64,000 nucleotides of DNA from Nakamurella alba. Its GTDB lineage: Bacteria; Actinomycetota; Actinomycetes; Mycobacteriales; Nakamurellaceae. Positions 1 to 64,000 of this stretch are shown here, in pieces. The stretch spans positions 248,001 to 312,000 of the forward strand of contig NZ_WLYK01000003.1 in NCBI RefSeq assembly GCF_009707545.1, in the 5' to 3' direction. Both the position numbers and the translations under genes were made by a program. Position 1 is the first letter of the stretch, and each line of letters begins with the position of its first letter. The notes beneath the pieces are model-generated. The model saw nothing but the letters and a program-made list of their open reading frames with translations, made no database searches and was not told the DNA's origin.

Positions 1-91
1 GGGTGCGGTCATCGGTCCATGCCACCAGACGAGAGCACCGCACGCAACAGCGAGCGCTGACCTCGTCGGCGCCGGGTGAGAGGCTGGCGGG

Positions 92-1051
92 GTGCGGCGA
101 CTGCTGGTGCTCCTCGGCTGCCTGATCCTGGCCGGCGCGTGCAGCCCGGCCGAGGTGTACGGGCCGGGCCTGTCGGCGTCGCTGCCGGGCCGCGACACCG
201 GAACCGCCGTGTCCGCCGGGCCGACGAGCTCCGCCACTCCGCCGGGCGGCCCGACCGTCCCGACCACCGGAGAATCAGCGACCAGTTCCATCGGCAGCTC
301 CTTGCCCGTGTCCACCCCGTCGGAGAGGACCCTTCCTCCGGCCACCATCAACACCCCGGCGGGCCCGACAGGCTCGACAGCAACCACGACAGCCACGCCC
401 ACACGACCGGCGACGACACGGGTATCCACCACAACGCCATCCCCGACGGGACCACCCACCCCAAGTAGGCCCACGACGACCCCGACCGGCGCCTTCACCA
501 GCACCCGGTCCGGGATCGACACCGCTCTGGCCGCACGGATGTCGACCTCGTGGCGCGCGGGTTGCCCGGTCCCGCTGTCCGAGCTGACCTACCTGACGAT
601 GACCTACCGCGGGTTCGACGGGGAGGCGCACACCGGAGAGATGGTGGTGGCCACGGCGGTCGCCGATGACGTGGTCGAGGTGTTCCGGCAGCTGTACGCC
701 GCCGGGTTCCCGATCGCCCGGATGCGATTGGTGGACGACTTCGGCGGTGACGACGACGCGTCGATGGCCGCCGACAACACCTCCGCCTTCAACTGCCGCC
801 GGACGACCTCCGGCAGCGGCTGGTCACAGCACTCCTACGGCCGGGCGATCGACATCAATCCGGTCGAGAATCCCTACTTGAGTGATGATCTGGTACTACC
901 GACCGACGAGTTCGTGGACCGACCCGAGGCTCCGGGGGTGATCCGGGACGGCGATGCGTGTGTGCAGGCCTTCGCCTCCGTCGGCTGGTCGTGGGGCGGC
1001 GACTGGTCGGATCCGGTGGACTACCAGCACTTCTCGCAGAACGGCCGCTGA
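92..1051 (+). CDS. Lipoprotein with M15-type (VanY/extensin-like) peptidase domain
   Basis: Predicted cell-surface peptidase of 319 residues, probably acting on peptidoglycan peptides. The GTG start gives an N-terminus with a lipobox (LAGAC, lipidated Cys17), so export and membrane anchoring are expected. Residues about 20-145 are a Pro/Thr/Ser-rich linker that would span the wall. The C-terminal part carries the M15 zinc motif SQHSYGRAIDIN (about residues 244-255) and a late His in DYQHF near residue 310, matching the S-x-H-x-x-G-x-A-x-D pattern and the distal His of the family. It is convergent with ligC and has no operon partner in view. Family assignment is firm; the substrate (D,D- or L,D-peptide) is inference. 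Confidence 0.85.
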   Translation: MRRLLVLLGCLILAGACSPAEVYGPGLSASLPGRDTGTAVSAGPTSSATPPGGPTVPTTGESATSSIGSSLPVSTPSERTLPPATINTPAGPTGSTATTTATPTRPATTRVSTTTPSPTGPPTPSRPTTTPTGAFTSTRSGIDTALAARMSTSWRAGCPVPLSELTYLTMTYRGFDGEAHTGEMVVATAVADDVVEVFRQLYAAGFPIARMRLVDDFGGDDDASMAADNTSAFNCRRTTSGSGWSQHSYGRAIDINPVENPYLSDDLVLPTDEFVDRPEAPGVIRDGDACVQAFASVGWSWGGDWSDPVDYQHFSQNGR

Positions 1052-1117
1052 ACCCGGCCGGTCACCATCCCGCGGGCACCCGTATCGTCGGGCAGATCCG
1101 CTACCCGCCAACGACAC

Positions 1118-2182
1118 TCAGACCCCGAGCACGTCGGCGAGGCTGAAGGACACCGGGCGTTCCAGCTGGTCGTAGGTGCAGGACTCCGGGTCCCGGTCGG
1201 TGCGCCACCGCACGAACTGGGCGGTGTGCCGGAACCGCACGCCCTCCATGTAGTCGTACCGCACCTCGACGACCTGCTCCGGCCGGAGCGGGACGAAGGA
1301 CAGGTCCTTGCCGTTGTTCCACCGGCTGTACTCGTTCTTCCGCGGTGTCCGCTTACCGTCCTCCTGCGCCGCCCAGTTCCACGGGTGGTCGTCGAAAGTG
1401 GTGACGTACTCCTGCATCTCGGTGAACAACTGCTTCCGCTTCGCCATCGGGAAGGCACCGATGACACCGACCGAGGCGAGCACGCCGCGCTCGTCGTACA
1501 GGCCGAGCAGCAGGGACCCGATCGCGTCGTCACCGGACTTGTGCACGCGGTACCCGGCGACCACGCAGTCGGCGGTGCGCTCGTGCTTGATCTTGGTCAT
1601 CACGCGCTTGTCCGGCTGGTAGGTCAGGTCGAGCTTCTTGGCGATCAGCCCGTCCAGGCCGGCCCCCTCGAACTGCTCGAACCACTGCTGCGCCAGCTCG
1701 GCGTCCTGGGTGGCCGGGGTGATGTGGATCGGCGGGCGTGCGTCCGCCAGTGCCTGCTCCAGCATCCGGCGCCGCTCGAGCAGCGGCACGGAGGTCAGGT
1801 CGTCGTCGCCGAGCGCGAGCAGGTCGAAGGCCACGAAGGACGCAGGCGTGGTCTCGGACAGCATCTTCACCCGGCTGGCGGCCGGGTGGATCCGCTGCTG
1901 GAGAGTTTCGAAATCGAGGGTGTTGCGCTCGGTGTCGGCGATGATGATCTCGCCGTCGATGACCGCCCGCTCCGGGAAGTTCTCCAGCACCGCCTGCACG
2001 ACCTCGGGGAAGTATCGCGTCATCGGCTTCTCGTTGCGACTGCCGATCTCCACGTCGTCGCCGTCGCGGAAGATGATCGACCGGAACCCGTCCCACTTCG
2101 GCTCGTACAGCTGGCCCGCGGGGATCGCCGCGGCCGGCTTGGCCAGCATGGGAGGGACCGGGGGCATCACGGGCAGCTGCAC
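1118..2182 (-). CDS. ligC: ATP-dependent DNA ligase, LigC type
   Basis: Seals DNA nicks using ATP; 354 residues, the length of mycobacterial LigC. The nucleotidyltransferase motif EPKWDGFR holds the adenylated lysine (Lys29 from the chosen start), followed by RDGDDVEIGSRNEKPMTRYFP and, later, the VIDGEII and IAKKLDLTYQP ligase motifs, with an OB-fold C-terminus. I chose the GTG at 2182 because it gives an N-terminus (VQLPVMPPVPPMLAKP) resembling known LigC starts; ATG at 2167 is an alternative. An in-frame extension to 2389 has no ligase homology. The Prim-PolC gene lies upstream on the same strand, a pairing known from mycobacteria, where the two act in excision repair rather than classic end joining. 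Confidence 0.92.
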   Translation of the reverse strand: MQLPVMPPVPPMLAKPAAAIPAGQLYEPKWDGFRSIIFRDGDDVEIGSRNEKPMTRYFPEVVQAVLENFPERAVIDGEIIIADTERNTLDFETLQQRIHPAASRVKMLSETTPASFVAFDLLALGDDDLTSVPLLERRRMLEQALADARPPIHITPATQDAELAQQWFEQFEGAGLDGLIAKKLDLTYQPDKRVMTKIKHERTADCVVAGYRVHKSGDDAIGSLLLGLYDERGVLASVGVIGAFPMAKRKQLFTEMQEYVTTFDDHPWNWAAQEDGKRTPRKNEYSRWNNGKDLSFVPLRPEQVVEVRYDYMEGVRFRHTAQFVRWRTDRDPESCTYDQLERPVSFSLADVLGV

Positions 2183-2496
2183 CCGCCCAGTCTGCCGGGT
2201 CGGACCGACAGCCGCGCGGCCGGCATGCCCCCTCCCGGCCCCGGCCCATGACCGATTCCGCCCGCCTGACCGATCGGACCGCGGTGGCCGCCGTCCCAGG
2301 TCTGATCGGTCCAGCCGGGACGAAGGGACCATCCGCCTTCGGGTGCTGCTCCCGACGACCGGAGCCGGGCTGCAGCGCGGATCGACCACCGAAGGCCCGG
2401 GTCCGGGCGATGTCCCGGGCCGGATTCGAGGACCTGTGGAGCGACCGGCAACTCCCCGGTCGGGCTTCGCACCGGCGGTCGACGTCGACCTTGCCC
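2183..2496. other. Intergenic gap between ligC and prim-polC, with one hairpin
   Basis: No convincing gene. The only structure I see is an imperfect inverted repeat, ACCGATCGGACC at 2268-2279 facing GGTCTGATCGGT at 2299-2310 (one G-T pair, 19-base loop). It could be a terminator behind prim-polC or an mRNA leader structure for ligC. The 314-base gap means the two repair genes are not translationally coupled here. Confidence 0.5.
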
Positions 2497-3567
2497 CTAC
2501 TCGTCCGTCCAGTTCGCCGGGTTCTTCTTGCTCGGCTGCACCCGCGGCGGCTCGCCGGGCATCTTGGGATAGTCCGGCGGGTAGGGCATCTCGCCCAGAC
2601 CCCGGTCGGCCAGGTCCTTCTCCCAGAGCTCCAGCAGCGGGTCGAGGTCGAAGGCCTGCTGGGCGACCGCGGCGTGCAGATCACCCACCTCGGCGAACCG
2701 GGCGGGCATCGTGGTGACGTCGAAGTCCTCCGGCGTGACGTCCGGGATCTCGTCCCAGCGCAGCGGCGCCGACACGGTGGCCCGGGCGTTGGGCCGGATC
2801 GAGTAGGCACTGGCGATGGTGCGATCGCGCGCCATCTGGTTGAAATCGATGAAGATCCGCTCCCCGCGCTCCTCCTTCCACCACGCCGTGGTCACCTGGT
2901 CCGGCATCCGCCGCTCGAGCGCCCGGCCCAGCGCGATCACCGCGTGCCGGGCATCGACGAAGCTCCACCGCGGGGCGATCGGGATGTAGACGTGCAGGCC
3001 GCGGCCGCCGGAGGTCTTCGGGTGACCTTCCAACCCCAACTCCGACAACAGGTTCCGCAGCTCGGCCGCGACCGGGACGGTGTCGCGGAAGTCGGTGCCC
3101 GGCTGCGGGTCGAGATCGACACGCAGCTGGTCGGGCTGCTCGGTCTCCGGCCGGCGCACCGGCCACGGATGGAACCGCAGGGTGCCCAGGTTGGACGCCC
3201 AGGCCACCACCGCCAGCTCGGTCGGGCAGACCTCTTCGGCGGTCCGGCCGCTGGGAAAGGTGATGGTGACGTTCTCGACCCAGTCCGGCGCCCCCTTCGG
3301 CACGCGCTTGGAGTAGAAGGCATCACCCTGATTGTCCATCCGGGTGGACAGGGTCGCCCCCTCGAACCACCCCTTCGGCCACCGCTCCAGCGTGGTCGGC
3401 CGGTCCTTGAGGGCCCCGAGGATGCCGTCGCCGACCGAGACGAAGTACTGCACCAGGTCGAGCTTGGTCAGCCCGGGCCCGGCGAACATCACCCGATCCG
3501 GGCTGGTGACGCGCACGGGTCGGCCGGCCACGTCGATCTCGACCGCAGGAGTCCTGGACGGAGACAT
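2497..3567 (-). CDS. LigD-type primase-polymerase (Prim-PolC / PolDom)
   Basis: Archaeo-eukaryotic primase-superfamily polymerase of 356 residues, corresponding to the polymerase domain of bacterial LigD but free-standing. The catalytic metal-binding DLDP motif is present (LRVDLDPQPG), with the usual GRGLHVYIPI strand and the C-terminal RWDEIPD segment. Relatives fill short gaps and prefer ribonucleotides. No ligase or nuclease domain is fused to it, and no Ku gene is in view, so it fits the Prim-PolC group that works with LigC rather than a full LigD. ATG start at 3567. It shares its strand with ligC downstream and with the Nei2 and Lhr genes upstream. Confidence 0.9.
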   Translation of the reverse strand: MSPSRTPAVEIDVAGRPVRVTSPDRVMFAGPGLTKLDLVQYFVSVGDGILGALKDRPTTLERWPKGWFEGATLSTRMDNQGDAFYSKRVPKGAPDWVENVTITFPSGRTAEEVCPTELAVVAWASNLGTLRFHPWPVRRPETEQPDQLRVDLDPQPGTDFRDTVPVAAELRNLLSELGLEGHPKTSGGRGLHVYIPIAPRWSFVDARHAVIALGRALERRMPDQVTTAWWKEERGERIFIDFNQMARDRTIASAYSIRPNARATVSAPLRWDEIPDVTPEDFDVTTMPARFAEVGDLHAAVAQQAFDLDPLLELWEKDLADRGLGEMPYPPDYPKMPGEPPRVQPSKKNPANWTDE

Positions 3568-3728
3568 GGCCGCACCCTACCGATCACCGCCGACCGCCAC
3601 CCGGCCGAGCCGGTGCTGATCGGCGTCCTGCCCGGATCCACGTGGTTCCACCCCGTCCCGATCATCCAGTCGCACTCGACGATCGTCCGAGCTGCTCGAC
3701 CCGGCGGACCCGTCGTTCCGGTCCACAT

Positions 3729-3754
3729 GGTCCGGATCCATCCGGTCCGGATCC
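3729..3754. repeat. Two tandem copies of GGTCCGGATCC
   Basis: Perfect 11-base copies at 3729-3739 and 3744-3754, four bases apart (15-base period), lie in the 213-base gap between the Prim-PolC start and the end of the glycosylase gene. Each contains the palindrome GGATCC and, more broadly, TCCGGA. They could be a protein-binding site upstream of prim-polC or simple sequence drift. Confidence 0.45.
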
Positions 3755-3780
3755 TTGTCGAGCACGTCGCCCTGCTCCGA

Positions 3781-4707
3781 TCAGCGGCGCCGCCGGTACC
3801 CCGTGGCGCTGCGCCGCGGCGAGGAACCCAGCGGCGCCTGCGGGCGGCCGTTGTCGGTCGGGGTCGGTCCGGGCTGGCAGGACGGGCACCAGAAGGCGGT
3901 GCGTTCCCGGGTCGGGTCGCCGATCGTCGCCACCCGCACGACGGTGCCGCATCGGTGACAGGTTCGGCCGGACCGTGCGTGCACCCAGACCTCGTGCCCG
4001 CGCCGCTGGTCGCCGGTGGTGGTCGGGGTGGCGCTGGTGGCACCGTTCAGCAGCAATCGTCGGGCCCGCTCCAGCGCGGCCGCCACACCGTCGGCACCGA
4101 GCTCGGCCGTCGGCGTCCACGGCGAGACCTTCTGCAGGAAGAGGGATTCCGCCATGTACATGGTGCCGATCCCGGCGACGTTGGTCTGGTCGAGCAGGGC
4201 GGCGCCGATCTCCCGGTCCGGCCGGGCGAGGATCCGGGCGACCGCATCGGCCAGCCCACCGGGCAGGAAGTCGTCGACCATGATGTCCGGCCCGAGATGA
4301 CCGATCAGCTCGTGCTCCCGCTCGGTCGGCACCAGATCCAGCTGCCCGAGCCAGGTCGCGACGGCGGTCCACTCGGCGGTGGCGATGACCGCGCGCACCC
4401 GCACACCGCCGGACGGCACCGACCGGCCCGGCGGCTCGATCGCCCACCGCCCCTCCATCTTCAGGTGGGAGTGCAGCGTCAGCGGACCCGGCGGGGCCGT
4501 GGGAATCCGCGATCCGCCGCCGTCCGGCTCCGGACCGAACCGGGTGAGCAGGTGCTTGCCGTACGCGACGGTGCCGAGCACGGTGCGTCCGGCCAGGTCG
4601 ACCTCGGACAGACCCGGCCACCGCAGATCGGCGTGCAGCACCACCGCCCCGGTCAGCGCCTGGTCCAGGCGCCGGGCGGTGCGCAGCACGGTGTCACCCT
4701 CGGGCAC
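3781..4707 (-). CDS. Fpg/Nei-family DNA glycosylase/AP lyase (Nei2-like)
   Basis: Removes oxidised bases and cuts the abasic site. The 308-residue protein begins MPEGDT, so after Met removal Pro1 is the catalytic imine-forming residue and Glu2 the general acid. MPEGDT rather than MPELPE places it with endonuclease VIII-like (Nei) enzymes. The central helix-two-turn-helix segment (LLDQTNVAGIGTMYMAE) is intact. The C-terminus carries a zinc finger of the form C-x2-C...C-x2-C (CHRCG ... CPSC) followed by a short basic tail. It lies 182 bases downstream of lhr on the same strand, an arrangement also found in other actinobacteria. Confidence 0.93.
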   Translation of the reverse strand: MPEGDTVLRTARRLDQALTGAVVLHADLRWPGLSEVDLAGRTVLGTVAYGKHLLTRFGPEPDGGGSRIPTAPPGPLTLHSHLKMEGRWAIEPPGRSVPSGGVRVRAVIATAEWTAVATWLGQLDLVPTEREHELIGHLGPDIMVDDFLPGGLADAVARILARPDREIGAALLDQTNVAGIGTMYMAESLFLQKVSPWTPTAELGADGVAAALERARRLLLNGATSATPTTTGDQRRGHEVWVHARSGRTCHRCGTVVRVATIGDPTRERTAFWCPSCQPGPTPTDNGRPQAPLGSSPRRSATGYRRRR

Positions 4708-4781
4708 TACTCACCACCGTCCTGACCCGTCGCCGGGCACAAACCCACCATCGTGGCGGCCGAGCCCGCCCGACCTCGATT

Positions 4782-4820
4782 CGGGACCGTTTCCCCCGCC
4801 CGCCGATGGATTCGGTCCCC
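4782..4820. repeat. Dispersed intergenic repeat, copy 1
   Basis: A 38-base segment starting at 4782 between the lhr stop and the nei2 start is identical at 33 of 38 positions, without gaps, to 12546-12583. Both copies are bounded by GGGACC and GGTCCC, a 6-base terminal inverted repeat, and share the end GGATTCGGTCCC. Intergenic location, terminal symmetry and conservation suggest a small dispersed element or a shared binding site. Confidence 0.6.
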
Positions 4821-4889
4821 GATCCGCACGAACAGATCTCCTCCGAGTCCCGCTTTCCGATCCTCTGCGAGGACTCACCCAGCTCGGTC

Positions 4890-7800
4890 TCACCCGGCCC
4901 CCCCGGCGAACGGCCGGATCCGCAGGCCCCGCGGGGTCAGCGAGAACCCGGCCGCCAACAGGGCATCGACGGCCGGACCGCCGGCTCCCTGTACCTCCGC
5001 ACCGTCGATCCTGGTCACCGTCAGGCCGCCGATCGCACCGGAGGTGACCCGCTCGGCCAGCGCCGCGGCCCCCGCACCCAGCACCGCGGGATCGTCGGTG
5101 AAGGAGAGCAGGGTGCGGCCGCCGCGCTCGGCGAACAGCACGGCCTCGCCGTCCACCAGCACCACCAGGGCACCGGCCCGCCGGGCCGGGCGGTGCTTGT
5201 CCGGCAGCGCGGGATCGCCGGCGGGCCAGGGCAGTGCCGCACCGTAAGGGTTGGCCGGGTCCGCGGCGGCCAGCACGATCGCCGCCAGGTCCGGTGCCGC
5301 ATCCGGGTCCACACCGTGCCCGCGCAACCGGTCCACCGCACCGGTGGTGGCGAACTGCGCCGCCCCCAACCCCTCGACGAAGTAGCCGCGCCGCACCCGC
5401 CCGGTCTCCTCGAAGGCGGACAGCACCCGGTAGACCCCGGCGAAACCACCCGGCGCCTCCTCGGCCACCACCGCCCCGCGGGTGACCACGCCGTGCCGGT
5501 CCAGCAGCACCTCGGCCAGCGCGTGCGCGCGCACCGTCGGGTCGGTCTCCGCGGTGGGCAGCAGGGACCACCGGCCGGCGACGTGCGGCGGCCCGGTCCG
5601 GCGCACCTGCGGCCCGACCCGGCCGGTCCGCGCGGAGAGCATCGACAGGCCGGACGGTGTCCGCCGCCGCGCGGTCGGTGCCGCCCGCTTCGCCCGGTGG
5701 GTGGTGCGGCCACCGGCCAGCCGGGCGCGCAGCGGCGCGAGGGTGTCACCGGTCACCAGACCGGCGAACACCAGGTCCCACAACACCTCTGCCAGCGATG
5801 CGTCATCGATCGCGCCGTCCGGACCGCCCTCGTCCGCGGCGGCCCGGGCGACGCCGTCGGCCAGGTCCCGGAAGAAGAAGGCGCCGCCGCGGGACAGCAC
5901 CTCCAGCAGTCGGCGGTGCCAGACGCCGTGCTGGGTCGCCGGTTCCGCGATCCGTTGTGGCGCCGGATCCGGCCCGCCCGGTACCTCGTCCGTCGCCGCT
6001 CCGGCCGCCCTCTCGCCCACCGCGGCCCCGGCCAAGGTGTCGCCCACCGCGGCTCCGCCGCCCGCTGCAGACCCGGAAGCAGCAGCACCGGAAGCAGCAG
6101 CACCGGAAGCAGCAGAACTGGAAGCAGCAGTTCCGGGAGCAGCAGAAGCGGAGGCCCGGACCGCGGCCACGGCATCCCGGCGGGGTGGTCGGGCCCTGTC
6201 CGGCGGACCACCCAGCGCGGCGTCCTTCTCGGGCAACGGCAGGGTCAGCGGTGCGGTGTCGGCCAGGTGCAGACTGACCCAGCCGTCGTCGCCGGCCAGC
6301 GCGCCGTGCCCGGTCCAGATGACCTCGCCGGAGGCGGTCAGCTCGTCCATCAGCGACGGCTGGTACCCGGCGACCCGGGCCGGCAGGATCAGCGACTCCA
6401 ACGCGGAAGCCGGCAGCACCGCGCCGGCCAGCTGCTCGACCGCCCGCAGCACCCCGTCGACGCCGCGCTGCCGACTGCCCCGGGACCCCTTGGCCACGAT
6501 GCCGTTCCAGGCCGGCACGAACCGGGCCAGGGTGACCGGGGCGACCGGCTCCACCTCGGCGCGCAAGGCCGCCAGCGAGCGGCGGCGGAGCAGCCGCAGC
6601 ACCTCGGCGTCGACGAACTCCCGCACCCCGTCCGTGCCGGAGCGACGGGACGGATCCGGGGCGCCCCCGAGCGGCCGGAACTCCCCCTCCACCACGCGTC
6701 CGTTGCCCGACAGCCGGCGCAGCCCGTCCAGCACCACCGCCTGACCCAGCCCGAACAACGTCGCCGGTTCGGCGGGCACGAACGGGCCGTGGGTACGGGC
6801 GAACCGGGACAGCAGTCGTCCCAACGGGTCCGGCACGGCCTCCAGGAAAGCGCCGGCGATCCCGGGCGGCAGCGCAGTGCCGAGCGCGTCCCGTAGCACG
6901 GCCGCATCCGTCGGATCGGCCCAGCGGGCCACCCCGCCGATCCGCACACCGATCGCCCGCCGGGTGCCCACCAGTTCCTCCACCGCGGCGGCGACGTCCA
7001 CCTCGGGCACGGTCCGGGCGGCGATCTCCTCGTCGGTCAGCGGACCGAGGATCCGCAGCAGATCTGCGATCTCGTCCAGGTTGCGGGCCCGCCGGTTCTC
7101 CGAGAGCCGTTGCAGGTCGGACTCGGTGGAGGCAAGTGCGGCCGGGTCCAGCAGGTCCCGCAGCGCGAGACCGTCACCACTGCCCAGCAACTCGGCCAGC
7201 AGGGTGGGATCGACCGTCAGCGCGGCCGCCCGGCGCTCGGCCAGCGGCGAATCACCCTCGTACAGGTACTGCGCGACGTAGCCGAACATCAGCGACCGGG
7301 CGAACGGCGACGGCTGCTGCGTGGTCACCTCGACCAGCTGCACCGACCGCGCGGCGATCCGGCGCATCAGCGTGCCCAGCGCCGGCACGTCGAACACATC
7401 CGACAACACCTCGCGGACCGCCTCGGCGACGATCGGGAAGGACGGGTACTTGGACGCCACCTCCAGCAGCTGGGAGGCCCGTTGCCGCTGCTGCCACAAC
7501 GGTTGTCGCTTGCCGATCTGCCGCCGGGGCAGCAGCAGCGCGCGGCCGGCGCACTCGCGGAACCGCGATGCGAACACCGCCGATCCACCGATCTCCGCCG
7601 TGACCTCGGCCTCGAGCGTCTCCGCGTCCAGCACCAGCGCCTCGGTCACCTGCGGCCCGTCGCCCTCGTACTCGACATCGGGCAGCCGCAGCACGATCCC
7701 GTCGTCGGCGTGCATCGCCTGCACGTCGACGCCGTAGTGCTCCCGCATCCGGGCCGCCGCCACCAGCGCCCACGGCGCGTGCACCGCGGCGCCGTACGGC

Positions 7801-9944
7801 GAGTGCACGACCAGCCGCCAGTCACCCAGCTCGTCCCGGAAACGCTCGACCAGCACGGTGTTCTCGTCCGGCAGCAGACCGGTCGCCTCGCGTTGCTCGC
7901 GCAGGTACGCCAGCAGGTTCTCGGTGGCGAAGGCGTCCAGACCTCCGGCACCGAGCCGCTCGCGCACCTCCGCATCAGCCCCGGTACCGATCTCCCGGAC
8001 GAACTCTCCGTGCGCGATCCCCAGCTCGGCGGGCCGCCCCAGGGTGTCGCCCTTCCAGAACGGCAGCCGGCCGGGAAGGCCGGGGGCCGGCAGCACCAGT
8101 ACCCGGTCGTGGGTGATCTCCACGATCTGCCAGGACGAGGACCCCAGCGCGAACACGTCGCCGACCCGGGACTCGTAGACCATCTCCTCGTCGAGCTCGC
8201 CGACCCGACGGCCGGCGCCCTCCTGGCCGGCGAGGAACACCCCGAACAGCCCGCGGTCCGGGATCGTGCCGCCGGAGGTCACCGCGAGGCGCTGCGCCCC
8301 GGGCCGACCGGTCAGCTCGCCGGTCACCCGGTCCCAGGTGAGCCGCGGGCGCAGCTCGGCGAACTCCTCGCTCGGGTAGCGACCGGACAGCATGTCCAGC
8401 ACCGATTCCAGCGCGACCCGGCCGAGCTGGGCGAACGGCGCCGACCGGCGGATCAGCTCGTGCAGCTCGTCGACGGTGATCGGGTCCATCGCGGTGATCG
8501 CCACGATCTGCTGGGCCAGTACGTCCAGCGGGTTGGACAGCACCGCGAGCGCCTCGATCCGGCCGGTCCGCATCCGATCGGCGACCACCGCGGCCGACAC
8601 CAGATCACCCCGGTACTTCGGGAACATCACGCCGTGACTCGGCGCGCCGACCTGGTGCCCGGCCCGGCCGATCCGCTGCAGCCCGCTGGACACCGACGGC
8701 GGTGCCTCGACCTGGACGACCAGGTCGACGGCGCCCATGTCGACGCCGAGCTCCAGCGACGACGTCGCCACCACGGCCGGCAGCCGGCCGGTCTTGAGTT
8801 CGTCCTCGATCAGCGCCCGCTGCTCCCGGGACACCGACCCGTGGTGCGCCCTCGCCAGCACCGCAGGGGCGCCACTGCTGGCACCGGACTGGGCCATGAT
8901 CTGCGCCGGCGATCCCAGCCCGGGCTCGTGCCAGGTCTCGTCCGGCAGCGCGGCCGCCGCCTGGGCCCGTTCGGCATGGATCTCGTTGAGCCGGGCGGTG
9001 AGTCGCTCGGCCAGCCTTCGCGAGTTGGCGAAGACGATGGTGGACCGGTGTGCCTCGATGAGGTCGACGACCTTCTCCTCGACATGCGGCCAGATGCTGG
9101 TCCGCTCCGGTTCCCCGGCGGCCGGGCCGGTCAGCTCACCGGTCGGTGCGCCCATCGCGCTCATGTCGGGGACCGGCACCACCACGTCGACGTCGATCTG
9201 CTTCGTGGACGGCGGCCGGACCAGGGTCACCGGGCGACCGCCGGTGAGGAACCGCCCGACCTCCTCCAGCGGCCGCACGGTGGCCGACAGGCCGATCCGC
9301 TGCGCCGGCCGCTCCAGCAGCTGGTCCAACCTGTCCAACGAGACCGCCAGATGGGCACCACGTTTCGTGCCGGCGACGGCGTGCACCTCGTCGACGATGA
9401 CCGTGTGCACCCCGGTCAACATCTCCCGCGCTCGCGAGGTGAGGAGCAGGAAGAGCGACTCCGGCGTGGTGATCAGGATGTCGGCACCGTCCCGGGCGAA
9501 CGACCGCCGGTCGCCGGCCGGGGTGTCCCCGGACCGCACGGCGACGCTGATCTCGCGGGTGCTCGTCCCGGAGCGGGCGCCGAGCTGCGCGATGCCCGTC
9601 AGCGGGGACCGCAGGTTCCGCTCGACGTCCACGGCCAGCGCCTTGATCGGCGACAGGTAGAGCACCGAGCACCGCTGCTGCGCGGTCTCCGGCACCGGCC
9701 GGGCGACCAGCCCGTCGATGGCCGAGAGGAACGCCGACAGCGTCTTCCCGGAACCGGTCGGGGCCACCACCAGGGTGTGCTCGCCCTTGCCGATGGCGTC
9801 CCAGGCGCCGGCCTGCGCCGGTGTCGGCGCGGCGAACGTGCTGGTGAACCAGTCGCGCACCAGCGGAGTGAACCGGTCGAGCGCGCCCAGGGTGCTGTCG
9901 CCGCTCCCCGCGGCGGTCCCCGGATCCTGCTCGTCGTCGATCAC
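4890..9944 (-). CDS. lhr: Giant ATP-dependent helicase Lhr
   Basis: Superfamily-2 helicase of 1684 residues that translocates 3'-5' on single-stranded DNA and is implicated in repair. Visible parts: Walker A APTGSGKT (residues 61-68), DEVH box (VDEVHAVAGTKRG), the SATVRPLEE motif, motif VI (QRIGRAGH), then the Lhr winged-helix and C-terminal domains. The GTG start at 9944 gives VIDDEQ... directly before the helicase domain; the open frame continues upstream but would overlap the divergent tetR gene. At 1684 residues it exceeds the usual roughly 1510-1540, partly because of an Ala/Ser/Gly-rich insertion near residues 1265-1295 encoded by a short tandem repeat. nei2 follows on the same strand. 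Confidence 0.93.
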   Translation of the reverse strand: MIDDEQDPGTAAGSGDSTLGALDRFTPLVRDWFTSTFAAPTPAQAGAWDAIGKGEHTLVVAPTGSGKTLSAFLSAIDGLVARPVPETAQQRCSVLYLSPIKALAVDVERNLRSPLTGIAQLGARSGTSTREISVAVRSGDTPAGDRRSFARDGADILITTPESLFLLLTSRAREMLTGVHTVIVDEVHAVAGTKRGAHLAVSLDRLDQLLERPAQRIGLSATVRPLEEVGRFLTGGRPVTLVRPPSTKQIDVDVVVPVPDMSAMGAPTGELTGPAAGEPERTSIWPHVEEKVVDLIEAHRSTIVFANSRRLAERLTARLNEIHAERAQAAAALPDETWHEPGLGSPAQIMAQSGASSGAPAVLARAHHGSVSREQRALIEDELKTGRLPAVVATSSLELGVDMGAVDLVVQVEAPPSVSSGLQRIGRAGHQVGAPSHGVMFPKYRGDLVSAAVVADRMRTGRIEALAVLSNPLDVLAQQIVAITAMDPITVDELHELIRRSAPFAQLGRVALESVLDMLSGRYPSEEFAELRPRLTWDRVTGELTGRPGAQRLAVTSGGTIPDRGLFGVFLAGQEGAGRRVGELDEEMVYESRVGDVFALGSSSWQIVEITHDRVLVLPAPGLPGRLPFWKGDTLGRPAELGIAHGEFVREIGTGADAEVRERLGAGGLDAFATENLLAYLREQREATGLLPDENTVLVERFRDELGDWRLVVHSPYGAAVHAPWALVAAARMREHYGVDVQAMHADDGIVLRLPDVEYEGDGPQVTEALVLDAETLEAEVTAEIGGSAVFASRFRECAGRALLLPRRQIGKRQPLWQQRQRASQLLEVASKYPSFPIVAEAVREVLSDVFDVPALGTLMRRIAARSVQLVEVTTQQPSPFARSLMFGYVAQYLYEGDSPLAERRAAALTVDPTLLAELLGSGDGLALRDLLDPAALASTESDLQRLSENRRARNLDEIADLLRILGPLTDEEIAARTVPEVDVAAAVEELVGTRRAIGVRIGGVARWADPTDAAVLRDALGTALPPGIAGAFLEAVPDPLGRLLSRFARTHGPFVPAEPATLFGLGQAVVLDGLRRLSGNGRVVEGEFRPLGGAPDPSRRSGTDGVREFVDAEVLRLLRRRSLAALRAEVEPVAPVTLARFVPAWNGIVAKGSRGSRQRGVDGVLRAVEQLAGAVLPASALESLILPARVAGYQPSLMDELTASGEVIWTGHGALAGDDGWVSLHLADTAPLTLPLPEKDAALGGPPDRARPPRRDAVAAVRASASAAPGTAASSSAASGAAASGAAASGSAAGGGAAVGDTLAGAAVGERAAGAATDEVPGGPDPAPQRIAEPATQHGVWHRRLLEVLSRGGAFFFRDLADGVARAAADEGGPDGAIDDASLAEVLWDLVFAGLVTGDTLAPLRARLAGGRTTHRAKRAAPTARRRTPSGLSMLSARTGRVGPQVRRTGPPHVAGRWSLLPTAETDPTVRAHALAEVLLDRHGVVTRGAVVAEEAPGGFAGVYRVLSAFEETGRVRRGYFVEGLGAAQFATTGAVDRLRGHGVDPDAAPDLAAIVLAAADPANPYGAALPWPAGDPALPDKHRPARRAGALVVLVDGEAVLFAERGGRTLLSFTDDPAVLGAGAAALAERVTSGAIGGLTVTRIDGAEVQGAGGPAVDALLAAGFSLTPRGLRIRPFAGGAG
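6061..6150. repeat. 15-base tandem repeat inside lhr
   Basis: On the + strand the unit GAAGCAGCAGCACCG is repeated with small changes four to six times. On the coding (minus) strand it yields alternating Ser-Gly-Ala-Ala-Ala blocks, a flexible linker between folded domains of Lhr. The unit length is a multiple of three, so copy-number changes would keep the frame. Confidence 0.8.
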
Positions 9945-10006
9945 CCGGCCATTGTCCGCGAGACCACCGACAGTGGCCGATCGGGCGGTGTGACACATCC
10001 GACTGA

Positions 10007-12430
<2,424 letters not shown>

Positions 12431-12456
12431 TCCGAAGGATCTCCGGACCTGATCAC

Positions 12457-12488
12457 CTCGGCCCCGCGACCTCGGTCGCGGGGCCGAG
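12457..12488 (+). terminator. Hairpin terminator after the efflux operon
   Basis: A perfect 14-base-pair stem, CTCGGCCCCGCGAC (12457-12470) and its complement (12475-12488), closes a CTCG tetraloop 26 bases after the MFS stop. There is no T-run, as is common for GC-rich actinobacterial terminators. Confidence 0.8.
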
Positions 12489-12545
12489 TGCTGTCAGCGA
12501 TCCTCGACGGGCCTGCCGGAGAGAGGACCACCCAGCCGGCACATC

Positions 12546-12583
12546 CGGGACCATTTCCCTCGGCCACCGACGGATTCGGTCCC
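12546..12583. repeat. Dispersed intergenic repeat, copy 2
   Basis: Second copy of the 38-base element at 4782, differing at five positions. It lies in the 345-base interval between the efflux terminator and the next tetR gene. Apart from this element and the operator at 12801, I see nothing coding in 12489-12833. Confidence 0.6.
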
Positions 12584-12800
12584 GAAGTCCACATGCCGCC
12601 CGGCCCATCCCAGATCCGTTGCCGTCAGCCTCGTTGCACGTGGCCCACCGCAACGGATCTGCTGATCGGCGCCGACCCGACCCACCCGCAGAGGTTGCTC
12701 CACCCGCCGACCGCGACCCGACGCCCGGCGGCGACCAACCGCCCCGCCCTACCGCCACACCCCCGGAACCGGACACTCAGCCGGCGGCGAAAAAGTGTTG

Positions 12801-12818
12801 TGAGTGAGTACTCACTCA
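12801..12818. promoter_or_regulatory. 18-bp palindromic TetR operator
   Basis: TGAGTGAGTACTCACTCA is a perfect 18-base palindrome ending 15 bases before the ATG of the downstream TetR gene. Sequences of this TGAGTGA/TCACTCA form are recognised by many AcrR-type repressors, so autoregulation is likely. Confidence 0.75.
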
Positions 12819-12833
12819 GCTACTCTCCCTGGC

Positions 12834-13466
12834 ATGCAGGAATCCACCGTCGCCGCGCCGAAGGGCACCGCCCGTCCGGGCGGGCGTGCGGCACCCCTAC
12901 CGGTGGAGCAGCGGCGGGCGGCGATCATCGCCGCGGCGATCCCGCTGATCACCAGGGACGGCGCCGCGGTCAGCACGAAGTCGATCGCGGAGGCGGCGGG
13001 CATCGCCGAGGGCACGCTGTTCCGCGCCTTCCAGGACAAGGACACGCTGATCCGCGCGGTCGTCGAGTCCGTGTTCGACCCCGCCCCCACCTTCGCCGCC
13101 CTCTCCGGGATCGACCGTGATGCGCCCTACCCGGACCGGATGACGGCCGTGGTGGACATCCTGCGCGAGCGGCTGGCGCAGGTCTGGACCTTGCTCGGCG
13201 CGCTGCGCATGCTCGGCCCGCCGGAGCCGCAGTCCGGCCGCCGCTGGACCCAGCCGAAGTTGTCCGACGAGTCGATGAACGCGGTGATCCGCGAGATCCT
13301 CGAGCCGCCCAGCGGTTTCCTGCGGTTCGACGCGGAGTACGTGACCCGGGTGCTGCAGATGTTCGTCTTCGCCGGCACCAACCAGCGGATCACCAACGGC
13401 CACCCGATGGAGACCGCCGACATCGTCTCGATCCTGCTCGACGGGGTCCGCGCGCACTCCCCCTGA
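12834..13466 (+). CDS. TetR/AcrR-family regulator next to the ABC exporter
   Basis: Repressor of 210 residues with an N-terminal helix-turn-helix (TKSIAEAAGIAEGTLFRAFQ, then DKDTLI). I chose ATG 12834 because the longer frame starting at GTG 12804 would begin inside the 18-base palindromic operator. It lies 400 bases upstream of the two ABC-exporter genes on the same strand, an arrangement seen for TetR-controlled multidrug ABC exporters, so it probably regulates them. The ligand domain ends in the common DIVSILLDGVR helix. Inference: represses itself and, through read-through or a second site, the exporter. Confidence 0.88.
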   Translation: MQESTVAAPKGTARPGGRAAPLPVEQRRAAIIAAAIPLITRDGAAVSTKSIAEAAGIAEGTLFRAFQDKDTLIRAVVESVFDPAPTFAALSGIDRDAPYPDRMTAVVDILRERLAQVWTLLGALRMLGPPEPQSGRRWTQPKLSDESMNAVIREILEPPSGFLRFDAEYVTRVLQMFVFAGTNQRITNGHPMETADIVSILLDGVRAHSP

Positions 13467-13866
13467 TCCGGTCCCGCCGGCCCCGCGGGCCGGGCACAAC
13501 TCCACATACGCTGCCGCCGGCAGGATTCCGACTGAGCCGCCCGGCCGATCCGGATCGCCGCTGATCGACTCTGCTGCGACAACCCGTCAACAGCCGATCC
13601 GCCGGCACCCGCCCACCGCCGATCCGGTCGGCACGCACCGCCGACGACGACGCGGCCACCCGCCACCACCGCCGCTACAACGCCGGACAGTCACCGGCTC
13701 CACCCACCGGCCCATCACCGCCGCCCACAGGCCACCACCGTCGCCGCTCCACCACCGCCCGACAGCGTCGAGGCACCGGCCGGACCACCGCAGAGCACCA
13801 CCCTTCCGCCGCCCGCAGCACAACGACCACGACCCGCCGCATTCCGCAGCAACCCCGGGGAGAACC
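13467..13866 (+). other. C-rich, G-poor leader before the ABC exporter
   Basis: No gene is supported in these 400 bases. From about 13590 to 13850 the + strand is strongly biased to C over G, with many CCACC, CCGCC and ACCACC runs and few self-complementary stretches. A transcript of such composition would be poorly structured and is the kind of sequence Rho loads on. A good Shine-Dalgarno (GGGGAG) precedes the ATG at 13867. Confidence 0.5.
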
Positions 13867-15600
13867 ATGCTCGTCCGCCTGCTCCGCACCTACCTGCGCC
13901 CCTACGCCGGCGCCCTGACCGTGGTGATCGTGCTCCAGCTGATCGGCACGATCGCCTCGCTGTACCTGCCCAGCCTCAACGCCGACATCATCGACAAGGG
14001 CGTCGCCCTCGGCGATTCCGGCTACATCGTGTCCCGCGGCGGGCTGATGCTCGCCGTCAGCCTGGTGCAGATCGTCTGCTCGATCGCCGCGGTCTGGTTC
14101 GGCGCGCGCACCGCCATGGGTTTCGGCCGCGACGTCCGGGCGGCGATCTTCCACCGCGTCGGCCGGTTCTCCGAGCGCGAGCTGAACCAGTTCGGCGCCC
14201 CGTCGCTGATCACCCGCAACACCAACGACGTGCAGCAGGTGCAGATGCTGGTGCTGATGACCTGCACCCTGCTGGTCGCGGCGCCGATCATGTGCATCGG
14301 CGGCGTCTTCATGGCGCTGAACGAGGATGCCGGTCTGTCCTGGCTGCTGCTGGTCAGCGTGCCGGTGCTGGTGATCGCGATCGGCTCCATCGTGATCCGG
14401 ATGGTGCCGCAGTTCCGGCTCATGCAGACCCGGATCGACGCGATCAACCGGGTGCTGCGGGAGCAGATCACCGGCATCCGGGTGGTCCGCGCGTTCGTCC
14501 GAGAGCCCTGGGAGACAGAGCGTTTCGCGAAGGCGAACCAGGACGTCACGCAGACCGCGCTGCGTGCCGGACGGCTGCAGGCGCTCATGTTCCCGACCGT
14601 GATGCTGGTGCTCAACGTGTCGTCGGTGGCCATCCTCTGGTTCGGCGGGCACCGGGTGGACGACGCGCAGATCGAGGTCGGATCGCTGATGGCGTTCCTG
14701 TCCTACATGATGCAGATCCTCATGTCGGTCATGATGGCGACCTTCATGGCGGTGATGGTCCCGCGCGCCGCGGTGTGCGCCGAGCGCATCGAGGAGGTGC
14801 TCGGCACCGAGAGCTCCGTCGCCCCGCCGGAGCACCCGCAGCGCCGCGCCACCACCGCGGGGGAGGTCACCTTCGACCACGTCAGCTTCGGCTACCCCGG
14901 GGCGAGCACACCGGTGCTGCAGGACATCTCGTTCACCGCCACGCCCGGCACCACCACCGCGGTGATCGGCTCCACCGGTGCCGGCAAGACCACGCTGATC
15001 TCGCTGATCCCCAGACTCTTCGACGTCACCGGCGGCGCCGTCCGGCTCGACGGGGTGGACGTCAAGGACCTGGCCCCGGACGACCTCTGGTCCTCCATCG
15101 GCCTCGTCCCGCAGCGCCCGTACCTGTTCTCCGGCACCGTCGCGAGCAACCTGCGGCACGGGAACCCGGACGCCACCGACGACGAGCTGTGGGCCGCGCT
15201 GCGCATCGCCCAGGCCGAGGATTTCATCCGCGAGATGCCCGAACAGCTCGAGACCCCGGTCGCCCAGGGCGGCACCAGCGTGTCCGGCGGGCAGCGGCAG
15301 CGGCTGGCCATCGCCCGCGCCCTGGTCCGGACGCCGTCGGTCTATCTGTTCGACGACTCCTTCTCCGCACTGGATCTCACCACCGACGCCCGACTACGGG
15401 CCGCGCTGAAACCGGTCACCCGGACCGCGACGGTGATCATCGTGGCGCAGCGGGTGTCCACCGTGCTGGACGCCGACCGGATCGTGGTGCTGGAGGACGG
15501 GATCGTCGTCGGCACCGGCACCCATGCCGAGTTGCTGGAGCACTGCCCGACCTACGTCGAGATCGTGGAATCCCAGCTGGCGGCGGAGGTGTCGGCATGA
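13867..15600 (+). CDS. ABC exporter half-transporter, degenerate-site subunit
   Basis: Fused membrane-ATPase protein of 577 residues. Six membrane helices occupy about residues 1-320; the nucleotide domain has Walker [10 protein letters not shown] (about 366-374), Q-loop VPQRPYLF, signature VSGGQRQR (about 472) and Walker [13 protein letters not shown]. The position after the Walker B Asp is Asp rather than the catalytic Glu, the hallmark of the non-hydrolysing site in heterodimeric exporters such as BmrCD or TM287/288. Its stop overlaps the start of the partner gene (ATGA), consistent with one-to-one production. Likely exports drugs or lipids; the substrate is unknown. Confidence 0.93.
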
Positions 15601-17612
15601 CCCGCCCCGGAGCAGGAACAGGAACAGGAACAGCAGCAGGTCGCTCCGAGGAGGACCGGAAGACGATCCGGTCCAACTCCGGCGGCCCGCGGGGCGGTGG
15701 CCCGTTCGCGAACGCCGGCATGCCGACCGAGGAGTCCTTGAACTTCGGCCCTTCCGCCCGCCGGCTGCTCGGCCGGCTGGCCCCGGAACGGGTCGGGTTG
15801 GTGGTGGTGACGCTGCTCGCGATCGCCGGGGTGGCCTTCTCGGTGATCGGCCCGAAGATCCTCGGCAACGCCACCGACACCATCTTCGAAGGGGTGATCG
15901 GGTCCCGGTTCCCGGCCGGGCTCACCCAGCAGCAGGCGATCGACGAGGCCCGCGCCGCCGGGAACGACACCTACGCCGACCTGCTGTCCGGGATGACGCT
16001 GATCCCCGGCCAGGGCGTCGATTTCGGCGAACTGGGCCGCATCCTGCTGCTCGCCCTCGGGCTCTACCTGGCCTCCTCGCTGTTCACCTGGATCCAGGCC
16101 TACGTGCTCAACGGGATCGTGCAGCGGGTGATCTACCGGCTGCGCGCCGACGTCGAGTCCAAGCTGCACCGGATGCCGCTGGCCTACTTCGACCGGCAGC
16201 AGCGCGGCGAGGTGCTCAGCCGGGTCACCAACGACATCGACAACATCTCGCAGTCGTTGCAGCAGACGCTGTCCCAGCTGCTGATCTCGCTGCTGACGGT
16301 GGTCGGGGTGGTGGTGATGATGTTCGTCATCTCGCCGCTGCTGGCCCTGATCGCGCTGATCGCCGTGCCGCTGTCCTTCGTCGTCACGGCGCAGGTCGCG
16401 AAGCGGTCGCAGAAGATGTTCGTCGCGCAGTGGCGGCACACCGGCGCGCTCAACGGCCAGATCGAGGAGGCCTTCACCGGGCACAGCCTGGTCAAGGTGT
16501 TCGGCCGGCAGCCGGAGGTGGAGGCGGCGTTCGGCGCGAAGAACGAGGAGCTGTACAAGGCCTCGTTCGGCGCCCAGTTCGTCTCCGGGATCATCACGCC
16601 GTCGATGATGTTCATCGGGAACCTCACCTACGTCTTCATCGCCGTGGTCGGCGGCCTGCGGGTGGCCACCGGCGCGATCACCATCGGCGACGTACAGGCC
16701 TTCATCCAGTACTCGCGGCAGTTCACCCAGCCGCTCACCCAGGTCGCGTCGATGGCCAACGTGCTGCAGTCCGGGGTCGCCTCCGCGGAGCGGGTGTTCG
16801 AGCTGCTGGACGAGCCCGAGCAGACCCCGGACCCGGAGCACCCGGCCGCCGTCACCGGTACCGAGGGCCGGGTCGCCTTCGAGGACGTCTCGTTCCGCTA
16901 CCGCCCGGACCAGCCGCTGATCGAGGACCTGTCGCTGGTCGCCGAACCCGGCCAGACCGTGGCCATCGTCGGGCCCACCGGGGCCGGCAAGACCACCCTG
17001 GTCAACCTGATCATGCGGTTCTACGAGATCGACGGCGGCCGCATCACCCTGGACGGCGTCGACACCCGCGACCTCACCCGCGACGCGCTGCGGTCCCGGA
17101 TCGGCATGGTGCTGCAGGACACCTGGCTGTTCGGCGGCACCATCCGCGACAACATCGGCTACGGCAACCCGGACGCCACCGAGGAGCAGATCCTGGATGC
17201 CGCCCGGGCCACCTACGTCGACCGGTTCGTCCACTCGCTGCCGGACGGCTACGACACGGTGATCGACGAGGAGGGCAGCAACGTCTCGGCCGGCGAGAAG
17301 CAGCTGATCACCATCGCCCGGGCGTTCCTGGCCGACCCGGCGCTGCTGATCCTCGACGAGGCGACCAGCTCGGTGGACACCCGGACCGAGCTGCTGGTGC
17401 AGCACGCGATGGCGGCGCTGCGCAGCGACCGGACCAGCTTCGTGATCGCGCACCGGCTCTCCACCATCCGGGACGCCGACCTGATCCTGGTGATGGAGGA
17501 CGGTCACATCGTCGAGCAGGGCGACCACGAGCACCTGCTGGCCGCCGACGGCGCCTATGCCCGGCTCTACCGTTCGCAGTTCGCCGCCGGTTCCGCGGCC
17601 ACCACCGGCTGA
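15597..17612 (+). CDS. ABC exporter half-transporter, catalytic subunit
   Basis: Partner half-transporter of 671 residues. A Gly/Thr-rich, charged N-terminal extension of about 45 residues, partly encoded by GGAACA repeats, precedes six membrane helices. The first periplasmic loop is long (about residues 90-130). The nucleotide domain has Walker [10 protein letters not shown] (about 459-467), Q-loop VLQDTWLF, signature NVSAGEKQL and canonical Walker [13 protein letters not shown] with the catalytic Glu. The unusual signature (SAGEKQ in place of SGGQ) would face its partner's Walker A site. ATG 15597 overlaps the upstream stop. Together the two genes form a heterodimeric exporter. Confidence 0.93.
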
Positions 17613-17656
17613 CCCGGCCCGGCACGGGCCCGACCCCCGACGACCAACCCGCAAAA

Positions 17657-17698
17657 GACCTTCCCGTGATGCACGGCACACCGCATCGCGGGAAGGTC
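17657..17698. terminator. Long hairpin after the ABC exporter operon
   Basis: GACCTTCCCGTGATGC (17657-17672) pairs with GCATCGCGGGAAGGTC (17683-17698): 16 base pairs with one G-U, ten-base loop. Four A bases precede it on the + strand, so on the minus strand the hairpin is followed by a T-run. It can end the exporter transcript and could also stop antisense transcription. Confidence 0.8.
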
Positions 17699-17897
17699 GG
17701 CGCTGGTCAGCAGGGGTACGAGGGTGACGTGGCGGAACCCACACCGGGTCCGGGGTTGATCATCGACCGGGCACCGGGCAGTGGTCCTACCGTGGTCGGA
17801 TCGGTCGTCCCCGATCATGTCCCGGCCCGGCCGAAGGGCCGCTCGGGAGCAGTCGGAAACCGGCGGCCGCCCTGCTGCATCGTCGCACGGAGATGTC

Positions 17898-19439
17898 ATG
17901 ACCGATCCCGGACACGCCCGCCCCGCCGTCGACCCGCACGTGGTCCCCGCGCCCTGGGTGACCACCACCGACGTCGTCCTGGTGGGTGGCGGCATCATGT
18001 CCGCGACCCTGGGCACGCTCCTCTCGGAGCTGCAGCCGAACTGGTCGATCACCGTGCTGGAGAGCCTGGACAGCATCGCCCAGGAGTCCTCCGACGCCTG
18101 GAACAACGCCGGCACCGGCCACGCCGCCCTGTGCGAGCTGAACTACACCCCGCAGCGGCCCGACGGGTCGATCGACGTCTCGAAGGCGCTGCAGGTCAAC
18201 GAGTGGTTCCAGCTGTCCCGGCAGCTGTGGTCCTCGCTGGTCGACTCCGGCCGGCTGGCGGACCCGGGCCAGTTCCTGCGCCCGATCCCGCACCTGAGCC
18301 TGGTGTTCGGCGACGACGTCGACTACCTCCGCAAGCGGCACGAGGCGCTCGCCCCGCACCCGCTGTTCCAGGGCATGGAGTTCAGCACCGACCCGTCGAC
18401 GCTGGCCGACTGGATGCCGCTGGTGATGAAGGGCCGCGATCCCGGCGCGCCGGTCGCCGCCACCCGCGCCGAAGGCGGCACCGACGTCAACTTCGGCCAG
18501 CTCACCCGGCTGCTCTTCGACGAGCTCACCGCCCGCGGCACCGACCTGCGGCTGGGCCAGCGGGTCACCGAGCTGCGCCGGCTCGAGAACGGCAACTGGG
18601 GCGTGCTCGCCGAGGACACCCGCACCGGGCGCAAGACGCTGGTCTCGGCCCCGTTCGTGTTCCTGGGCAGCGGCGGCGGCGCTCTCCCGCTGCTGCAGTC
18701 CAGCGGTATCCCGGAGGCCCGTGGGTTCGGCGGGTTCCCGGTCAGCGGCCAGTTCCTGCGCTGCACCGATCCGGCGATCATCGAGCAGCACCACGCCAAG
18801 GTCTACGGCAAGGCCGCTGTCGGCGCCCCGCCGATGTCGGTACCGCACCTGGACACCCGCTGGGTGGACGGCGCCCCGTCACTGCTGTTCGGCCCGTACG
18901 CCGGCTTCTCCCCCAAGTTCCTGAAGAACGGGTCCATCTTCGACCTGCCCGCCTCCGTGCGGGGCAACAACCTGGCGCCGATGCTCGACGTCGCCCGCGG
19001 CAACCTGGATCTCATCAAGTACCTGGTCGGCGAGGTCGCCCAGACCAGCAGCGGCCGGCTCGGCGCGCTGCGCGAGTTCGTGCCGACCGCGCAGTCCGGC
19101 GACTGGGAGCTGATCACCGCCGGCCAGCGCGTGCAGATCATCAAGAAGGGTGCCGACGGCAAGGGCACCCTGCAGTTCGGCACCGAGGTCGTCTCCGCGG
19201 CGGACGGCAGCATCGCCGCCCTGCTCGGCGCCTCCCCCGGTGCCTCCTCGGCGGTCGACATCATGTTCACCGTGCTGCGCCGCTGCTTCCCCGGCCGGAT
19301 GGACGCATGGACCTCGCGGCTCACCGAGCTGGTACCGTCCTTCGGTCGCACCCTCGACGACGACCCGAAGCTGCTCGCCGAGCTCACCGACTGGAGCGAC
19401 CGCACCCTGCAGCTGCGCTCCGCGCAGACCGTCGCCTGA
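17898..19439 (+). CDS. mqo: Malate:quinone oxidoreductase
   Basis: Membrane-associated FAD enzyme of the citric-acid cycle that oxidises malate to oxaloacetate and passes electrons to quinone. The 513-residue length suits the family. FAD binding is shown by VVLVGGGIMSATLG near residues 26-39, followed by the family-specific ESSDAWNNAGTGHAALCELNYTP region. Further Mqo segments include GGTDVNFGQLTR and RWVDGAPSLLFGPYAGFSPKFL. ATG 17898 is preceded by GGAG; a longer frame to 17781 lacks homology. It stands alone between two hairpins (17657 and 19484). Confidence 0.95.
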   Translation: MTDPGHARPAVDPHVVPAPWVTTTDVVLVGGGIMSATLGTLLSELQPNWSITVLESLDSIAQESSDAWNNAGTGHAALCELNYTPQRPDGSIDVSKALQVNEWFQLSRQLWSSLVDSGRLADPGQFLRPIPHLSLVFGDDVDYLRKRHEALAPHPLFQGMEFSTDPSTLADWMPLVMKGRDPGAPVAATRAEGGTDVNFGQLTRLLFDELTARGTDLRLGQRVTELRRLENGNWGVLAEDTRTGRKTLVSAPFVFLGSGGGALPLLQSSGIPEARGFGGFPVSGQFLRCTDPAIIEQHHAKVYGKAAVGAPPMSVPHLDTRWVDGAPSLLFGPYAGFSPKFLKNGSIFDLPASVRGNNLAPMLDVARGNLDLIKYLVGEVAQTSSGRLGALREFVPTAQSGDWELITAGQRVQIIKKGADGKGTLQFGTEVVSAADGSIAALLGASPGASSAVDIMFTVLRRCFPGRMDAWTSRLTELVPSFGRTLDDDPKLLAELTDWSDRTLQLRSAQTVA

Positions 19440-19778
19440 CCTCCCGCCCGTACTCCCCGGCGCCTGACAACAACCCGGACCACCGCCGACGGCCCCATCC
19501 GACACCCGGATCGGGCCGTCGGCGTTTCCGCAGGGTGCCCGGCCGGGAACACCCGGTGACCACCCCGCCGCGCGCCGTCGCCGCGGTCGGAATATCGTGG
19601 ATCCCGCCGGAAGTTGATCTTCGCGTCCGGCGATCCGCGGTTTCGGGGTGACCCGGCGGGGAACGCATGCGGCAGAGCGGATCCCGGTGGGCAGCAGTGC
19701 AGGTGGTCCGGCAGCGTCGCCGGGTCAGCAGAACAGTGGGCCGTCGTCGGCGCCGGCCCGGGAGAAGAAGGTGCCACG
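19440..19778. other. Intergenic region mqo to sugar porter
   Basis: Holds the mqo terminator (19484) and the untranslated region of the porter. At 19610-19625 there is GAAGTTGATCTTCGCG, which matches 15 of 16 bases of the terminal inverted repeat (GAAGTTGATCCTCGCG) of the elements at 31325 and 31457. The porter's Shine-Dalgarno region (GGGAGAAGAAGG) ends at 19771. No gene is supported. Confidence 0.5.
19484..19527 (+). terminator. Terminator of mqo
   Basis: Perfect 12-base-pair stem CGCCGACGGCCC (19484-19495) / GGGCCGTCGGCG (19513-19524), 17-base loop, followed by TTT. It lies 45 bases after the mqo stop. Confidence 0.8.
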
Positions 19779-21260
19779 ATGTCCGATCGGACGAACTTGC
19801 CGTTGCGACCCGAGGACGGTGAACGGCACCCCGCCCGCGCGGTCGGCATCTCGATCGCGGCGGCCGTGGGCGGTTTCCTCTTCGGCTTCGACACCGCCGT
19901 CATCAACGGCGCGGTCGACGCGGTGGAGTCGAACTTCTCGCTGACCTCCGGGGTGACCGGCCTGGTGGTCGCCATCGCGCTGATCGGGTCGGCGGTGGGT
20001 GCCTGGTTCGCCGGTTCGCTGGCCGACCGGTGGGGCCGCCCGAAGGTGATGCTGGCCGGCGCGGTGCTGTTCGTGGTGTCCAGCATCGGCTCCGCGATCG
20101 CCTTCGCCGCCTGGGATCTCGCGATCTGGCGGTTCATCGGCGGTCTGGGCATCGGCATCGCATCGGTGATCGGGCCGACCTACATCTCGGAGATCGCCCC
20201 CGCCTCGCTCCGCGGCCGGCTGGCCTCGCTGCAGCAGATGGCGATCGTGCTGGGCATCTTCGTCGCGCTGCTGTCGGACAAGGCGCTGGCCTCCGGCGAC
20301 GGCGGCGCCCTGCAGGAGCTGTGGTTCGGCCTCGAGGCCTGGCGTTGGATGTTCCTGGTCGGCGTGATCCCGTCGGTCATCTACGGCGTGCTCGCCCTCG
20401 GCATCCCGGAGTCCCCGCGTTACCTGGTGGCCCGGGGCAAGGACGCCGCCGCGGCCAAGGTGCTGCGCCGGGTGCTGGGCGAGACCCCGGCCGAGATCGA
20501 CACCCGGATCGTCGACATCCGCAAGTCGATGGAGCGGGAGGACAAGGCCTCGTTCGCCGACCTGCGCGGGTCGAGACTGGGCCTGCACCCGATCGTCTGG
20601 GTCGGCATCCTGCTGGCGATCTTCCAGCAGTTCGTCGGCATCAACGTGATCTTCTACTACTCCACCTCGCTCTGGAAGTCGGTCGGGTTCGACGACTCGT
20701 TCGCGTTCACCGCCTCGGTGATCAGCTCGATCGTCAACGTCGTCGTCACCGTGATCGCGATCCTGCTGGTGGACAACCTCGGTCGGCGCAAGCTGCTGCT
20801 GATCGGCTCCATCGGCATGTTCGTGACCCTGGGCATCATGGCGATCGGGTTCGCCCAGGCGACCCTCGGGCCGCCGGACGCCGACGGTGTCGCCCAGCCC
20901 GTGCTCGAGGGCTTCTGGGGCACCGCGACGCTGATCGCCGCCAATGGCTTCATCGTGTTCTTCGGCGCCTCGTGGGGCCCGGTCATGTGGGTGCTGCTGG
21001 GCGAGATGTTCCCGAACCGGATCCGGGCCAAGGCGATGGCCCTGGCCACCGCCGCGAACTGGTTGGCGAACTTCGTCGTCACGGTGAGTTTCCCGCCGCT
21101 GCGCGACCTCTCGCTCGGCCTCACCTACGGCCTCTACGCGCTGTTCGCCCTGCTGTCCTTCTTCTTCGTGCTCGCCAAGATCCCGGAGACCAAGGGCAAG
21201 GAGCTAGAGGACATGACCATGGACGTCGTCGTCGACCGGAAGGCCGGCGCCGGCCGCTGA
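19779..21260 (+). CDS. MFS sugar porter (XylE/GalP type)
   Basis: Twelve-helix sugar:H+ symporter of 493 residues. Signatures of the sugar-porter family are GGFLFGFDTAVINGA in helix 1, the loop DRWGRPK after helix 2, PESPRYLV after helix 6, the helix-7 motif QQFVGINVIFYYS, and GPVMWVLLGEMFPNRIRA in helix 10. The QQxxGxN motif is a hexose-contact site in structurally known members. ATG 19779 follows a purine-rich ribosome-binding site; the frame extends upstream to 19614 without homology. It is a single-gene unit ending in a hairpin at 21286. The exact sugar is not determinable. Confidence 0.93.
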   Translation: MSDRTNLPLRPEDGERHPARAVGISIAAAVGGFLFGFDTAVINGAVDAVESNFSLTSGVTGLVVAIALIGSAVGAWFAGSLADRWGRPKVMLAGAVLFVVSSIGSAIAFAAWDLAIWRFIGGLGIGIASVIGPTYISEIAPASLRGRLASLQQMAIVLGIFVALLSDKALASGDGGALQELWFGLEAWRWMFLVGVIPSVIYGVLALGIPESPRYLVARGKDAAAAKVLRRVLGETPAEIDTRIVDIRKSMEREDKASFADLRGSRLGLHPIVWVGILLAIFQQFVGINVIFYYSTSLWKSVGFDDSFAFTASVISSIVNVVVTVIAILLVDNLGRRKLLLIGSIGMFVTLGIMAIGFAQATLGPPDADGVAQPVLEGFWGTATLIAANGFIVFFGASWGPVMWVLLGEMFPNRIRAKAMALATAANWLANFVVTVSFPPLRDLSLGLTYGLYALFALLSFFFVLAKIPETKGKELEDMTMDVVVDRKAGAGR

Positions 21261-21285
21261 CCGTTGCGGGACCACTGTGAGACCA

Positions 21286-21325
21286 CTCCGGCCCCTGTCG
21301 ATCCGCGGATCGACGGGGGCCGGAG
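21286..21325. terminator. Bidirectional hairpin between convergent genes
   Basis: CTCCGGCCCC (21286-21295) pairs with GGGGCCGGAG (21316-21325), and the interior contains the perfect palindrome TCGATCCGCGGATCGA (21298-21313). It lies between the convergent porter and PASTA genes and can end both transcripts. Confidence 0.8.
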
Positions 21326-21346
21326 GTCTGTCAGGGCCGCGACGGG

Positions 21347-21706
21347 TCAGGCCGGCACCAGATCCGGATCGCTGTCCGGGTCGGCATTGCGGGAACGGTC
21401 CCCGGGCGGCAGCGTCGGATCGGACTCGGACTCCCCCTCCAGCCCTCGCGGCCCGGGATCGACGGGTACCCGGTCACCGGACCCGCCGGGCGGACGACCG
21501 ACCCGGAGGGAGAGGGTCCGGCCGACCTTGAGGGCCGCGCCGGCGACGGGTTCCTGTTCGACCACCGCACCCTCGGACGTGGGGGCCACCGGGGTGCCGT
21601 CCGGGGCGACTCCGACCACCGAGAGTCCGATGCCGGTACCGATCCGGAAGGCCTCGGAGAAGGTCAACCCGATCAGGTCGGGCACGGTGATCGTCGCCGG
21701 GCTCAT
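21347..21706 (-). CDS. Small single-PASTA-domain protein
   Basis: Protein of 119 residues with one PASTA domain (about residues 4-68: ITVPDLIGLTFSEAF ... VVEQEPVAGAALKVG ... LSLRVG). PASTA repeats usually sit outside the cell on Ser/Thr kinases or penicillin-binding proteins and bind peptidoglycan or beta-lactams. Here there is no signal peptide, membrane helix, kinase or transpeptidase domain, and the C-terminal 45 residues are acidic and Pro/Asp-rich. ATG 21706 was chosen over the adjacent in-frame GTG at 21709. Either a cytoplasmic PASTA-fold protein or one exported by an unrecognised route; function not known. Confidence 0.75.
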   Translation of the reverse strand: MSPATITVPDLIGLTFSEAFRIGTGIGLSVVGVAPDGTPVAPTSEGAVVEQEPVAGAALKVGRTLSLRVGRPPGGSGDRVPVDPGPRGLEGESESDPTLPPGDRSRNADPDSDPDLVPA

Positions 21707-21826
21707 CACCCCACTGTAGGGACAGCGGGCCGCGCCCGCCCGTCCCCGCAGGTCGGCGCGCGCGTGGCAGCGCGACCTCCGGACGTCTCCCCTGCAGGTC
21801 GGCCGGGTTCGGCGGCGCCCAGTGGG

Positions 21827-22360
21827 ATGGCATCATCGGTGCTCGTGCTCCGGCTGACCTTCCACGAACCCCGCATCCCGCCGAACACCGGGAACGCGAT
21901 CCGGACGGCCGCGGCCACCGGCAGCGAGCTGCACCTGATCCGCCCGCTCGGGTTCGACCTGTCGGACGCCAAGCTGCGCCGGGCCGGGCTGGACTACCAC
22001 GACCTCGCGTCGGTGACGGTGCACGACGACCTGGACGCCGCGTTCGCCGCCTGGTCCGAAGGGGAAGGGACACCGCCGCGGGTGTTCGCCTTCACCGCGT
22101 CCGGCACGGTGCTGCACTCCGAGGTCGACTACCGGGACGGCGACGTGCTGCTCTTCGGCACCGAACCCACCGGACTGCCCGGACCGGTGCTGGCCGACCC
22201 GCGGATCACCGGTCTGGTGCGCATCCCGATGCTCGCCGGGCGCCGCTCGCTGAACCTGTCCAACGCGGCCGCGATCGTCGTCTACGAGGCCTGGCGCCAG
22301 CTCGGCTACCCCGGGGCCGCCGACACCACGACGGCGCTGCCCGACCCTGTCGAGGGCTGA
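21827..22360 (+). CDS. tRNA 2'-O-methyltransferase, TrmL/SPOUT family
   Basis: SPOUT-fold RNA methyltransferase of 177 residues, close to the usual TrmL size, which methylates the wobble ribose (position 34) of certain tRNA-Leu species using S-adenosylmethionine. Motif 1 (HEPRIPPNTGNAIRTAA), motif 2 (LLFGTEPTGLP) and motif 3 (IPMLAGRRSLNLSNAAAIVVYEAWRQ) are all present and form the trefoil-knot SAM site. The start is uncertain: ATG 21827 is taken, but GTG 21839 would give a typical short N-terminus. A hairpin at 22412 follows. TrmL is the best match; another SpoU-type target cannot be excluded. Confidence 0.85.
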   Translation: MASSVLVLRLTFHEPRIPPNTGNAIRTAAATGSELHLIRPLGFDLSDAKLRRAGLDYHDLASVTVHDDLDAAFAAWSEGEGTPPRVFAFTASGTVLHSEVDYRDGDVLLFGTEPTGLPGPVLADPRITGLVRIPMLAGRRSLNLSNAAAIVVYEAWRQLGYPGAADTTTALPDPVEG

Positions 22361-22411
22361 GCGGGCCCGGCCTCCCGATTGGATCGCCACCGACCGGGTA
22401 CCGGATGCGTA

Positions 22412-22448
22412 CGACCTCCGGGGTGCGACCCGGGGACACCGGAGGTCG
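22412..22448 (+). terminator. Terminator of the TrmL-like gene
   Basis: Perfect 10-base-pair stem CGACCTCCGG (22412-22421) / CCGGAGGTCG (22439-22448) with a 17-base loop, 52 bases after the stop codon. Confidence 0.7.
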
Positions 22449-22539
22449 AGGTCCGACTGGTTCATCCCATGTGCCGGTCGGGCCGATCACGTCGCGTGGA
22501 TGCCCGGACGGGCCGACCTCCCCCCGGGCGTTCATGCGA

Positions 22540-22563
22540 AGATCCCTGGGTCGACCGGTTCCG
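22540..22563 (+). promoter_or_regulatory. Possible SigB/SigF-type promoter
   Basis: GTTC (22540-22543), 14 bases, GGGTCG (22558-22563) resembles the GTTT-N14-16-GGGTAT pattern of actinobacterial stress sigma factors. It ends 22 bases before the GAF-ANTAR start. Two mismatches make this tentative. Confidence 0.35.
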
Positions 22564-22585
22564 GTTCAGGTGTCGAGGAGTGCAG

Positions 22586-23305
22586 ATGTCCGTGTCCCGT
22601 GAGGTGCCCCGTCGGTCGGGCGACCCGGCCACCGTGTTCGCCGGGCTGGCCGAGATCATCTACGACTACGACGATTTCGACCAGATCCACGGTGCCTTGT
22701 GTGCAGCGGCACCGATGCTGGTGCCCGGGTGCGACCACGCCAGCATGATGCTCCGCCGGGGCAGCGGCTTCCAGACGGTGGCCGCCTCCGACGAGACGGC
22801 CCGCACCGTCGACATGCTGGAACAGCGTCACGGCGAAGGGCCGTGCGTCGACGCCATCGTCGACGAGAACCCGCAGCTCGATCCTGATCTCACCATCTCG
22901 CCCACCTGGCCCACCCTCGCCGCCGACGTGCTGGCCCTCACCCCGGTCCGCTCCGTCGCCGGCTTCCGGCTGCGGGTCAACCAGGACAAGGTCGGTGCGC
23001 TCAATGTCTTCTCGGACACCGCAGGCGGTCTGGACGAGGAGTCCGTCCACCACGCCATCATGCTGACGGCGTTCGCCTCGGTCGCGCTGCTCGCCGCGCA
23101 CCAGCGCCATCAGGCGTCCTCGCTGCGGCTCGGGCTGGAGTCCAACCGCGAGATCGGCAAAGCCGTCGGTCTGCTGATGGCCTTCCACAAGGTCGGCGAG
23201 GACCAGGCGTTCGAGATGCTGCGCACCACTTCCCAGCAGATGAACCTGAAGATCGCCGATGTCGCCCGGGAGGTCCTCGACCACGAGCGGTCCCGCAGTC
23301 GCTGA
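22586..23305 (+). CDS. GAF-ANTAR RNA-binding regulator
   Basis: Protein of 239 residues with an N-terminal GAF sensor domain (about residues 15-165) and a C-terminal ANTAR domain (about 175-235, including REIGKAVGLLMAF and QMNLKIADVAREVL). ANTAR domains bind paired hairpins in mRNA and prevent termination; GAF domains bind small ligands or sense redox state. This architecture is common in actinobacteria, often stress-induced. ATG 22586 is preceded by GAGGAG. It appears monocistronic. Its RNA targets cannot be told from this window; I saw no obvious paired ANTAR hairpins nearby. Confidence 0.9.
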   Translation: MSVSREVPRRSGDPATVFAGLAEIIYDYDDFDQIHGALCAAAPMLVPGCDHASMMLRRGSGFQTVAASDETARTVDMLEQRHGEGPCVDAIVDENPQLDPDLTISPTWPTLAADVLALTPVRSVAGFRLRVNQDKVGALNVFSDTAGGLDEESVHHAIMLTAFASVALLAAHQRHQASSLRLGLESNREIGKAVGLLMAFHKVGEDQAFEMLRTTSQQMNLKIADVAREVLDHERSRSR

Positions 23306-23498
23306 CCCTCCCCACCCGTTCGTCGTGCCCCGGGGTCGGGCGCCGACATCCCGCTCGGAACCACGTCCGTCGAGCCGGCGTGGGCAGCGCGCTGCGCCCT
23401 CTGCTGTGCGCGCCAGGACCTGCCCGGTCGGCGACATCCCGTCGGGTCCGTGATGAAATGCTCCCCGGCGCGCCGCCCGGCGCACGGGAGGGGATGAC

Positions 23499-24344
23499 GT
23501 GGCGGCACGACAACGCGGCCGGGTGGCCGTGTTCGGCGACATCGGTGGCCAGCTCGGCGAGTTCTCCCGGGCACTGACCGATCTCGGCGCCGACGTCGCC
23601 GCCGGCCTGCTGCCCGCCGACCTCACCGTCATCCAGCTCGGCGACCTGGTGCACCGCGGGCCGGACTCCCCCGGCGTGCTGGACCTGGTGGCCCGGTTCC
23701 TGTCGGCCTCCGGGGACCAGTGGGTCCAGCTCACCGGCAACCACGAGGAGCAGTACCTCTTCGTGCCGCCGCGGTTCCACTGGCCGGAGCACCTCGACGA
23801 GCAGCACGGCGACCTGATCCGCTGGTGGTGGCGCAGCCGGCAGATGGCGGTGGCCGCCGCGGTGGACCTGCCGGACGGTCAGGTGCTCGTCACCCACGCC
23901 GGACTCACCGAGGGCTTCTGGCGCAAGATGCTCGGCGCCCCGGAGAGCGCGGCCGAGGCCGCCGAGCGGATCAACTCGATGGCCTCGGTCTTCAAGCGCC
24001 CGGTGTTCCGCGCCGGGACGATGCTCGGCGACCCGGTCGACTTCACCGCCGGGCCGGTCTGGGCCGCCTCCGGTCTCGAGCTGCTGCCGTCCTGGCTGAT
24101 CGCCGGCGACCTGCCCTTCGACCTGGTGCACGGGCACAGTTCGGCGTGGAACTGGCGCCGCAAGCAGGTGATGGGCGACGAGGCACTCCGGCCGCACCTG
24201 CAGATCGACGAGCAGCACCGCCACGTCCGGGTGCAGATCGGCGATCACACCGTGACCGGGATCGACCCCGGTCACGGCGCGAAGGCCGCCCCGCGCTGGG
24301 CGCCGCTGGTGCTCACCGACGCCCTGGTCGTCCAGCCGGCCTGA
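23499..24344 (+). CDS. Calcineurin-like metallophosphatase
   Basis: Two-metal phosphoesterase of 281 residues related to bacterial Ser/Thr phosphatases. All family blocks are visible: GDIGG (first metal ligand), GDLVHRGPDS (bridging Asp), GNHEE (Asn and catalytic His), VTHAG (metal His) and VHGHS near residue 210 (last metal His). GTG 23499 follows GGGAGGGGATG, a strong ribosome-binding site. No kinase or obvious substrate is adjacent. It could act on phosphoproteins or on dinucleotides such as Ap4A; the sequence does not distinguish these. Confidence 0.88.
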   Translation: MAARQRGRVAVFGDIGGQLGEFSRALTDLGADVAAGLLPADLTVIQLGDLVHRGPDSPGVLDLVARFLSASGDQWVQLTGNHEEQYLFVPPRFHWPEHLDEQHGDLIRWWWRSRQMAVAAAVDLPDGQVLVTHAGLTEGFWRKMLGAPESAAEAAERINSMASVFKRPVFRAGTMLGDPVDFTAGPVWAASGLELLPSWLIAGDLPFDLVHGHSSAWNWRRKQVMGDEALRPHLQIDEQHRHVRVQIGDHTVTGIDPGHGAKAAPRWAPLVLTDALVVQPA

Positions 24345-24369
24345 TCGCGGTCCCGCACACCGCCCCCGG

Positions 24370-24401
24370 CGGTCCGGGCGCCCCGGGCACCGCCCGGACC
24401 G
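24370..24401. terminator. Hairpin between convergent genes
   Basis: Perfect 11-base-pair stem CGGTCCGGGCG (24370-24380) / CGCCCGGACCG (24391-24401), ten-base loop, between the convergent phosphatase and beta-helix lipoprotein genes; may serve both. Confidence 0.7.
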
Positions 24402-24510
24402 CGGCCGCCGGGGCGCCGATCCCGCAGTGCGGCGCCGCCCGGCTGGAGCGGTGCGGCCCGGAGGTCGTACACGTACCTGTCGGTCACCAGCGGGTCGACC
24501 TGCCGGCGTC

Positions 24511-26361
24511 TCAGCGCCCGCCCGGACCGCCCATGCCGCCCATGCCGCCGGCCGGCTGCTCCCCGGCCACCGCCGTGGTCGCCGCGGTCGCCCCTTCGGT
24601 GCTGCCGGCATCACCCAGCCCGCCGACCACGGTCCCGGCGACATCACCGCCGACCGACAACGTGTAGGTCTCGCCCGCGACCACGTCGGCGGAGGAGTAC
24701 ACCAGCGACTGGAAGTCCTTGGTGGCGGCGAAGGAGGCGATGACCGTGCCGTCGGCGGCGGAGATCTGCACCACCGTCCCGGCCGCCTGCACGCTGTCGA
24801 AGGTCGCCGCGATGACCGACTGGTCCGTGCCGGTCGGTGCGACCGCCATCCCGGAACTGCCTGCGGCCAGCAGGGTCCCGCCGGTGATGGTGAAGTCGCC
24901 GTTGACGTCCAGCGCGCCGTTGCCGTTGCCGCTCGGCCCGTTGACCACGACCACACCGCCGGTGATGGTGGCGCTGCCGTTGGAGTCGAGGCCGTCGCCC
25001 CCGGCGTCCAGCACCGTGGTGCCGCCCGAGATCGTCACGGACACACCGTCGATCGCCTGGTCGCCGCCGCCCATGCCACCTCCCGAGGATCCGGAACCGT
25101 CGGAGCCGTTGATCGCGTCGTCGGAGGACGTCACCTGCACGTCTCCGTCGGAGATGGTGATGACCGCGCTCTCCAGGCCCTCGTTCGACGTGGTGACGTC
25201 GACCGTGCCGCCGGCGATCAGCAGTTCCGCGTCGCCGTGCACCCCGTCGTCGCCCGCCGCGATCGTCACGGTGCCGCCGCTGACCCGCACCGCGCCGTTG
25301 GAGTTGATGCCGTCCTCGGCCGCGTCGAGAGTGACCGTGCCACCCTCGATCCCGATCCACACCTCGGCCTTCAGTGCCTTCGCCGACGCGTCCTCGGCGA
25401 CCGTCTGCCCCGACCCGCCGCCGGCGGTCACATCCACGGTGCCGCCGGTGATCGCCAGGTCGGTCTGCGCCTGGATGCCGTCGGCGCCGGCCGTGACGGT
25501 GACCGCGCCGTCGCTGATCGAGATGTAGCCGCGGTCGGCGTCCTCCTCGTTGTCGGACTTGAGGCCGTCACCGCCGGCGGTCACGGTGACCGTCCCGCCG
25601 GAGATGACGATGTGGTCCTTGCCGCGGATGCCGTCGTCGACGGCGGTCACGGTGATCGTCCCGGACTCGATCACCAGGCCGTCGCTGCTGGAGATGCCGT
25701 CGTTGCCGTGGCCGGTGACGGTCAGCGATCCGGTACCGGTGATGGTCAGGTCGGCGGAGCTGTCCAGCGCGGCCGAGACCTCGGAATCCTCGGCGTAGGA
25801 GGAGGTGTCGCTCAGCGCGTTGTCGGTGCCGTCGGCCAGCACCACCGCGACGTTCTCCGCCGAGGTGATGGCCAGCGCCGACGTGGTGCTGCTGGTGATG
25901 CTCGCGCCGTCCAGCACGATGCGCACGTCCTCGGTGTCAGCGGTGTCCACGACGACCTGGCCGGCGAGAGTGCCGGTGAGCACGTAGGTCCCGGCCGCGG
26001 TGATGGTGACGGTGGTGCCGTCGACGGTCACGCCGTCGCCGTCGGCCGTGGCGGTGTCGCCGGACAGCGTGACGGTGACCGCATCGGCCGCGTCGTACTC
26101 CGCGTCGACCGACGCGGTGGTCTCGTCGGCGGCGAGCACCTCCTCGGCGCTGGTCGAGGACGGCACCGCGTCGTAGGTGACGGTGCCGCCGTCGGAGGTC
26201 TCGGTGGTGATGGTGCCGGTGGTCGTCGTGGTGGTGGCGGACGTGGCTGCTGCGGTGGTGGCGGTGGTGGTGTCGGTGGCGGCGGCCGTGCAGCCGGTGA
26301 TCGCCAGGGTGAGGGCGGCACCGACGGCCAGCGCCGCGCGGCGGATGCGAGGGGTTCTCAT
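24511..26361 (-). CDS. Cthe_2159-like beta-helix lipoprotein (carbohydrate-binding domain family)
   Basis: Exported lipoprotein of 616 residues: the signal peptide ends in the lipobox ITGC (Cys24), followed by a Thr/Ala-rich linker. The body is built of repeating strands such as ISGGTVTVTAGGDGL, ISDGAVTVTAGADGI and ITGGTVDVTAGGG, each with the D-G-I/L turn typical of the Cthe_2159 family, a right-handed beta-helix reported to bind acidic or cellulosic polysaccharide with calcium. It ends in a Gly/Met-rich tail (GGMGGMGGPGG). The start overlaps the stop of the VTC gene (ATGA, 26358-26361), so it is the third gene of a coupled operon. Ligand here unknown. Confidence 0.85.
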   Translation of the reverse strand: MRTPRIRRAALAVGAALTLAITGCTAAATDTTTATTAAATSATTTTTTGTITTETSDGGTVTYDAVPSSTSAEEVLAADETTASVDAEYDAADAVTVTLSGDTATADGDGVTVDGTTVTITAAGTYVLTGTLAGQVVVDTADTEDVRIVLDGASITSSTTSALAITSAENVAVVLADGTDNALSDTSSYAEDSEVSAALDSSADLTITGTGSLTVTGHGNDGISSSDGLVIESGTITVTAVDDGIRGKDHIVISGGTVTVTAGGDGLKSDNEEDADRGYISISDGAVTVTAGADGIQAQTDLAITGGTVDVTAGGGSGQTVAEDASAKALKAEVWIGIEGGTVTLDAAEDGINSNGAVRVSGGTVTIAAGDDGVHGDAELLIAGGTVDVTTSNEGLESAVITISDGDVQVTSSDDAINGSDGSGSSGGGMGGGDQAIDGVSVTISGGTTVLDAGGDGLDSNGSATITGGVVVVNGPSGNGNGALDVNGDFTITGGTLLAAGSSGMAVAPTGTDQSVIAATFDSVQAAGTVVQISAADGTVIASFAATKDFQSLVYSSADVVAGETYTLSVGGDVAGTVVGGLGDAGSTEGATAATTAVAGEQPAGGMGGMGGPGGR

Positions 26362-27233
26362 CGGGTACTCCAGGGGTTGTGGTGGTCGAGAGATGCTGTG
26401 CTGCTCGGGATGTCAGTGATGGCGGCGGGCTGAGCGGGGGCGAGCTGCGGGAGCAGCACCCGGTCGATCACCCGGCGCCAGCGGTTGGCGGGCAGTCCGG
26501 GGTGCAGCAGCGCCATACCGGTGCCGTACTTCGAGAGGCCGACCGGCCGGTGGCCGTGCGACCAGAGCAACCGGTCCAACCCGGACGGGGTGGCCCCGGA
26601 CTTCGTCTCGACGACGACCAGCCGTGGCACACCGGCGCCGCGGCCGACCGAGTCGCTCCACCGCAGGTCCATGTCCAGGGTCGCCCGGGAGGCGGTGGCC
26701 GGCAGGAACACCGTGGTGCGCGTGTAGTGCGTCCGCAGCGTGGGGTGCAGCAGCCGGTCCGGCAGTGCGCCGATGCCGGCGGCCTCGAGAGCGGTGTCCA
26801 CGTAGGCGATCCCGTCGTCGTCCAGCAGCAGGTCTGCCTCCGGGATCGGCCGCTCGGTGCGCTCCTTGACGGTGCTGCCGCGCGCGCCGCGGGTCTTCAC
26901 CTCCAGGAAGGTCGCTCCCTGGCCGTAGCGCCGGGCCCGCACCTTGTAGCGACGGCGCCGCCGGTGGGCGGCGAGGTGGTAGCTGTGCAGCTCGGCGTTG
27001 TCGTAGTAGGTCGAGGCGTAGTCGATCGCCCGGCGCCCGTCCACCTCCAGCACCCGCGTGGTCCCGTCGAGATCCGCGAGAACCACCGCCAGTCGGTCGA
27101 TGTCGACCAGGTACTTGCGGTCGACCCGGGTCTGCAGCGCGGCCCGCTCGATCAGCTCGTCGAGCTGGATCGTCCCGAGACCGAGCAGTGGCGCGAGCAC
27201 CTCGGGTTCGGTGTCGATCGTCGCCGCCGTCAC
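26358..27233 (-). CDS. VTC-domain polyphosphate polymerase-like protein
   Basis: Soluble protein of 291 residues with the VTC fold of the triphosphate-tunnel superfamily. Tunnel residues are visible as VDRKYLVD, YKVRARRYG, FLEVKTRG, VKERTERP and LVVVETKSG, alternating basic and acidic side chains that in yeast Vtc4 hold ATP, metal and the growing polyphosphate chain. The GTG at 27233 overlaps the DUF4956 stop (GTGA), and the stop overlaps the next gene; a longer frame to 27851 would run through DUF4956. Bacterial VTC proteins are repeatedly found beside DUF4956. Polymerase activity is inferred from fold; a role in tethered polymer synthesis is open. Confidence 0.88.
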   Translation of the reverse strand: MTAATIDTEPEVLAPLLGLGTIQLDELIERAALQTRVDRKYLVDIDRLAVVLADLDGTTRVLEVDGRRAIDYASTYYDNAELHSYHLAAHRRRRRYKVRARRYGQGATFLEVKTRGARGSTVKERTERPIPEADLLLDDDGIAYVDTALEAAGIGALPDRLLHPTLRTHYTRTTVFLPATASRATLDMDLRWSDSVGRGAGVPRLVVVETKSGATPSGLDRLLWSHGHRPVGLSKYGTGMALLHPGLPANRWRRVIDRVLLPQLAPAQPAAITDIPSSTASLDHHNPWSTR

Positions 27234-27820
27234 GAGGCCACCTCGAGCCGGGGGCGCGCCGCGGCCGCCGGGACACCGGCGGTCGTGCGGTACCGGACGT
27301 CGACCGTGGTGGTGTCGTTGACCAGGTCCAGCCGCTGCACCGTCACGCCCTTGACCTCCGCGCCCAGCAGATGCCCGAGATGTGCTGCCAGTTCGGTCTC
27401 GTCGGCGATGGCCCGGTCCAGCACGATGACCTGCTGCCGGTAGCGGCGGAGCAGTCGCGGGTGGTCGGCGGCCGCCATCACCGCCACCACGAGGATGATG
27501 AGCGCCGCGGGCACCCAGGTGCTGCCGACCGCACCGAAGCCGGCGAGCAATCCGACCGCGAGAGCGGCGAAGTAGTAGGCGACCTCGTGCTGCGCGATCT
27601 CCGAGGAGCGCAGCCGGATGATCGACAGCACCCCGAACAGTCCGAGACCGAGACCGGCACCGACCGTGCTGACCGCGAGCACCTGGGTCACCGCCAGCAC
27701 GCCGATGTTGACGCACAGGTAGGAGACGACGAGGTCGCGCCGGTGGTGCCGGCGGAAGTAGACCGCCACGAGCGCGACGACGGCGACGAGGTCGAGAGCG
27801 AGAAAGACGGCGGTGGTCAC
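27230..27820 (-). CDS. DUF4956 membrane protein
   Basis: Integral membrane protein of 196 residues with four to five predicted helices in the first 110 residues, then a soluble C-terminal domain of about 80 residues. The conserved GLFGVLSIIRLRSSEIAQHEVAYYF segment between helices (about residues 60-85, here outlined) is the hallmark of the family. No biochemical function is established. It is the first gene of the coupled three-gene operon, so a membrane platform or channel for the VTC enzyme is a reasonable inference. Start ATG 27820; the 205 bases upstream to the acyltransferase gene should hold the operon promoter, though I cannot point to one. Confidence 0.85.
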   Translation of the reverse strand: MTTAVFLALDLVAVVALVAVYFRRHHRRDLVVSYLCVNIGVLAVTQVLAVSTVGAGLGLGLFGVLSIIRLRSSEIAQHEVAYYFAALAVGLLAGFGAVGSTWVPAALIILVVAVMAAADHPRLLRRYRQQVIVLDRAIADETELAAHLGHLLGAEVKGVTVQRLDLVNDTTTVDVRYRTTAGVPAAAARPRLEVAS

Positions 27821-28025
27821 GGTGTTCTCCCGGGGGTCGGTGGTTGTTCACCGCCCATTCATCCGGGCCGGGCTTTGAGCTTCCTGTGCGCCGGCCATGA
27901 CCCCGGACAGCATCTGCTCAGGTCCCCGACAGCCGTCGCAGTGCGGCCGCCGCTACCCGGCACGACCATCGGTCGCCGCCGGCTCGGGGCCGCGGATCCG
28001 GCCGCGGCGTCGTCGAGGTTCCCTA

Positions 28026-29102
28026 TCAGCCGGCGACGGCGTGCCGACCCACCGGGGCCGGGGCCTTCCGCTCGGCGTGCCGCGCGTCGACCCGACGCCG
28101 CCAGCGCTGCAGGGGCTTCTCGATGAGGAACCAGGACGCGGTGGCGGCGGCGAGCGTGTAGAGGATCGTCAGCCAGGGCCACCACGGGTGGCGGGGGCCG
28201 TACTCGTGCAGCACCCAGCGCATGATCGGGTAGTTCCAGAGGTAGGCCGCGTACGAGATGGTGCCCAGCCAGAGCATCGGCGCGAACACCCGCGGCAGGG
28301 TGCGCCAGTGCTCCACGTGCAGCACCAGCACGATGGTGCAGACCGCGATCAGCGGACCGCCCAGCACGTACATCACCGGGTACTGCTTGACCTCGGGCAG
28401 CAGGCACAGCGCGAACAGGATGCCGATCGCCAGGGTGGACAGCGCCGCCCGCGCGACGCCGGCCGGCGGCAGGATCCGCTGCAGCCGGGCCTTGCCGAGG
28501 CGGGCGACCGAGCCGAGCACGATGGCCGGGGAGAAGGAGAACGGCATCGTGTAGATGGCCGCGACGTTGTCCGAGCGCCACCACAGCTGCCAGATCAGGC
28601 CGGCGAACACCACGACGATCGCGATGACAGCGGCGATGCGGACCTTGCGGTAGCGGAATCCCAGACCCAGCAGCAGCGGCCAGAGCAGGTAGAACTGCTC
28701 CTCGGTGGCCAGTGTCCAGAGGTGGCCGAGCGCCGCACCCTTGGTCAGGTACGGCATGTTCGCGGTGTAGGTGACGCCGGTGATGACGCCCCAGACCGTC
28801 TGGTCCGTCGTCTCGCCGAGCCAGTTCCACGTCATGTTGACCAGCACGTAGACGGCGAGCAGCACGTACAGCGCGGGCAGCAGCCGGACGGCGCGGTGGA
28901 AGTAGAAGCGGCCCCAGCGGACCCGGCCGAAGTGCTGCAGGTCCTTCACCAGCAGGCCGGTGATCAGGTAGCCCGACAGCGCGAAGAAGATGACCACGCC
29001 GACGATGCCGGCCCCGCCGAAGGTGCCCGGCCAGGAATGCCGGATCAGTACCAGGAAGATGGCGAGCCCACGGAGCAGATCGAGACCCTGGATCCGGCCC
29101 AA
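28026..29102 (-). CDS. Acyltransferase-3 family membrane protein
   Basis: Ten-helix membrane acyltransferase of 358 residues that O-acetylates or acylates sugars or lipids at the cell surface. The family pattern is seen in the N-terminal QGLDLLRGLAIFLVLIRHSW (catalytic His), GYLITGLLVKD, and HLWTLATEEQFYLLWP. The open frame extends to 29297 through the tRNA-Phe gene, which cannot be coding; the first plausible start after the tRNA is TTG 29102, preceded by GAGGGGG at proper distance. It lies downstream of the tRNA cluster on the same strand and upstream of the DUF4956 operon. Acceptor molecule unknown. Confidence 0.85.
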   Translation of the reverse strand: MGRIQGLDLLRGLAIFLVLIRHSWPGTFGGAGIVGVVIFFALSGYLITGLLVKDLQHFGRVRWGRFYFHRAVRLLPALYVLLAVYVLVNMTWNWLGETTDQTVWGVITGVTYTANMPYLTKGAALGHLWTLATEEQFYLLWPLLLGLGFRYRKVRIAAVIAIVVVFAGLIWQLWWRSDNVAAIYTMPFSFSPAIVLGSVARLGKARLQRILPPAGVARAALSTLAIGILFALCLLPEVKQYPVMYVLGGPLIAVCTIVLVLHVEHWRTLPRVFAPMLWLGTISYAAYLWNYPIMRWVLHEYGPRHPWWPWLTILYTLAAATASWFLIEKPLQRWRRRVDARHAERKAPAPVGRHAVAG

Positions 29103-29216
29103 CTCGTACGCCCCCTCGGCAGCGGCCCCACCGATCGCGGAACCCGGGTGGGAGACGGTGTGATCCGGGACTGACCGACGGATCGCGCGACGCGTCCGGA
29201 AACCCGGAGCGTGTGG

Positions 29217-29293
29217 TGGTGGCCAGGGCCGGGATCGAACCGGCGACCTTTCACTTTTCAGGCGAACGCTCGTACCAACTGAGCTACCTGGCC
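29217..29293 (-). tRNA. tRNA-Phe (GAA)
   Basis: Read on the minus strand: seven-pair acceptor stem GGCCAGG/CCTGGCC, D arm with GCTCAGTTGG, anticodon loop CTGAAAA (anticodon GAA), T arm with GGTTCGATCC, discriminator A and an encoded CCA. Third gene of the Glu-Asp-Phe cluster. Confidence 0.95.
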
Positions 29294-29337
29294 TCACACA
29301 TGAGGCCGGGTCCGATTTTTCGAACCCGGCCCCTGGT

Positions 29338-29413
29338 GGCGACCCCGACGGGACTTGAACCCGCGACCTCCGCCGTGACAGGGCGGCGCGCTAACCAACT
29401 GCGCCACGGGGCC
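29338..29413 (-). tRNA. tRNA-Asp (GTC)
   Basis: Minus strand: acceptor GGCCCCG/CGGGGTC, D arm GCGCAGTTGGTTAGCGC, anticodon stem-loop CCGCC-CTGTCAC-GGCGG (anticodon GTC), T arm GGGTTCAAGTCCC, discriminator G as expected for Asp, encoded CCA. Middle gene of the cluster. Confidence 0.95.
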
Positions 29414-29445
29414 TCGTGGCTGAACAGGTCACGAAGACCTGCCCG

Positions 29446-29518
29446 TACCCCCAACGGGATTCGAACCCGTGCTACCGCCGTGAAAGGGCGGGGTCCTAGG
29501 CCGCTAGACGATGGGGGC
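29446..29518 (-). tRNA. tRNA-Glu (TTC)
   Basis: Minus strand: acceptor GCCCCCA/TGGGGGT, D arm with TCTAGCGGCCTAGGA, anticodon stem-loop CCGCC-CTTTCAC-GGCGG (anticodon TTC), T arm GGGTTCGAATCCC, discriminator A. Unlike its two neighbours, the 3' end is followed by CGG, not CCA, so CCA must be added enzymatically. First gene of the cluster. Confidence 0.95.
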
Positions 29519-29565
29519 TGAACCTCGCGGCTCAGCTCCAACGGCTATCCGTTGGGAGCCCGGAA

Positions 29566-29594
29566 AGCATACGACACGGGTTCGGGACTAACAA
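29566..29594 (-). promoter_or_regulatory. Promoter of the tRNA cluster
   Basis: On the minus strand TTGTTA (29589-29594) and TATGCT (29566-29571) are separated by exactly 17 bases, a good vegetative promoter 48 bases upstream of tRNA-Glu. The leader contains a small inverted repeat, CCAACGG (29538-29544) / CCGTTGG (29549-29555). Confidence 0.7.
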
Positions 29595-29671
29595 AACAGC
29601 ACGTCAGAGGCGATTCGGGCGCCGATCGTCGCGCCAGGCGCGGTTCGCCGGCGGGTCGTGTCACACCGGGG

Positions 29672-29700
29672 TTCCCAGCGCCGCCGGTCGTTGCTACAGT
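29672..29700 (+). promoter_or_regulatory. Promoter of the SAM-IV riboswitch transcript
   Basis: TTCCCA (29672-29677) and TACAGT (29695-29700) have a 17-base spacer, each matching four of six consensus bases. Transcription would begin near 29707, just before the first paired element of the riboswitch. Confidence 0.55.
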
Positions 29701-29710
29701 CGGCGGCGAA

Positions 29711-29817
29711 GGTCATGAGTGCCAGCAGACAGCCCCGGCTTGCTGGCCGGCAACCCTCCTACCGCGGTGGGGTGCCCCGGGTGAAGACCTGGTCCGGCAC
29801 ATGTCGTGCCCGGACAA
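29711..29817 (+). ncRNA. SAM-IV riboswitch
   Basis: S-adenosylmethionine-sensing leader RNA. Recognised from the conserved core: GGTCATGAGTGCCAGC, GCCCCGGCTTGCTGGCC, GGCAACCCTCC, GCGGTGGGGTGCCCCGGGTGA, closed by the outer stem GGTC (29711-29714) / GACC (29786-29789), then the peripheral hairpin GTCCGGCAC / GTGCCCGGAC (29792-29815). This order is that of the actinobacterial SAM-IV class (Rfam RF00634 as I recall). The downstream gene is a PLP enzyme of the cysteine-desulfurase group, agreeing with sulfur-metabolism control. An anti-Shine-Dalgarno segment follows at 29825. Confidence 0.9.
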
Positions 29818-29824
29818 GCGCGGG

Positions 29825-29860
29825 CCTCCGATCGCATCCGGTGGTCCCTGACCCCGGAGG
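29825..29860 (+). promoter_or_regulatory. Shine-Dalgarno-sequestering helix
   Basis: CCTCCG (29825-29830), directly after the riboswitch, is complementary to CGGAGG (29855-29860), the ribosome-binding site six bases before the ATG at 29867. With no terminator-like T-run, this suggests control at translation initiation. Which state SAM favours is inference. Confidence 0.6.
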
Positions 29861-29866
29861 TGTCCG

Positions 29867-31315
29867 ATGCCCACCGAAACCGCCCTGCTCGACCGTCCCG
29901 ACGCGACGTCCGCGCTGCGCACCCACCGGCTGATCGACCCGCTGGCCGTCGTCCCGATCGCCCGGCTGCCCCGGGTGGGCCACCCGCACGCCCCCGGTCT
30001 GGAGATCGCCGGCGCCGGCGCGACCGTCCCGCTGACCGGCGGTGGCCGGATCGAGTACGCCAACCTGGACCACGGCGCCTCCGCCCCGGCGTTGCGCGAG
30101 GTCAGCGACACCGTCGAGCGACTGCTGCAGACCTACGCGAGCGTGCACCGCGGAGCCGGCTGGCACTCGCAGATCTCCACCTCGCTCTACGAGGGCGCCC
30201 GCGGCCCGATCCGTTCCTTCGTCGGCGGCCGCGCGGACGACGCGGTGGTCTTCACCCAGCACACCACCGACGCGTTCGGCCTGCTGGCGCACTGCCTGCC
30301 GGCCCGCACCACGGTCGTCGTCTTCGAGACCGAGCACCACGCCGCGTTGCTGCCCTGGGAGCGCTCGGCCGCGCGGGTGCTGCGCCTCCCGGCGCCGGCC
30401 TCCCCCGCCGCCGCGATCGCCGCCGCCGACGAGGCCCTGCGCACCCGGCCGGCCGGTCCGGCACTGCTGGTGGTCACCGGCGCCTCGAACGTCACCGGCG
30501 AGTTGTGGCCCGTGGCCCGGCTCGCGGCCGTGGCCCGGGCCCGCGGCGCCCGGATCGCCCTGGACGCCGCGCAGCTCGCACCGCACCGCGCCTTCTCCAT
30601 CGACGAGCTCGGCGTCGACTACGTGGCGATCTCCGGTCACAAGCTGTACGCCCCGTTCGGCGCCGGCGCGCTGATCGGCCGGACCGACTGGCTGCAGGCG
30701 GCGCCGCCGTACCGGCTCGGTGGTGGCGCGACCGCGACGGTCACCGACGACGAGGTCACCTTCAAGCCGGTGCCGGAGCGGCACGAGGCCGGGTCGCCGA
30801 ACGTGCCGGGCGCCGTGGCGCTGGCCACCGCCTGCCACCTGATCGCCGGCGCCGACCGGGACCGGTTGGCCTGCCTGGAGGCCGGGCTGACCGAGGCACT
30901 GCAGCAGGGTCTCGCGGACATCCCCGGGGTGACCGTGCACCGACTCTTCGCCGCCGCCGACGCCCAGACCATCGGCGTCGTCACCTTCACCATCGCCGGC
31001 CAGTCCTCGGCCGAGGTGGCCGCGGCGCTGTCGGCGGAGCACGGCATCGGCGTGCGCGACGGCGCGTTCTGCGCCCAGCCGCTGGTCCGCAGACTGCTCG
31101 GTGCGGCCGGTTGCTCGTCCCCGGACGGCAGCGGCCATGCCCTGCGCGCCTCGATCGGCCTGGGTACCACCACCGAGCACGTCAACCGGCTGGTCGCCGC
31201 CGTGTCCGACATCGCCTCCCGCGGGCCGCGTCTGCGCTACACCACCGCGAGCGGCCGCCCCGCCCCCGTCGCCGACGACCGCGAGCTCCCCCGCATCGCC
31301 GCCTGGCAGTCCTGA
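29867..31315 (+). CDS. Class-V aminotransferase (cysteine desulfurase-like), SAM-riboswitch controlled
   Basis: PLP-dependent enzyme of 482 residues related to cysteine desulfurases and selenocysteine lyases. The PLP lysine lies in VAISGHKLYAPFGAG, the phosphate/aldehyde contacts in THTTDAFGLLAHCLP-like and VVTGASNVTGELWP segments, and ALDAAQLAPH carries the Asp and Gln that contact the cofactor ring. About 60 N-terminal residues extend beyond the usual fold. ATG 29867 has an ideal GGAGG. The SAM-IV leader implies repression when SAM is plentiful and hence a role in sulfur or methionine metabolism. It could be a desulfurase, C-S lyase or related enzyme; the exact reaction is not determinable. 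Confidence 0.88.
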   Translation: MPTETALLDRPDATSALRTHRLIDPLAVVPIARLPRVGHPHAPGLEIAGAGATVPLTGGGRIEYANLDHGASAPALREVSDTVERLLQTYASVHRGAGWHSQISTSLYEGARGPIRSFVGGRADDAVVFTQHTTDAFGLLAHCLPARTTVVVFETEHHAALLPWERSAARVLRLPAPASPAAAIAAADEALRTRPAGPALLVVTGASNVTGELWPVARLAAVARARGARIALDAAQLAPHRAFSIDELGVDYVAISGHKLYAPFGAGALIGRTDWLQAAPPYRLGGGATATVTDDEVTFKPVPERHEAGSPNVPGAVALATACHLIAGADRDRLACLEAGLTEALQQGLADIPGVTVHRLFAAADAQTIGVVTFTIAGQSSAEVAAALSAEHGIGVRDGAFCAQPLVRRLLGAAGCSSPDGSGHALRASIGLGTTTEHVNRLVAAVSDIASRGPRLRYTTASGRPAPVADDRELPRIAAWQS

Positions 31316-31324
31316 CCCCCCACC

Positions 31325-31420
31325 GCGCGAGGATCAACTTCCTCGACGCGTGTGAAAATGCCGGGTTTGGGACTGGTGGGGCGCGAGTCGCCACTTTCAT
31401 ACGTGCAGGCGGACTCTCGC
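31325..31420. repeat. Inverted-repeat element, degenerate copy
   Basis: About 96 bases closely matching the element at 31457. The left end GCGCGAGGATCAACTTC (31325-31341) is intact; the right end has decayed to GGACTCTCGC. The central part, including GTTTGGGACTGGTGGGGCGC, is nearly identical in both copies. Confidence 0.8.
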
Positions 31421-31456
31421 CCCCGGCCGCGAGCGTCGACGCTGCCCCCCCCACCC

Positions 31457-31559
31457 GCGCGAGGATCAACTTCCCCGACGCGTGTGAAAGTGCCGCGTTT
31501 GGGACTGGTGGGGCGCGAGTCGTCCACTTCGCACGCGCAGGCGAAGTTGATCCTCGCGC
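31457..31559. repeat. Inverted-repeat element, intact copy
   Basis: A 103-base element with perfect 17-base terminal inverted repeats: GCGCGAGGATCAACTTC (31457-31473) and its complement (31543-31559). Inside, GCGTGTGAAAGTG and CACTTCGCACGCG form a second, imperfect inverted repeat, so the whole unit can fold as one long hairpin. It lies between convergent genes, as REP/MITE-like elements often do, and has no coding capacity of its own. No further gene is seen in 31316-31611. Confidence 0.85.
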
Positions 31560-31611
31560 CACCCGGGGCCAGATCCTCGCCTTACCAGGGCGTGTGGGGC
31601 GGCGTGAAGGG

Positions 31612-33549
31612 TCAGGCCTCGTGCCGGCCGGTGCCCTCACCCTCTGGATCGACCGGGGTGTCGGACTTCTCGAGCAGATCCTGCACCGGGATCCCGGCGC
31701 CTGCGTGCGCGCCGGCGCCCGGATCAGAATCTTCCGACTCGTCGAACACGCCCGACGAGACCTCCGCCGTTCCGACGGCACCGGCCGCGGCCGCCCCCAC
31801 CGAGACCGTTCCCGTCGACACGGAGGAAGCGACAGGCGCGTCGGCGGAGAGGGTCTCGGCCTTGAGGGAGGCCTCCTCGGCCTGCCGCTCCTGCAGCGCG
31901 GACATGGTGCGCAGCGGCGTCTCCTTCAGGAACAGCACGATCGCGAAGGCCAGCGCCGTCAGGCAGGCGGCGACGATGTACACGAGATGCGTGGAGGAGA
32001 CGAAACCCTCGCGGTACGGGTGGGCGATGATCGGGTCGATCGTCGAGAGGAACGAGGAGTCGTTCTGCAGCTCGGCGCCGAGCCCGCCCAGGTACTGCTG
32101 CGCGGCGGCCGGGGTGGTCGCACCCGAGGCCTGCGCCACCGCGGCCTGGAACACCGGGTCCGACGACTTCGCCGACACCGCGGACATGATCTTGTCCGGC
32201 AGCGAGTTGAACAGCAGCGACAGGAACACCGCGACACCCAGCGTGCCTCCGACCGACCGGAAGAACGTCGCGGACGAGGTGGCGACGCCGATGTCCCGCG
32301 CCGGGACGGCGTTCTGCACCGCGATCAGCAGCGTCTGCATGTTCAGGCCCAGCCCGAGACCGACCATCACGAAGAAGATGTCGAGCAGCCAGAACGGCGT
32401 GTCGACCTGCACCGTGAGCAGCAGCAGGAAGGCCACCACCAGCAGACCGGTGCCGATCACCGGGAAGATCTTGTAGCGCCCGGTCCTGCTGGTCAGCTGA
32501 CCGGAGATCACCGAACCGGCCATCACGCCGAGCATCAGCGGGATCAGCAGCAGCCCCGAGCTGGTGGGCGTCGCGCCCTTGACCAGCTGCAGGTAGAGCG
32601 GGAGGCAGCTGATCGCGCCGAACATCGCCATGCCGACGAGCGCGTTCAGCACCATGCCCTGGGAGAAGGTGCTGCTGCGGAACAGCCGCATCGGGATCAG
32701 CGCCTCGTCCTTCATCATGAACTCGACGCGGACGAAGGCGGCGACACCGATCACGCCCACCGCGATCAGGATCAGCACCCGCGCGGAGCCCCAGCCCCAC
32801 TCCCGGCCCTGCTCGGCGACGATCAGCAGCGGCACCAGGCCGATGACCAGGGTGGTGGCCCCCCACCAGTCGATCCGGTGGTCGTGCCGGGTGTGCGGGA
32901 TGTGCAGCACCCGGGCCACGATGGCCAGCGCGATGATGCCGATCGGCACGTTGATCAGGAACACCCAGCGCCATCCGGAGATGCCGAGGATGCTGTCCGC
33001 GCCGGCGAAGGCACCGCCGACCAGCGGGCCGATCACCGACGAGGCGCCGAAGACGGCGAGGAAGTAGCCCTGGTACTTGGCCCGCTCCCGGGCCGGGACG
33101 ATGTCGGCGAGGATCGCCAGCGCCAGCGAGAACAGGCCGCCCGCACCGAGTCCCTGGAACGCCCGGAACGCCGCCAGCTCGTACATCGACGTGGCGAACG
33201 TGCAGGCCGCCGACCCGATGATGAACAGCGTGATGGCGGTGATGAACAGCGGTCGCCGCCCGTAGATGTCCGAGAGCTTGCCGTACAGCGGGGTACTCAC
33301 CGTCGAGGTGATGAGATAGGCGGTGGTGACCCAGGCCTGGACCGACAGCCCGTCCAGCTCGTCACCGATGGTGCGGATGGCAGTGGTGACGATCGTCTGG
33401 TCCAGCGCGGCCAGGAACATGCCGGCGACCAGGCCGATCAGGATGGTGCGGATCTGCTGGTGGGTCAGACCGGCGGGCGTCGGGGCATCGGGAGCGGCAG
33501 CAGGCGCGGCGGGTACCGCGGTGCCGGGTTCGGCGGGACCGGAGGACAT
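31612..33549 (-). CDS. DHA2-family MFS drug exporter with hydrophilic C-terminal tail
   Basis: Fourteen-helix exporter of 645 residues. Helix 1 carries LAALDQTIVTTAIRTIGDEL (motif D1), the next loop GKLSDIYGRRP (motif A), and helix 5 a motif-C-like AVFGASSVIGPLVGGAF. Relative to ordinary DHA2 proteins there are an Ala/Pro-rich N-terminus of about 30 residues and a cytoplasmic tail of about 95 residues, Ser/Val/Gly-rich and acidic. Its ATG overlaps the MarR stop (TGATG at 33549), so the two are coupled. The pair parallels the TetR-DHA2 pair at 10 kb and shares its operator half-site. Substrate unknown. Confidence 0.92.
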   Translation of the reverse strand: MSSGPAEPGTAVPAAPAAAPDAPTPAGLTHQQIRTILIGLVAGMFLAALDQTIVTTAIRTIGDELDGLSVQAWVTTAYLITSTVSTPLYGKLSDIYGRRPLFITAITLFIIGSAACTFATSMYELAAFRAFQGLGAGGLFSLALAILADIVPARERAKYQGYFLAVFGASSVIGPLVGGAFAGADSILGISGWRWVFLINVPIGIIALAIVARVLHIPHTRHDHRIDWWGATTLVIGLVPLLIVAEQGREWGWGSARVLILIAVGVIGVAAFVRVEFMMKDEALIPMRLFRSSTFSQGMVLNALVGMAMFGAISCLPLYLQLVKGATPTSSGLLLIPLMLGVMAGSVISGQLTSRTGRYKIFPVIGTGLLVVAFLLLLTVQVDTPFWLLDIFFVMVGLGLGLNMQTLLIAVQNAVPARDIGVATSSATFFRSVGGTLGVAVFLSLLFNSLPDKIMSAVSAKSSDPVFQAAVAQASGATTPAAAQQYLGGLGAELQNDSSFLSTIDPIIAHPYREGFVSSTHLVYIVAACLTALAFAIVLFLKETPLRTMSALQERQAEEASLKAETLSADAPVASSVSTGTVSVGAAAAGAVGTAEVSSGVFDESEDSDPGAGAHAGAGIPVQDLLEKSDTPVDPEGEGTGRHEA

Positions 33550-34145
33550 CAGATCGACCTTTCGGCGGGGTCGGGGAGCACAACCGGAGCGGCGGCGGCC
33601 GGCCCGGGGGTCTGTGGGGCGAGGGATGGGTCAGCGGTCATCGGGGCGAGCAGCACGGAGAGCACCTGGTCGCGGTGCATCTCCAGCCCGGCGGTGTAGC
33701 GGGCGAGCAGATCGGCGAAGCAGGCACGGTCCTGCTCCGGCCAGTCGGCGACGATCGGCGCCATCGCCTCGAGCCGGCGCTCGCGGGCGATGCGGACGTG
33801 CTCCAGACCGGCCGGAGTGGCCGCCAGCACCGAGGCGCGCCCGTCGGCGGGGTCCGCGGTCCGCTCGATGAGCCCGGACCGGACCAGCGACGCGACCTGG
33901 CGGGACACCGTCGACGGGTCCGCGCTCATCTCCGCCGCCAGGTCGGACGCCCGCTTCGGGCCCCCCTTGACCAGCCTGAACAGCAGGTACAGCGCCGGCA
34001 GCTCGGTGTCAGAGGCCATCATCCGCACCTTGATGGCCCCGTGCGCCTGCACCAGCGAGGCCATCGCCTCGCTGATCGCGTCGCAGGACGTCGCAGGCAG
34101 GGTCGCCACATCAGGCGCACCCACGGGAGCCACCGCTGCCGACAT
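33549..34145 (-). CDS. MarR-family regulator of the efflux pump
   Basis: Winged-helix repressor of 198 residues. The DNA-binding region reads KRASDLAAEMSADPSTVSRQVASL followed by the wing with ADPADGRASVLAATPAG (quoted in outline), the classic MarR D-x-R-A/S pattern. ATG 34145 was chosen; the frame runs on to 34178 through the probable operator. The gene is first of a two-gene operon with the DHA2 exporter. An inverted repeat with AGTTGC/GCAACT arms lies 22-42 bases upstream, so autoregulation with release by the pump's substrate is the expected logic. Confidence 0.9.
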   Translation of the reverse strand: MSAAVAPVGAPDVATLPATSCDAISEAMASLVQAHGAIKVRMMASDTELPALYLLFRLVKGGPKRASDLAAEMSADPSTVSRQVASLVRSGLIERTADPADGRASVLAATPAGLEHVRIARERRLEAMAPIVADWPEQDRACFADLLARYTAGLEMHRDQVLSVLLAPMTADPSLAPQTPGPAAAAPVVLPDPAERSI

Positions 34146-34166
34146 CACCACACTCCATCCACGATT

Positions 34167-34187
34167 AGTTGCGTGCACTCAGCAACT
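34167..34187. promoter_or_regulatory. Candidate MarR operator AGTTGC-N9-GCAACT
   Basis: Six-base arms AGTTGC (34167-34172) and GCAACT (34182-34187) flank GTGCACTCA, which itself contains the palindrome GTGCAC. The left part AGTTGCGTGCACT also resembles a shorter MarR-type site. It sits just upstream of the marR start. Confidence 0.6.
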
Positions 34188-34498
34188 TTTGGCCGCCCGC
34201 CATCATGCGACCGGATCGTGAGGAACGCAAACGACATCCGCCGACGGCGGACGATCCGCTCTGCATCCCCGGTACCGACCGGCCGCGCGACGTACCCCTG
34301 CGGACGCCGACGGTGCCGATCCCGGCCTGCGATCCGAGGACCACCGGCGGTCCCCACCAGTGGCGGAACCCGGTAGAGCCGTGGATGACCGGGGCATCGG
34401 TCACCGTCCGCGATCACCGCTGCTCCGTCGGACGTATCCGCTGCTCCGATGGACGACGACCCTCGACCACCGCGGGTCACCGATGGTTGGCTCTACGT
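34188..34498. other. marR-guaD intergenic region with a tandem repeat
   Basis: No gene is supported. Near its right end an 18-base unit, CCGCTGCTCCGTCGGACG at 34417-34434, recurs with two changes at 34438-34455 (21-base period, two helical turns). The repeats end 44 bases before the guanine-deaminase start and could bind an activator or repressor of that gene. Confidence 0.5.
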
Positions 34499-35899
34499 GT
34501 GCAGATTCATCGGGGACACCTCATCCATGTGACCGGATCGCCCACCGTGCAGGAGAGCGCCGCGCACCTCGTGGCGATCGAGGACGGGGCACTCGTCATC
34601 GGCGACGACGGCCGCATCCTGTTCAGCGGCGCCTACGCCGACCTGCCGGCGGAGTACGCCGGGGTCGAGATCGACGACCACCGACCGGCCTTCCTGCTGC
34701 CCGGATTCGTCGACACCCACATCCACTTCCCGCAGACCTTCGCCGGCGACGCCTACGGCGGCGGGCAGCTGCTCGAGTGGCTGAACGCCTGCATCTTCCC
34801 GTCCGAGTCCCGGCTGGCCGACCCGGAGTTCGCCGAGCGGGCGGCACTGGAGTTCGTCCGGCGGCGGACGGCGGCCGGCACCACCGCGGCCATGGTCTTC
34901 GGCTCCGCGTTCCCGCACGCCCAGGACGCCCTCTTCGAGCAGACACAGCGGGCCGGGCTGCGGATCGTCAGCGGACGCGGGATCCAGACCGTCGGACCGG
35001 ACTCCGCCAAGCCCCTCATCTCGTCGGAAGCAGATGCGCTGCGGCTGACCAAGGCGGAGATCGACAAGTGGCACGCCGCCGACACCGGTGACGTGGCCAC
35101 CGCACTGCTGCACGTCGCGGTGGTCCCCCGGTTCTCGCTCTCGGTCACCACCGGGACGCTCAAGAACCTCGGCGAGCTGTACGACTCGGTGCGCGGCAAC
35201 GGCGTCTACTTCCACTCCCACCTCAACGAGAACAACCGCCCCGGCACCGGGGAGGTCGACTCGGTGAAGCAGAGCTACCAGGTGGAGACCTATCTCGACA
35301 CCTACGACGGGAAGTTCCTGCCCGGTTCGCAGGTCGGCGGCAAGAGCTTCCTCGGCAGGCGCAGCATCATGGCCCACTCCGTGCACTGCACCGACGGCGA
35401 GCTCGCCCGGATGGCGGAGACCGGGACGTCCATCGCCCATTGTCCGGTGTCCCAGCAGTTCCTCGGATCCGGGACCATGCCGTGGCGCCGGACGATCGCG
35501 TCCGGGGTCAACGTGGCGGCGGGCACCGACTTCGGCGGCGGCGACACCTGGCTGATCTCCGAGGTCATGTCCGACGCGTTCAAGGTGCACATCTCCGAGC
35601 CCGGCGACGCGGCGATCTCGATGCATCCGGCCGAGATGCTCTTCACCGCAACACTGGCCGGCGCCCGCGCACTCGACATGGAGGACCGGTTCGGCAATCT
35701 CGACGCCGGAAAGGAGGCCGACTTCCTGGTCGTCGACCCGGCGGGCTGGGGCCCGACGGCCGCTGCGATCGACCACGGCATCCGGTCCGACGATCCCGAG
35801 ATGGCCCGGGATCAAACACTGTTCGCCCTGCTGATGACGATGCGCGAGCCGGCCATCAGCCAGGTGTGGGTGCAGGGTCGCCGCGTCGTGGCACCCTGA
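34499..35899 (+). CDS. guaD: Guanine deaminase
   Basis: Zinc amidohydrolase of 466 residues that converts guanine to xanthine in purine breakdown. The zinc motif PGFVDTHIHFPQTFAG is specific for guanine deaminases; HSHLNENN, SIMAHSVHCTD and AAGTDFGGGDTW supply the remaining His and Asp ligands, and the TSIAHCPVSQQFLGSG strand is also typical. GTG 34499 gives the usual short N-terminus (VQIHRGHLIHVTGSP); TTG 34487 is an alternative. No other purine genes lie nearby. The following gene starts only 19 bases downstream and may be cotranscribed. Confidence 0.93.
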   Translation: MQIHRGHLIHVTGSPTVQESAAHLVAIEDGALVIGDDGRILFSGAYADLPAEYAGVEIDDHRPAFLLPGFVDTHIHFPQTFAGDAYGGGQLLEWLNACIFPSESRLADPEFAERAALEFVRRRTAAGTTAAMVFGSAFPHAQDALFEQTQRAGLRIVSGRGIQTVGPDSAKPLISSEADALRLTKAEIDKWHAADTGDVATALLHVAVVPRFSLSVTTGTLKNLGELYDSVRGNGVYFHSHLNENNRPGTGEVDSVKQSYQVETYLDTYDGKFLPGSQVGGKSFLGRRSIMAHSVHCTDGELARMAETGTSIAHCPVSQQFLGSGTMPWRRTIASGVNVAAGTDFGGGDTWLISEVMSDAFKVHISEPGDAAISMHPAEMLFTATLAGARALDMEDRFGNLDAGKEADFLVVDPAGWGPTAAAIDHGIRSDDPEMARDQTLFALLMTMREPAISQVWVQGRRVVAP

Positions 35900-35918
35900 T
35901 CCGGTGCCCGGAGAGCAG

Positions 35919-36908
35919 ATGACCCGCCCGGCGGCGGCCGGACCCGCAGCGGTCGGCATGACCGTGTACCACCGTTCCGGCGACCCTGCCGCGTTCCGGG
36001 AGTGGGCGGACCGGTTGATCGACGCGGCGCGTGCGCACCCGGGGTTCCGTGAGGGCGGCTCGGCGACGCCGGACGCGACCGAGCTGGACTGGTCCGTCGG
36101 GATCGCCTTCGGGTCCATGTCCGCCCTGGACGCCTGGCTCGACAGTGGGGACCGGCAGCGGGTTCTCGCGGAGGGGCGGGAGCGGGGGGTGCACCGCGCG
36201 GCCGAGCTGGCCGCCCGCGGCACCACCATGCCGCCGGCCGGCACCGCCGTCTTCGAGCACTCCGTCGAGGCCGCGCGCACCCAGGACTTCCTGGACAGTC
36301 AGCGCCGACTGTCCCAGGTCGCCGCCGGATTCCCTGGGTTCCAGGGCGTCGCCGTGCAGCCGGCGCCCGATCAGGGAGACGGCCCGGACGGCAGCACCCG
36401 GTGGATCTCGGTACTGCGGTTCCGCACCGGGGCCCAGCTGGAGACCTGGATGCACTCCGACGAGCGGGCGAGAGAACTGCCGGGCCTGCGGTCCTCGCTC
36501 GGCGAGGACTTCACCGAACTGACCGCCAGCACCCCCTTCGGCTCGATCGTCCGGGTCTCCGACGGACAGGCCCGGACGACGCCGCAGTGGAAGTCGGCCC
36601 TGCTGGTCCTGCTGGTGCTGTACCCGACCGTGATGCTGCTGTCCCGGTTCGTCGGACCGCTGCTCGCGGACGCCGGTGCACCGGAATGGTTGGCGATGTG
36701 GCTCAGCCAGATCCTCTCCGTCGGCCTGATGACCTACCTGCTGATGCCACTCGTGACCGGCCGGTTCCGGCGCTGGCTCGACCCGGTCGACGGCGCCGGC
36801 CTCCGCATCACCCTGCTCGGCCTGGCCGCCGCGCTCCTGGTGATCGCGATCTGCCTGGCCGTCTTCGGCACCGTGCAATGGCTGCAGTTCTGGGACTACC
36901 AGGATTGA
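35919..36908 (+). CDS. Tandem ABM-domain protein with C-terminal membrane helices
   Basis: Protein of 329 residues. Two ferredoxin-like antibiotic-biosynthesis-monooxygenase (ABM) modules are seen: residues about 10-100 (VGMTVYHRSGDPAAFREWADRLIDAARAHPGFR region) and about 105-205 (TAVFEHSVEA ... FPGFQGVAVQPA ... RWISVLRF). Three membrane helices follow (from about residues 225, 260 and 295). ABM folds include heme-degrading and quinone-type monooxygenases and non-catalytic dimer modules; the membrane domain implies action at the membrane. ATG 35919 is preceded by GGAGAG. It follows guaD closely, but no functional link is known. Confidence 0.8.
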   Translation: MTRPAAAGPAAVGMTVYHRSGDPAAFREWADRLIDAARAHPGFREGGSATPDATELDWSVGIAFGSMSALDAWLDSGDRQRVLAEGRERGVHRAAELAARGTTMPPAGTAVFEHSVEAARTQDFLDSQRRLSQVAAGFPGFQGVAVQPAPDQGDGPDGSTRWISVLRFRTGAQLETWMHSDERARELPGLRSSLGEDFTELTASTPFGSIVRVSDGQARTTPQWKSALLVLLVLYPTVMLLSRFVGPLLADAGAPEWLAMWLSQILSVGLMTYLLMPLVTGRFRRWLDPVDGAGLRITLLGLAAALLVIAICLAVFGTVQWLQFWDYQD

Positions 36909-36984
36909 CCCTGGCGTCGCCGGGGACCTGCAGGAGGTCGGGCCCGACGCCCGGCCGTCCGGCGCAGGACCCACGGAGGCACAC

Positions 36985-37959
36985 ATGACGGTCATCGCGA
37001 TCGAGGAGCATTGGAACCTGCCGGAGCTGACTGCAGCCGTGCGGGCCCTGCCGCCCGACCGCGGTGACCCGAGCACGGTGCTCGACGACCACGGTGACAA
37101 CGCTTCGCTGCTGCACGATCTCGGCGACGGGCGCATTGCCGGGATGGACCGGCAAGGGGTGGATGTGCAGGTCCTGTCGCTCGCTCCGCCCGGCACCCAC
37201 CCGCTCGACGCCACCGAGGCCGTCCGGCTGGCCACCACCGCCAACAACACGGTCGCGGCCGCCGTCGACCGGTACCCGGACCGGTTGAAGGCACTGGCGA
37301 CGCTGCCGATGGGCGATCCCGCCGCCGCGGTCGCCGAGCTGGAGCGCACCACGGCGCTCGGGTTCGTCGGGGCGATGGTCTACGGCAGGGTCGGCGACCT
37401 CCCGCTCGACGACCCACGTTTCGACGAGGTCTTCGCGTCGGCCGCGGCACTGGGCCGTCCGGTCTTCGTGCACCCGCAGATCCCCGGCGCGCAGGTCCGC
37501 GCGGCGTCGTACTCGGGGTTCGACCCGGTCACCGAGCTCGGCCTGGCGACGTTCGGTTGGGGCTGGCACCTGCAGGCCGCGGAGGCGGTGCTGCGGCTGA
37601 TCGTCCGCGGGATCTTCGACCGCCACCCCGGCCTACAACTGGTGTTGGGGCACTGGGGCGAGCTCCTGCTCTTCTGGACCGACCGGGTCGACAGCCTCTC
37701 CCGCGTGGCACATCTCGACCGGAAGGTATCGGACTATCTGCGGTCGAACGTGCACATCACCTGCTCCGGAATGCTGAACCCGACCTTGCTCCGACACACC
37801 CTCGAGGTGACCACCCCGGACCGGCTGCTGTTCTCCACCGACCACCCGTTCCAGCGGCCGACCGCGGGCGACATCCGCGACTTCCTCGACCACTTCCCCA
37901 CCGACGAGTCCCGCGAGCAGTTCACCTCCGGCAACGCCCGGGCACTCTTCGGTATCTGA
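36985..37959 (+). CDS. Amidohydrolase-2 family (ACMSD-like) hydrolase/decarboxylase
   Basis: TIM-barrel protein of 324 residues of the amidohydrolase_2 group, which contains decarboxylases of aromatic acids (gamma-resorcylate, ACMSD, 5-carboxyvanillate). Metal or active-site residues are seen in IAIEEHW near the start (E-x-H), VFVHPQI (about 158), LVLGHWGE (about 217) and FSTDHPFQ near 285. The E-E-H variant in place of H-x-H at the N-terminus is typical of the decarboxylase subgroup. A good AGGAGG lies upstream, but farther than usual; GGAGG at 36974 is closer. Substrate unknown; context offers no aromatic pathway. Confidence 0.85.
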   Translation: MTVIAIEEHWNLPELTAAVRALPPDRGDPSTVLDDHGDNASLLHDLGDGRIAGMDRQGVDVQVLSLAPPGTHPLDATEAVRLATTANNTVAAAVDRYPDRLKALATLPMGDPAAAVAELERTTALGFVGAMVYGRVGDLPLDDPRFDEVFASAAALGRPVFVHPQIPGAQVRAASYSGFDPVTELGLATFGWGWHLQAAEAVLRLIVRGIFDRHPGLQLVLGHWGELLLFWTDRVDSLSRVAHLDRKVSDYLRSNVHITCSGMLNPTLLRHTLEVTTPDRLLFSTDHPFQRPTAGDIRDFLDHFPTDESREQFTSGNARALFGI

Positions 37960-37967
37960 GTCCGGCC

Positions 37968-38825
37968 CTACGACGCAGTGATCTGCTGCAGTTCCTGACG
38001 GACGGTCCGCGGCTCCCGGCCGAGCAGCGCCGCCAGTGTCGCGTCGGTGCCGGCGAAGAAGCCGGCGGCGGCGGCCTGGTACATGCCGAGGGTGAACCGG
38101 GCCATCATCTCCGGCTGCCCGCCGGCGATCTGCCCGGCGAGCCAGGTGTCCTCGTCGACGATCTCGAACCCGATCGGCCGGCCGACCACCTCGGACAGCA
38201 CGCCGGTCACCTCGGCGAAGGTCGGCGCAGCGCTCGCCGTGAGGGTGACCGGGCCGTCGACCGGCCGCCCGGACGTCAGGATCGCCGCGGCACCCACCGC
38301 GGCGTCCTCCCGGGATGTCCAGGACACCGGGCCGTCCGCGGGCAGCGACACCGTGCCGCTCTCCTGCCACCTCCCGAGCAGCCATCCCAGGCTGTGCAGG
38401 TAGAAGCCGTTGCGCAGCGAAGTCCACGCCAGACCCGAATCGGCGAGCAGGTTCTCGGTCGCCGCGTGCACCTGCGCCGGCCGGAACGGGGACGCCGGAT
38501 CCGCTCCCTGATGACTGGTGTACAGCACCCTGCCCACCCCGGCGGCGACAGCCGCGTCGATCGCGGCACCGTGCAAGGCGACGGCGTCGGCCCCGGGATC
38601 GTTCGACGAGACCAGCAGCAACTGGTCGGCGCCGGCGAACGCGGCCCGCAGGGCGGCCGGATCGTCGTACCCGCCGCGCCGCACGTGCACCCCACGGTCG
38701 GCGAACCGCGCTGCCTTGCCGACATCGCGGGCCACCACCGTGATGTCGGCCGGCGGCACGGTCTCGAGCAGCTGTTCGACGGTGGCGCCGTTGAGCGCGC
38801 CGGTGGCTCCGGTGACGGTGATCAT
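37968..38825 (-). CDS. NmrA-like NAD(P)-binding protein
   Basis: Atypical short-chain-dehydrogenase protein of 285 residues. The dinucleotide motif TVTGATGALNGATVEQLL is at the N-terminus; the middle LLLVSSNDPG and VLYTSHQGAD segments match NmrA/QOR2-type quinone or azo reductases. It lacks a clear Y-x-x-x-K catalytic pair, as is common in that group. It is transcribed divergently from a TetR gene, and the 87-base space between them is packed with TATC half-sites, so TetR control is likely. Redox-sensor or quinone-reductase function is inferred from family and context. Confidence 0.85.
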   Translation of the reverse strand: MITVTGATGALNGATVEQLLETVPPADITVVARDVGKAARFADRGVHVRRGGYDDPAALRAAFAGADQLLLVSSNDPGADAVALHGAAIDAAVAAGVGRVLYTSHQGADPASPFRPAQVHAATENLLADSGLAWTSLRNGFYLHSLGWLLGRWQESGTVSLPADGPVSWTSREDAAVGAAAILTSGRPVDGPVTLTASAAPTFAEVTGVLSEVVGRPIGFEIVDEDTWLAGQIAGGQPEMMARFTLGMYQAAAAGFFAGTDATLAALLGREPRTVRQELQQITAS

Positions 38826-38842
38826 CGATCACTCCTTCTTGT

Positions 38843-38904
38843 TATCAGTGATTCGACAGCAGTGATACCATCGGAAACACAGCGATAGCAAGTCTGCGTT
38901 ATCG
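38843..38904. promoter_or_regulatory. Paired TetR operator candidates
   Basis: Two inverted repeats occupy the divergent promoter region: TATCA-N15-TGATA (38843-38867) and CGATA-N12-TATCG (38883-38904). All four arms contain the core TATC/GATA, with GTTATC occurring twice. One repeat lies nearer each gene. Confidence 0.55.
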
Positions 38905-38912
38905 TTGGAAGC

Positions 38913-39728
38913 ATGATCGAGACCGCCGGCCGCACCGACACCCGGGCCCGCATCGTCGAGGTCGCCGCCCGGTTGCTGCAGGAGCAGGGGCCGGTGGCGG
39001 TGACCACCCGCGGCGTCGCCGAGCAGGCGGGCGTGCAGGCCCCGACGATCTACCGCCTCTTCGGCGACAAGGACGGCCTGCTGGAGGCGGTCGCCGAACA
39101 CGTGATGAACGCGTTCGTGGCGGCGAAGGCCCGGCTGGTCGCCGACGCGACGGCCGCCGACGTCGACCCGCTGGACGACCTTCGGGACGGTTGGCGGACC
39201 CAGATCAACTTCGGCATCGCACATCCCGCGCTGTTCCGGCTGCTCGGCGACCCGGACCGGGTGCGACTCTCCCCTGCGGCACGCTCCGGCCGGGAGGTGC
39301 TGGCGGCCCGGGTGCACCGGCTGGCCCGCACCGGACGGCTCCGGGTCTCCGAGGACCGGGCCGTCGACCTGATCCAGGCGGCCGGCACCGGCGTGATCCA
39401 GACCCTGCTCGCCACCCCACCGGACCGGCGCGACCCGCAGCTCGCCGACGAGATGTGGGAGGCCGTGCTCGACCGGATCCTCACCCCGGACCCGGCGGCA
39501 GCCGACACCACGCGCGGCACAGGGAGAACAGGGAGCCCGGCAAGCACCGACGCGGCGATGGCGACGTCGGTGGCCTTCCGTGCTCTCGTCCCCGATCTCA
39601 CCGCACTCAGCGCTGCCGAGCGGGCACTGATCGCCGAGTGGCTGGACCGCATCGTGAACAACACGTCCTCCGCACCGGCGCAGGCCGGCACCTCCGGGCC
39701 GACGACGCGCCGGCGCCGACAGCACTGA
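38913..39728 (+). CDS. TetR-family regulator
   Basis: Repressor of 271 residues, long for the family because of a Thr/Arg-rich stretch near residue 195 and a basic C-terminus. The N-terminal helix-turn-helix reads TRGVAEQAGVQAPTIYRLFG then DKDGLLEAVAEHV. The ligand domain shows the FGIAHPALFRLLGDP helix of TetR_C-type proteins. Start ATG 38913 follows GGAAG. It is divergent from the NmrA-like gene and ends 18 bases from the convergent LysR gene. Most likely controls itself and the reductase. Confidence 0.9.
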   Translation: MIETAGRTDTRARIVEVAARLLQEQGPVAVTTRGVAEQAGVQAPTIYRLFGDKDGLLEAVAEHVMNAFVAAKARLVADATAADVDPLDDLRDGWRTQINFGIAHPALFRLLGDPDRVRLSPAARSGREVLAARVHRLARTGRLRVSEDRAVDLIQAAGTGVIQTLLATPPDRRDPQLADEMWEAVLDRILTPDPAAADTTRGTGRTGSPASTDAAMATSVAFRALVPDLTALSAAERALIAEWLDRIVNNTSSAPAQAGTSGPTTRRRRQH

Positions 39729-39746
39729 TCGGGCAGGGGATCCGGT

Positions 39747-40649
39747 TCAGCGCAGTCGCCCTCCCGGATCGCTCATCCGGCCGACGGTCGCAGCGATCTC
39801 CTGCAGCAGTGCGGCCACGGCGGGCCGACGCATCCCGTCGAGTCGGCTGACCACCCAGTAGTCCAGCACCATAGACACCTCGTCGGCCAGCACCCGTTCC
39901 AGCTCGGGATGCTGCGCGGCCAGGAAGGTCGGCAGCAGCCCGAGCCCGGCGCCCGCCCGGGTCGCCGCGACGTGCGCCATGACGTTGGTCGACGTCACGG
40001 CGTCCTGCATCTCCGGGAGCAGCCGGCGGCCCACGTCGAGGGCGTCGACCTGCAGCATCGACGGAACGAAGTAGACCAGTCGGTGCCGGGTCAACCCGGC
40101 GGTCGACGTGGGCGCCGGGTGGTCGCGGAAGTACTCGGCCGAGCCGAACAGGCCCAGTTCGTAGGCGCCGAGCCGGTGCGCCTCGGCCCGGAGCACGTCT
40201 GGCTTGCCGACCACCACCTCGACGTCCGAACCGGAGCGCTGGGTGCCGGCCCGCCGGGTCGCGGCGATGATCTCCACCGTCACCCCCGGATGGCGCTGCC
40301 GCACCCGGGCGGCGGCCGGCGCGGCGACGTGCACGGTGAAGGCGTCGGGTGCGGACAGCCGCACGATGTCCTCCAACGGCGCCTCCCGCCCCTGTCCGGC
40401 GGTCAGTACCGCGACCGCCTCGGACACCTGCTCCGCAGCGGCGACCGCCTGCTGGCCGAGCGGGGTGAGCACCCAGGCACCGGAGGTGCGCGTCAGCACC
40501 TTCCCACCGAGCGCGCGTTCCAGCGCAGCGATCCGGCGGGCGATGGTGGTGTGGTTCAGCCCGCGCACCTCAGCAGCCCGGGTGAACCTCCCGGTACGGC
40601 CGACATCCAGCAGGATCAGCAGGTCGTTGGGACTGACGGACGCGGCCAT
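39747..40649 (-). CDS. LysR-family regulator
   Basis: Transcriptional regulator of 300 residues with an N-terminal winged helix (NDLLILLDVGRTGRFTRAAE, then LNHTTIARRIAALERALG) and a periplasmic-binding-protein-like effector domain. The TTIARRIAALE recognition helix is of the common LysR type. ATG 40649 is the first start before homology begins; the frame runs on to 40835 without support. It is divergent from an acyl-CoA ligase-SDR operon across a 229-base region rich in TGCAC motifs, the expected arrangement for a LysR protein and its target. The effector might be a substrate of that operon. Confidence 0.9.
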   Translation of the reverse strand: MAASVSPNDLLILLDVGRTGRFTRAAEVRGLNHTTIARRIAALERALGGKVLTRTSGAWVLTPLGQQAVAAAEQVSEAVAVLTAGQGREAPLEDIVRLSAPDAFTVHVAAPAAARVRQRHPGVTVEIIAATRRAGTQRSGSDVEVVVGKPDVLRAEAHRLGAYELGLFGSAEYFRDHPAPTSTAGLTRHRLVYFVPSMLQVDALDVGRRLLPEMQDAVTSTNVMAHVAATRAGAGLGLLPTFLAAQHPELERVLADEVSMVLDYWVVSRLDGMRRPAVAALLQEIAATVGRMSDPGGRLR

Positions 40650-40714
40650 CCGCGCATCCTTGCACGGCTTCCTGCGGCGAACGGCCCACCGGATGCACAT
40701 TCCTGCACAGTCGA

Positions 40715-40749
40715 GGTGCACCATCCGCCATTGCCGGACCCGGTGCACC
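40715..40749. promoter_or_regulatory. Two GGTGCACC palindromes in a divergent promoter
   Basis: Perfect copies of GGTGCACC at 40715-40722 and 40742-40749, centres 27 bases apart, with further TGCAC half-sites at 40693 and 40704, lie between lysR and the acyl-CoA ligase gene. Candidate recognition and activation sites of the LysR protein. Confidence 0.5.
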
Positions 40750-40878
40750 GGCCGACACTGGGACCGCTGCCGTGGCACCCACCCCGCGCGCAGCGGTTCC
40801 CGGGCGAGGACGCCGTGCCGCGGCGCGGTGTCCACCGGCCCCGCACGCAGTCACGTTCTCGGCAGAGGAGAGGACCGG

Positions 40879-42579
40879 ATGATCACCGACGACCAGCACC
40901 GGGGACCGGCCGCCATCGACCAGGCCACCGCCGACCAGGCCACCGCCGAACAGGCCACCGCCGGCCGGAGCACTTTCGACCGGGGCACCTTCGACCATGG
41001 CACCTTCGACAGATTGTGGGACGACACGGTCGCCGCCCACGGGTCGAGCACCTTCCTGTTGTTCCACGACGCCGGCGGCACCGTCACCCGGTGGACCTAC
41101 GCCGAGTTCGACGCCGCGGTCGCGGATGTCGCCGGCACGCTGGCCCGGGCGGGCGTAGGGCCGGGCACCCCGGTGCACCTGGTGCTGCGCAACTGCCCGG
41201 CCTTCGTCGCGATCTGGCTGGCCGTGGCCCGACTGGGCGCCTGGATGGTGCCGGTCGACCCCGCCTCGACCGCCCGCGACATCGACCGCCAGGTCCGTCG
41301 GATCGGGCCGGCGGTGGCCTTCGTCGCCGCGGCGGACTCCTCCGCCGAGCGGTCGGCGGCCTTCGCCGAAGGTGCGGCCGGACGGGTCGGCACCGTCGTC
41401 GAGCTGACCGAGGACGCCGGTGACCTCGCTCCCGGGTCGCCGCTGCGGCAGGACGCCGGCACGCATTCGGCCAGGGTCGGCGGACCGCAGCCGTCCGACC
41501 GGCTCGCGGTGATGTTCACCTCCGGCACCACCAGCGAGCCGAAGGGAGTGGAACTGACCCAGGCGAACTACGTCGCGGTCGCCGCCGGAATGGCGACCGC
41601 GGCCGGCCTGCGTGCGGAGCACCGCTGGTTCGTCACGCTCCCGCTGTTCCACGCCAACGCCCAGTACTACTGCTTCGCCCCGGCCATCGCGGTCGGCGCG
41701 AGTGTGGCACTGACGTCGACGTTCTCGGCCTCCGGTTGGGTCCCGCAGGCCAGGGCGCTCGAAGTCACCCACGCCAGCCTGTTCGCCGCCCCGATCCGGA
41801 TGATCCTGGCCCGGTGCCCCGCCGAGGAGGCCCCGCTGCGACTCGGGCACGTCTGGTACGCACAGAGTCTCGGGGTCGAGCACCACCGCAGGTTCGGCGA
41901 GCTCGTCGGCACGGCACCACGACAGCTCTACGGGATGACCGAGACCATCTGCATCGTCACCTACGACCGCAGCGAGCCGCCGCAGTCCGACGTGATCGGC
42001 ACCCCGGCCGACCGTCGCGTCCGGCTGATCGATCCGGTCACCGGGGAGGAGGCCGGCACCGGCGTCCCCGGCGAGATGCACGTGCACGGCGAGCGCGGCC
42101 GTGATCTCTTCGCCGGTTACCTCGATGCACCGGAGATCAACGCGCGGGTGTTCGAGGCCGACACGGACGGCACCGAGACCTGGTTCCGCACCGGTGATCT
42201 CGCCCAGGCGGACGACGACGGCACATTACGCTTCGTCGGCCGGATCGACGACGTGATCAAGGTGTCCGGAGAGAACGTCAGCCTCACCGAGGTCGAGGCC
42301 GCCATCGCCCAGGCGCCCGGCGTGCTCGAGGCCGCCGTCGTCGCCCAGCCCGATCCCGTCCGCGACCAGGTGCCGATCGCCTACGTCGTCCCCAAGGACC
42401 TGACCGACCCGCCGGCCGTCGACGACCTGATCGGCTGGGCGACGAAGAACCTCGCACCGGCCGCCCGACCCCGCGGGTGGCACGTCATCGACGCGCTCCC
42501 CCGCACCAGTGTCGGCAAGGTCCGCCGGTTCAAGGTCACCGAGGCCACCGCCGTCGACACGCCCACCCCGACACCATGA
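40879..42579 (+). CDS. AMP-forming acyl-CoA synthetase (CaiC-like)
   Basis: ANL-superfamily ligase of 566 residues that activates a carboxylic acid as the acyl-adenylate and transfers it to CoA. The P-loop FTSGTTSEPKGVEL, YGMTETICIV, the FRTGDLA motif with hinge region, and the catalytic C-terminal Lys in RTSVGKVRR are all present. The N-terminus (about residues 12-42) carries pentapeptide-like repeats, (D/E)QATA three times then TFDRG/TFDHG/TFDR. ATG 40879 has a GAGGAGAGG site. The SDR gene follows after 28 bases. Crotonobetaine/carnitine-type or aromatic acid substrates are possible. Confidence 0.9.
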   Translation: MITDDQHRGPAAIDQATADQATAEQATAGRSTFDRGTFDHGTFDRLWDDTVAAHGSSTFLLFHDAGGTVTRWTYAEFDAAVADVAGTLARAGVGPGTPVHLVLRNCPAFVAIWLAVARLGAWMVPVDPASTARDIDRQVRRIGPAVAFVAAADSSAERSAAFAEGAAGRVGTVVELTEDAGDLAPGSPLRQDAGTHSARVGGPQPSDRLAVMFTSGTTSEPKGVELTQANYVAVAAGMATAAGLRAEHRWFVTLPLFHANAQYYCFAPAIAVGASVALTSTFSASGWVPQARALEVTHASLFAAPIRMILARCPAEEAPLRLGHVWYAQSLGVEHHRRFGELVGTAPRQLYGMTETICIVTYDRSEPPQSDVIGTPADRRVRLIDPVTGEEAGTGVPGEMHVHGERGRDLFAGYLDAPEINARVFEADTDGTETWFRTGDLAQADDDGTLRFVGRIDDVIKVSGENVSLTEVEAAIAQAPGVLEAAVVAQPDPVRDQVPIAYVVPKDLTDPPAVDDLIGWATKNLAPAARPRGWHVIDALPRTSVGKVRRFKVTEATAVDTPTPTP

Positions 42580-42607
42580 CACCGAACGCACCCGGAGGAA
42601 ACACCGC

Positions 42608-43372
42608 ATGACCCTCGACATCCCCGCCACCGACGGACGTGTCGCGGTGGTGACCGGTGCCGCCCAGGGCATCGGGTCCAGCATCGCCGAGTACCTCGCC
42701 GGCCAGGGCCTGGCCGTGGTGCTGCTCGACATCCTGCCGTCCGTCGCCACCACCGCCGACCGGATCGGCGCGGCCGGGTACCACCAGCTGGACATCACCG
42801 ACATCCCGGCGCTGCAGCACGCCGTGCACTCCACGGCGCAGGAGCACGGCCGGCTCGACGTGCTGGTCAACGTCGCCGGCACCTGCGGACGGCAGGGGTT
42901 CGAGGACCTGGACCCGGCCACCTTCGGCCGGGACATCGACACCAACCTGACGGCAACGGCTTTCGCCTGCCAGGCCGCGGTCTTCCCGCACATGCGGGAG
43001 CAGGGCAGCGGACGGCTGGTCAACATCGCGTCGGTGTCCGGCAAGGTCGGCGGCGTCGGCCCGGTCGATCCCGACGGCGGTGGTGGCCGGTCCGGCGCCG
43101 GCTACGCCTCCGCCAAGGCCGGCATCATCAACCTTTCCCGGTGGATCGCCCGCCAGGTCGGCGGCTGGGGCATCACCTGCAACGTGGTCGCGCCGGGGCC
43201 GATCGCGTCCCCGATGGCCGAAGGCGCCGAGTACGGCGTCGCCTCGATCCCGGTCCCGCGGATGGGCCGGCCGGCCGAGGTGGCCGCCGCCGTCGGCTAT
43301 CTCATCGGCCCGGGATCGGACTACACCAATGGCACCTGCCTGCACGTCGACGGCGGCATGGTGATGGCCTGA
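42608..43372 (+). CDS. Short-chain dehydrogenase/reductase
   Basis: Classical SDR of 254 residues using NAD(P). The cofactor motif TGAAQGIG (about residues 18-25), NVAG (about 86), the catalytic Ser in NIASVSGK and Y-A-S-A-K (Tyr about 162, Lys about 166) are present, and it ends in the usual GGMVMA. The loop between the Ser and Tyr is extended with a Gly-rich stretch (DPDGGGGRSGAG). ATG 42608 follows GGAGGAAA. Cotranscribed with the acyl-CoA ligase, it may act on the CoA thioester product as a 3-hydroxyacyl or related dehydrogenase; substrate uncertain. Confidence 0.92.
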   Translation: MTLDIPATDGRVAVVTGAAQGIGSSIAEYLAGQGLAVVLLDILPSVATTADRIGAAGYHQLDITDIPALQHAVHSTAQEHGRLDVLVNVAGTCGRQGFEDLDPATFGRDIDTNLTATAFACQAAVFPHMREQGSGRLVNIASVSGKVGGVGPVDPDGGGGRSGAGYASAKAGIINLSRWIARQVGGWGITCNVVAPGPIASPMAEGAEYGVASIPVPRMGRPAEVAAAVGYLIGPGSDYTNGTCLHVDGGMVMA

Positions 43373-43391
43373 CCCGACGGTCGCACGCCGC

Positions 43392-44129
43392 TCAGAGCAG
43401 CGCCCGCACCGCCCCCGGGTCCGGACCTCCCGGCTCGAAGAGGATCACCGCGTCGTCGAAACCGGCCCCGGCGTAGCGCTGCAGGTCGGCGCGGAGCCGC
43501 CGGGGGTCGGTGTCCGGACCTGCGGGCACCGCGCAGACCACTGCCCGGCCACCGCCCGATTCACGGAAACGCACCAGGGCATCGACGATCTCGTCCGGGG
43601 TGCGCCGGTAGCCGGAGGCGAGCCAGCCGTCGAACTCCCGCGCCGCCCGCTCCACCTTTGCCCCCCAGGAGCCCAGCAGCAACGGCGGCCGGGCCGGCAC
43701 CGGCGGGCTCAGATCCACCGGGTCCTGCTCGTCCAGCAGCGCCCGCAACCGCGCCACGTTCGCATCGAAAGTCCGGAACCTGGCCGTGAAGTCGCGATCC
43801 AAGATTCCATGATCGGTGTCCGTCGACCCCGGGCTCAGCCCGACCACCAGGCGGTCGCCGCATTCCGCCTGCAAGGACCGGATCCGGTGCGCCAGCGCCA
43901 CCGGGTGGTGCAGCGGCACCTGTAGGGTCGCGGTGCCGAGCTCCACCCCGTCGGTCACCGCGGCCGCTGTGGCCAGCGCGACGAAAGCGTCCGGCACGAA
44001 GAAGCCCCGGCCGAGGATCTGCGGGATCCAGAGACTCTCGAAGCCCTCTCCCGCCAGCCGGCGGGCCCACCCGCCGACCGGGTACGGTTCCGCGGCGGTC
44101 AGGTGCGCGAGGGTCGCGCCGAGCCTCAT
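43392..44129 (-). CDS. LLM-class (luciferase-like) oxidoreductase, short form
   Basis: TIM-barrel flavin or F420-dependent oxidoreductase of 245 residues, shorter than the usual 290-340. The N-terminal WARRLAGEGFESLWIPQ, the cofactor region LGTATLQVPLHHPVALAHR and GDRLVVGLSPGS follow the F420-dependent LLM pattern. The C-terminal barrel strands are compressed. It begins four bases after the racemase-family gene stop on the same strand, so the two are one operon. In actinobacteria such enzymes usually use F420, but FMN cannot be excluded. Confidence 0.88.
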   Translation of the reverse strand: MRLGATLAHLTAAEPYPVGGWARRLAGEGFESLWIPQILGRGFFVPDAFVALATAAAVTDGVELGTATLQVPLHHPVALAHRIRSLQAECGDRLVVGLSPGSTDTDHGILDRDFTARFRTFDANVARLRALLDEQDPVDLSPPVPARPPLLLGSWGAKVERAAREFDGWLASGYRRTPDEIVDALVRFRESGGGRAVVCAVPAGPDTDPRRLRADLQRYAGAGFDDAVILFEPGGPDPGAVRALL

Positions 44130-44133
44130 CGGG

Positions 44134-45177
44134 TCAGGACTGCTTGAGAGTCATCGTGGTGCCCCAGGTGTCGCCGACCACATATCCGGTCGGCCAGGGG
44201 TCGGTGGGATCGACGGTGTAGGTGTGCAGCCCGGTGATCCAGGCCCGGCCGGTGATGGATGGGATGATCGCCGGCCGGTCGCCGCAGGTGGTCTCCGCGG
44301 TGATCCGGCCGATGAAGCGGGACCCGATGATCGACAGGTGGCTGAACTCCTGGCCCACACCCAGCTGCCCGCGGGCGTGCAGCACCGCGAGCCGCGCGGA
44401 GAGCCCGGTGCCGGTCGGCGACCGGTCGGAGCGCCCCGGCGAGACGATGCAGGTGTTCCGGGAGGCACCGCCCGGCGCGTCGAACGGCATGTTGAACTGC
44501 ACGATCGACACCCCGCGGATGTCCGGGTTCTCCGGGTGCACCACATCGAACTGCTCGCGGGCGGCGATCCGGATCCGCTCGCCGAGCTCGGCCAGCTCCC
44601 GCGCCTCCTCCGGCGCGATGGTGAACTCCAGCGCCGAGGCATCGACCAGCGCGTAGAACATGCCGCCGTAGGCGACGTCCACCGGCACCGTGCCCAGGCC
44701 CGGGACCTCGAGCGGCGCGGCCAGCCGCTCGGCGAAGGCCGGGACGTTGGTGAAGGTGACGCTCTCGCACCTCCCGTCCCGGCAGCGGGCGGTGACCTCG
44801 ACCGAGCCACCGGCCATGTCCAGCCGGAACACCGACTCCGGTTCCGTCATCGGCACCATGCCGGTCTCCAGCAGCACGGTCGCGACGCACATCGTGTTCG
44901 ATCCCGACATCGGTACGTACTCGGTCGGTTCCATGATGATCGCGCCGGCGACGCAGTCGTCCCGGGTGCTCGGCACGATCAGGTTCACGTGCCGGGCCAC
45001 ACTGCCGCGGGGCTCCTGGATCAGCAGCCGTCGCACGTCGTCGTGCTCCGCCTCCATCGACCGCATCATCTCGAAGACGGTGGTCCCCTTGGGTGGCAGC
45101 ACACCGCCGACGATCACGTCACCGATCTCGCCCTCTGCATGACACCCGACCACCCGGATCGTCCTGGTTGCGCGCAT
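44134..45177 (-). CDS. Proline-racemase-superfamily protein with Ser/Thr active site
   Basis: Member of the proline racemase/hydroxyproline epimerase/trans-3-hydroxyproline dehydratase family, 347 residues. The two catalytic positions, normally Cys in MCGH and SPCGT, are Ser91 (PMSGSNTMC) and Thr255 (DRSPTGTG). The Thr at the second site is typical of dehydratases; Ser at the first and the missing His after Gly are unusual. N-terminal HAEGEIGDVIVGG and C-terminal FIGRI are family segments. It heads an operon with the LLM oxidoreductase. Imino-acid catabolism is likely, but the reaction may differ from all three known ones. Confidence 0.88.
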   Translation of the reverse strand: MRATRTIRVVGCHAEGEIGDVIVGGVLPPKGTTVFEMMRSMEAEHDDVRRLLIQEPRGSVARHVNLIVPSTRDDCVAGAIIMEPTEYVPMSGSNTMCVATVLLETGMVPMTEPESVFRLDMAGGSVEVTARCRDGRCESVTFTNVPAFAERLAAPLEVPGLGTVPVDVAYGGMFYALVDASALEFTIAPEEARELAELGERIRIAAREQFDVVHPENPDIRGVSIVQFNMPFDAPGGASRNTCIVSPGRSDRSPTGTGLSARLAVLHARGQLGVGQEFSHLSIIGSRFIGRITAETTCGDRPAIIPSITGRAWITGLHTYTVDPTDPWPTGYVVGDTWGTTMTLKQS

Positions 45178-45238
45178 GGGGCGAGCCTACGATCGGACCG
45201 TCCACCTCCGCCGGACCAGTCGATGAGGAGACAGCCCC

Positions 45239-45772
45239 GTGTTCGCCGCCGTCCGCCCGACCCCGGCCGAGACCGCCGCCGCGCTCCCCGGCGACGGCGA
45301 GATCGAACGGGCGGACGTGGTGATGGACACCGCGTTCTCCGTGCCCGCGCCACCGGAGGTCGTGTGGCCGTGGCTGCTCCAGCTCGGCAAGGGGCGCGCC
45401 GGGTGGTACCTGCCCACATCCGTGGAGCGATTCCTGCCGCGGCGACACCGCGCTGTTCGTGAGATCCACGACAGTTGGCTGCATCTCGAGATCGGCGAGC
45501 GGGTGCCCGACTACGGTCCCGGGGACGCGCACCTTCAGGTGGAGCTGCTCGACCCGCCGCACCACCTGGTGTACTCGACGCCGCGGAAGAAGATGCTCGG
45601 CATCTGGTCGCTGCACCTGACCACGGAGGGCACCGGCACCCGGGTCGCGCTCCGGCTCCGGCTGGGCCCGGTACGCCGCCGGCGGCTCGCCCGCACACTC
45701 GGCGGACTCTTCGACCGGCTCACCGTCCTCGGGATGGCCGCCGGCCTCCGGGAACGGCTGGCGCACCGATAG
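45239..45772 (+). CDS. SRPBCC-family (START-like) protein
   Basis: Protein of 177 residues with a helix-grip fold that binds hydrophobic ligands. The pattern MDTAFSVPAPPEVVWPWLLQLGKGRAGWY near residues 28-56 (outlined here) and LDPPHHLVYSTP, followed by a long C-terminal helix, is that of polyketide-cyclase-like SRPBCC proteins. GTG 45239 follows GAGGAGAC. It is divergent from the racemase-family gene and convergent with a reductase gene. No ligand can be assigned. Confidence 0.85.
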   Translation: MFAAVRPTPAETAAALPGDGEIERADVVMDTAFSVPAPPEVVWPWLLQLGKGRAGWYLPTSVERFLPRRHRAVREIHDSWLHLEIGERVPDYGPGDAHLQVELLDPPHHLVYSTPRKKMLGIWSLHLTTEGTGTRVALRLRLGPVRRRRLARTLGGLFDRLTVLGMAAGLRERLAHR

Positions 45773-45777
45773 CAACG

Positions 45778-46368
45778 TCAGCGCACGACGGCGTACCGGA
45801 GGTGCGTGACGTCGGGCGCGGCGACCACCTCGACGGGGCGGAGCCGGATGTGGCCCGGCAGCTCCTGGAAGAAGCGGCGGCCGGCGCCGAGCAGCACCGG
45901 AACCTGGTGCAGGATGACCTCGTCGACCAGTCCGGCCGCCAGCGCCGCCGTCGTCGCCCCGCCGCCCATCAACGCGACGTCCTTGTCCCCGGCGAGCTCC
46001 CGCGCCACCGCCACGGCGTCCTCGATGCCCGTGCTCACCAGGTGCTGACGGTCCGCCGCCAGGGCGGGGCGATGGCTCAGTACGACGAGTTCCGCCGCGG
46101 GATGCGGGGTCCCGCCACCTTCCCACCCGGAGTCGTCGAAGGTGTTCCGCCCGGCCAGGCTGATCCCGACCCGGCCGGCCACCGCGTCGAAGAAGTCCAC
46201 GCTCTCGGCGCTCAACCGGAATCCTTCGAAGACCCGGCTCGGCGTGTCGCCTCCGAAGTACCAGTCGAACAGCACTCCGCCGTCGCCGAGCCCGTTTCCG
46301 TGGCTCGGGCCCCGGCCGGTGATGAACCCGTCCACCGACACCGCGTGCGCGACGAACACTCCCGTCAT
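45778..46368 (-). CDS. RibD C-terminal/dihydrofolate-reductase-like protein
   Basis: Reductase-fold protein of 196 residues of the dihydrofolate reductase/RibD_C group. The N-terminal AHAVSVDGFITG strand, LAGRNTFDDSGW (NADPH-binding arginine region), MGGGATTAALAAGLVDEVILHQVPVLLGAGRRFF are diagnostic. These proteins are NADPH-dependent reductases of unknown substrates and rarely true folate enzymes. ATG 46368 follows AGGAGGCAG. A second family member lies at 63291. It is followed by an AraC gene on the same strand, separated by a 144-base gap. Confidence 0.88.
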   Translation of the reverse strand: MTGVFVAHAVSVDGFITGRGPSHGNGLGDGGVLFDWYFGGDTPSRVFEGFRLSAESVDFFDAVAGRVGISLAGRNTFDDSGWEGGGTPHPAAELVVLSHRPALAADRQHLVSTGIEDAVAVARELAGDKDVALMGGGATTAALAAGLVDEVILHQVPVLLGAGRRFFQELPGHIRLRPVEVVAAPDVTHLRYAVVR

Positions 46369-46512
46369 GACTGCCTCCTGTTCCTGGCCTCTGTACCGCG
46401 GTCGGACGCGACGCTAGCCGCGGCAGGCGGGACCCGGACGGTGCAGCCGCCGAGGACGCGCGTTCTGTTCAAGCGACCGGGTCTGTCCGGTTCCGGATGT
46501 GCGGCGGGCTGC

Positions 46513-47358
46513 TCAGGCCGCGCGGCCTCGCAGCCGGTCGGCGCGGGCCAGCAGCGGGCCGAAGGACGCGATGTGCTCGTGGCCGCAGGCACAGCGGTCG
46601 TCCCTGCCGTGCAGCAGCTCCGTCGGATTCAGTCCGGACAGCCGGCGGCACTCGCGGGTCAGATGCGGATGGTCGGCGTACCCGGCGACCTCCGCCCAGT
46701 GCGAGAAGCGGGCGGGCAACGGAACGGCTCGGGCGGATCCGGCGCGCTGGGTGAGCGCCAGGTAGGCCTGGAACCGCAGGGTGCGCTGCAGCACCTTCGG
46801 CCCGGTGCCGACCGATTGCAGCATCCGCCGCCGCAGCGCGCTCCCGGACAGTGCGAGATCATCCGCCAGTGAAGCGATCTCACCTGCATCGGGCACGGAC
46901 AGGCGGGCCACCGCTGCCGCCACGACGCGATCCGCCGGCCGGGCGGCGGCCCGCTCGCGCAGCGCGGTTTTGAGCTGCCGCAGCGCGGCCACCGGATCCG
47001 GAGCGGCTCCGATCGCCGCGGCCAGCCGCTCGCCGTCGGTGCCCCACAACTCGTCCAGCGGCACGACGCGGTCCAGCAGCGCGGTCGCCGGCACGCCGCA
47101 GACGCGCCCGAGTGCCCCCGGACGCAGTCGTGCCCCGATCACAGTGGTGCCGGGAGGCAGCAGTTCCGGCAGAGCGGTGGTCAGCGGCCCGATCAGCCGC
47201 GGGACCGCACCTGGGACGCAGTGGATCTCAGCGCCGCCGGTCGGCAGGTTCCGCTGCAGGTACGGCGCCCCACCGGTGGACTGGACCCAGACAGTCCGGA
47301 CGATCCCCGACAGAGCGGGCGGCGGCAACCGCTCGACATACGTCTGGCCCGTGGACAT
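46513..47358 (-). CDS. AraC-family regulator with DUF6597-like sensor domain
   Basis: Regulator of 281 residues: an N-terminal beta-rich sensor domain (about residues 5-150, with RNLPTGGAEIHC) and a C-terminal double helix-turn-helix (about 175-265: LALSGSALRRRMLQSVGTGPK and ARFSHWAEVAGYADHPHLTREC, then GLNPTELL). A Cys-rich CACGHEH tail segment follows. ATG 47358 fits; the frame runs upstream to 48042 inside another gene. It neighbours the dihydrofolate-reductase-like gene, which it may control. Effector unknown. Confidence 0.88.
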   Translation of the reverse strand: MSTGQTYVERLPPPALSGIVRTVWVQSTGGAPYLQRNLPTGGAEIHCVPGAVPRLIGPLTTALPELLPPGTTVIGARLRPGALGRVCGVPATALLDRVVPLDELWGTDGERLAAAIGAAPDPVAALRQLKTALRERAAARPADRVVAAAVARLSVPDAGEIASLADDLALSGSALRRRMLQSVGTGPKVLQRTLRFQAYLALTQRAGSARAVPLPARFSHWAEVAGYADHPHLTRECRRLSGLNPTELLHGRDDRCACGHEHIASFGPLLARADRLRGRAA

Positions 47359-47483
47359 GTCGCCCGATCCTAGCCGCCGATGGCTGCGTCGGGCCGGCGG
47401 TCCGGCACATTCGGGCGCGGCCACCTGTTCGCCGACCCGTGCCTGCGGTGCGCCCGCTCGGTGCTGTGCTCCGACACCTCCGG

Positions 47484-49805
47484 TCAGCGCAGGAAATAGC
47501 CCTGCTCGGACAGCTCGTAGGCCACCTGTCGCCCGGTCCGGTTGACGAGCACCGCATCCGCTGCCGCAAGAAATGTGGTCGTCGAGTGCCGCTTGCCCGA
47601 CTTCAGCGTCGCGGTGGGAGCACCCACCACCGAAGGTGGTTGCACTGTCAGGTATCCCGTTCCCGCGGCCGCCGACAACGTACCGAGCACGGCTCCGTAC
47701 TGCGGTGCGTATCCACCGACGGTGTCGTCGACGGCAACGGCAGGAATGGGGATCCGGGCGTTCGCCGGCAACGGTGTCGTCCGGGAGTCCATGGCCTCGC
47801 CACCGGCGTGGTAGGTGCCGGCGGCCGACGGGACCCCGGGAACGAAACGGCCCTGCACGTCGAGGATCAGCCGCACCCGGCGGGGCGACCAGTTGGCGAT
47901 CATCACGGATCCGGACTCGTCCGCGGTGACGACCGTTGTCCGGGACTCGAAGGTGCCCGGCCCGTCCGCACCGACGACGGTCCAGTTGACCAGCACCGAG
48001 CCGACGGATGCCGGCAGCCCGACCGTTCCGCCGGGCCGCCACTCGAACATCTCGCCCGCCGCCACGTAGATGTCGACGGCACGGACCGGCCGGAGCGGTA
48101 CCAGTGCTCCCGGTGTCCGGGCAGCGCCCGGCAGGAAGTAGCCCGAGATGTCCACGAAGACCTGGACCGTCCGCGACGACACGTTCCGCAGAGTGACGGT
48201 GCCGTCCGCATCCACCGGTGTGATCACCAACTGCGAGACGGTTCCGGCCTGCGTGGTGAAGTTCGTGGTGGCCATGCCCGGGATCGTGCTCCCGCTCGGG
48301 TACACCTGCAGGTAGCCGGACGCGGCGGGCTCGGCGACGGTGACGCCGAACGCAACGGCCGACACCGCTGCGGGAACGCCGCCGATGCCGGCCACCCGGA
48401 CCTTCTTCGTGCCCCCGGCCGGGATGCCGGTGCCGGCGGTCGTGCGGGTGTCCAGCACACGCACCGGGCGGACCAGTTGCAGCGCCCCGGGCGCCGCCAC
48501 CTGCCCCGGAGCGCCGGTGGTGATCGCGAACGACACCCCGTCCCCGGCACCGATGCCGATGACGGAGCGGCCCGCGAGCGCACCGTCGGTGTACACCTCA
48601 GCAGGAGCGGAACGACCACCCGTGGTGCCGCTGCCGATGGCACCACGGGAGCGGTCACCCCAGCAGATCATCCGACCCGATGCCAGCGCGCAGACATGGG
48701 TCGCGCCGACCCGGAGTTGACTCACGGTCCGCCCGGCCAGCACGCCGTCCGTGACCACCGGACCCGGAGTCGGGTCGTGGACCCATCGGCTCTGCCCGCC
48801 GGTCTGGCCCCGGTTGTCCAGTCCCCAGCACCACGCGGCACCACCGACGGTCACCGCGCACACAGTCCCGCCGCCCACGCCGATCGATGCGAAGTCCGGG
48901 CGCGGAAGCTCCTCCGGTACGCGGGTGGCCGTGGGGCTCGTCGTCGCCATGGGCGTGCCTGCGAGATCCCACTCCACGACACCCCAGCAGTGTGACCAGT
49001 TGTCGGCCAGCGCACAGGTGGTACGCCCGCCGGCCGACATCGCCGTGACGGAGCGCCCGACCAGGGTTCCACCGGCGAGGACGGGCGATCCCCGGTCCGT
49101 CTGCGTACCGTCCCCGAGTTGGCCGTGGTCATTGGCCCCCCAACAGCGGACGGCGCCGGCGGAGGTCACGCACGTGTGGTCGTCGCCGGCGTCGATCGCG
49201 TCGACGCGCGGCACGGCCGACCCGAGCAGGGCAACCACCGGAGTGGCGGCCCCACCGCCGATCGTTCCTCGTCCGAGTTGCCCACGACTGTTGTCGCCCC
49301 AGCAGTACACACGGTCGCCGGTCAGCGCGCAGGCGTGATCCCGCCCCACGGCGATGGCCGTGACCGGGCGACCGATGAGCGCGCCGCCGACCCGGACCGG
49401 CAGGCCGATCCCGTACGGGTGGGGTCGACCGTCACCGGGGCTCCTGGTCCTGCCCCAGCAGAACACCTTCCCGGACGCGAGTGCGCAACTCATGCGCTCC
49501 GCCGCGTCGACCGCGGTGACGGTGAGTCCGTCCAGGGTCCGCTCACCCCAGACCGGCGACGGCACCGGGAAGGCCTGGTCGGCAAAGGATCTCCCGTCGG
49601 CGCGGGGTGTCTGGCGGGTGCCGCTGCCCACCACGTCGCCCCAGCCGAGCAACGTGGTGGGTGCCGCGGCGGAGGTCCGACCGATGGCGGGCGTCCCCGT
49701 TGCGCCGGTGGGGACATCCGCCCCGGCGGGTGTCACCGCCACCGTGCCCATCACGACCAGCAATGCGGTCAGGACATGCAGCAGATGCAGTCGTGGGCGT
49801 GACAT
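47484..49805 (-). CDS. Secreted RCC1-propeller protein
   Basis: Exported protein of 773 residues with a Sec signal peptide (MSRPRLHLLHVLTALLVVMG) ending near AGADV. Residues about 55-430 hold RCC1-type propeller blades, each with C-A-L ... CWG-D/L-N-x-x-G-Q-x-G, and paired Cys in every blade suggest disulfide cross-links. The C-terminal half has two or more repeats of a beta-domain beginning VRPVRVLDTR / LRPVRAVD and ending VQVFVDISGYFLPG / LILDVQGRFVPG, common in actinobacterial exoproteins. No catalytic motif is seen. Likely a binding or surface-display protein; partner unknown. Confidence 0.87.
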   Translation of the reverse strand: MSRPRLHLLHVLTALLVVMGTVAVTPAGADVPTGATGTPAIGRTSAAAPTTLLGWGDVVGSGTRQTPRADGRSFADQAFPVPSPVWGERTLDGLTVTAVDAAERMSCALASGKVFCWGRTRSPGDGRPHPYGIGLPVRVGGALIGRPVTAIAVGRDHACALTGDRVYCWGDNSRGQLGRGTIGGGAATPVVALLGSAVPRVDAIDAGDDHTCVTSAGAVRCWGANDHGQLGDGTQTDRGSPVLAGGTLVGRSVTAMSAGGRTTCALADNWSHCWGVVEWDLAGTPMATTSPTATRVPEELPRPDFASIGVGGGTVCAVTVGGAAWCWGLDNRGQTGGQSRWVHDPTPGPVVTDGVLAGRTVSQLRVGATHVCALASGRMICWGDRSRGAIGSGTTGGRSAPAEVYTDGALAGRSVIGIGAGDGVSFAITTGAPGQVAAPGALQLVRPVRVLDTRTTAGTGIPAGGTKKVRVAGIGGVPAAVSAVAFGVTVAEPAASGYLQVYPSGSTIPGMATTNFTTQAGTVSQLVITPVDADGTVTLRNVSSRTVQVFVDISGYFLPGAARTPGALVPLRPVRAVDIYVAAGEMFEWRPGGTVGLPASVGSVLVNWTVVGADGPGTFESRTTVVTADESGSVMIANWSPRRVRLILDVQGRFVPGVPSAAGTYHAGGEAMDSRTTPLPANARIPIPAVAVDDTVGGYAPQYGAVLGTLSAAAGTGYLTVQPPSVVGAPTATLKSGKRHSTTTFLAAADAVLVNRTGRQVAYELSEQGYFLR

Positions 49806-49984
49806 CGGACGGCCCCCTCGCTCTCACCGGTGTCAGATCGGTCCGGACACCGTAAGCGCGATCACGCCGACCTGCACGGCCGGCTGCGCGGTGGCGACCT
49901 CGGCCTCCGCCCGGCCATCCGCGCCCTTCCACCGCGACAACCGCGGTGGAACGGCACAGATCAGGGCCGGCCACACGACAAAGG

Positions 49985-51001
49985 TCAGGTCCGGACGACC
50001 ACCTTCCCGACATTCCGGCCCGCGAACAGGTCGACCATCGCCTGCGGCGCATGCTCCAGGCCGTCGTACACGTCGGTCCGCAGGTCCATCCGGCCCGCCC
50101 GCCACAGATCCGCGAGCTCGGAGACCGCCTCCGCGGCGCGGTCGGCGAAGGCACCGGCCCGGAATCCGCGCAGGGTGAGGTTCTTCGCGGTGGCCAGGAA
50201 GAGGTTCCGCGGCCCGGCGGCGATCCCGCCGTCGTAGCCGGAGATCGAGCCGCACAGCGCGACCCGCCCGAACGGCCGCAGATGGTCGATCGCCGCCTCC
50301 AGGTGGTCACCGCCGACACTGTCGAAGTAGACGTCGATCCCGTCGGGCGCCGCGCGGTCCAGGGCAGGCCCGACCCCGTCGCGGTGGTTGAACACCTGGT
50401 GCAGGCCCAGATCCTGCTGCAGATACTCCAGTTTCGCCGGACTCCCGGCGCTGCCAATGACCCGGCAGCCCCGGGCGAGAGCCAGCTGGGCGACCACACT
50501 GCCCACCGCGCCGGCGGCAGCGGACACCCACACCACGTCCTCGGGCCGGACCTCGCAGACGAGGAGCAACCCCGCCCAGGCCGTCAGGCCGGTCCCGCCC
50601 AGCAGGCCGACCCACACCTCCGGCGGGGCGAGCGTGGGATCCAACCGGGTCAGCCGCCCCGCGCCGCCCAGCGCCGCACCGGCGTCCACCACCGCGATCT
50701 CCCGGTAGCCACGGGCGTGCTGCACCAGATCCCCCGGCCCGAAGCCCTCGGCCCGGCTCTCCAGCACCTCCCCCACGGCCGTGCCCTCCAGACCGGCCCC
50801 GAGCGCAAGCGGCGGCAGGTAGCCGGCCGGGGTCGTCTCCCCCATCCTGATCCGGATCGCCGCGTCGACGGAGTGGTGCGAGGTCCGCACCAGCACCTGG
50901 CCGTCGCGCAGTGCGGGCACCTCGACCTCGGCCACCCGCAGGTCATCCACCTCCAGCCGTCCCTGCGGCCGACGGACGAGCTGCAGCTCCCTGGTGATCA
51001 T
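49985..51001 (-). CDS. Zinc-independent MDR oxidoreductase (quinone/prostaglandin reductase type)
   Basis: NADP-dependent medium-chain reductase of 338 residues that reduces alkenals, enones or quinones. It lacks the zinc Cys/His set of alcohol dehydrogenases; the cofactor motif is VSAAAGAVGSVVAQLALARG (about residues 150-169), then GSAGSPAKLEYLQQDLG, and IDVYFDSVGG, as in the leukotriene B4 dehydrogenase/PTGR group. ATG 51001 has GGAGG at good spacing. It is divergent from the endonuclease-like gene; TGAATTCA near 51051 is a small AT-rich palindrome in the shared promoter region. Confidence 0.9.
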   Translation of the reverse strand: MITRELQLVRRPQGRLEVDDLRVAEVEVPALRDGQVLVRTSHHSVDAAIRIRMGETTPAGYLPPLALGAGLEGTAVGEVLESRAEGFGPGDLVQHARGYREIAVVDAGAALGGAGRLTRLDPTLAPPEVWVGLLGGTGLTAWAGLLLVCEVRPEDVVWVSAAAGAVGSVVAQLALARGCRVIGSAGSPAKLEYLQQDLGLHQVFNHRDGVGPALDRAAPDGIDVYFDSVGGDHLEAAIDHLRPFGRVALCGSISGYDGGIAAGPRNLFLATAKNLTLRGFRAGAFADRAAEAVSELADLWRAGRMDLRTDVYDGLEHAPQAMVDLFAGRNVGKVVVRT

Positions 51002-51190
51002 CCGATCCCTCCTGTCCCGGCACCGGCGCCGGGTGCGCGCACCCATCTTGAAGTGAATTCAGGTTTATCACGGACCGCGCGCGATGTCAGGCCCGACCCC
51101 GACGGCACACGGTGCCCACTCGTTCGGCTGTGCCGCCGGCCGCCGTCCGGTGCCAGGCTAAAAGCCCATCCGCCCGACCCGGGAGTGGCG

Positions 51191-52312
51191 ATGATCATCG
51201 CGTCCTTCAACGTCGAGAACCTGTTCTCCCGGCCGAAGGCGATGGACGTCCCGGCCGGCGTCGGCGGGCCGATCCTGGCCGCACACGCCGAGCTGCAGAC
51301 CCTGCTCGAGGAGCCGGAGTACACGCCGACCATCAAGGAGCGGATCCTGATCCTGCTGCGCAAGCTCGGCCTGGAGTGGTCGGACACCACCGGGTTCGCC
51401 GTGCTGCGCAAGATCCGCGGACAGTTGCTGCGGCGCAGCACGAAGAGCGACACCGTCGAGGTGGTGGCCGGCGGCCGCGGCGACTGGATCGGCTGGGTCG
51501 AACTGGTGAAGGACACCATCACCGCGCAGGCGATGACGCACACCGCGATGGTGATGCGGGACATCGACGCCGACATCCTCGGCGTGGTCGAGGCGGAGAA
51601 CCGGCCCACGCTCGACATGTTCAGCGCCGCACAGCTCCTCGCCGTCGACACACAGCCGTACGAGCAGGTGATGGTGATCGACGGGAACGACACCCGGGGC
51701 ATCGACGTCGGGGTCATGGCCCGGGCGGCCTACCCGCTCACCTCCATCCGTTCGCACGTGTTCGACACCGACGCCACCGGCCCGGTCTTCTCCCGTGACT
51801 GCCCGGAGTACACGTTCGGCACCCCGGGAGGCAACGAGATCACCGTCCTGGTGAACCATTTCAAGTCGAAGGGCTACGGGTCCAGGAACGACCCGACCGG
51901 GGCGAAGCGACGCAAGCGGCAGGCCACCCGGGTCGCACAGATCTATCGACAGCTGATCGACGCCGGGAGGCGCCACGTCGTCGTGCTGGGCGATCTCAAC
52001 GACGATCCCACCAGTACCGCCCTGGAGCCACTGCTGTCCGGCACCGGACTGCGCGACATCAGCGAGCACCCCGACTTCGCCTGGGGCCCGCGGAAGGGCA
52101 CCTACGGCGGCGGGAACGAGAAGGACAAGATCGACTACCTGCTGCTCTCCCCCGACCTCTACGACACGGCCACCGGTGGGCAGGTCTTCCGCAAGGGTGT
52201 GTACCACGGGCCGCGGGTCGACGATCCGTGGGAGATGTACGAGACCCTGACCTCACCGGCCCTGGCGGCTTCCGACCACGCCGCTATCACCGCGACGCTC
52301 GACCTGGCGTGA
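51191..52312 (+). CDS. Endonuclease/exonuclease/phosphatase-fold hydrolase
   Basis: Metal-dependent phosphodiesterase-fold protein of 373 residues. Landmarks of the DNase I/EEP family: FNVENLF (Asn), DILGVVEAEN (metal Glu), VNHFKSKGYGS (catalytic His), VLGDLNDDP (Asp/Asn) and SDHAAI (final Asp-His pair). Residues about 30-110 form an extra segment with TIKERILILLRKLGLEW not typical of the core. It has no signal peptide, so it is cytoplasmic. ATG 51191. Convergent with the subtilase-VWA gene, with stops only 14 bases apart. Target could be DNA, RNA or a phospholipid. Confidence 0.88.
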   Translation: MIIASFNVENLFSRPKAMDVPAGVGGPILAAHAELQTLLEEPEYTPTIKERILILLRKLGLEWSDTTGFAVLRKIRGQLLRRSTKSDTVEVVAGGRGDWIGWVELVKDTITAQAMTHTAMVMRDIDADILGVVEAENRPTLDMFSAAQLLAVDTQPYEQVMVIDGNDTRGIDVGVMARAAYPLTSIRSHVFDTDATGPVFSRDCPEYTFGTPGGNEITVLVNHFKSKGYGSRNDPTGAKRRKRQATRVAQIYRQLIDAGRRHVVVLGDLNDDPTSTALEPLLSGTGLRDISEHPDFAWGPRKGTYGGGNEKDKIDYLLLSPDLYDTATGGQVFRKGVYHGPRVDDPWEMYETLTSPALAASDHAAITATLDLA

Positions 52313-52325
52313 GACCCGGACCTGT

Positions 52326-55300
52326 TCAGCCGCCGATGATCTCGTCGGCGGACAGGCCGACCGCGGTCAGCCGGCTGCGCACCGCGGACTCGAGTTCGGC
52401 ATCCAGCAGCAGTGCCCGCAGCGCCTCCCGCTCCCGGTGCTTCTTCGGCGTCGGCTCCTCGCCCTCGGTCGGCTCGTAGGAGTCGCCGCCGCGCCAGACC
52501 GCAGCGGTCCGCACGGCCTCCCGGGTGAACGGGGTGGACCGGAACGTCTCGCCCTCGGCATGGAACAGCACGGTCCACACCCCCTGCAGCGGAGCGGAGA
52601 TCGCCGCCTCGAACACGCCGGATGCCACCTCGGTCAGCCCCTGTTGCCAGCTGCTGCCCACCGGGTCGGTGATCGTCGCGGTCACCTTCGCCCGGCCCGC
52701 CACCGGGATCCCGTACTCGGTGAGCGCCGCGGACAGGTACAGCGTGGCGCCGGGTTCGTTGGAGTCCTGCTTGATCCCCACGTCCATCCGCAGACTGCTC
52801 GAGGCATGCACCAGCAGCACGCCACCGACGCCGCCCCGGCGGATCTGGACGAGCTCGTCCCGGGTCAGGCCCTCGTGCTGCGAGGCAACCTTCACCGCGT
52901 TCTTCGGCAGTTCGACGCGGGCCAGCCAGGTCCCGGTGTGGGCACCGGCACCGATCGGCGCCGGCAGGGTGAGCCGGTAGTAGACGACCTCGTCGCCGAG
53001 CCGGGTGTAGTTCCGGCCGGAGAGCCCGTTCACGAACGCCGGGTCGACGACGTCGCCGTCCGGGGTCACCAAGGTCAGCGACACCAACCACGGGTAGCGG
53101 GTCAGCAGCACCACGTCGAGGGTGAAGTCGGTCTCCGCCACTAGGAACGGCACGTCCACCGTCTGCCCGACGGCCACCTGCACCGGCGGGTCGACGACTA
53201 CCTCCTGGTTCTTCACGCCGGCGAGCACCTGCAGGAAGTACTTGGCCAGCCGGTAGCGGCTGTCCGGTCCGAGATCGCCGGTGAGGACGCAGTACCCGCC
53301 GGTGCCGGCGGTGACCGCGGTGAGCCCGACCGGCTGGATGTTCTCCGCCCGGCCGAGCGCGACGGCGAAGGTCCGGTCGGTGATCGACGACGAGACGTCG
53401 CGGAGGAACTTGCCCTGGTTCTCGAAGCCGTCGGTGAACACGATGGCCGACTTCGTGTCGTAGCCGTTCACCGGAGCCAGTTCACCCTGGCCGAGCGCGA
53501 GACCGTCTCCGATGGAGGTCATCCCGGCCGGGTTCGTGGCGAAGGTGTCGATCTTGTCGCGCAACGCGTCCCGGGCGATGTCGATGCCGGCGGCCGGTGC
53601 CGCCAGCGGCCCGGCCGGCGGGACCAGCACCGGCCCGGCGTCGGTGTCGAAGCCGACGATGCCGACCGCGTCGCCCTCCTGGACGTAGTCGACGAGGATG
53701 TTGGCCGAGTAGTGCAGCACCTCCATGCGAGTGTTGGACGCCACCCCGGACGGCGAGTCCATCGACCCGGAACTGTCCAGCACCAGCATGACCGCCGCCG
53801 TCACCGGTGCCACGGTGTTCGCCACGATCGGCACGGTCCACACCTGGTCCGTCTGGTCATGGCGGACCGTGATGCTCCCGGATGCCGTTGCGCCGGCGGT
53901 GGTCCCGGTGAAGGCGACCCAGATCAACGCCTCCTCCAGGCTGCTGTACTGCGCCGTGCCGGCCAGGGAGTCGGTGGCGCCGAGCGGGAGCGAGAACGGC
54001 GCGGTCGGCGCGGTCACCACCGAGACGGTCGACGGGTGCAGGCTGTGCACGTCCACCCGTACCGCCCGGAAGGTGGTCTCGCCCTCGGGGATGTCGTTGA
54101 ACTCGACGGTCTGCGTGACGAGGTCGACGGTCCACGCAGCGCGACGGACGGCGGCCCGCGCATCGATCCGCCCCGCGCCGTACCACTCGCTGGTCGCCGG
54201 CCCCAGGTACCCGGGGTCGCTGGAGATACGGCCGTCGACGTCCCGCCAGCGGCCGACCGGGTCGGTGTTCCCGGTGTCGACCTTGATCGCGGTCCGCCGC
54301 AGGATGTCGCCGACCTGCTGCCAGCTCAACTGCGGGTTGGCGGAGAGCATCAGTGCCGCAACACCTGCCGTCACCGGAGTGGCGTAGGAGGTGCCGCCGA
54401 AGTCGCTGCGCCAGGCGCGGTCCGCGAACACCACGGCGGTGCCGTTCGCGAACGCGGCCGGCAGCGCCATGTCGAGACCGATCCGGCGGTTGGCCGCGTC
54501 GACCGAGGTGATGGTCCGTCCGCGCGAGGTTGTTGCCGAGGTCGGTCCCACCAGGACGGAACCGCCGACCGCCGCGCCGGCGACGCTGTCGACGTCGATG
54601 GTGGACGCCGCGGCTCCGCTCGCCGCTCGGAGGGTGGTGGACGTGACTGCCGATCCCGGTACGGCCGTGCCGGTCGGGGTGCTCCGGTGGGTCGCGGTGA
54701 AGGCTCCCCAACTGCCGGGCGGGTTGTGGCCGGGGGCCTCGGCATCGTTGGTCAGGGCGCAGAAGTCGACGGTGGAACCCCAGTTGCTGTACCAGGTCTG
54801 GCGTTCCGTGGTCCCGTCCGGGTCGAGGCTCACCGCTGAGACTCCGTAACAGCGGTTGTACATGCTCCACGGGCGCCGGTTGGTGTCATCCAGGTCGACC
54901 GTGTCGTTGCCGGCCGAGAACATCAGCACGGTGCCGAGCCCGCTCCGGCCATCGTCGGTCACCGCGTCGAAGGTGTCCTGCATCAGGGCGGAGATCGGGG
55001 CATTCACGCTGGATCCGAAGCTGTTGGTGATCACACCGGCGCCCTGCGCCAGCTGCGCCGGGAAGCCGGCCGCGGAGCTGTCGGCGTCGAGCCCGGCCAG
55101 CCACAGGTACAGCTCGGCGAAGCGGGTCTCCGTGCCGGGGTGCCGCGTGGCCAGCAGCCGGGTGTTGCCGGCGACCCCGCAGATGCCGATCCCGTCGTCA
55201 CTCCGGCCGGTGATGGCGGACGCACAGCACATGCCGTGGTCGGGGTTGTCGCCGGAGTTCGTCGCGTTGTGGTTGTTCACCATCGACCCGAAATCGAAGA

Positions 55301-56321
55301 GCTGGACGACCTTGTCGCGGCCGTCGGACACGGTGCCGCCGATCGCCGGATGCCCCGGGTCGACCCCGTTGTCGACCACCGCGACGATCAGGTCGGGGTC
55401 GCCGAAGGTGTGCGTGGCGTCCAGGTCACGCAGCACCTGCCAGGCATCGGGGATGCCCTCGAGCAGGAAGTCCCACTGCTGCGGGAACAGGAAGTCGTTC
55501 GGCGTCACCGCATCGGGCACCACGGTGGCTGCCAGATCCGGTTCCGCATAACGGATGCCGGGTTCCGCGGCGAGTCGGTCGATCTTGCCGAGCAGGTCGT
55601 AGCCACCCCCTTCCGGGGAGCGGAACACGTAGGTGTTCCGCAGCGCGGAGAACCGCTTGACCACCTCGAAGCCGTTGCGGGCGGCCAGGTCCACCGGATC
55701 GACGTCGTCCATCAGCGAGACGTGCACGGTGCCGGTCAGGAACGCCGCCGAATCTTCGCCCAGCTGCACCAGCGCACCCACCTCCTCGACGTCGTCGCCG
55801 GAGCGTCCGCGTAGGCCGCGGACCGCATCGTCGACCAGGACGGCTCGTTGGGCGAAGACGGCCGGGGCATCGGCGGGCTGCTGTCCCTGCAGTTCGGGGA
55901 GCCGGACCACGGTGACACCGGGGTCCGCGAACCTGATGACCTCGCCGTCCGCGACGTCGGCGCCCGCCCGGCCGGGCGTCGACCTGACGCCCACCGCATC
56001 GTGCACCGGACGGAACGGCACCCGCACCCGGCCGCGGAAGTAGGTCGGCCAGCCGACCGGACCGAGGACGAACTGCTCCACACCGTCGTCCCGTTGCGGG
56101 TACTCACCGCCGGTGTCGCGCTCGTCGGTCGCCCACCCGTCGGCGATGACGCTGACCCGCGCCGGGAGCGAGGCGGGCAGGTCGAAGCTCGTGCGGCCGC
56201 GCCGGTCGGTCTCCGCGGTGATCCGCGATCGGTCCGGGTCGATGCGGGTGACCCGGGCGCCGACGACCGGCGTGCCGTCGGTCGACGTGACATGGACGGT
56301 GAGCGTGGTGGTCGTGGGCAT
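52326..56321 (-). CDS. Giant subtilase-VWA protein without signal peptide
   Basis: Protein of 1331 residues. Order: Ig-like/carboxypeptidase-regulatory domain (1-70); prodomain-like region (about 210-290); S8 peptidase with Asp317 (VAVVDNGVD), His362 (NPDHGMCC), oxyanion Asn472 (FSAGND) and Ser645 (GGTSYATP); a long insertion between Asn472 and Ser645; a beta-domain; a VWA domain with intact MIDAS (VLDSSGSMDS, Asp849); and a beta-rich C-terminus ending in a charged helix. No signal peptide or membrane anchor is visible, so a cytoplasmic metal-binding protease is implied unless another export route is used. ATG 56321 chosen; GGGAG is upstream. Partner and trigger unknown. Confidence 0.9.
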   Translation of the reverse strand: MPTTTTLTVHVTSTDGTPVVGARVTRIDPDRSRITAETDRRGRTSFDLPASLPARVSVIADGWATDERDTGGEYPQRDDGVEQFVLGPVGWPTYFRGRVRVPFRPVHDAVGVRSTPGRAGADVADGEVIRFADPGVTVVRLPELQGQQPADAPAVFAQRAVLVDDAVRGLRGRSGDDVEEVGALVQLGEDSAAFLTGTVHVSLMDDVDPVDLAARNGFEVVKRFSALRNTYVFRSPEGGGYDLLGKIDRLAAEPGIRYAEPDLAATVVPDAVTPNDFLFPQQWDFLLEGIPDAWQVLRDLDATHTFGDPDLIVAVVDNGVDPGHPAIGGTVSDGRDKVVQLFDFGSMVNNHNATNSGDNPDHGMCCASAITGRSDDGIGICGVAGNTRLLATRHPGTETRFAELYLWLAGLDADSSAAGFPAQLAQGAGVITNSFGSSVNAPISALMQDTFDAVTDDGRSGLGTVLMFSAGNDTVDLDDTNRRPWSMYNRCYGVSAVSLDPDGTTERQTWYSNWGSTVDFCALTNDAEAPGHNPPGSWGAFTATHRSTPTGTAVPGSAVTSTTLRAASGAAASTIDVDSVAGAAVGGSVLVGPTSATTSRGRTITSVDAANRRIGLDMALPAAFANGTAVVFADRAWRSDFGGTSYATPVTAGVAALMLSANPQLSWQQVGDILRRTAIKVDTGNTDPVGRWRDVDGRISSDPGYLGPATSEWYGAGRIDARAAVRRAAWTVDLVTQTVEFNDIPEGETTFRAVRVDVHSLHPSTVSVVTAPTAPFSLPLGATDSLAGTAQYSSLEEALIWVAFTGTTAGATASGSITVRHDQTDQVWTVPIVANTVAPVTAAVMLVLDSSGSMDSPSGVASNTRMEVLHYSANILVDYVQEGDAVGIVGFDTDAGPVLVPPAGPLAAPAAGIDIARDALRDKIDTFATNPAGMTSIGDGLALGQGELAPVNGYDTKSAIVFTDGFENQGKFLRDVSSSITDRTFAVALGRAENIQPVGLTAVTAGTGGYCVLTGDLGPDSRYRLAKYFLQVLAGVKNQEVVVDPPVQVAVGQTVDVPFLVAETDFTLDVVLLTRYPWLVSLTLVTPDGDVVDPAFVNGLSGRNYTRLGDEVVYYRLTLPAPIGAGAHTGTWLARVELPKNAVKVASQHEGLTRDELVQIRRGGVGGVLLVHASSSLRMDVGIKQDSNEPGATLYLSAALTEYGIPVAGRAKVTATITDPVGSSWQQGLTEVASGVFEAAISAPLQGVWTVLFHAEGETFRSTPFTREAVRTAAVWRGGDSYEPTEGEEPTPKKHREREALRALLLDAELESAVRSRLTAVGLSADEIIGG

Positions 56322-56399
56322 GGCGGCGGCTCCCGGTGGATGGGGACGTGCTGTCACCACTCACGACGGGCGGAGCCGGGCCCGGATACATGACCGGCC

Positions 56400-56448
56400 G
56401 ATCGGCCGCCCGTGACTTCGGACCGTCCCATGCGTGATCGGCCGCCCG
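56400..56448. repeat. 13-base direct repeat GATCGGCCGCCCG
   Basis: Identical copies at 56400-56412 and 56436-56448 in the gap between the subtilase-VWA start and the end of the tetR gene. The 36-base period makes this a candidate upstream binding site for the protease promoter, though simple duplication is possible. Confidence 0.4.
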
Positions 56449-56522
56449 CCGTTCCCTTCCTGAGCCCGTTGGTACTCCGATCCACGATCGCCCGCGATGC
56501 AAGGCGGATCGGCGTCCCGGGG

Positions 56523-57113
56523 TCAGCCGGACGCGGCCCCGGCCAGCACGGCGGCGAAAGCCGCACCGAGAGTCGTTGCCACTGTTTCGGAATCGCCGAG
56601 GTAGCCGGCCACCATGGCGCCGTCCCGCAGCAGCATGAGCCGGCCGGCGACGGCGTCGGCATCGGCGACTCCGGCCTCGGTCGCGATGGCGGCAAAGGTC
56701 CCGAGGATCCACCGGCGGTGCCGGTCGACGACGGCCCGGACCGGACTGTCCGCATCCGGGAACTCGGCAGCAGCGTTGATGAAGGCGCAGCCGCGGAATC
56801 CCGGGCGGCAGCTCGCAGTACCGATGCCGTCGGCCAGCGCCTGGAGTGAGGCGGCCGGTTCCCCGGGGCGGCGCACGCTGCTGATCCAGGCCTGCTCGGC
56901 GGCGGACTGCGCTTCCAGGTAGGCGACCACTAGATCGGATTTGGACCGGAAGTGGCGGTAGAAGGTGACTTTCGTGATGCCGACCTTCTCGATGATCCGG
57001 TCGGCGCTGGTCGCGTGGATGCCGTGGGCGTAGAAGAGCTCGTTCGCCGCGTCCAGGATGTGCGCCCGCGTGGTCGGTCCCGACCGGGTACGGGCTGTGG
57101 TCTCGGCGGGCAT
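56523..57113 (-). CDS. TetR-family regulator divergent from a DUF308 protein
   Basis: Repressor of 196 residues with helix-turn-helix SADRIIEKVGITKVTFYRHF followed by RSKSDLVVAYL. The ligand domain has CRPGFRGCAFINAAAEFPD, a hallmark of the TetR_C_22-like group. ATG 57113 was preferred over 57149 because GGAGAAGG precedes it. It is divergent from a DUF308 membrane protein; the intergenic region has an imperfect inverted repeat overlapping the probable promoters. Likely represses itself and that gene. Confidence 0.9.
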   Translation of the reverse strand: MPAETTARTRSGPTTRAHILDAANELFYAHGIHATSADRIIEKVGITKVTFYRHFRSKSDLVVAYLEAQSAAEQAWISSVRRPGEPAASLQALADGIGTASCRPGFRGCAFINAAAEFPDADSPVRAVVDRHRRWILGTFAAIATEAGVADADAVAGRLMLLRDGAMVAGYLGDSETVATTLGAAFAAVLAGAASG

Positions 57114-57178
57114 CGTCCTTCTCCGGTCCTGGACCGGCACTGGTTGCACCGGCGGTTGCCATCAGTCTATGGTCGAGC

Positions 57179-57199
57179 GAGTAGACGAACTAGTAACTC
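57179..57199. promoter_or_regulatory. Possible TetR operator
   Basis: An imperfect inverted repeat GAGT-A ... TA-ACTC with an ACTAGT core lies midway between the divergent tetR and DUF308 starts, 32 bases upstream of the latter. It is AT-richer than its surroundings. Confidence 0.4.
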
Positions 57200-57230
57200 T
57201 ACCGATTCGACCCTCACCCAGGAGACGCTG

Positions 57231-57788
57231 ATGACCGTTGTCGATGCACCCACCCCCACCTCCGCCGCCCGGGCGTTGCGCCGGCTCTACGTCGCCCGTG
57301 CAGTGGTCGCCGCCGCCTGGGCTGCGGTTGTCCTGGTGGCCGCGCCTACGGTCGGACCGCTGCTGACGGTGCTGCTGGCCCTCTACCCGCTGATCGACGC
57401 CGTCGCCGTGTTCCGCCAGCTCCGCCTCGGCGACCAGCGGCAGGCCGCGCCGACCGAGTGGATCAACGTGGGCGTCAGCGTTCTCGTCGCCGTCGCGCTC
57501 GGTGTGGCATCCACCGTGTCGATCGGCGCCGTCCTCACGGTGTGGGGCATCTGGGCGATCGGATCCGGTGTGCCGCAACTGATCACGGCAATCCGTCGGC
57601 GCGCCGGCGGCGGTCAGGTGGCGCAGATGCTCAGCGGCGGCATCTCCGTGCTCGCCGGCGGCGGCTTCGTCGTCCAGGGACTGCAGGGGGCGGACAGTCT
57701 CTCCGGAATCGGCGGTTACGCCCTGCTGGGTGCGGTGTTCTTCCTCGTCTCGGCCCTGCTGCTCGGCCGGCCGCGTCGCACCACCTGA
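57231..57788 (+). CDS. DUF308 (HdeD-like) membrane protein
   Basis: Integral membrane protein of 185 residues with six short hydrophobic helices (about residues 20-40, 42-62, 80-98, 102-122, 132-150, 158-178), the HdeD/DUF308 arrangement. HdeD family members have been linked to acid resistance in enterobacteria; no molecular activity is known. ATG 57231 follows AGGAGAC. Divergent TetR control makes it inducible by an unidentified signal. It precedes the broken decarboxylase gene by 65 bases, but separate promoters are likely. Confidence 0.85.
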   Translation: MTVVDAPTPTSAARALRRLYVARAVVAAAWAAVVLVAAPTVGPLLTVLLALYPLIDAVAVFRQLRLGDQRQAAPTEWINVGVSVLVAVALGVASTVSIGAVLTVWGIWAIGSGVPQLITAIRRRAGGGQVAQMLSGGISVLAGGGFVVQGLQGADSLSGIGGYALLGAVFFLVSALLLGRPRRTT

Positions 57789-57853
57789 GCACCGCGCGAA
57801 CACTGGGCCGATAGTGTTCCGTGATCACCCGGTCACGGACAGGAGCCAGAAGA

Positions 57854-59478
57854 GTGCCCAACGTCAGGGACGTCACCCACCAGCTGCTGCGCGACCTGGG
57901 CGTGACGGTGTTCTTCGGCAATCCCGGTTCCACCGAGGAGACCTTCCTCAAGGACTTCCCCGATGACTTCACCTTCGTACTGGCGCTGCAGGAGGCGTCG
58001 GCGATCGCGATGGCGGACGGGTACGCGCAGGCGACCCGGCACCCGGCGCTGGTGAACGTGCACACCGCCGCCGGCCTCGGCAATGCGATGGGCAACCTCA
58101 TCACCGCGGCGATGAACCACACCCGCTGATCGTCACCGCCGGGCAGCAGACCCGCGAGATGCTGCTGCTGGAGCCATGGCTGACCAATGTCGAGCCGGAG
58201 ATGCTGCCCAAGCCGTGGGTGAAGTGGAGCTACCAGCCGGTGCGGCCGGAGGACGTCCCCGCGGCGTTCATGCGGGCGTACGCGATGGCGGTGCAGCCGC
58301 CGGCCGGACCGGTGTTCCTCTCGCTGCCGCTGGACGACTGGGACAAGCCCTGTGCCGCATCTGCTGTCGTCCGGTCGGCGTCGACCAGGATCGCACCGGA
58401 CCCGGCGCGACTCGCGGAGTTCGCCGCGGCCGTGGCCGCCGCCCACGACCCGGTCCTGGTGCTCGGCGCCTCGGTGGCGCGCGGCCAGGGCTGGGATGCC
58501 GCTGTCGCCGTCGCCGAGAAGCTGAACGTCCCGGTCTGGGCCGCCCCGGCCAGTGAACGGGCCCCGTTCCCGGAGGACCACCCGCTCTACCTCGGCGGCC
58601 TGCCGTTCGCCACCGGCCCGCTGTCCGACAAGCTCGCCGGGCACGACCTGGCCCTGGTGATCGGCGCCCCGGTCTTCCGCTACTACCCGTACGTCCCGGG
58701 CAGTTACCTGCCGGACGGGATGCGGCTGCTGCACGTCACCGACGACCCGAACGAGGCCGGCCGCGCACCGGTCGGCGACAGTCTGCTCGCCGACGCCGTT
58801 CTCACCCTGGAGCAACTGCTGCCGCTGCTGCCCGCCCGCACACCCGGGCGCACCCGCACCCCGGTCGAGCACCGGATGGCCCCGATGCCGACCGCCACCG
58901 CCGCCGCGACCACGACGGACGGTCCGCTGCAGGCGCGGCAGGTCTTCGAGGTGCTGAACGAGGTACGGCCGCCGCACACCGTGCTGGTCGAGGAGTCGCC
59001 GTCCAACCTGGCCGACCTGCACGCGGCGTGGCCGATCACCGAGCCGGACACCTTCTACACCTTCGCCAGCGGCGGCCTCGGCTGGAACCTCCCGGCGTCC
59101 GTCGGCATCGCGCTCGGCGAGCGGGACAGCGGCCGGCACCGCCCGGTGGTCGCGATCATCGGGGACGGGTCGTTCCAGTACTCGGTGCAGTCCATCTGGA
59201 CCGCGGCGCAGCACGACCTGCCGATCCTGTTCGTGGTGCCGCGCAACGGCGAGTACGCGATCCTGAAGTCCTTCGCGGTCCTTGAGCAGACCCCGAACGT
59301 CCCGGGACTGGACATCCCGGGCATCGACATCGTCGCGCTGGCAACGGGGTACGGCTGCCACGCCGAGCGGGTCGAGACCCTGGATGCGCTCCGCGCCGCC
59401 GCCACCGCCGCCTTCGGCCGGTCCGGGCCGACCGTGTTGGAGGTCCCGATCGCGCCGACGGTGCCGCCACTGATCTGA
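57854..59478 (+). pseudogene. mdlC: Benzoylformate decarboxylase-like gene with a single-base frameshift
   Basis: Thiamine-diphosphate enzyme gene split by a -1 frameshift near 58126. The N-terminal part (GTG 57854, to a stop at 58129) contains FGNPGSTE (catalytic Ser, TPP Glu pocket) and NVHTAAGLGNAMG (catalytic His). After MNHT the expected PLIVTAGQQTREM is found one base out of frame, continuing without interruption to 59478 through GDGSFQYSVQSIW and the TPP/Mg2+ Asn in VPRNGEY. Adding one C to the CCC run at about 58125-58128 restores a 541-codon frame, the length of benzoylformate decarboxylase (about 528). Either a real lesion or a homopolymer sequencing error. Confidence 0.88.
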
Positions 59479-59497
59479 GATCCGGCACCGTCCACCC

Positions 59498-61016
<1,519 letters not shown>

Positions 61017-61109
61017 TCCGTCGGACACCGCATCCTTTCGTCAGTGGAGGTGCACACCCGATGTCGATTCCGGCTGCAGATCGTCCGCTTCCGGGTCTAC
61101 GGTCGCTGC

Positions 61110-61712
61110 ATGGCCACGATCACGCAGTTGCCGGCGGACCCCCGCATCGCACCGCTGAGCCCTGCCACCTGGGAGGCGTTCGCCGGGCTGGTGGAGCGAC
61201 ACAACGGGATCTTCGGCGGGTGCTGGTGCACGTACTTCCACGACTGCGAAGGTCGCGGCCCCGGCTACGACGGCAGCCGGGACTTCAAGAAGCTGATGGT
61301 CAAGCGCGGCGTGGCCCACGCCGCTCTGGTGCTGGACGGCGACGAGGCGATCGCCTGGGCCGAGTTCGGCAGCCCGGACGAACTGCCGAACATCCACCAC
61401 CGCAAGCAGTACGACAAGGAGAAGGGCGGTGACCCGGACTACCGGATCACCTGTGTCTTCGTCGACCGCCGCTACCGCCGGCAAGGAGTCACCGAGCTCG
61501 CGATCCGCGGCGCCCTCGAGCTCATCGGCAGCAAAGGCGGCGGGAGGGTCGAGTCCTACCCGCACGACCTGACCGGGCAGACCAAGAAGATGTCCGCCTC
61601 GTTCCTCTACAACGGCACCCGCCGGCTCTACGAACGACTCGGATTCACCTACCTGCGCCCGAAAGGCCTGAAGAACTGCGTGATGTCGATCGAGGTGCCG
61701 GCGCGCACCTGA
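61110..61712 (+). CDS. GNAT-family acetyltransferase
   Basis: Acetyl-CoA-dependent N-acetyltransferase of 200 residues. The acetyl-CoA motif A appears as ITCVFVDRRYRRQGVTELAIRGALELI (outlined; R-x-x-G-V-T instead of the usual R-G-x-G-I/A), followed by the FLYNGTRRLYERLGFTYLRP region typical of motif B. The N-terminal part has GGCWCTYFH, a Cys-rich strand. The ATG at 61110 is preferred because the longer frame to 61044 adds a basic, non-homologous segment. Substrate unknown. Confidence 0.88.
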   Translation: MATITQLPADPRIAPLSPATWEAFAGLVERHNGIFGGCWCTYFHDCEGRGPGYDGSRDFKKLMVKRGVAHAALVLDGDEAIAWAEFGSPDELPNIHHRKQYDKEKGGDPDYRITCVFVDRRYRRQGVTELAIRGALELIGSKGGGRVESYPHDLTGQTKKMSASFLYNGTRRLYERLGFTYLRPKGLKNCVMSIEVPART

Positions 61713-62009
61713 AGATCGGCGGGCGTCAGACCGGTCACCCTGCGATCCCCGGGCCGCTGGGCAACGTGAGGCGATATCCCGACCAACAGCGGACTCGGCA
61801 TCCGATGTCGTCCGTCGCCCCGGACGCGGCTCGCGGAGCGTGACGACAACGTCATCGGGTTGAGACCGATGGCTGCGGAACATGCTTCGGGGCCATTCGG
61901 CCGCGCACGTGCCGGCCGGCACTCGAGTAGCCCCGGCCGGTGTCCGCGGGTACCGTCAGGAGGTCCCGCTCGCCGGGATCGGCGAGCAACCACAGGTCAA
62001 GGAGGACCC
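61713..62009. other. Gap upstream of the glycerol-dehydrogenase-like gene
   Basis: No gene is supported in 297 bases. TGACGACAACGTCA at 61841-61854 is an inverted repeat (five-base arms, four-base spacer), a candidate operator; GTCCG/CGGAC arms flank 61815-61820; and CCGGCC/GGCCGG arms bracket 61913-61941. The ribosome-binding site GGAGGA ends at 62006. Confidence 0.45.
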
Positions 62010-63155
62010 ATGGCAACCGCTCTCCGCACCGTGATCAGCCCGAGCAGGTACGTTCAGGGCAAGGGTGCGATCCACCAGCTGGGCGAGTTCCTGAAGCCGA
62101 TCGGCTCGACGCCGTTGCTCGTCGCCGACGAACTGGTGTGGGGGTTGGTCGGCCATGATGTCGAGAAGTCCCTGCAGGAAGCAGGACTCACGGCGCAGTG
62201 GGAGCGGTTCGGCGGGGTGCCGAGCGCGAAGGAGGTCGACCGGATCGTCGAGGTGATCCGGAGGAGCGGATCGGACGTGGTGGTCGCCATCGGCGGTGGC
62301 AGTGCGATCGACACGGTGAAGGCGGCCGGTCATCTCGCGGGTATCCGGTGGGCGAACTGCCCGACGGTGGCGTCGACAGACGCTCCGTGCAGCGCACTCT
62401 CGGTCATCTACACCGAGTCCGGCGAGTTCGAGGAGTACCGCTTCTTCCCGCGCAACCCCGACCTGGTGCTGGTCGACTCGCAGATCGTGGCCAATGCCCC
62501 CGCGTCGCTGCTGATCGCCGGCGTCGGTGACGCGCTCGCCACCTGGCTGGAGGCCCGGGCGACCGCACGGTCCAACTCCACCACCATGGCCGGCGGCCTG
62601 CCGACGGTGACCGGTACGGCCCTTGCCCAGCTGTCCTGGGATGTGTTGTGGGAGAACGCCCTGCAGGCCGTCGACGCCGTCCGCGACCACCAGGTGACCC
62701 CGGCCGTGGAGAAGGTCATCGAGGCGAACACGCTGCTGTCCGGACTCGGTTTCGAGTCCGGCGGACTCGCCGCGGCGCATGCTGTGCACAACGGTCTCAC
62801 CGCCGTCGGCGCCACCCACGGCCTCGCTCACGGACAGAAGGTGAACATCGGCTCGGTGACCCAGCTGGTGCTGGAGGGCGCCCCGTCCTCCGAGATCCGC
62901 GACTTCATCGAGTTCACCACCCGGGTCGGGCTGCCCACTACCCTGACCGAGGTCGGCCTCCGTGCCGACGATGTCGAGAGCCTGACGACGGTCGCCGATG
63001 CGGCGACCGTCCCGGGCGAGACGATCCACTCGATGCCGTTCGCGGTCACCAGCCCGGACGTTGTCAGCGCCCTGGTCTCGATCGAGAAGTTCGCCACCCG
63101 GGTGCGCGACGAGGCGGGGTTGCCGGCGCCGACGCCGTACACCGCGCACCACTGA
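62010..63155 (+). CDS. gldA: Glycerol dehydrogenase-like iron/zinc alcohol dehydrogenase
   Basis: NAD-dependent dehydrogenase of 381 residues in the iron-containing alcohol dehydrogenase family, glycerol dehydrogenase group (glycerol to dihydroxyacetone). The NAD loop VAIGGGSAIDTVKAAGHL (about residues 91-108) and the metal ligands in GVGDALATW (Asp), AAAHAVHNGL (His) and THGLAHGQK (His) are as expected. TVASTDAPCSALSVIY is a family-specific strand. ATG 62010 has an ideal GGAGG. It stands alone and is followed by a hairpin. Related enzymes act on other small polyols, so the substrate is probable, not certain. Confidence 0.9.
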   Translation: MATALRTVISPSRYVQGKGAIHQLGEFLKPIGSTPLLVADELVWGLVGHDVEKSLQEAGLTAQWERFGGVPSAKEVDRIVEVIRRSGSDVVVAIGGGSAIDTVKAAGHLAGIRWANCPTVASTDAPCSALSVIYTESGEFEEYRFFPRNPDLVLVDSQIVANAPASLLIAGVGDALATWLEARATARSNSTTMAGGLPTVTGTALAQLSWDVLWENALQAVDAVRDHQVTPAVEKVIEANTLLSGLGFESGGLAAAHAVHNGLTAVGATHGLAHGQKVNIGSVTQLVLEGAPSSEIRDFIEFTTRVGLPTTLTEVGLRADDVESLTTVADAATVPGETIHSMPFAVTSPDVVSALVSIEKFATRVRDEAGLPAPTPYTAHH

Positions 63156-63210
63156 GGGCCGGACCTGTCCCGTCAGGCCGTCACGGATCCGCGTTCCCGT
63201 GGACGAAAGT

Positions 63211-63243
63211 CGCACAGCACCGATGAGTCCTCGGTGCTGTGCG
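63211..63243 (+). terminator. Terminator after the dehydrogenase gene
   Basis: Perfect 13-base-pair stem CGCACAGCACCGA (63211-63223) / TCGGTGCTGTGCG (63231-63243) with a seven-base loop, 56 bases after the stop. It lies 47 bases before the next start, so it may also act as a leader element. Confidence 0.75.
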
Positions 63244-63290
63244 GGTCCACCTTCGGTCACCGACATCACAGGCCAGGGAAGGATCACATC

Positions 63291-63890
63291 GTGCGCAGGC
63301 TCGTGACCAACACCTTCATCACCCTCGACGGGGTGCTCCAGTCCCCCGGTGGACCGGAGGAGGACCCGGAGCATTTCACCGCGGGCGGGTGGTCGGTCCC
63401 GCACTGGGACGAGGCCATGGGCGAGGTCATGGCCGGCTACATGGAGTCCTTCGCACTCGTCCTCGGGCGCCGGACGTACGACCTGATGGCGGCCTACTGG
63501 CCCACCGCTCCCGATCACGAGCAGCCCGACACCATGAACAACGCCCGCAAGTACGTGGTCTCCCGCGGGCGGCCGACGCTGACCTGGCAGCACGCCGAAC
63601 TGCTCGACGGCGACCCGGTCAATTCGCTGACCGCGCTCAAGCAGACGGACGGCCCGGAGTTGCAGGTGCACGGCAGCGGTGACCTGCTGCAGACCCTCCT
63701 GCAGCACCCCGGCCTCGTCGACGAGCTGCGGATCTGGACGTTCCCGGTACTCGTCGGGAGCGGCAAGCGGATGTTCGCGGACCGCGAGACACCCACGGAC
63801 CTGAGACTGGTCCGCAGCCGGACCTTCGACACCGGCGTGGTCCACTCGGTCTACCGGCCGACCGGCGCCTTCTCCGCAGGCGCCTTCTGA
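63291..63890 (+). CDS. RibD C-terminal/dihydrofolate-reductase-like protein, second copy
   Basis: Reductase-fold protein of 199 residues: the N-terminal TFITLDGVLQSPGG, VLGRRTYDLMAAYWP, LQVHGSGDLLQTLLQ and WTFPVLVGSGKRMF segments mark the dihydrofolate reductase/RibD_C group. Only distantly similar to the member at 45778, so this is not a recent duplication. GTG 63291 is preceded by AGGGAAGGA; an earlier in-frame start at 63234 lies within the hairpin. The substrate of such proteins is generally unknown. The remaining 110 bases of the window hold nothing I can identify. Confidence 0.88.
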   Translation: MRRLVTNTFITLDGVLQSPGGPEEDPEHFTAGGWSVPHWDEAMGEVMAGYMESFALVLGRRTYDLMAAYWPTAPDHEQPDTMNNARKYVVSRGRPTLTWQHAELLDGDPVNSLTALKQTDGPELQVHGSGDLLQTLLQHPGLVDELRIWTFPVLVGSGKRMFADRETPTDLRLVRSRTFDTGVVHSVYRPTGAFSAGAF

Positions 63891-64000
63891 TCCCGGCACT
63901 GGTCCGCTCGCCGGACGCGTGTCCCGGGTCGACCCTCCGCACCGCCATTGATCAGGGAGCGCACCACACCGCCGCCGCGCCGGTCAGAGAATCGGTCGCC

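Follow-up and report, generated by a model that had tools for sequence, protein, structure and literature searches.

A leaderless subtilase of Nakamurella alba with a metal-site VWA chassis that is found behind exchanged enzyme heads

The 64,000-nucleotide stretch of Nakamurella alba DNA analyzed here (the window) encodes a subtilase joined to a VWA domain, and the question raised by this locus is what such a protein does and where it works, given that it carries no export signal. The gene (52326..56321; all window coordinates given here are on the minus strand) is an uninterrupted reading frame of 1331 residues. Its product, P0001, matched the Pfam families Peptidase_S8 (residues 311-683, 3.7e-25) and VWA_2 (residues 844-965, 1.4e-6). 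An N-terminal Ig-like domain (residues 6-68; 56118..56306) was indicated by matches to CarboxypepD_reg and Big_1 (3.5e-6, below the Pfam cut-off). The ATG at 56321 is preceded by GGGAG (56330..56334), a probable ribosome-binding site, and the only in-frame start upstream of it, a GTG at 56360, would add MVTARPHPPGAAA, an extension of 13 residues without a hydrophobic stretch. With either start, 11-residue segments among the first 60 residues reached a hydropathy of at most 1.31, compared with 2.28-3.25 in six signal-peptide controls. No classical anchor was detected; the best 19-mer (2.02) was located in the VWA core. Since pro-domain-bearing subtilases are mostly secreted, an ordinary secreted enzyme whose start codon was missed, or whose leader was lost to a frameshift, had to be considered. 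However, an in-frame stop lies directly 5′ of the GTG at 56360, the residues added from this codon are not hydrophobic, and all relatives are leaderless as well. This explanation is extremely improbable, and a secreted enzyme with a missed leader was ruled out by the start analysis, hydropathy and leaderless relatives.

Within the subtilase catalytic domain (residues 311-683; 54273..55391), Asp317, His362, the oxyanion Asn472 and Ser645 were invariant in an alignment of P0001 with four other S8-headed members, and the complete Asp-His-Ser triad together with the Pfam match identifies this head as a member of the Peptidase S8 family. A previous reading of the DNA, made from the sequence only, had described a leaderless S8-VWA protein of 1331 residues with an intact triad and an intact metal site, and this description was borne out by the reading frame, Pfam, alignments and hydropathy. 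It overlooked a stretch at residues ~189-268 (55518..55757). These residues look like a putative subtilase pro-domain, and the sequence directly behind them, TPNDFLFPQQW, is of the kind with which mature subtilases begin; the stretch was placed by alignment and by profile matches, and the matches of residues 189-262 were weak (E 0.057, Fervidolysin_NPro of Pfam, and 0.017). The same reading had placed an inserted domain beside the active site. Spacing between Asn472 and Ser645 is 173 in P0001 vs 73, 89, 90 and 62 in the four other S8-VWA proteins (by motif positions), so that the ~100 extra residues (insert at residues ~527-636; 54414..54743) are real but private to P0001, and they are not the defining trait of the S8-VWA family. 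The insert had no match in Pfam, and a plasmid protein search with it gave matches confined to the flanking GTS..ATP region. Among known subtilases, the convertase-like branch of Peptidase S8 resembles P0001 in its triad and pro-domain-like region, and furin was among the best PDB matches; however, P0001 differs in being leaderless, in its ~100-residue insert and in having a 600-residue C-terminal chassis instead of a P domain. The predicted model of the protease half was poor (pLDDT 37.5); both the pro-domain and the insert are defined from sequence.

The unusual part of P0001 is this C-terminal chassis (residues ~735-1331, about 550-600 residues), not the protease, because the chassis recurs in other proteins, just as leaderless, with five or more further types of enzyme head. 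It consists of an Ig-like beta domain (residues ~735-840; 53802..54119), seen in alignments and the predicted structure; a VWA domain (53202..53798), supported by Pfam, alignment, model and structure match; a beta-sandwich without a significant Pfam family (residues ~1041-1160; 52842..53201), seen in alignment, model and search; a filamin/MG2-like Ig domain that ends with a conserved FTRE motif (residues ~1163-1275; 52497..52835), found by alignment and searches; and, usually, a C-terminal helical hairpin (52329..52448), found in the model and by tail comparison. The VWA domain has a complete MIDAS (DxSxS, Thr, Asp), whose residues D849, S851, S853, T935 and D964 were invariant in all 25 aligned chassis sequences, suggesting that it may make metal-dependent contacts. 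The predicted structure of the chassis was confident (pLDDT 86, pTM 0.82). Structure matches of the VWA fold (Z about 20) were many and included 4fx5 (Catenulispora), the inter-alpha-inhibitor heavy chain and CLCA1, and the last Ig domain was nearest to filamin and MG2. When the whole chassis was searched against PDB and BFVD, a confident match was obtained for VWA only; this search is dominated by VWA, so it provides no evidence of a new fold. The VWA domain noted in the sequence-only reading is present, but the chassis of ~550 residues around it, which is common to tyrosinase, M14, M64, lysyl oxidase and LodA heads, had been missed.

Four other S8-VWA proteins carry the chassis, which also occurs under unrelated heads. 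Residues 735-1280 matched plasmid proteins of Haloarcula, Caballeronia and Microvirga (34-36% identity), which are annotated as VWA and tyrosinase and whose N-termini are a tyrosinase in Haloarcula and Microvirga and an M14 carboxypeptidase in Caballeronia. A search of 84,980 species genomes identified at least 23 strong chassis loci (E 7e-69 or better, down to 1e-131) in many phyla, as well as further weaker ones, and this count is a lower bound. In samples of whole genomes, the chassis was carried by 5 of 397 from the window's order, 3 of 347 from the phylum of Acidobacterium, 1 of 398 and 2 of 301 in two further samples, and 3 of 396 from the window's phylum, two of which were distant. Within the genus, 16 further genomes all lacked it. 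The chassis is therefore rare and scattered over many bacterial phyla and, in archaea, Haloarcula, and this patchy distribution fits horizontal transfer.

We built a tree of 34 chassis sequences, for which test groups were set by head before tree building. The heads of these proteins, N-terminal enzymes that act on proteins or amino acids, were tyrosinase (17), S8 (5), M14 (5), LodA (4), M64 (2) and lysyl oxidase (1). Placing all S8 chassis in one clade was rejected (p-AU 2.7e-75), as was one clade of all M14 chassis (p-AU 3.7e-13), and enzyme heads have thus been exchanged between chassis. One supported group (100/97) joined the chassis of L012, L028 and L028b, whose heads are lysyl oxidase, S8 and M14, respectively. 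At locus L028, from Acidobacterium, three genes are consecutive: one for an S8-VWA protein (8435-11995), a small one (12076-12375) and one for an M14-VWA protein (12382-15291). The S8 and M14 chassis share 77% identity over 579 residues, and the heads are unrelated. Conversely, L028b and Caballeronia show 54% identity between their M14 heads and 44% between their chassis. P0001 itself lay on a long branch, and none of the other sequences was grouped closely with it with support; its chassis showed 38-42% identity to other S8-VWA chassis, and the S8 heads aligned weakly and partially.

Several heads were accompanied by partner genes of their own. A small leaderless gene ends at or just before the start of the M14-VWA gene in all five cases, with a VGxGxRF motif in common, and another small leaderless gene is located 5′ of eight tyrosinase heads, six of these genes being clearly alike. 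A MelC1-type copper chaperone was considered for the tyrosinase partner and a carboxypeptidase pro-domain for the M14 partner; both identifications were rejected, with no significant match for either family in Pfam, NCBIfam or PDB. In two of the four LodA loci, a gene for a LodB-like flavoprotein lies directly downstream of the LodA-VWA gene, and LodA has been reported to depend on LodB (PMC2855505). No partner gene was found at the loci of S8 heads, and P0001 has its pro-domain-like stretch in cis. Given that several heads keep a leaderless partner gene and that P0001 carries this stretch, it is plausible that each head has its own step of maturation or inhibition, which the literature shows for LodA alone.

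The absence of a leader is common to the family: a signal-peptide-like segment was detected in none of the 34 chassis proteins (highest hydropathy value 1.85). Homologues with signal peptides, which would have spoken against the previous reading, were thus not found. P0001 could then be a protease for regulation or quality control that works only in the cytoplasm; it would never be exported, and its VWA domain would recruit intracellular clients. Consistent with this idea, signal peptides are missing whether the host is Gram-negative, Gram-positive or archaeal, and the partner genes are leaderless too; moreover, cytoplasmic maturation of metal enzymes has a precedent in LodB, which stays intracellular, although LodA is reported to be secreted (PMC2855505). 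The tails of relatives point elsewhere. Their helical hairpin contains a twin CX4C motif, all four Cys residues of which are lost in P0001; the two inner cysteines occur in 26 and 27 of 31 relatives, and the two outer ones tend to be kept or lost jointly (Fisher p 6e-5, uncorrected for kinship). Such coupled cysteines would suit disulfides and thus suggest an oxidizing place; they would be awkward for a purely cytoplasmic life. In addition, lysyl oxidase, tyrosinase, M14, M64 and S8 with a pro-domain form a repertoire typical of secreted enzymes. A purely cytoplasmic role is therefore possible but rather doubtful.

The neighborhood of the gene was examined for a role in immunity or conflict, which the sequence-only reading had suggested for a partner-triggered protease. 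A TetR-family regulator (56523..57113), about 200 bp upstream, is a possible regulator that is not conserved in relatives. The window neighbors scanned, which also included a membrane-protein-like ORF and metabolic genes, contained no defence genes, and no neighbor was common to most chassis loci, beyond the head-specific small genes and close relatives. Leaderless subtilases do exist in defence systems; those of the IetAS type share with P0001 an S8 domain without a signal peptide, and the S8-headed members L010 and L028 matched PADLOC subtilase and IetS models. However, these matches are accounted for by the common S8 fold, and P0001 matched no PADLOC model, IetS included, had no adjacent ATPase in view and has a different C-terminus, so that it could not be assigned to IetAS or another known defence protease. 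Among the six heads, four would be atypical as effectors of defence. No relative was found in the phages and viral contigs searched, and a phage origin was rejected as well. An immunity function is thus very improbable, and this part of the previous proposal was abandoned. Cargo of an extracellular contractile injection system was rejected as well, as Phage_sheath_1 was absent from the window genome and six of seven other host genomes; this check covered the Phage_sheath_1 family alone, which older sheaths may escape.

The closest known precedents are head swaps in CLCA proteins and two LodA-vWA fusions. CLCA proteins (CLCA_N, VWA, DUF1973/beta, FnIII) resemble P0001 in having a protease head, a MIDAS-containing VWA, a beta domain and an Ig-type domain. 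Their architecture was reported in 2013 to be patchy in bacteria, with two proteins in which the head is replaced by M10 or CHAP, and M64, which is also a chassis head, was placed nearest to CLCA (PMC3650047). P0001 might then be a true bacterial CLCA relative, i.e., a self-cleaving protein of head, VWA, beta-sheet and FnIII-like domains in which a subtilase has replaced the metalloprotease head. When PDB sequences were searched with the chassis, the VWA of CLCA1 (6pyo) ranked second (3e-10), the structures agreed with 28% identity over 152 residues (Z 20.1), and the CLCA family model matched the VWA of the chassis. However, homology was compared for the VWA alone and the match is restricted to it, many other VWA folds scored equal to or above CLCA1, and the chassis VWA was not separated from other VWA families. 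The CLCA_N metalloprotease head (PF08434) was absent from the Pfam matches of P0001, whose head is S8, and an extra Ig domain precedes the VWA. A search for the CLCA N-domain gave no match in the genome of P0001 or in the control genomes, and it therefore carries no weight either way. Furthermore, a beta-sandwich and an Ig domain follow the VWA in the predicted chassis model, but this last Ig is nearest to filamin/MG2 rather than FnIII, and bacterial chassis members are leaderless whereas animal CLCAs are secreted. A true CLCA relationship is therefore unlikely. With regard to LodA, fusions of two proteins to a pfam13519 vWA were noted in 2015 in Amycolatopsis vancoresmycina and Cryptosporangium arvum, and no chassis common to other enzymes was described there (PMC4417212); the four LodA-headed loci detected here (L089-L092) have the same chassis as P0001. 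In the open literature (mostly without subscription papers), we found no paper linking tyrosinase, lysyl oxidase, LodA and subtilase via a VWA chassis.

The best explanation, to which we give about an even chance, is that of a targeting chassis: docking would occur via the metal site, and a latent protein-modifying head would thereby be delivered to its substrate. Conservation of the chassis, the invariant metal site, exchange of heads, leaderless members and several partner genes are the observed parts of this explanation. P0001 would be made in the cytoplasm as a latent leaderless precursor held by the pro-domain-like stretch, and self-processing near residue 270 would give the active protease. 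The metal ion of the VWA domain would then dock to a partner protein or surface, so that the head is placed at its substrate and nearby substrate is cleaved; exit from the cell, if any, could occur by release at lysis or by another route, as reported for LodA. We infer the self-cleavage step because the pro-domain-like stretch precedes the mature start; of the earlier picture of a self-cleaving, partner-triggered protease, this step and the VWA contact are retained as candidates. In CLCA1 and CLCA4, binding of the partner depends on the MIDAS of the VWA domain, and the chain is cut by its own protease head (PMC11231702), indicating that a mechanism of docking and self-cleavage is possible, not that P0001 uses it.

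That six unrelated heads, none with an export signal, share one metal-site chassis across distant phyla suggests that this chassis is of use to whatever protein-modifying enzyme it carries, by supplying a target, a location or an exit from the cell. More tentatively, and with considerable doubt on our part, it may be a platform of general use, not described before, by which leaderless protein-modifying enzymes of bacteria and archaea are delivered or docked, with swapped heads (proteases, copper oxidases, quinoprotein oxidase) that each stay latent until matured by their own pro-domain or partner and that possibly leave the cell by some route. Such a platform would offer a bacterial system for the function of VWA-beta-Ig assemblies such as CLCA, and the chassis singles out leaderless tyrosinases, lysyl oxidases and LodA enzymes that share this addition. 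The idea is testable with the tandem S8 and M14 pair of Acidobacterium, both of which, on near-identical chassis, should dock to one partner. Outside this set, a more distant protein (L088) was found to combine a trypsin head with a C-terminal membrane segment.

At one locus in another genome (L028:8435-15291), an S8-VWA gene, a small gene and an M14-VWA gene are consecutive. The C-terminal Ig-VWA-beta-sandwich-Ig chassis of the two large proteins is 77% identical, and one chassis type bears an endopeptidase (S8) in one gene and a carboxypeptidase (M14) in the other. At this locus and at L007, L017, L018 and L019, the M14-VWA gene has a small gene upstream whose leaderless product, about 100-140 residues long, shares a conserved VGxGxRF motif. 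Searches of Pfam, NCBIfam and PDB matched this product to no known family; it might be a pro-domain provided in trans. Tyrosinase-VWA genes (L006, L008, L020, L022, L024, L026, L027 and L029) were also preceded by a small leaderless gene (66-98 residues), which was matched to no known family in the same searches and whose product may resemble the MelC1 copper chaperone. In addition, a 144-residue ORF (L032:8670-9104) overlaps the start of an M64-VWA gene. It had no match in Pfam and possibly encodes the N-terminal portion of the M64 peptidase as a separate chain.

Leaderless S8 peptidases lacking VWA, kin of the S8 head of the window protein, were detected in Leisingera (L077:4721-6490) and Sphingopyxis (L079:3860-5452). 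These peptidases are a possible source of the S8 heads on the chassis.

More distant relatives included two VWA relatives with a C-terminal membrane segment (L034 and L088, the latter with a trypsin-like head) and two proteins in which long N-terminal repeats, of HYDIN/ASH-type Ig in L087, precede VWA in place of an enzyme (L033 and L087).

Within the window, the convergent neighbour of the S8-VWA gene (49946-52312, + strand), which has an endonuclease/exonuclease/phosphatase domain in its final third, ends 14 bases from the S8-VWA stop. A SAM-IV riboswitch (29711-29826, + strand, 112.8 bits) lies next to a cluster of three tRNA genes (29217-29518, - strand).
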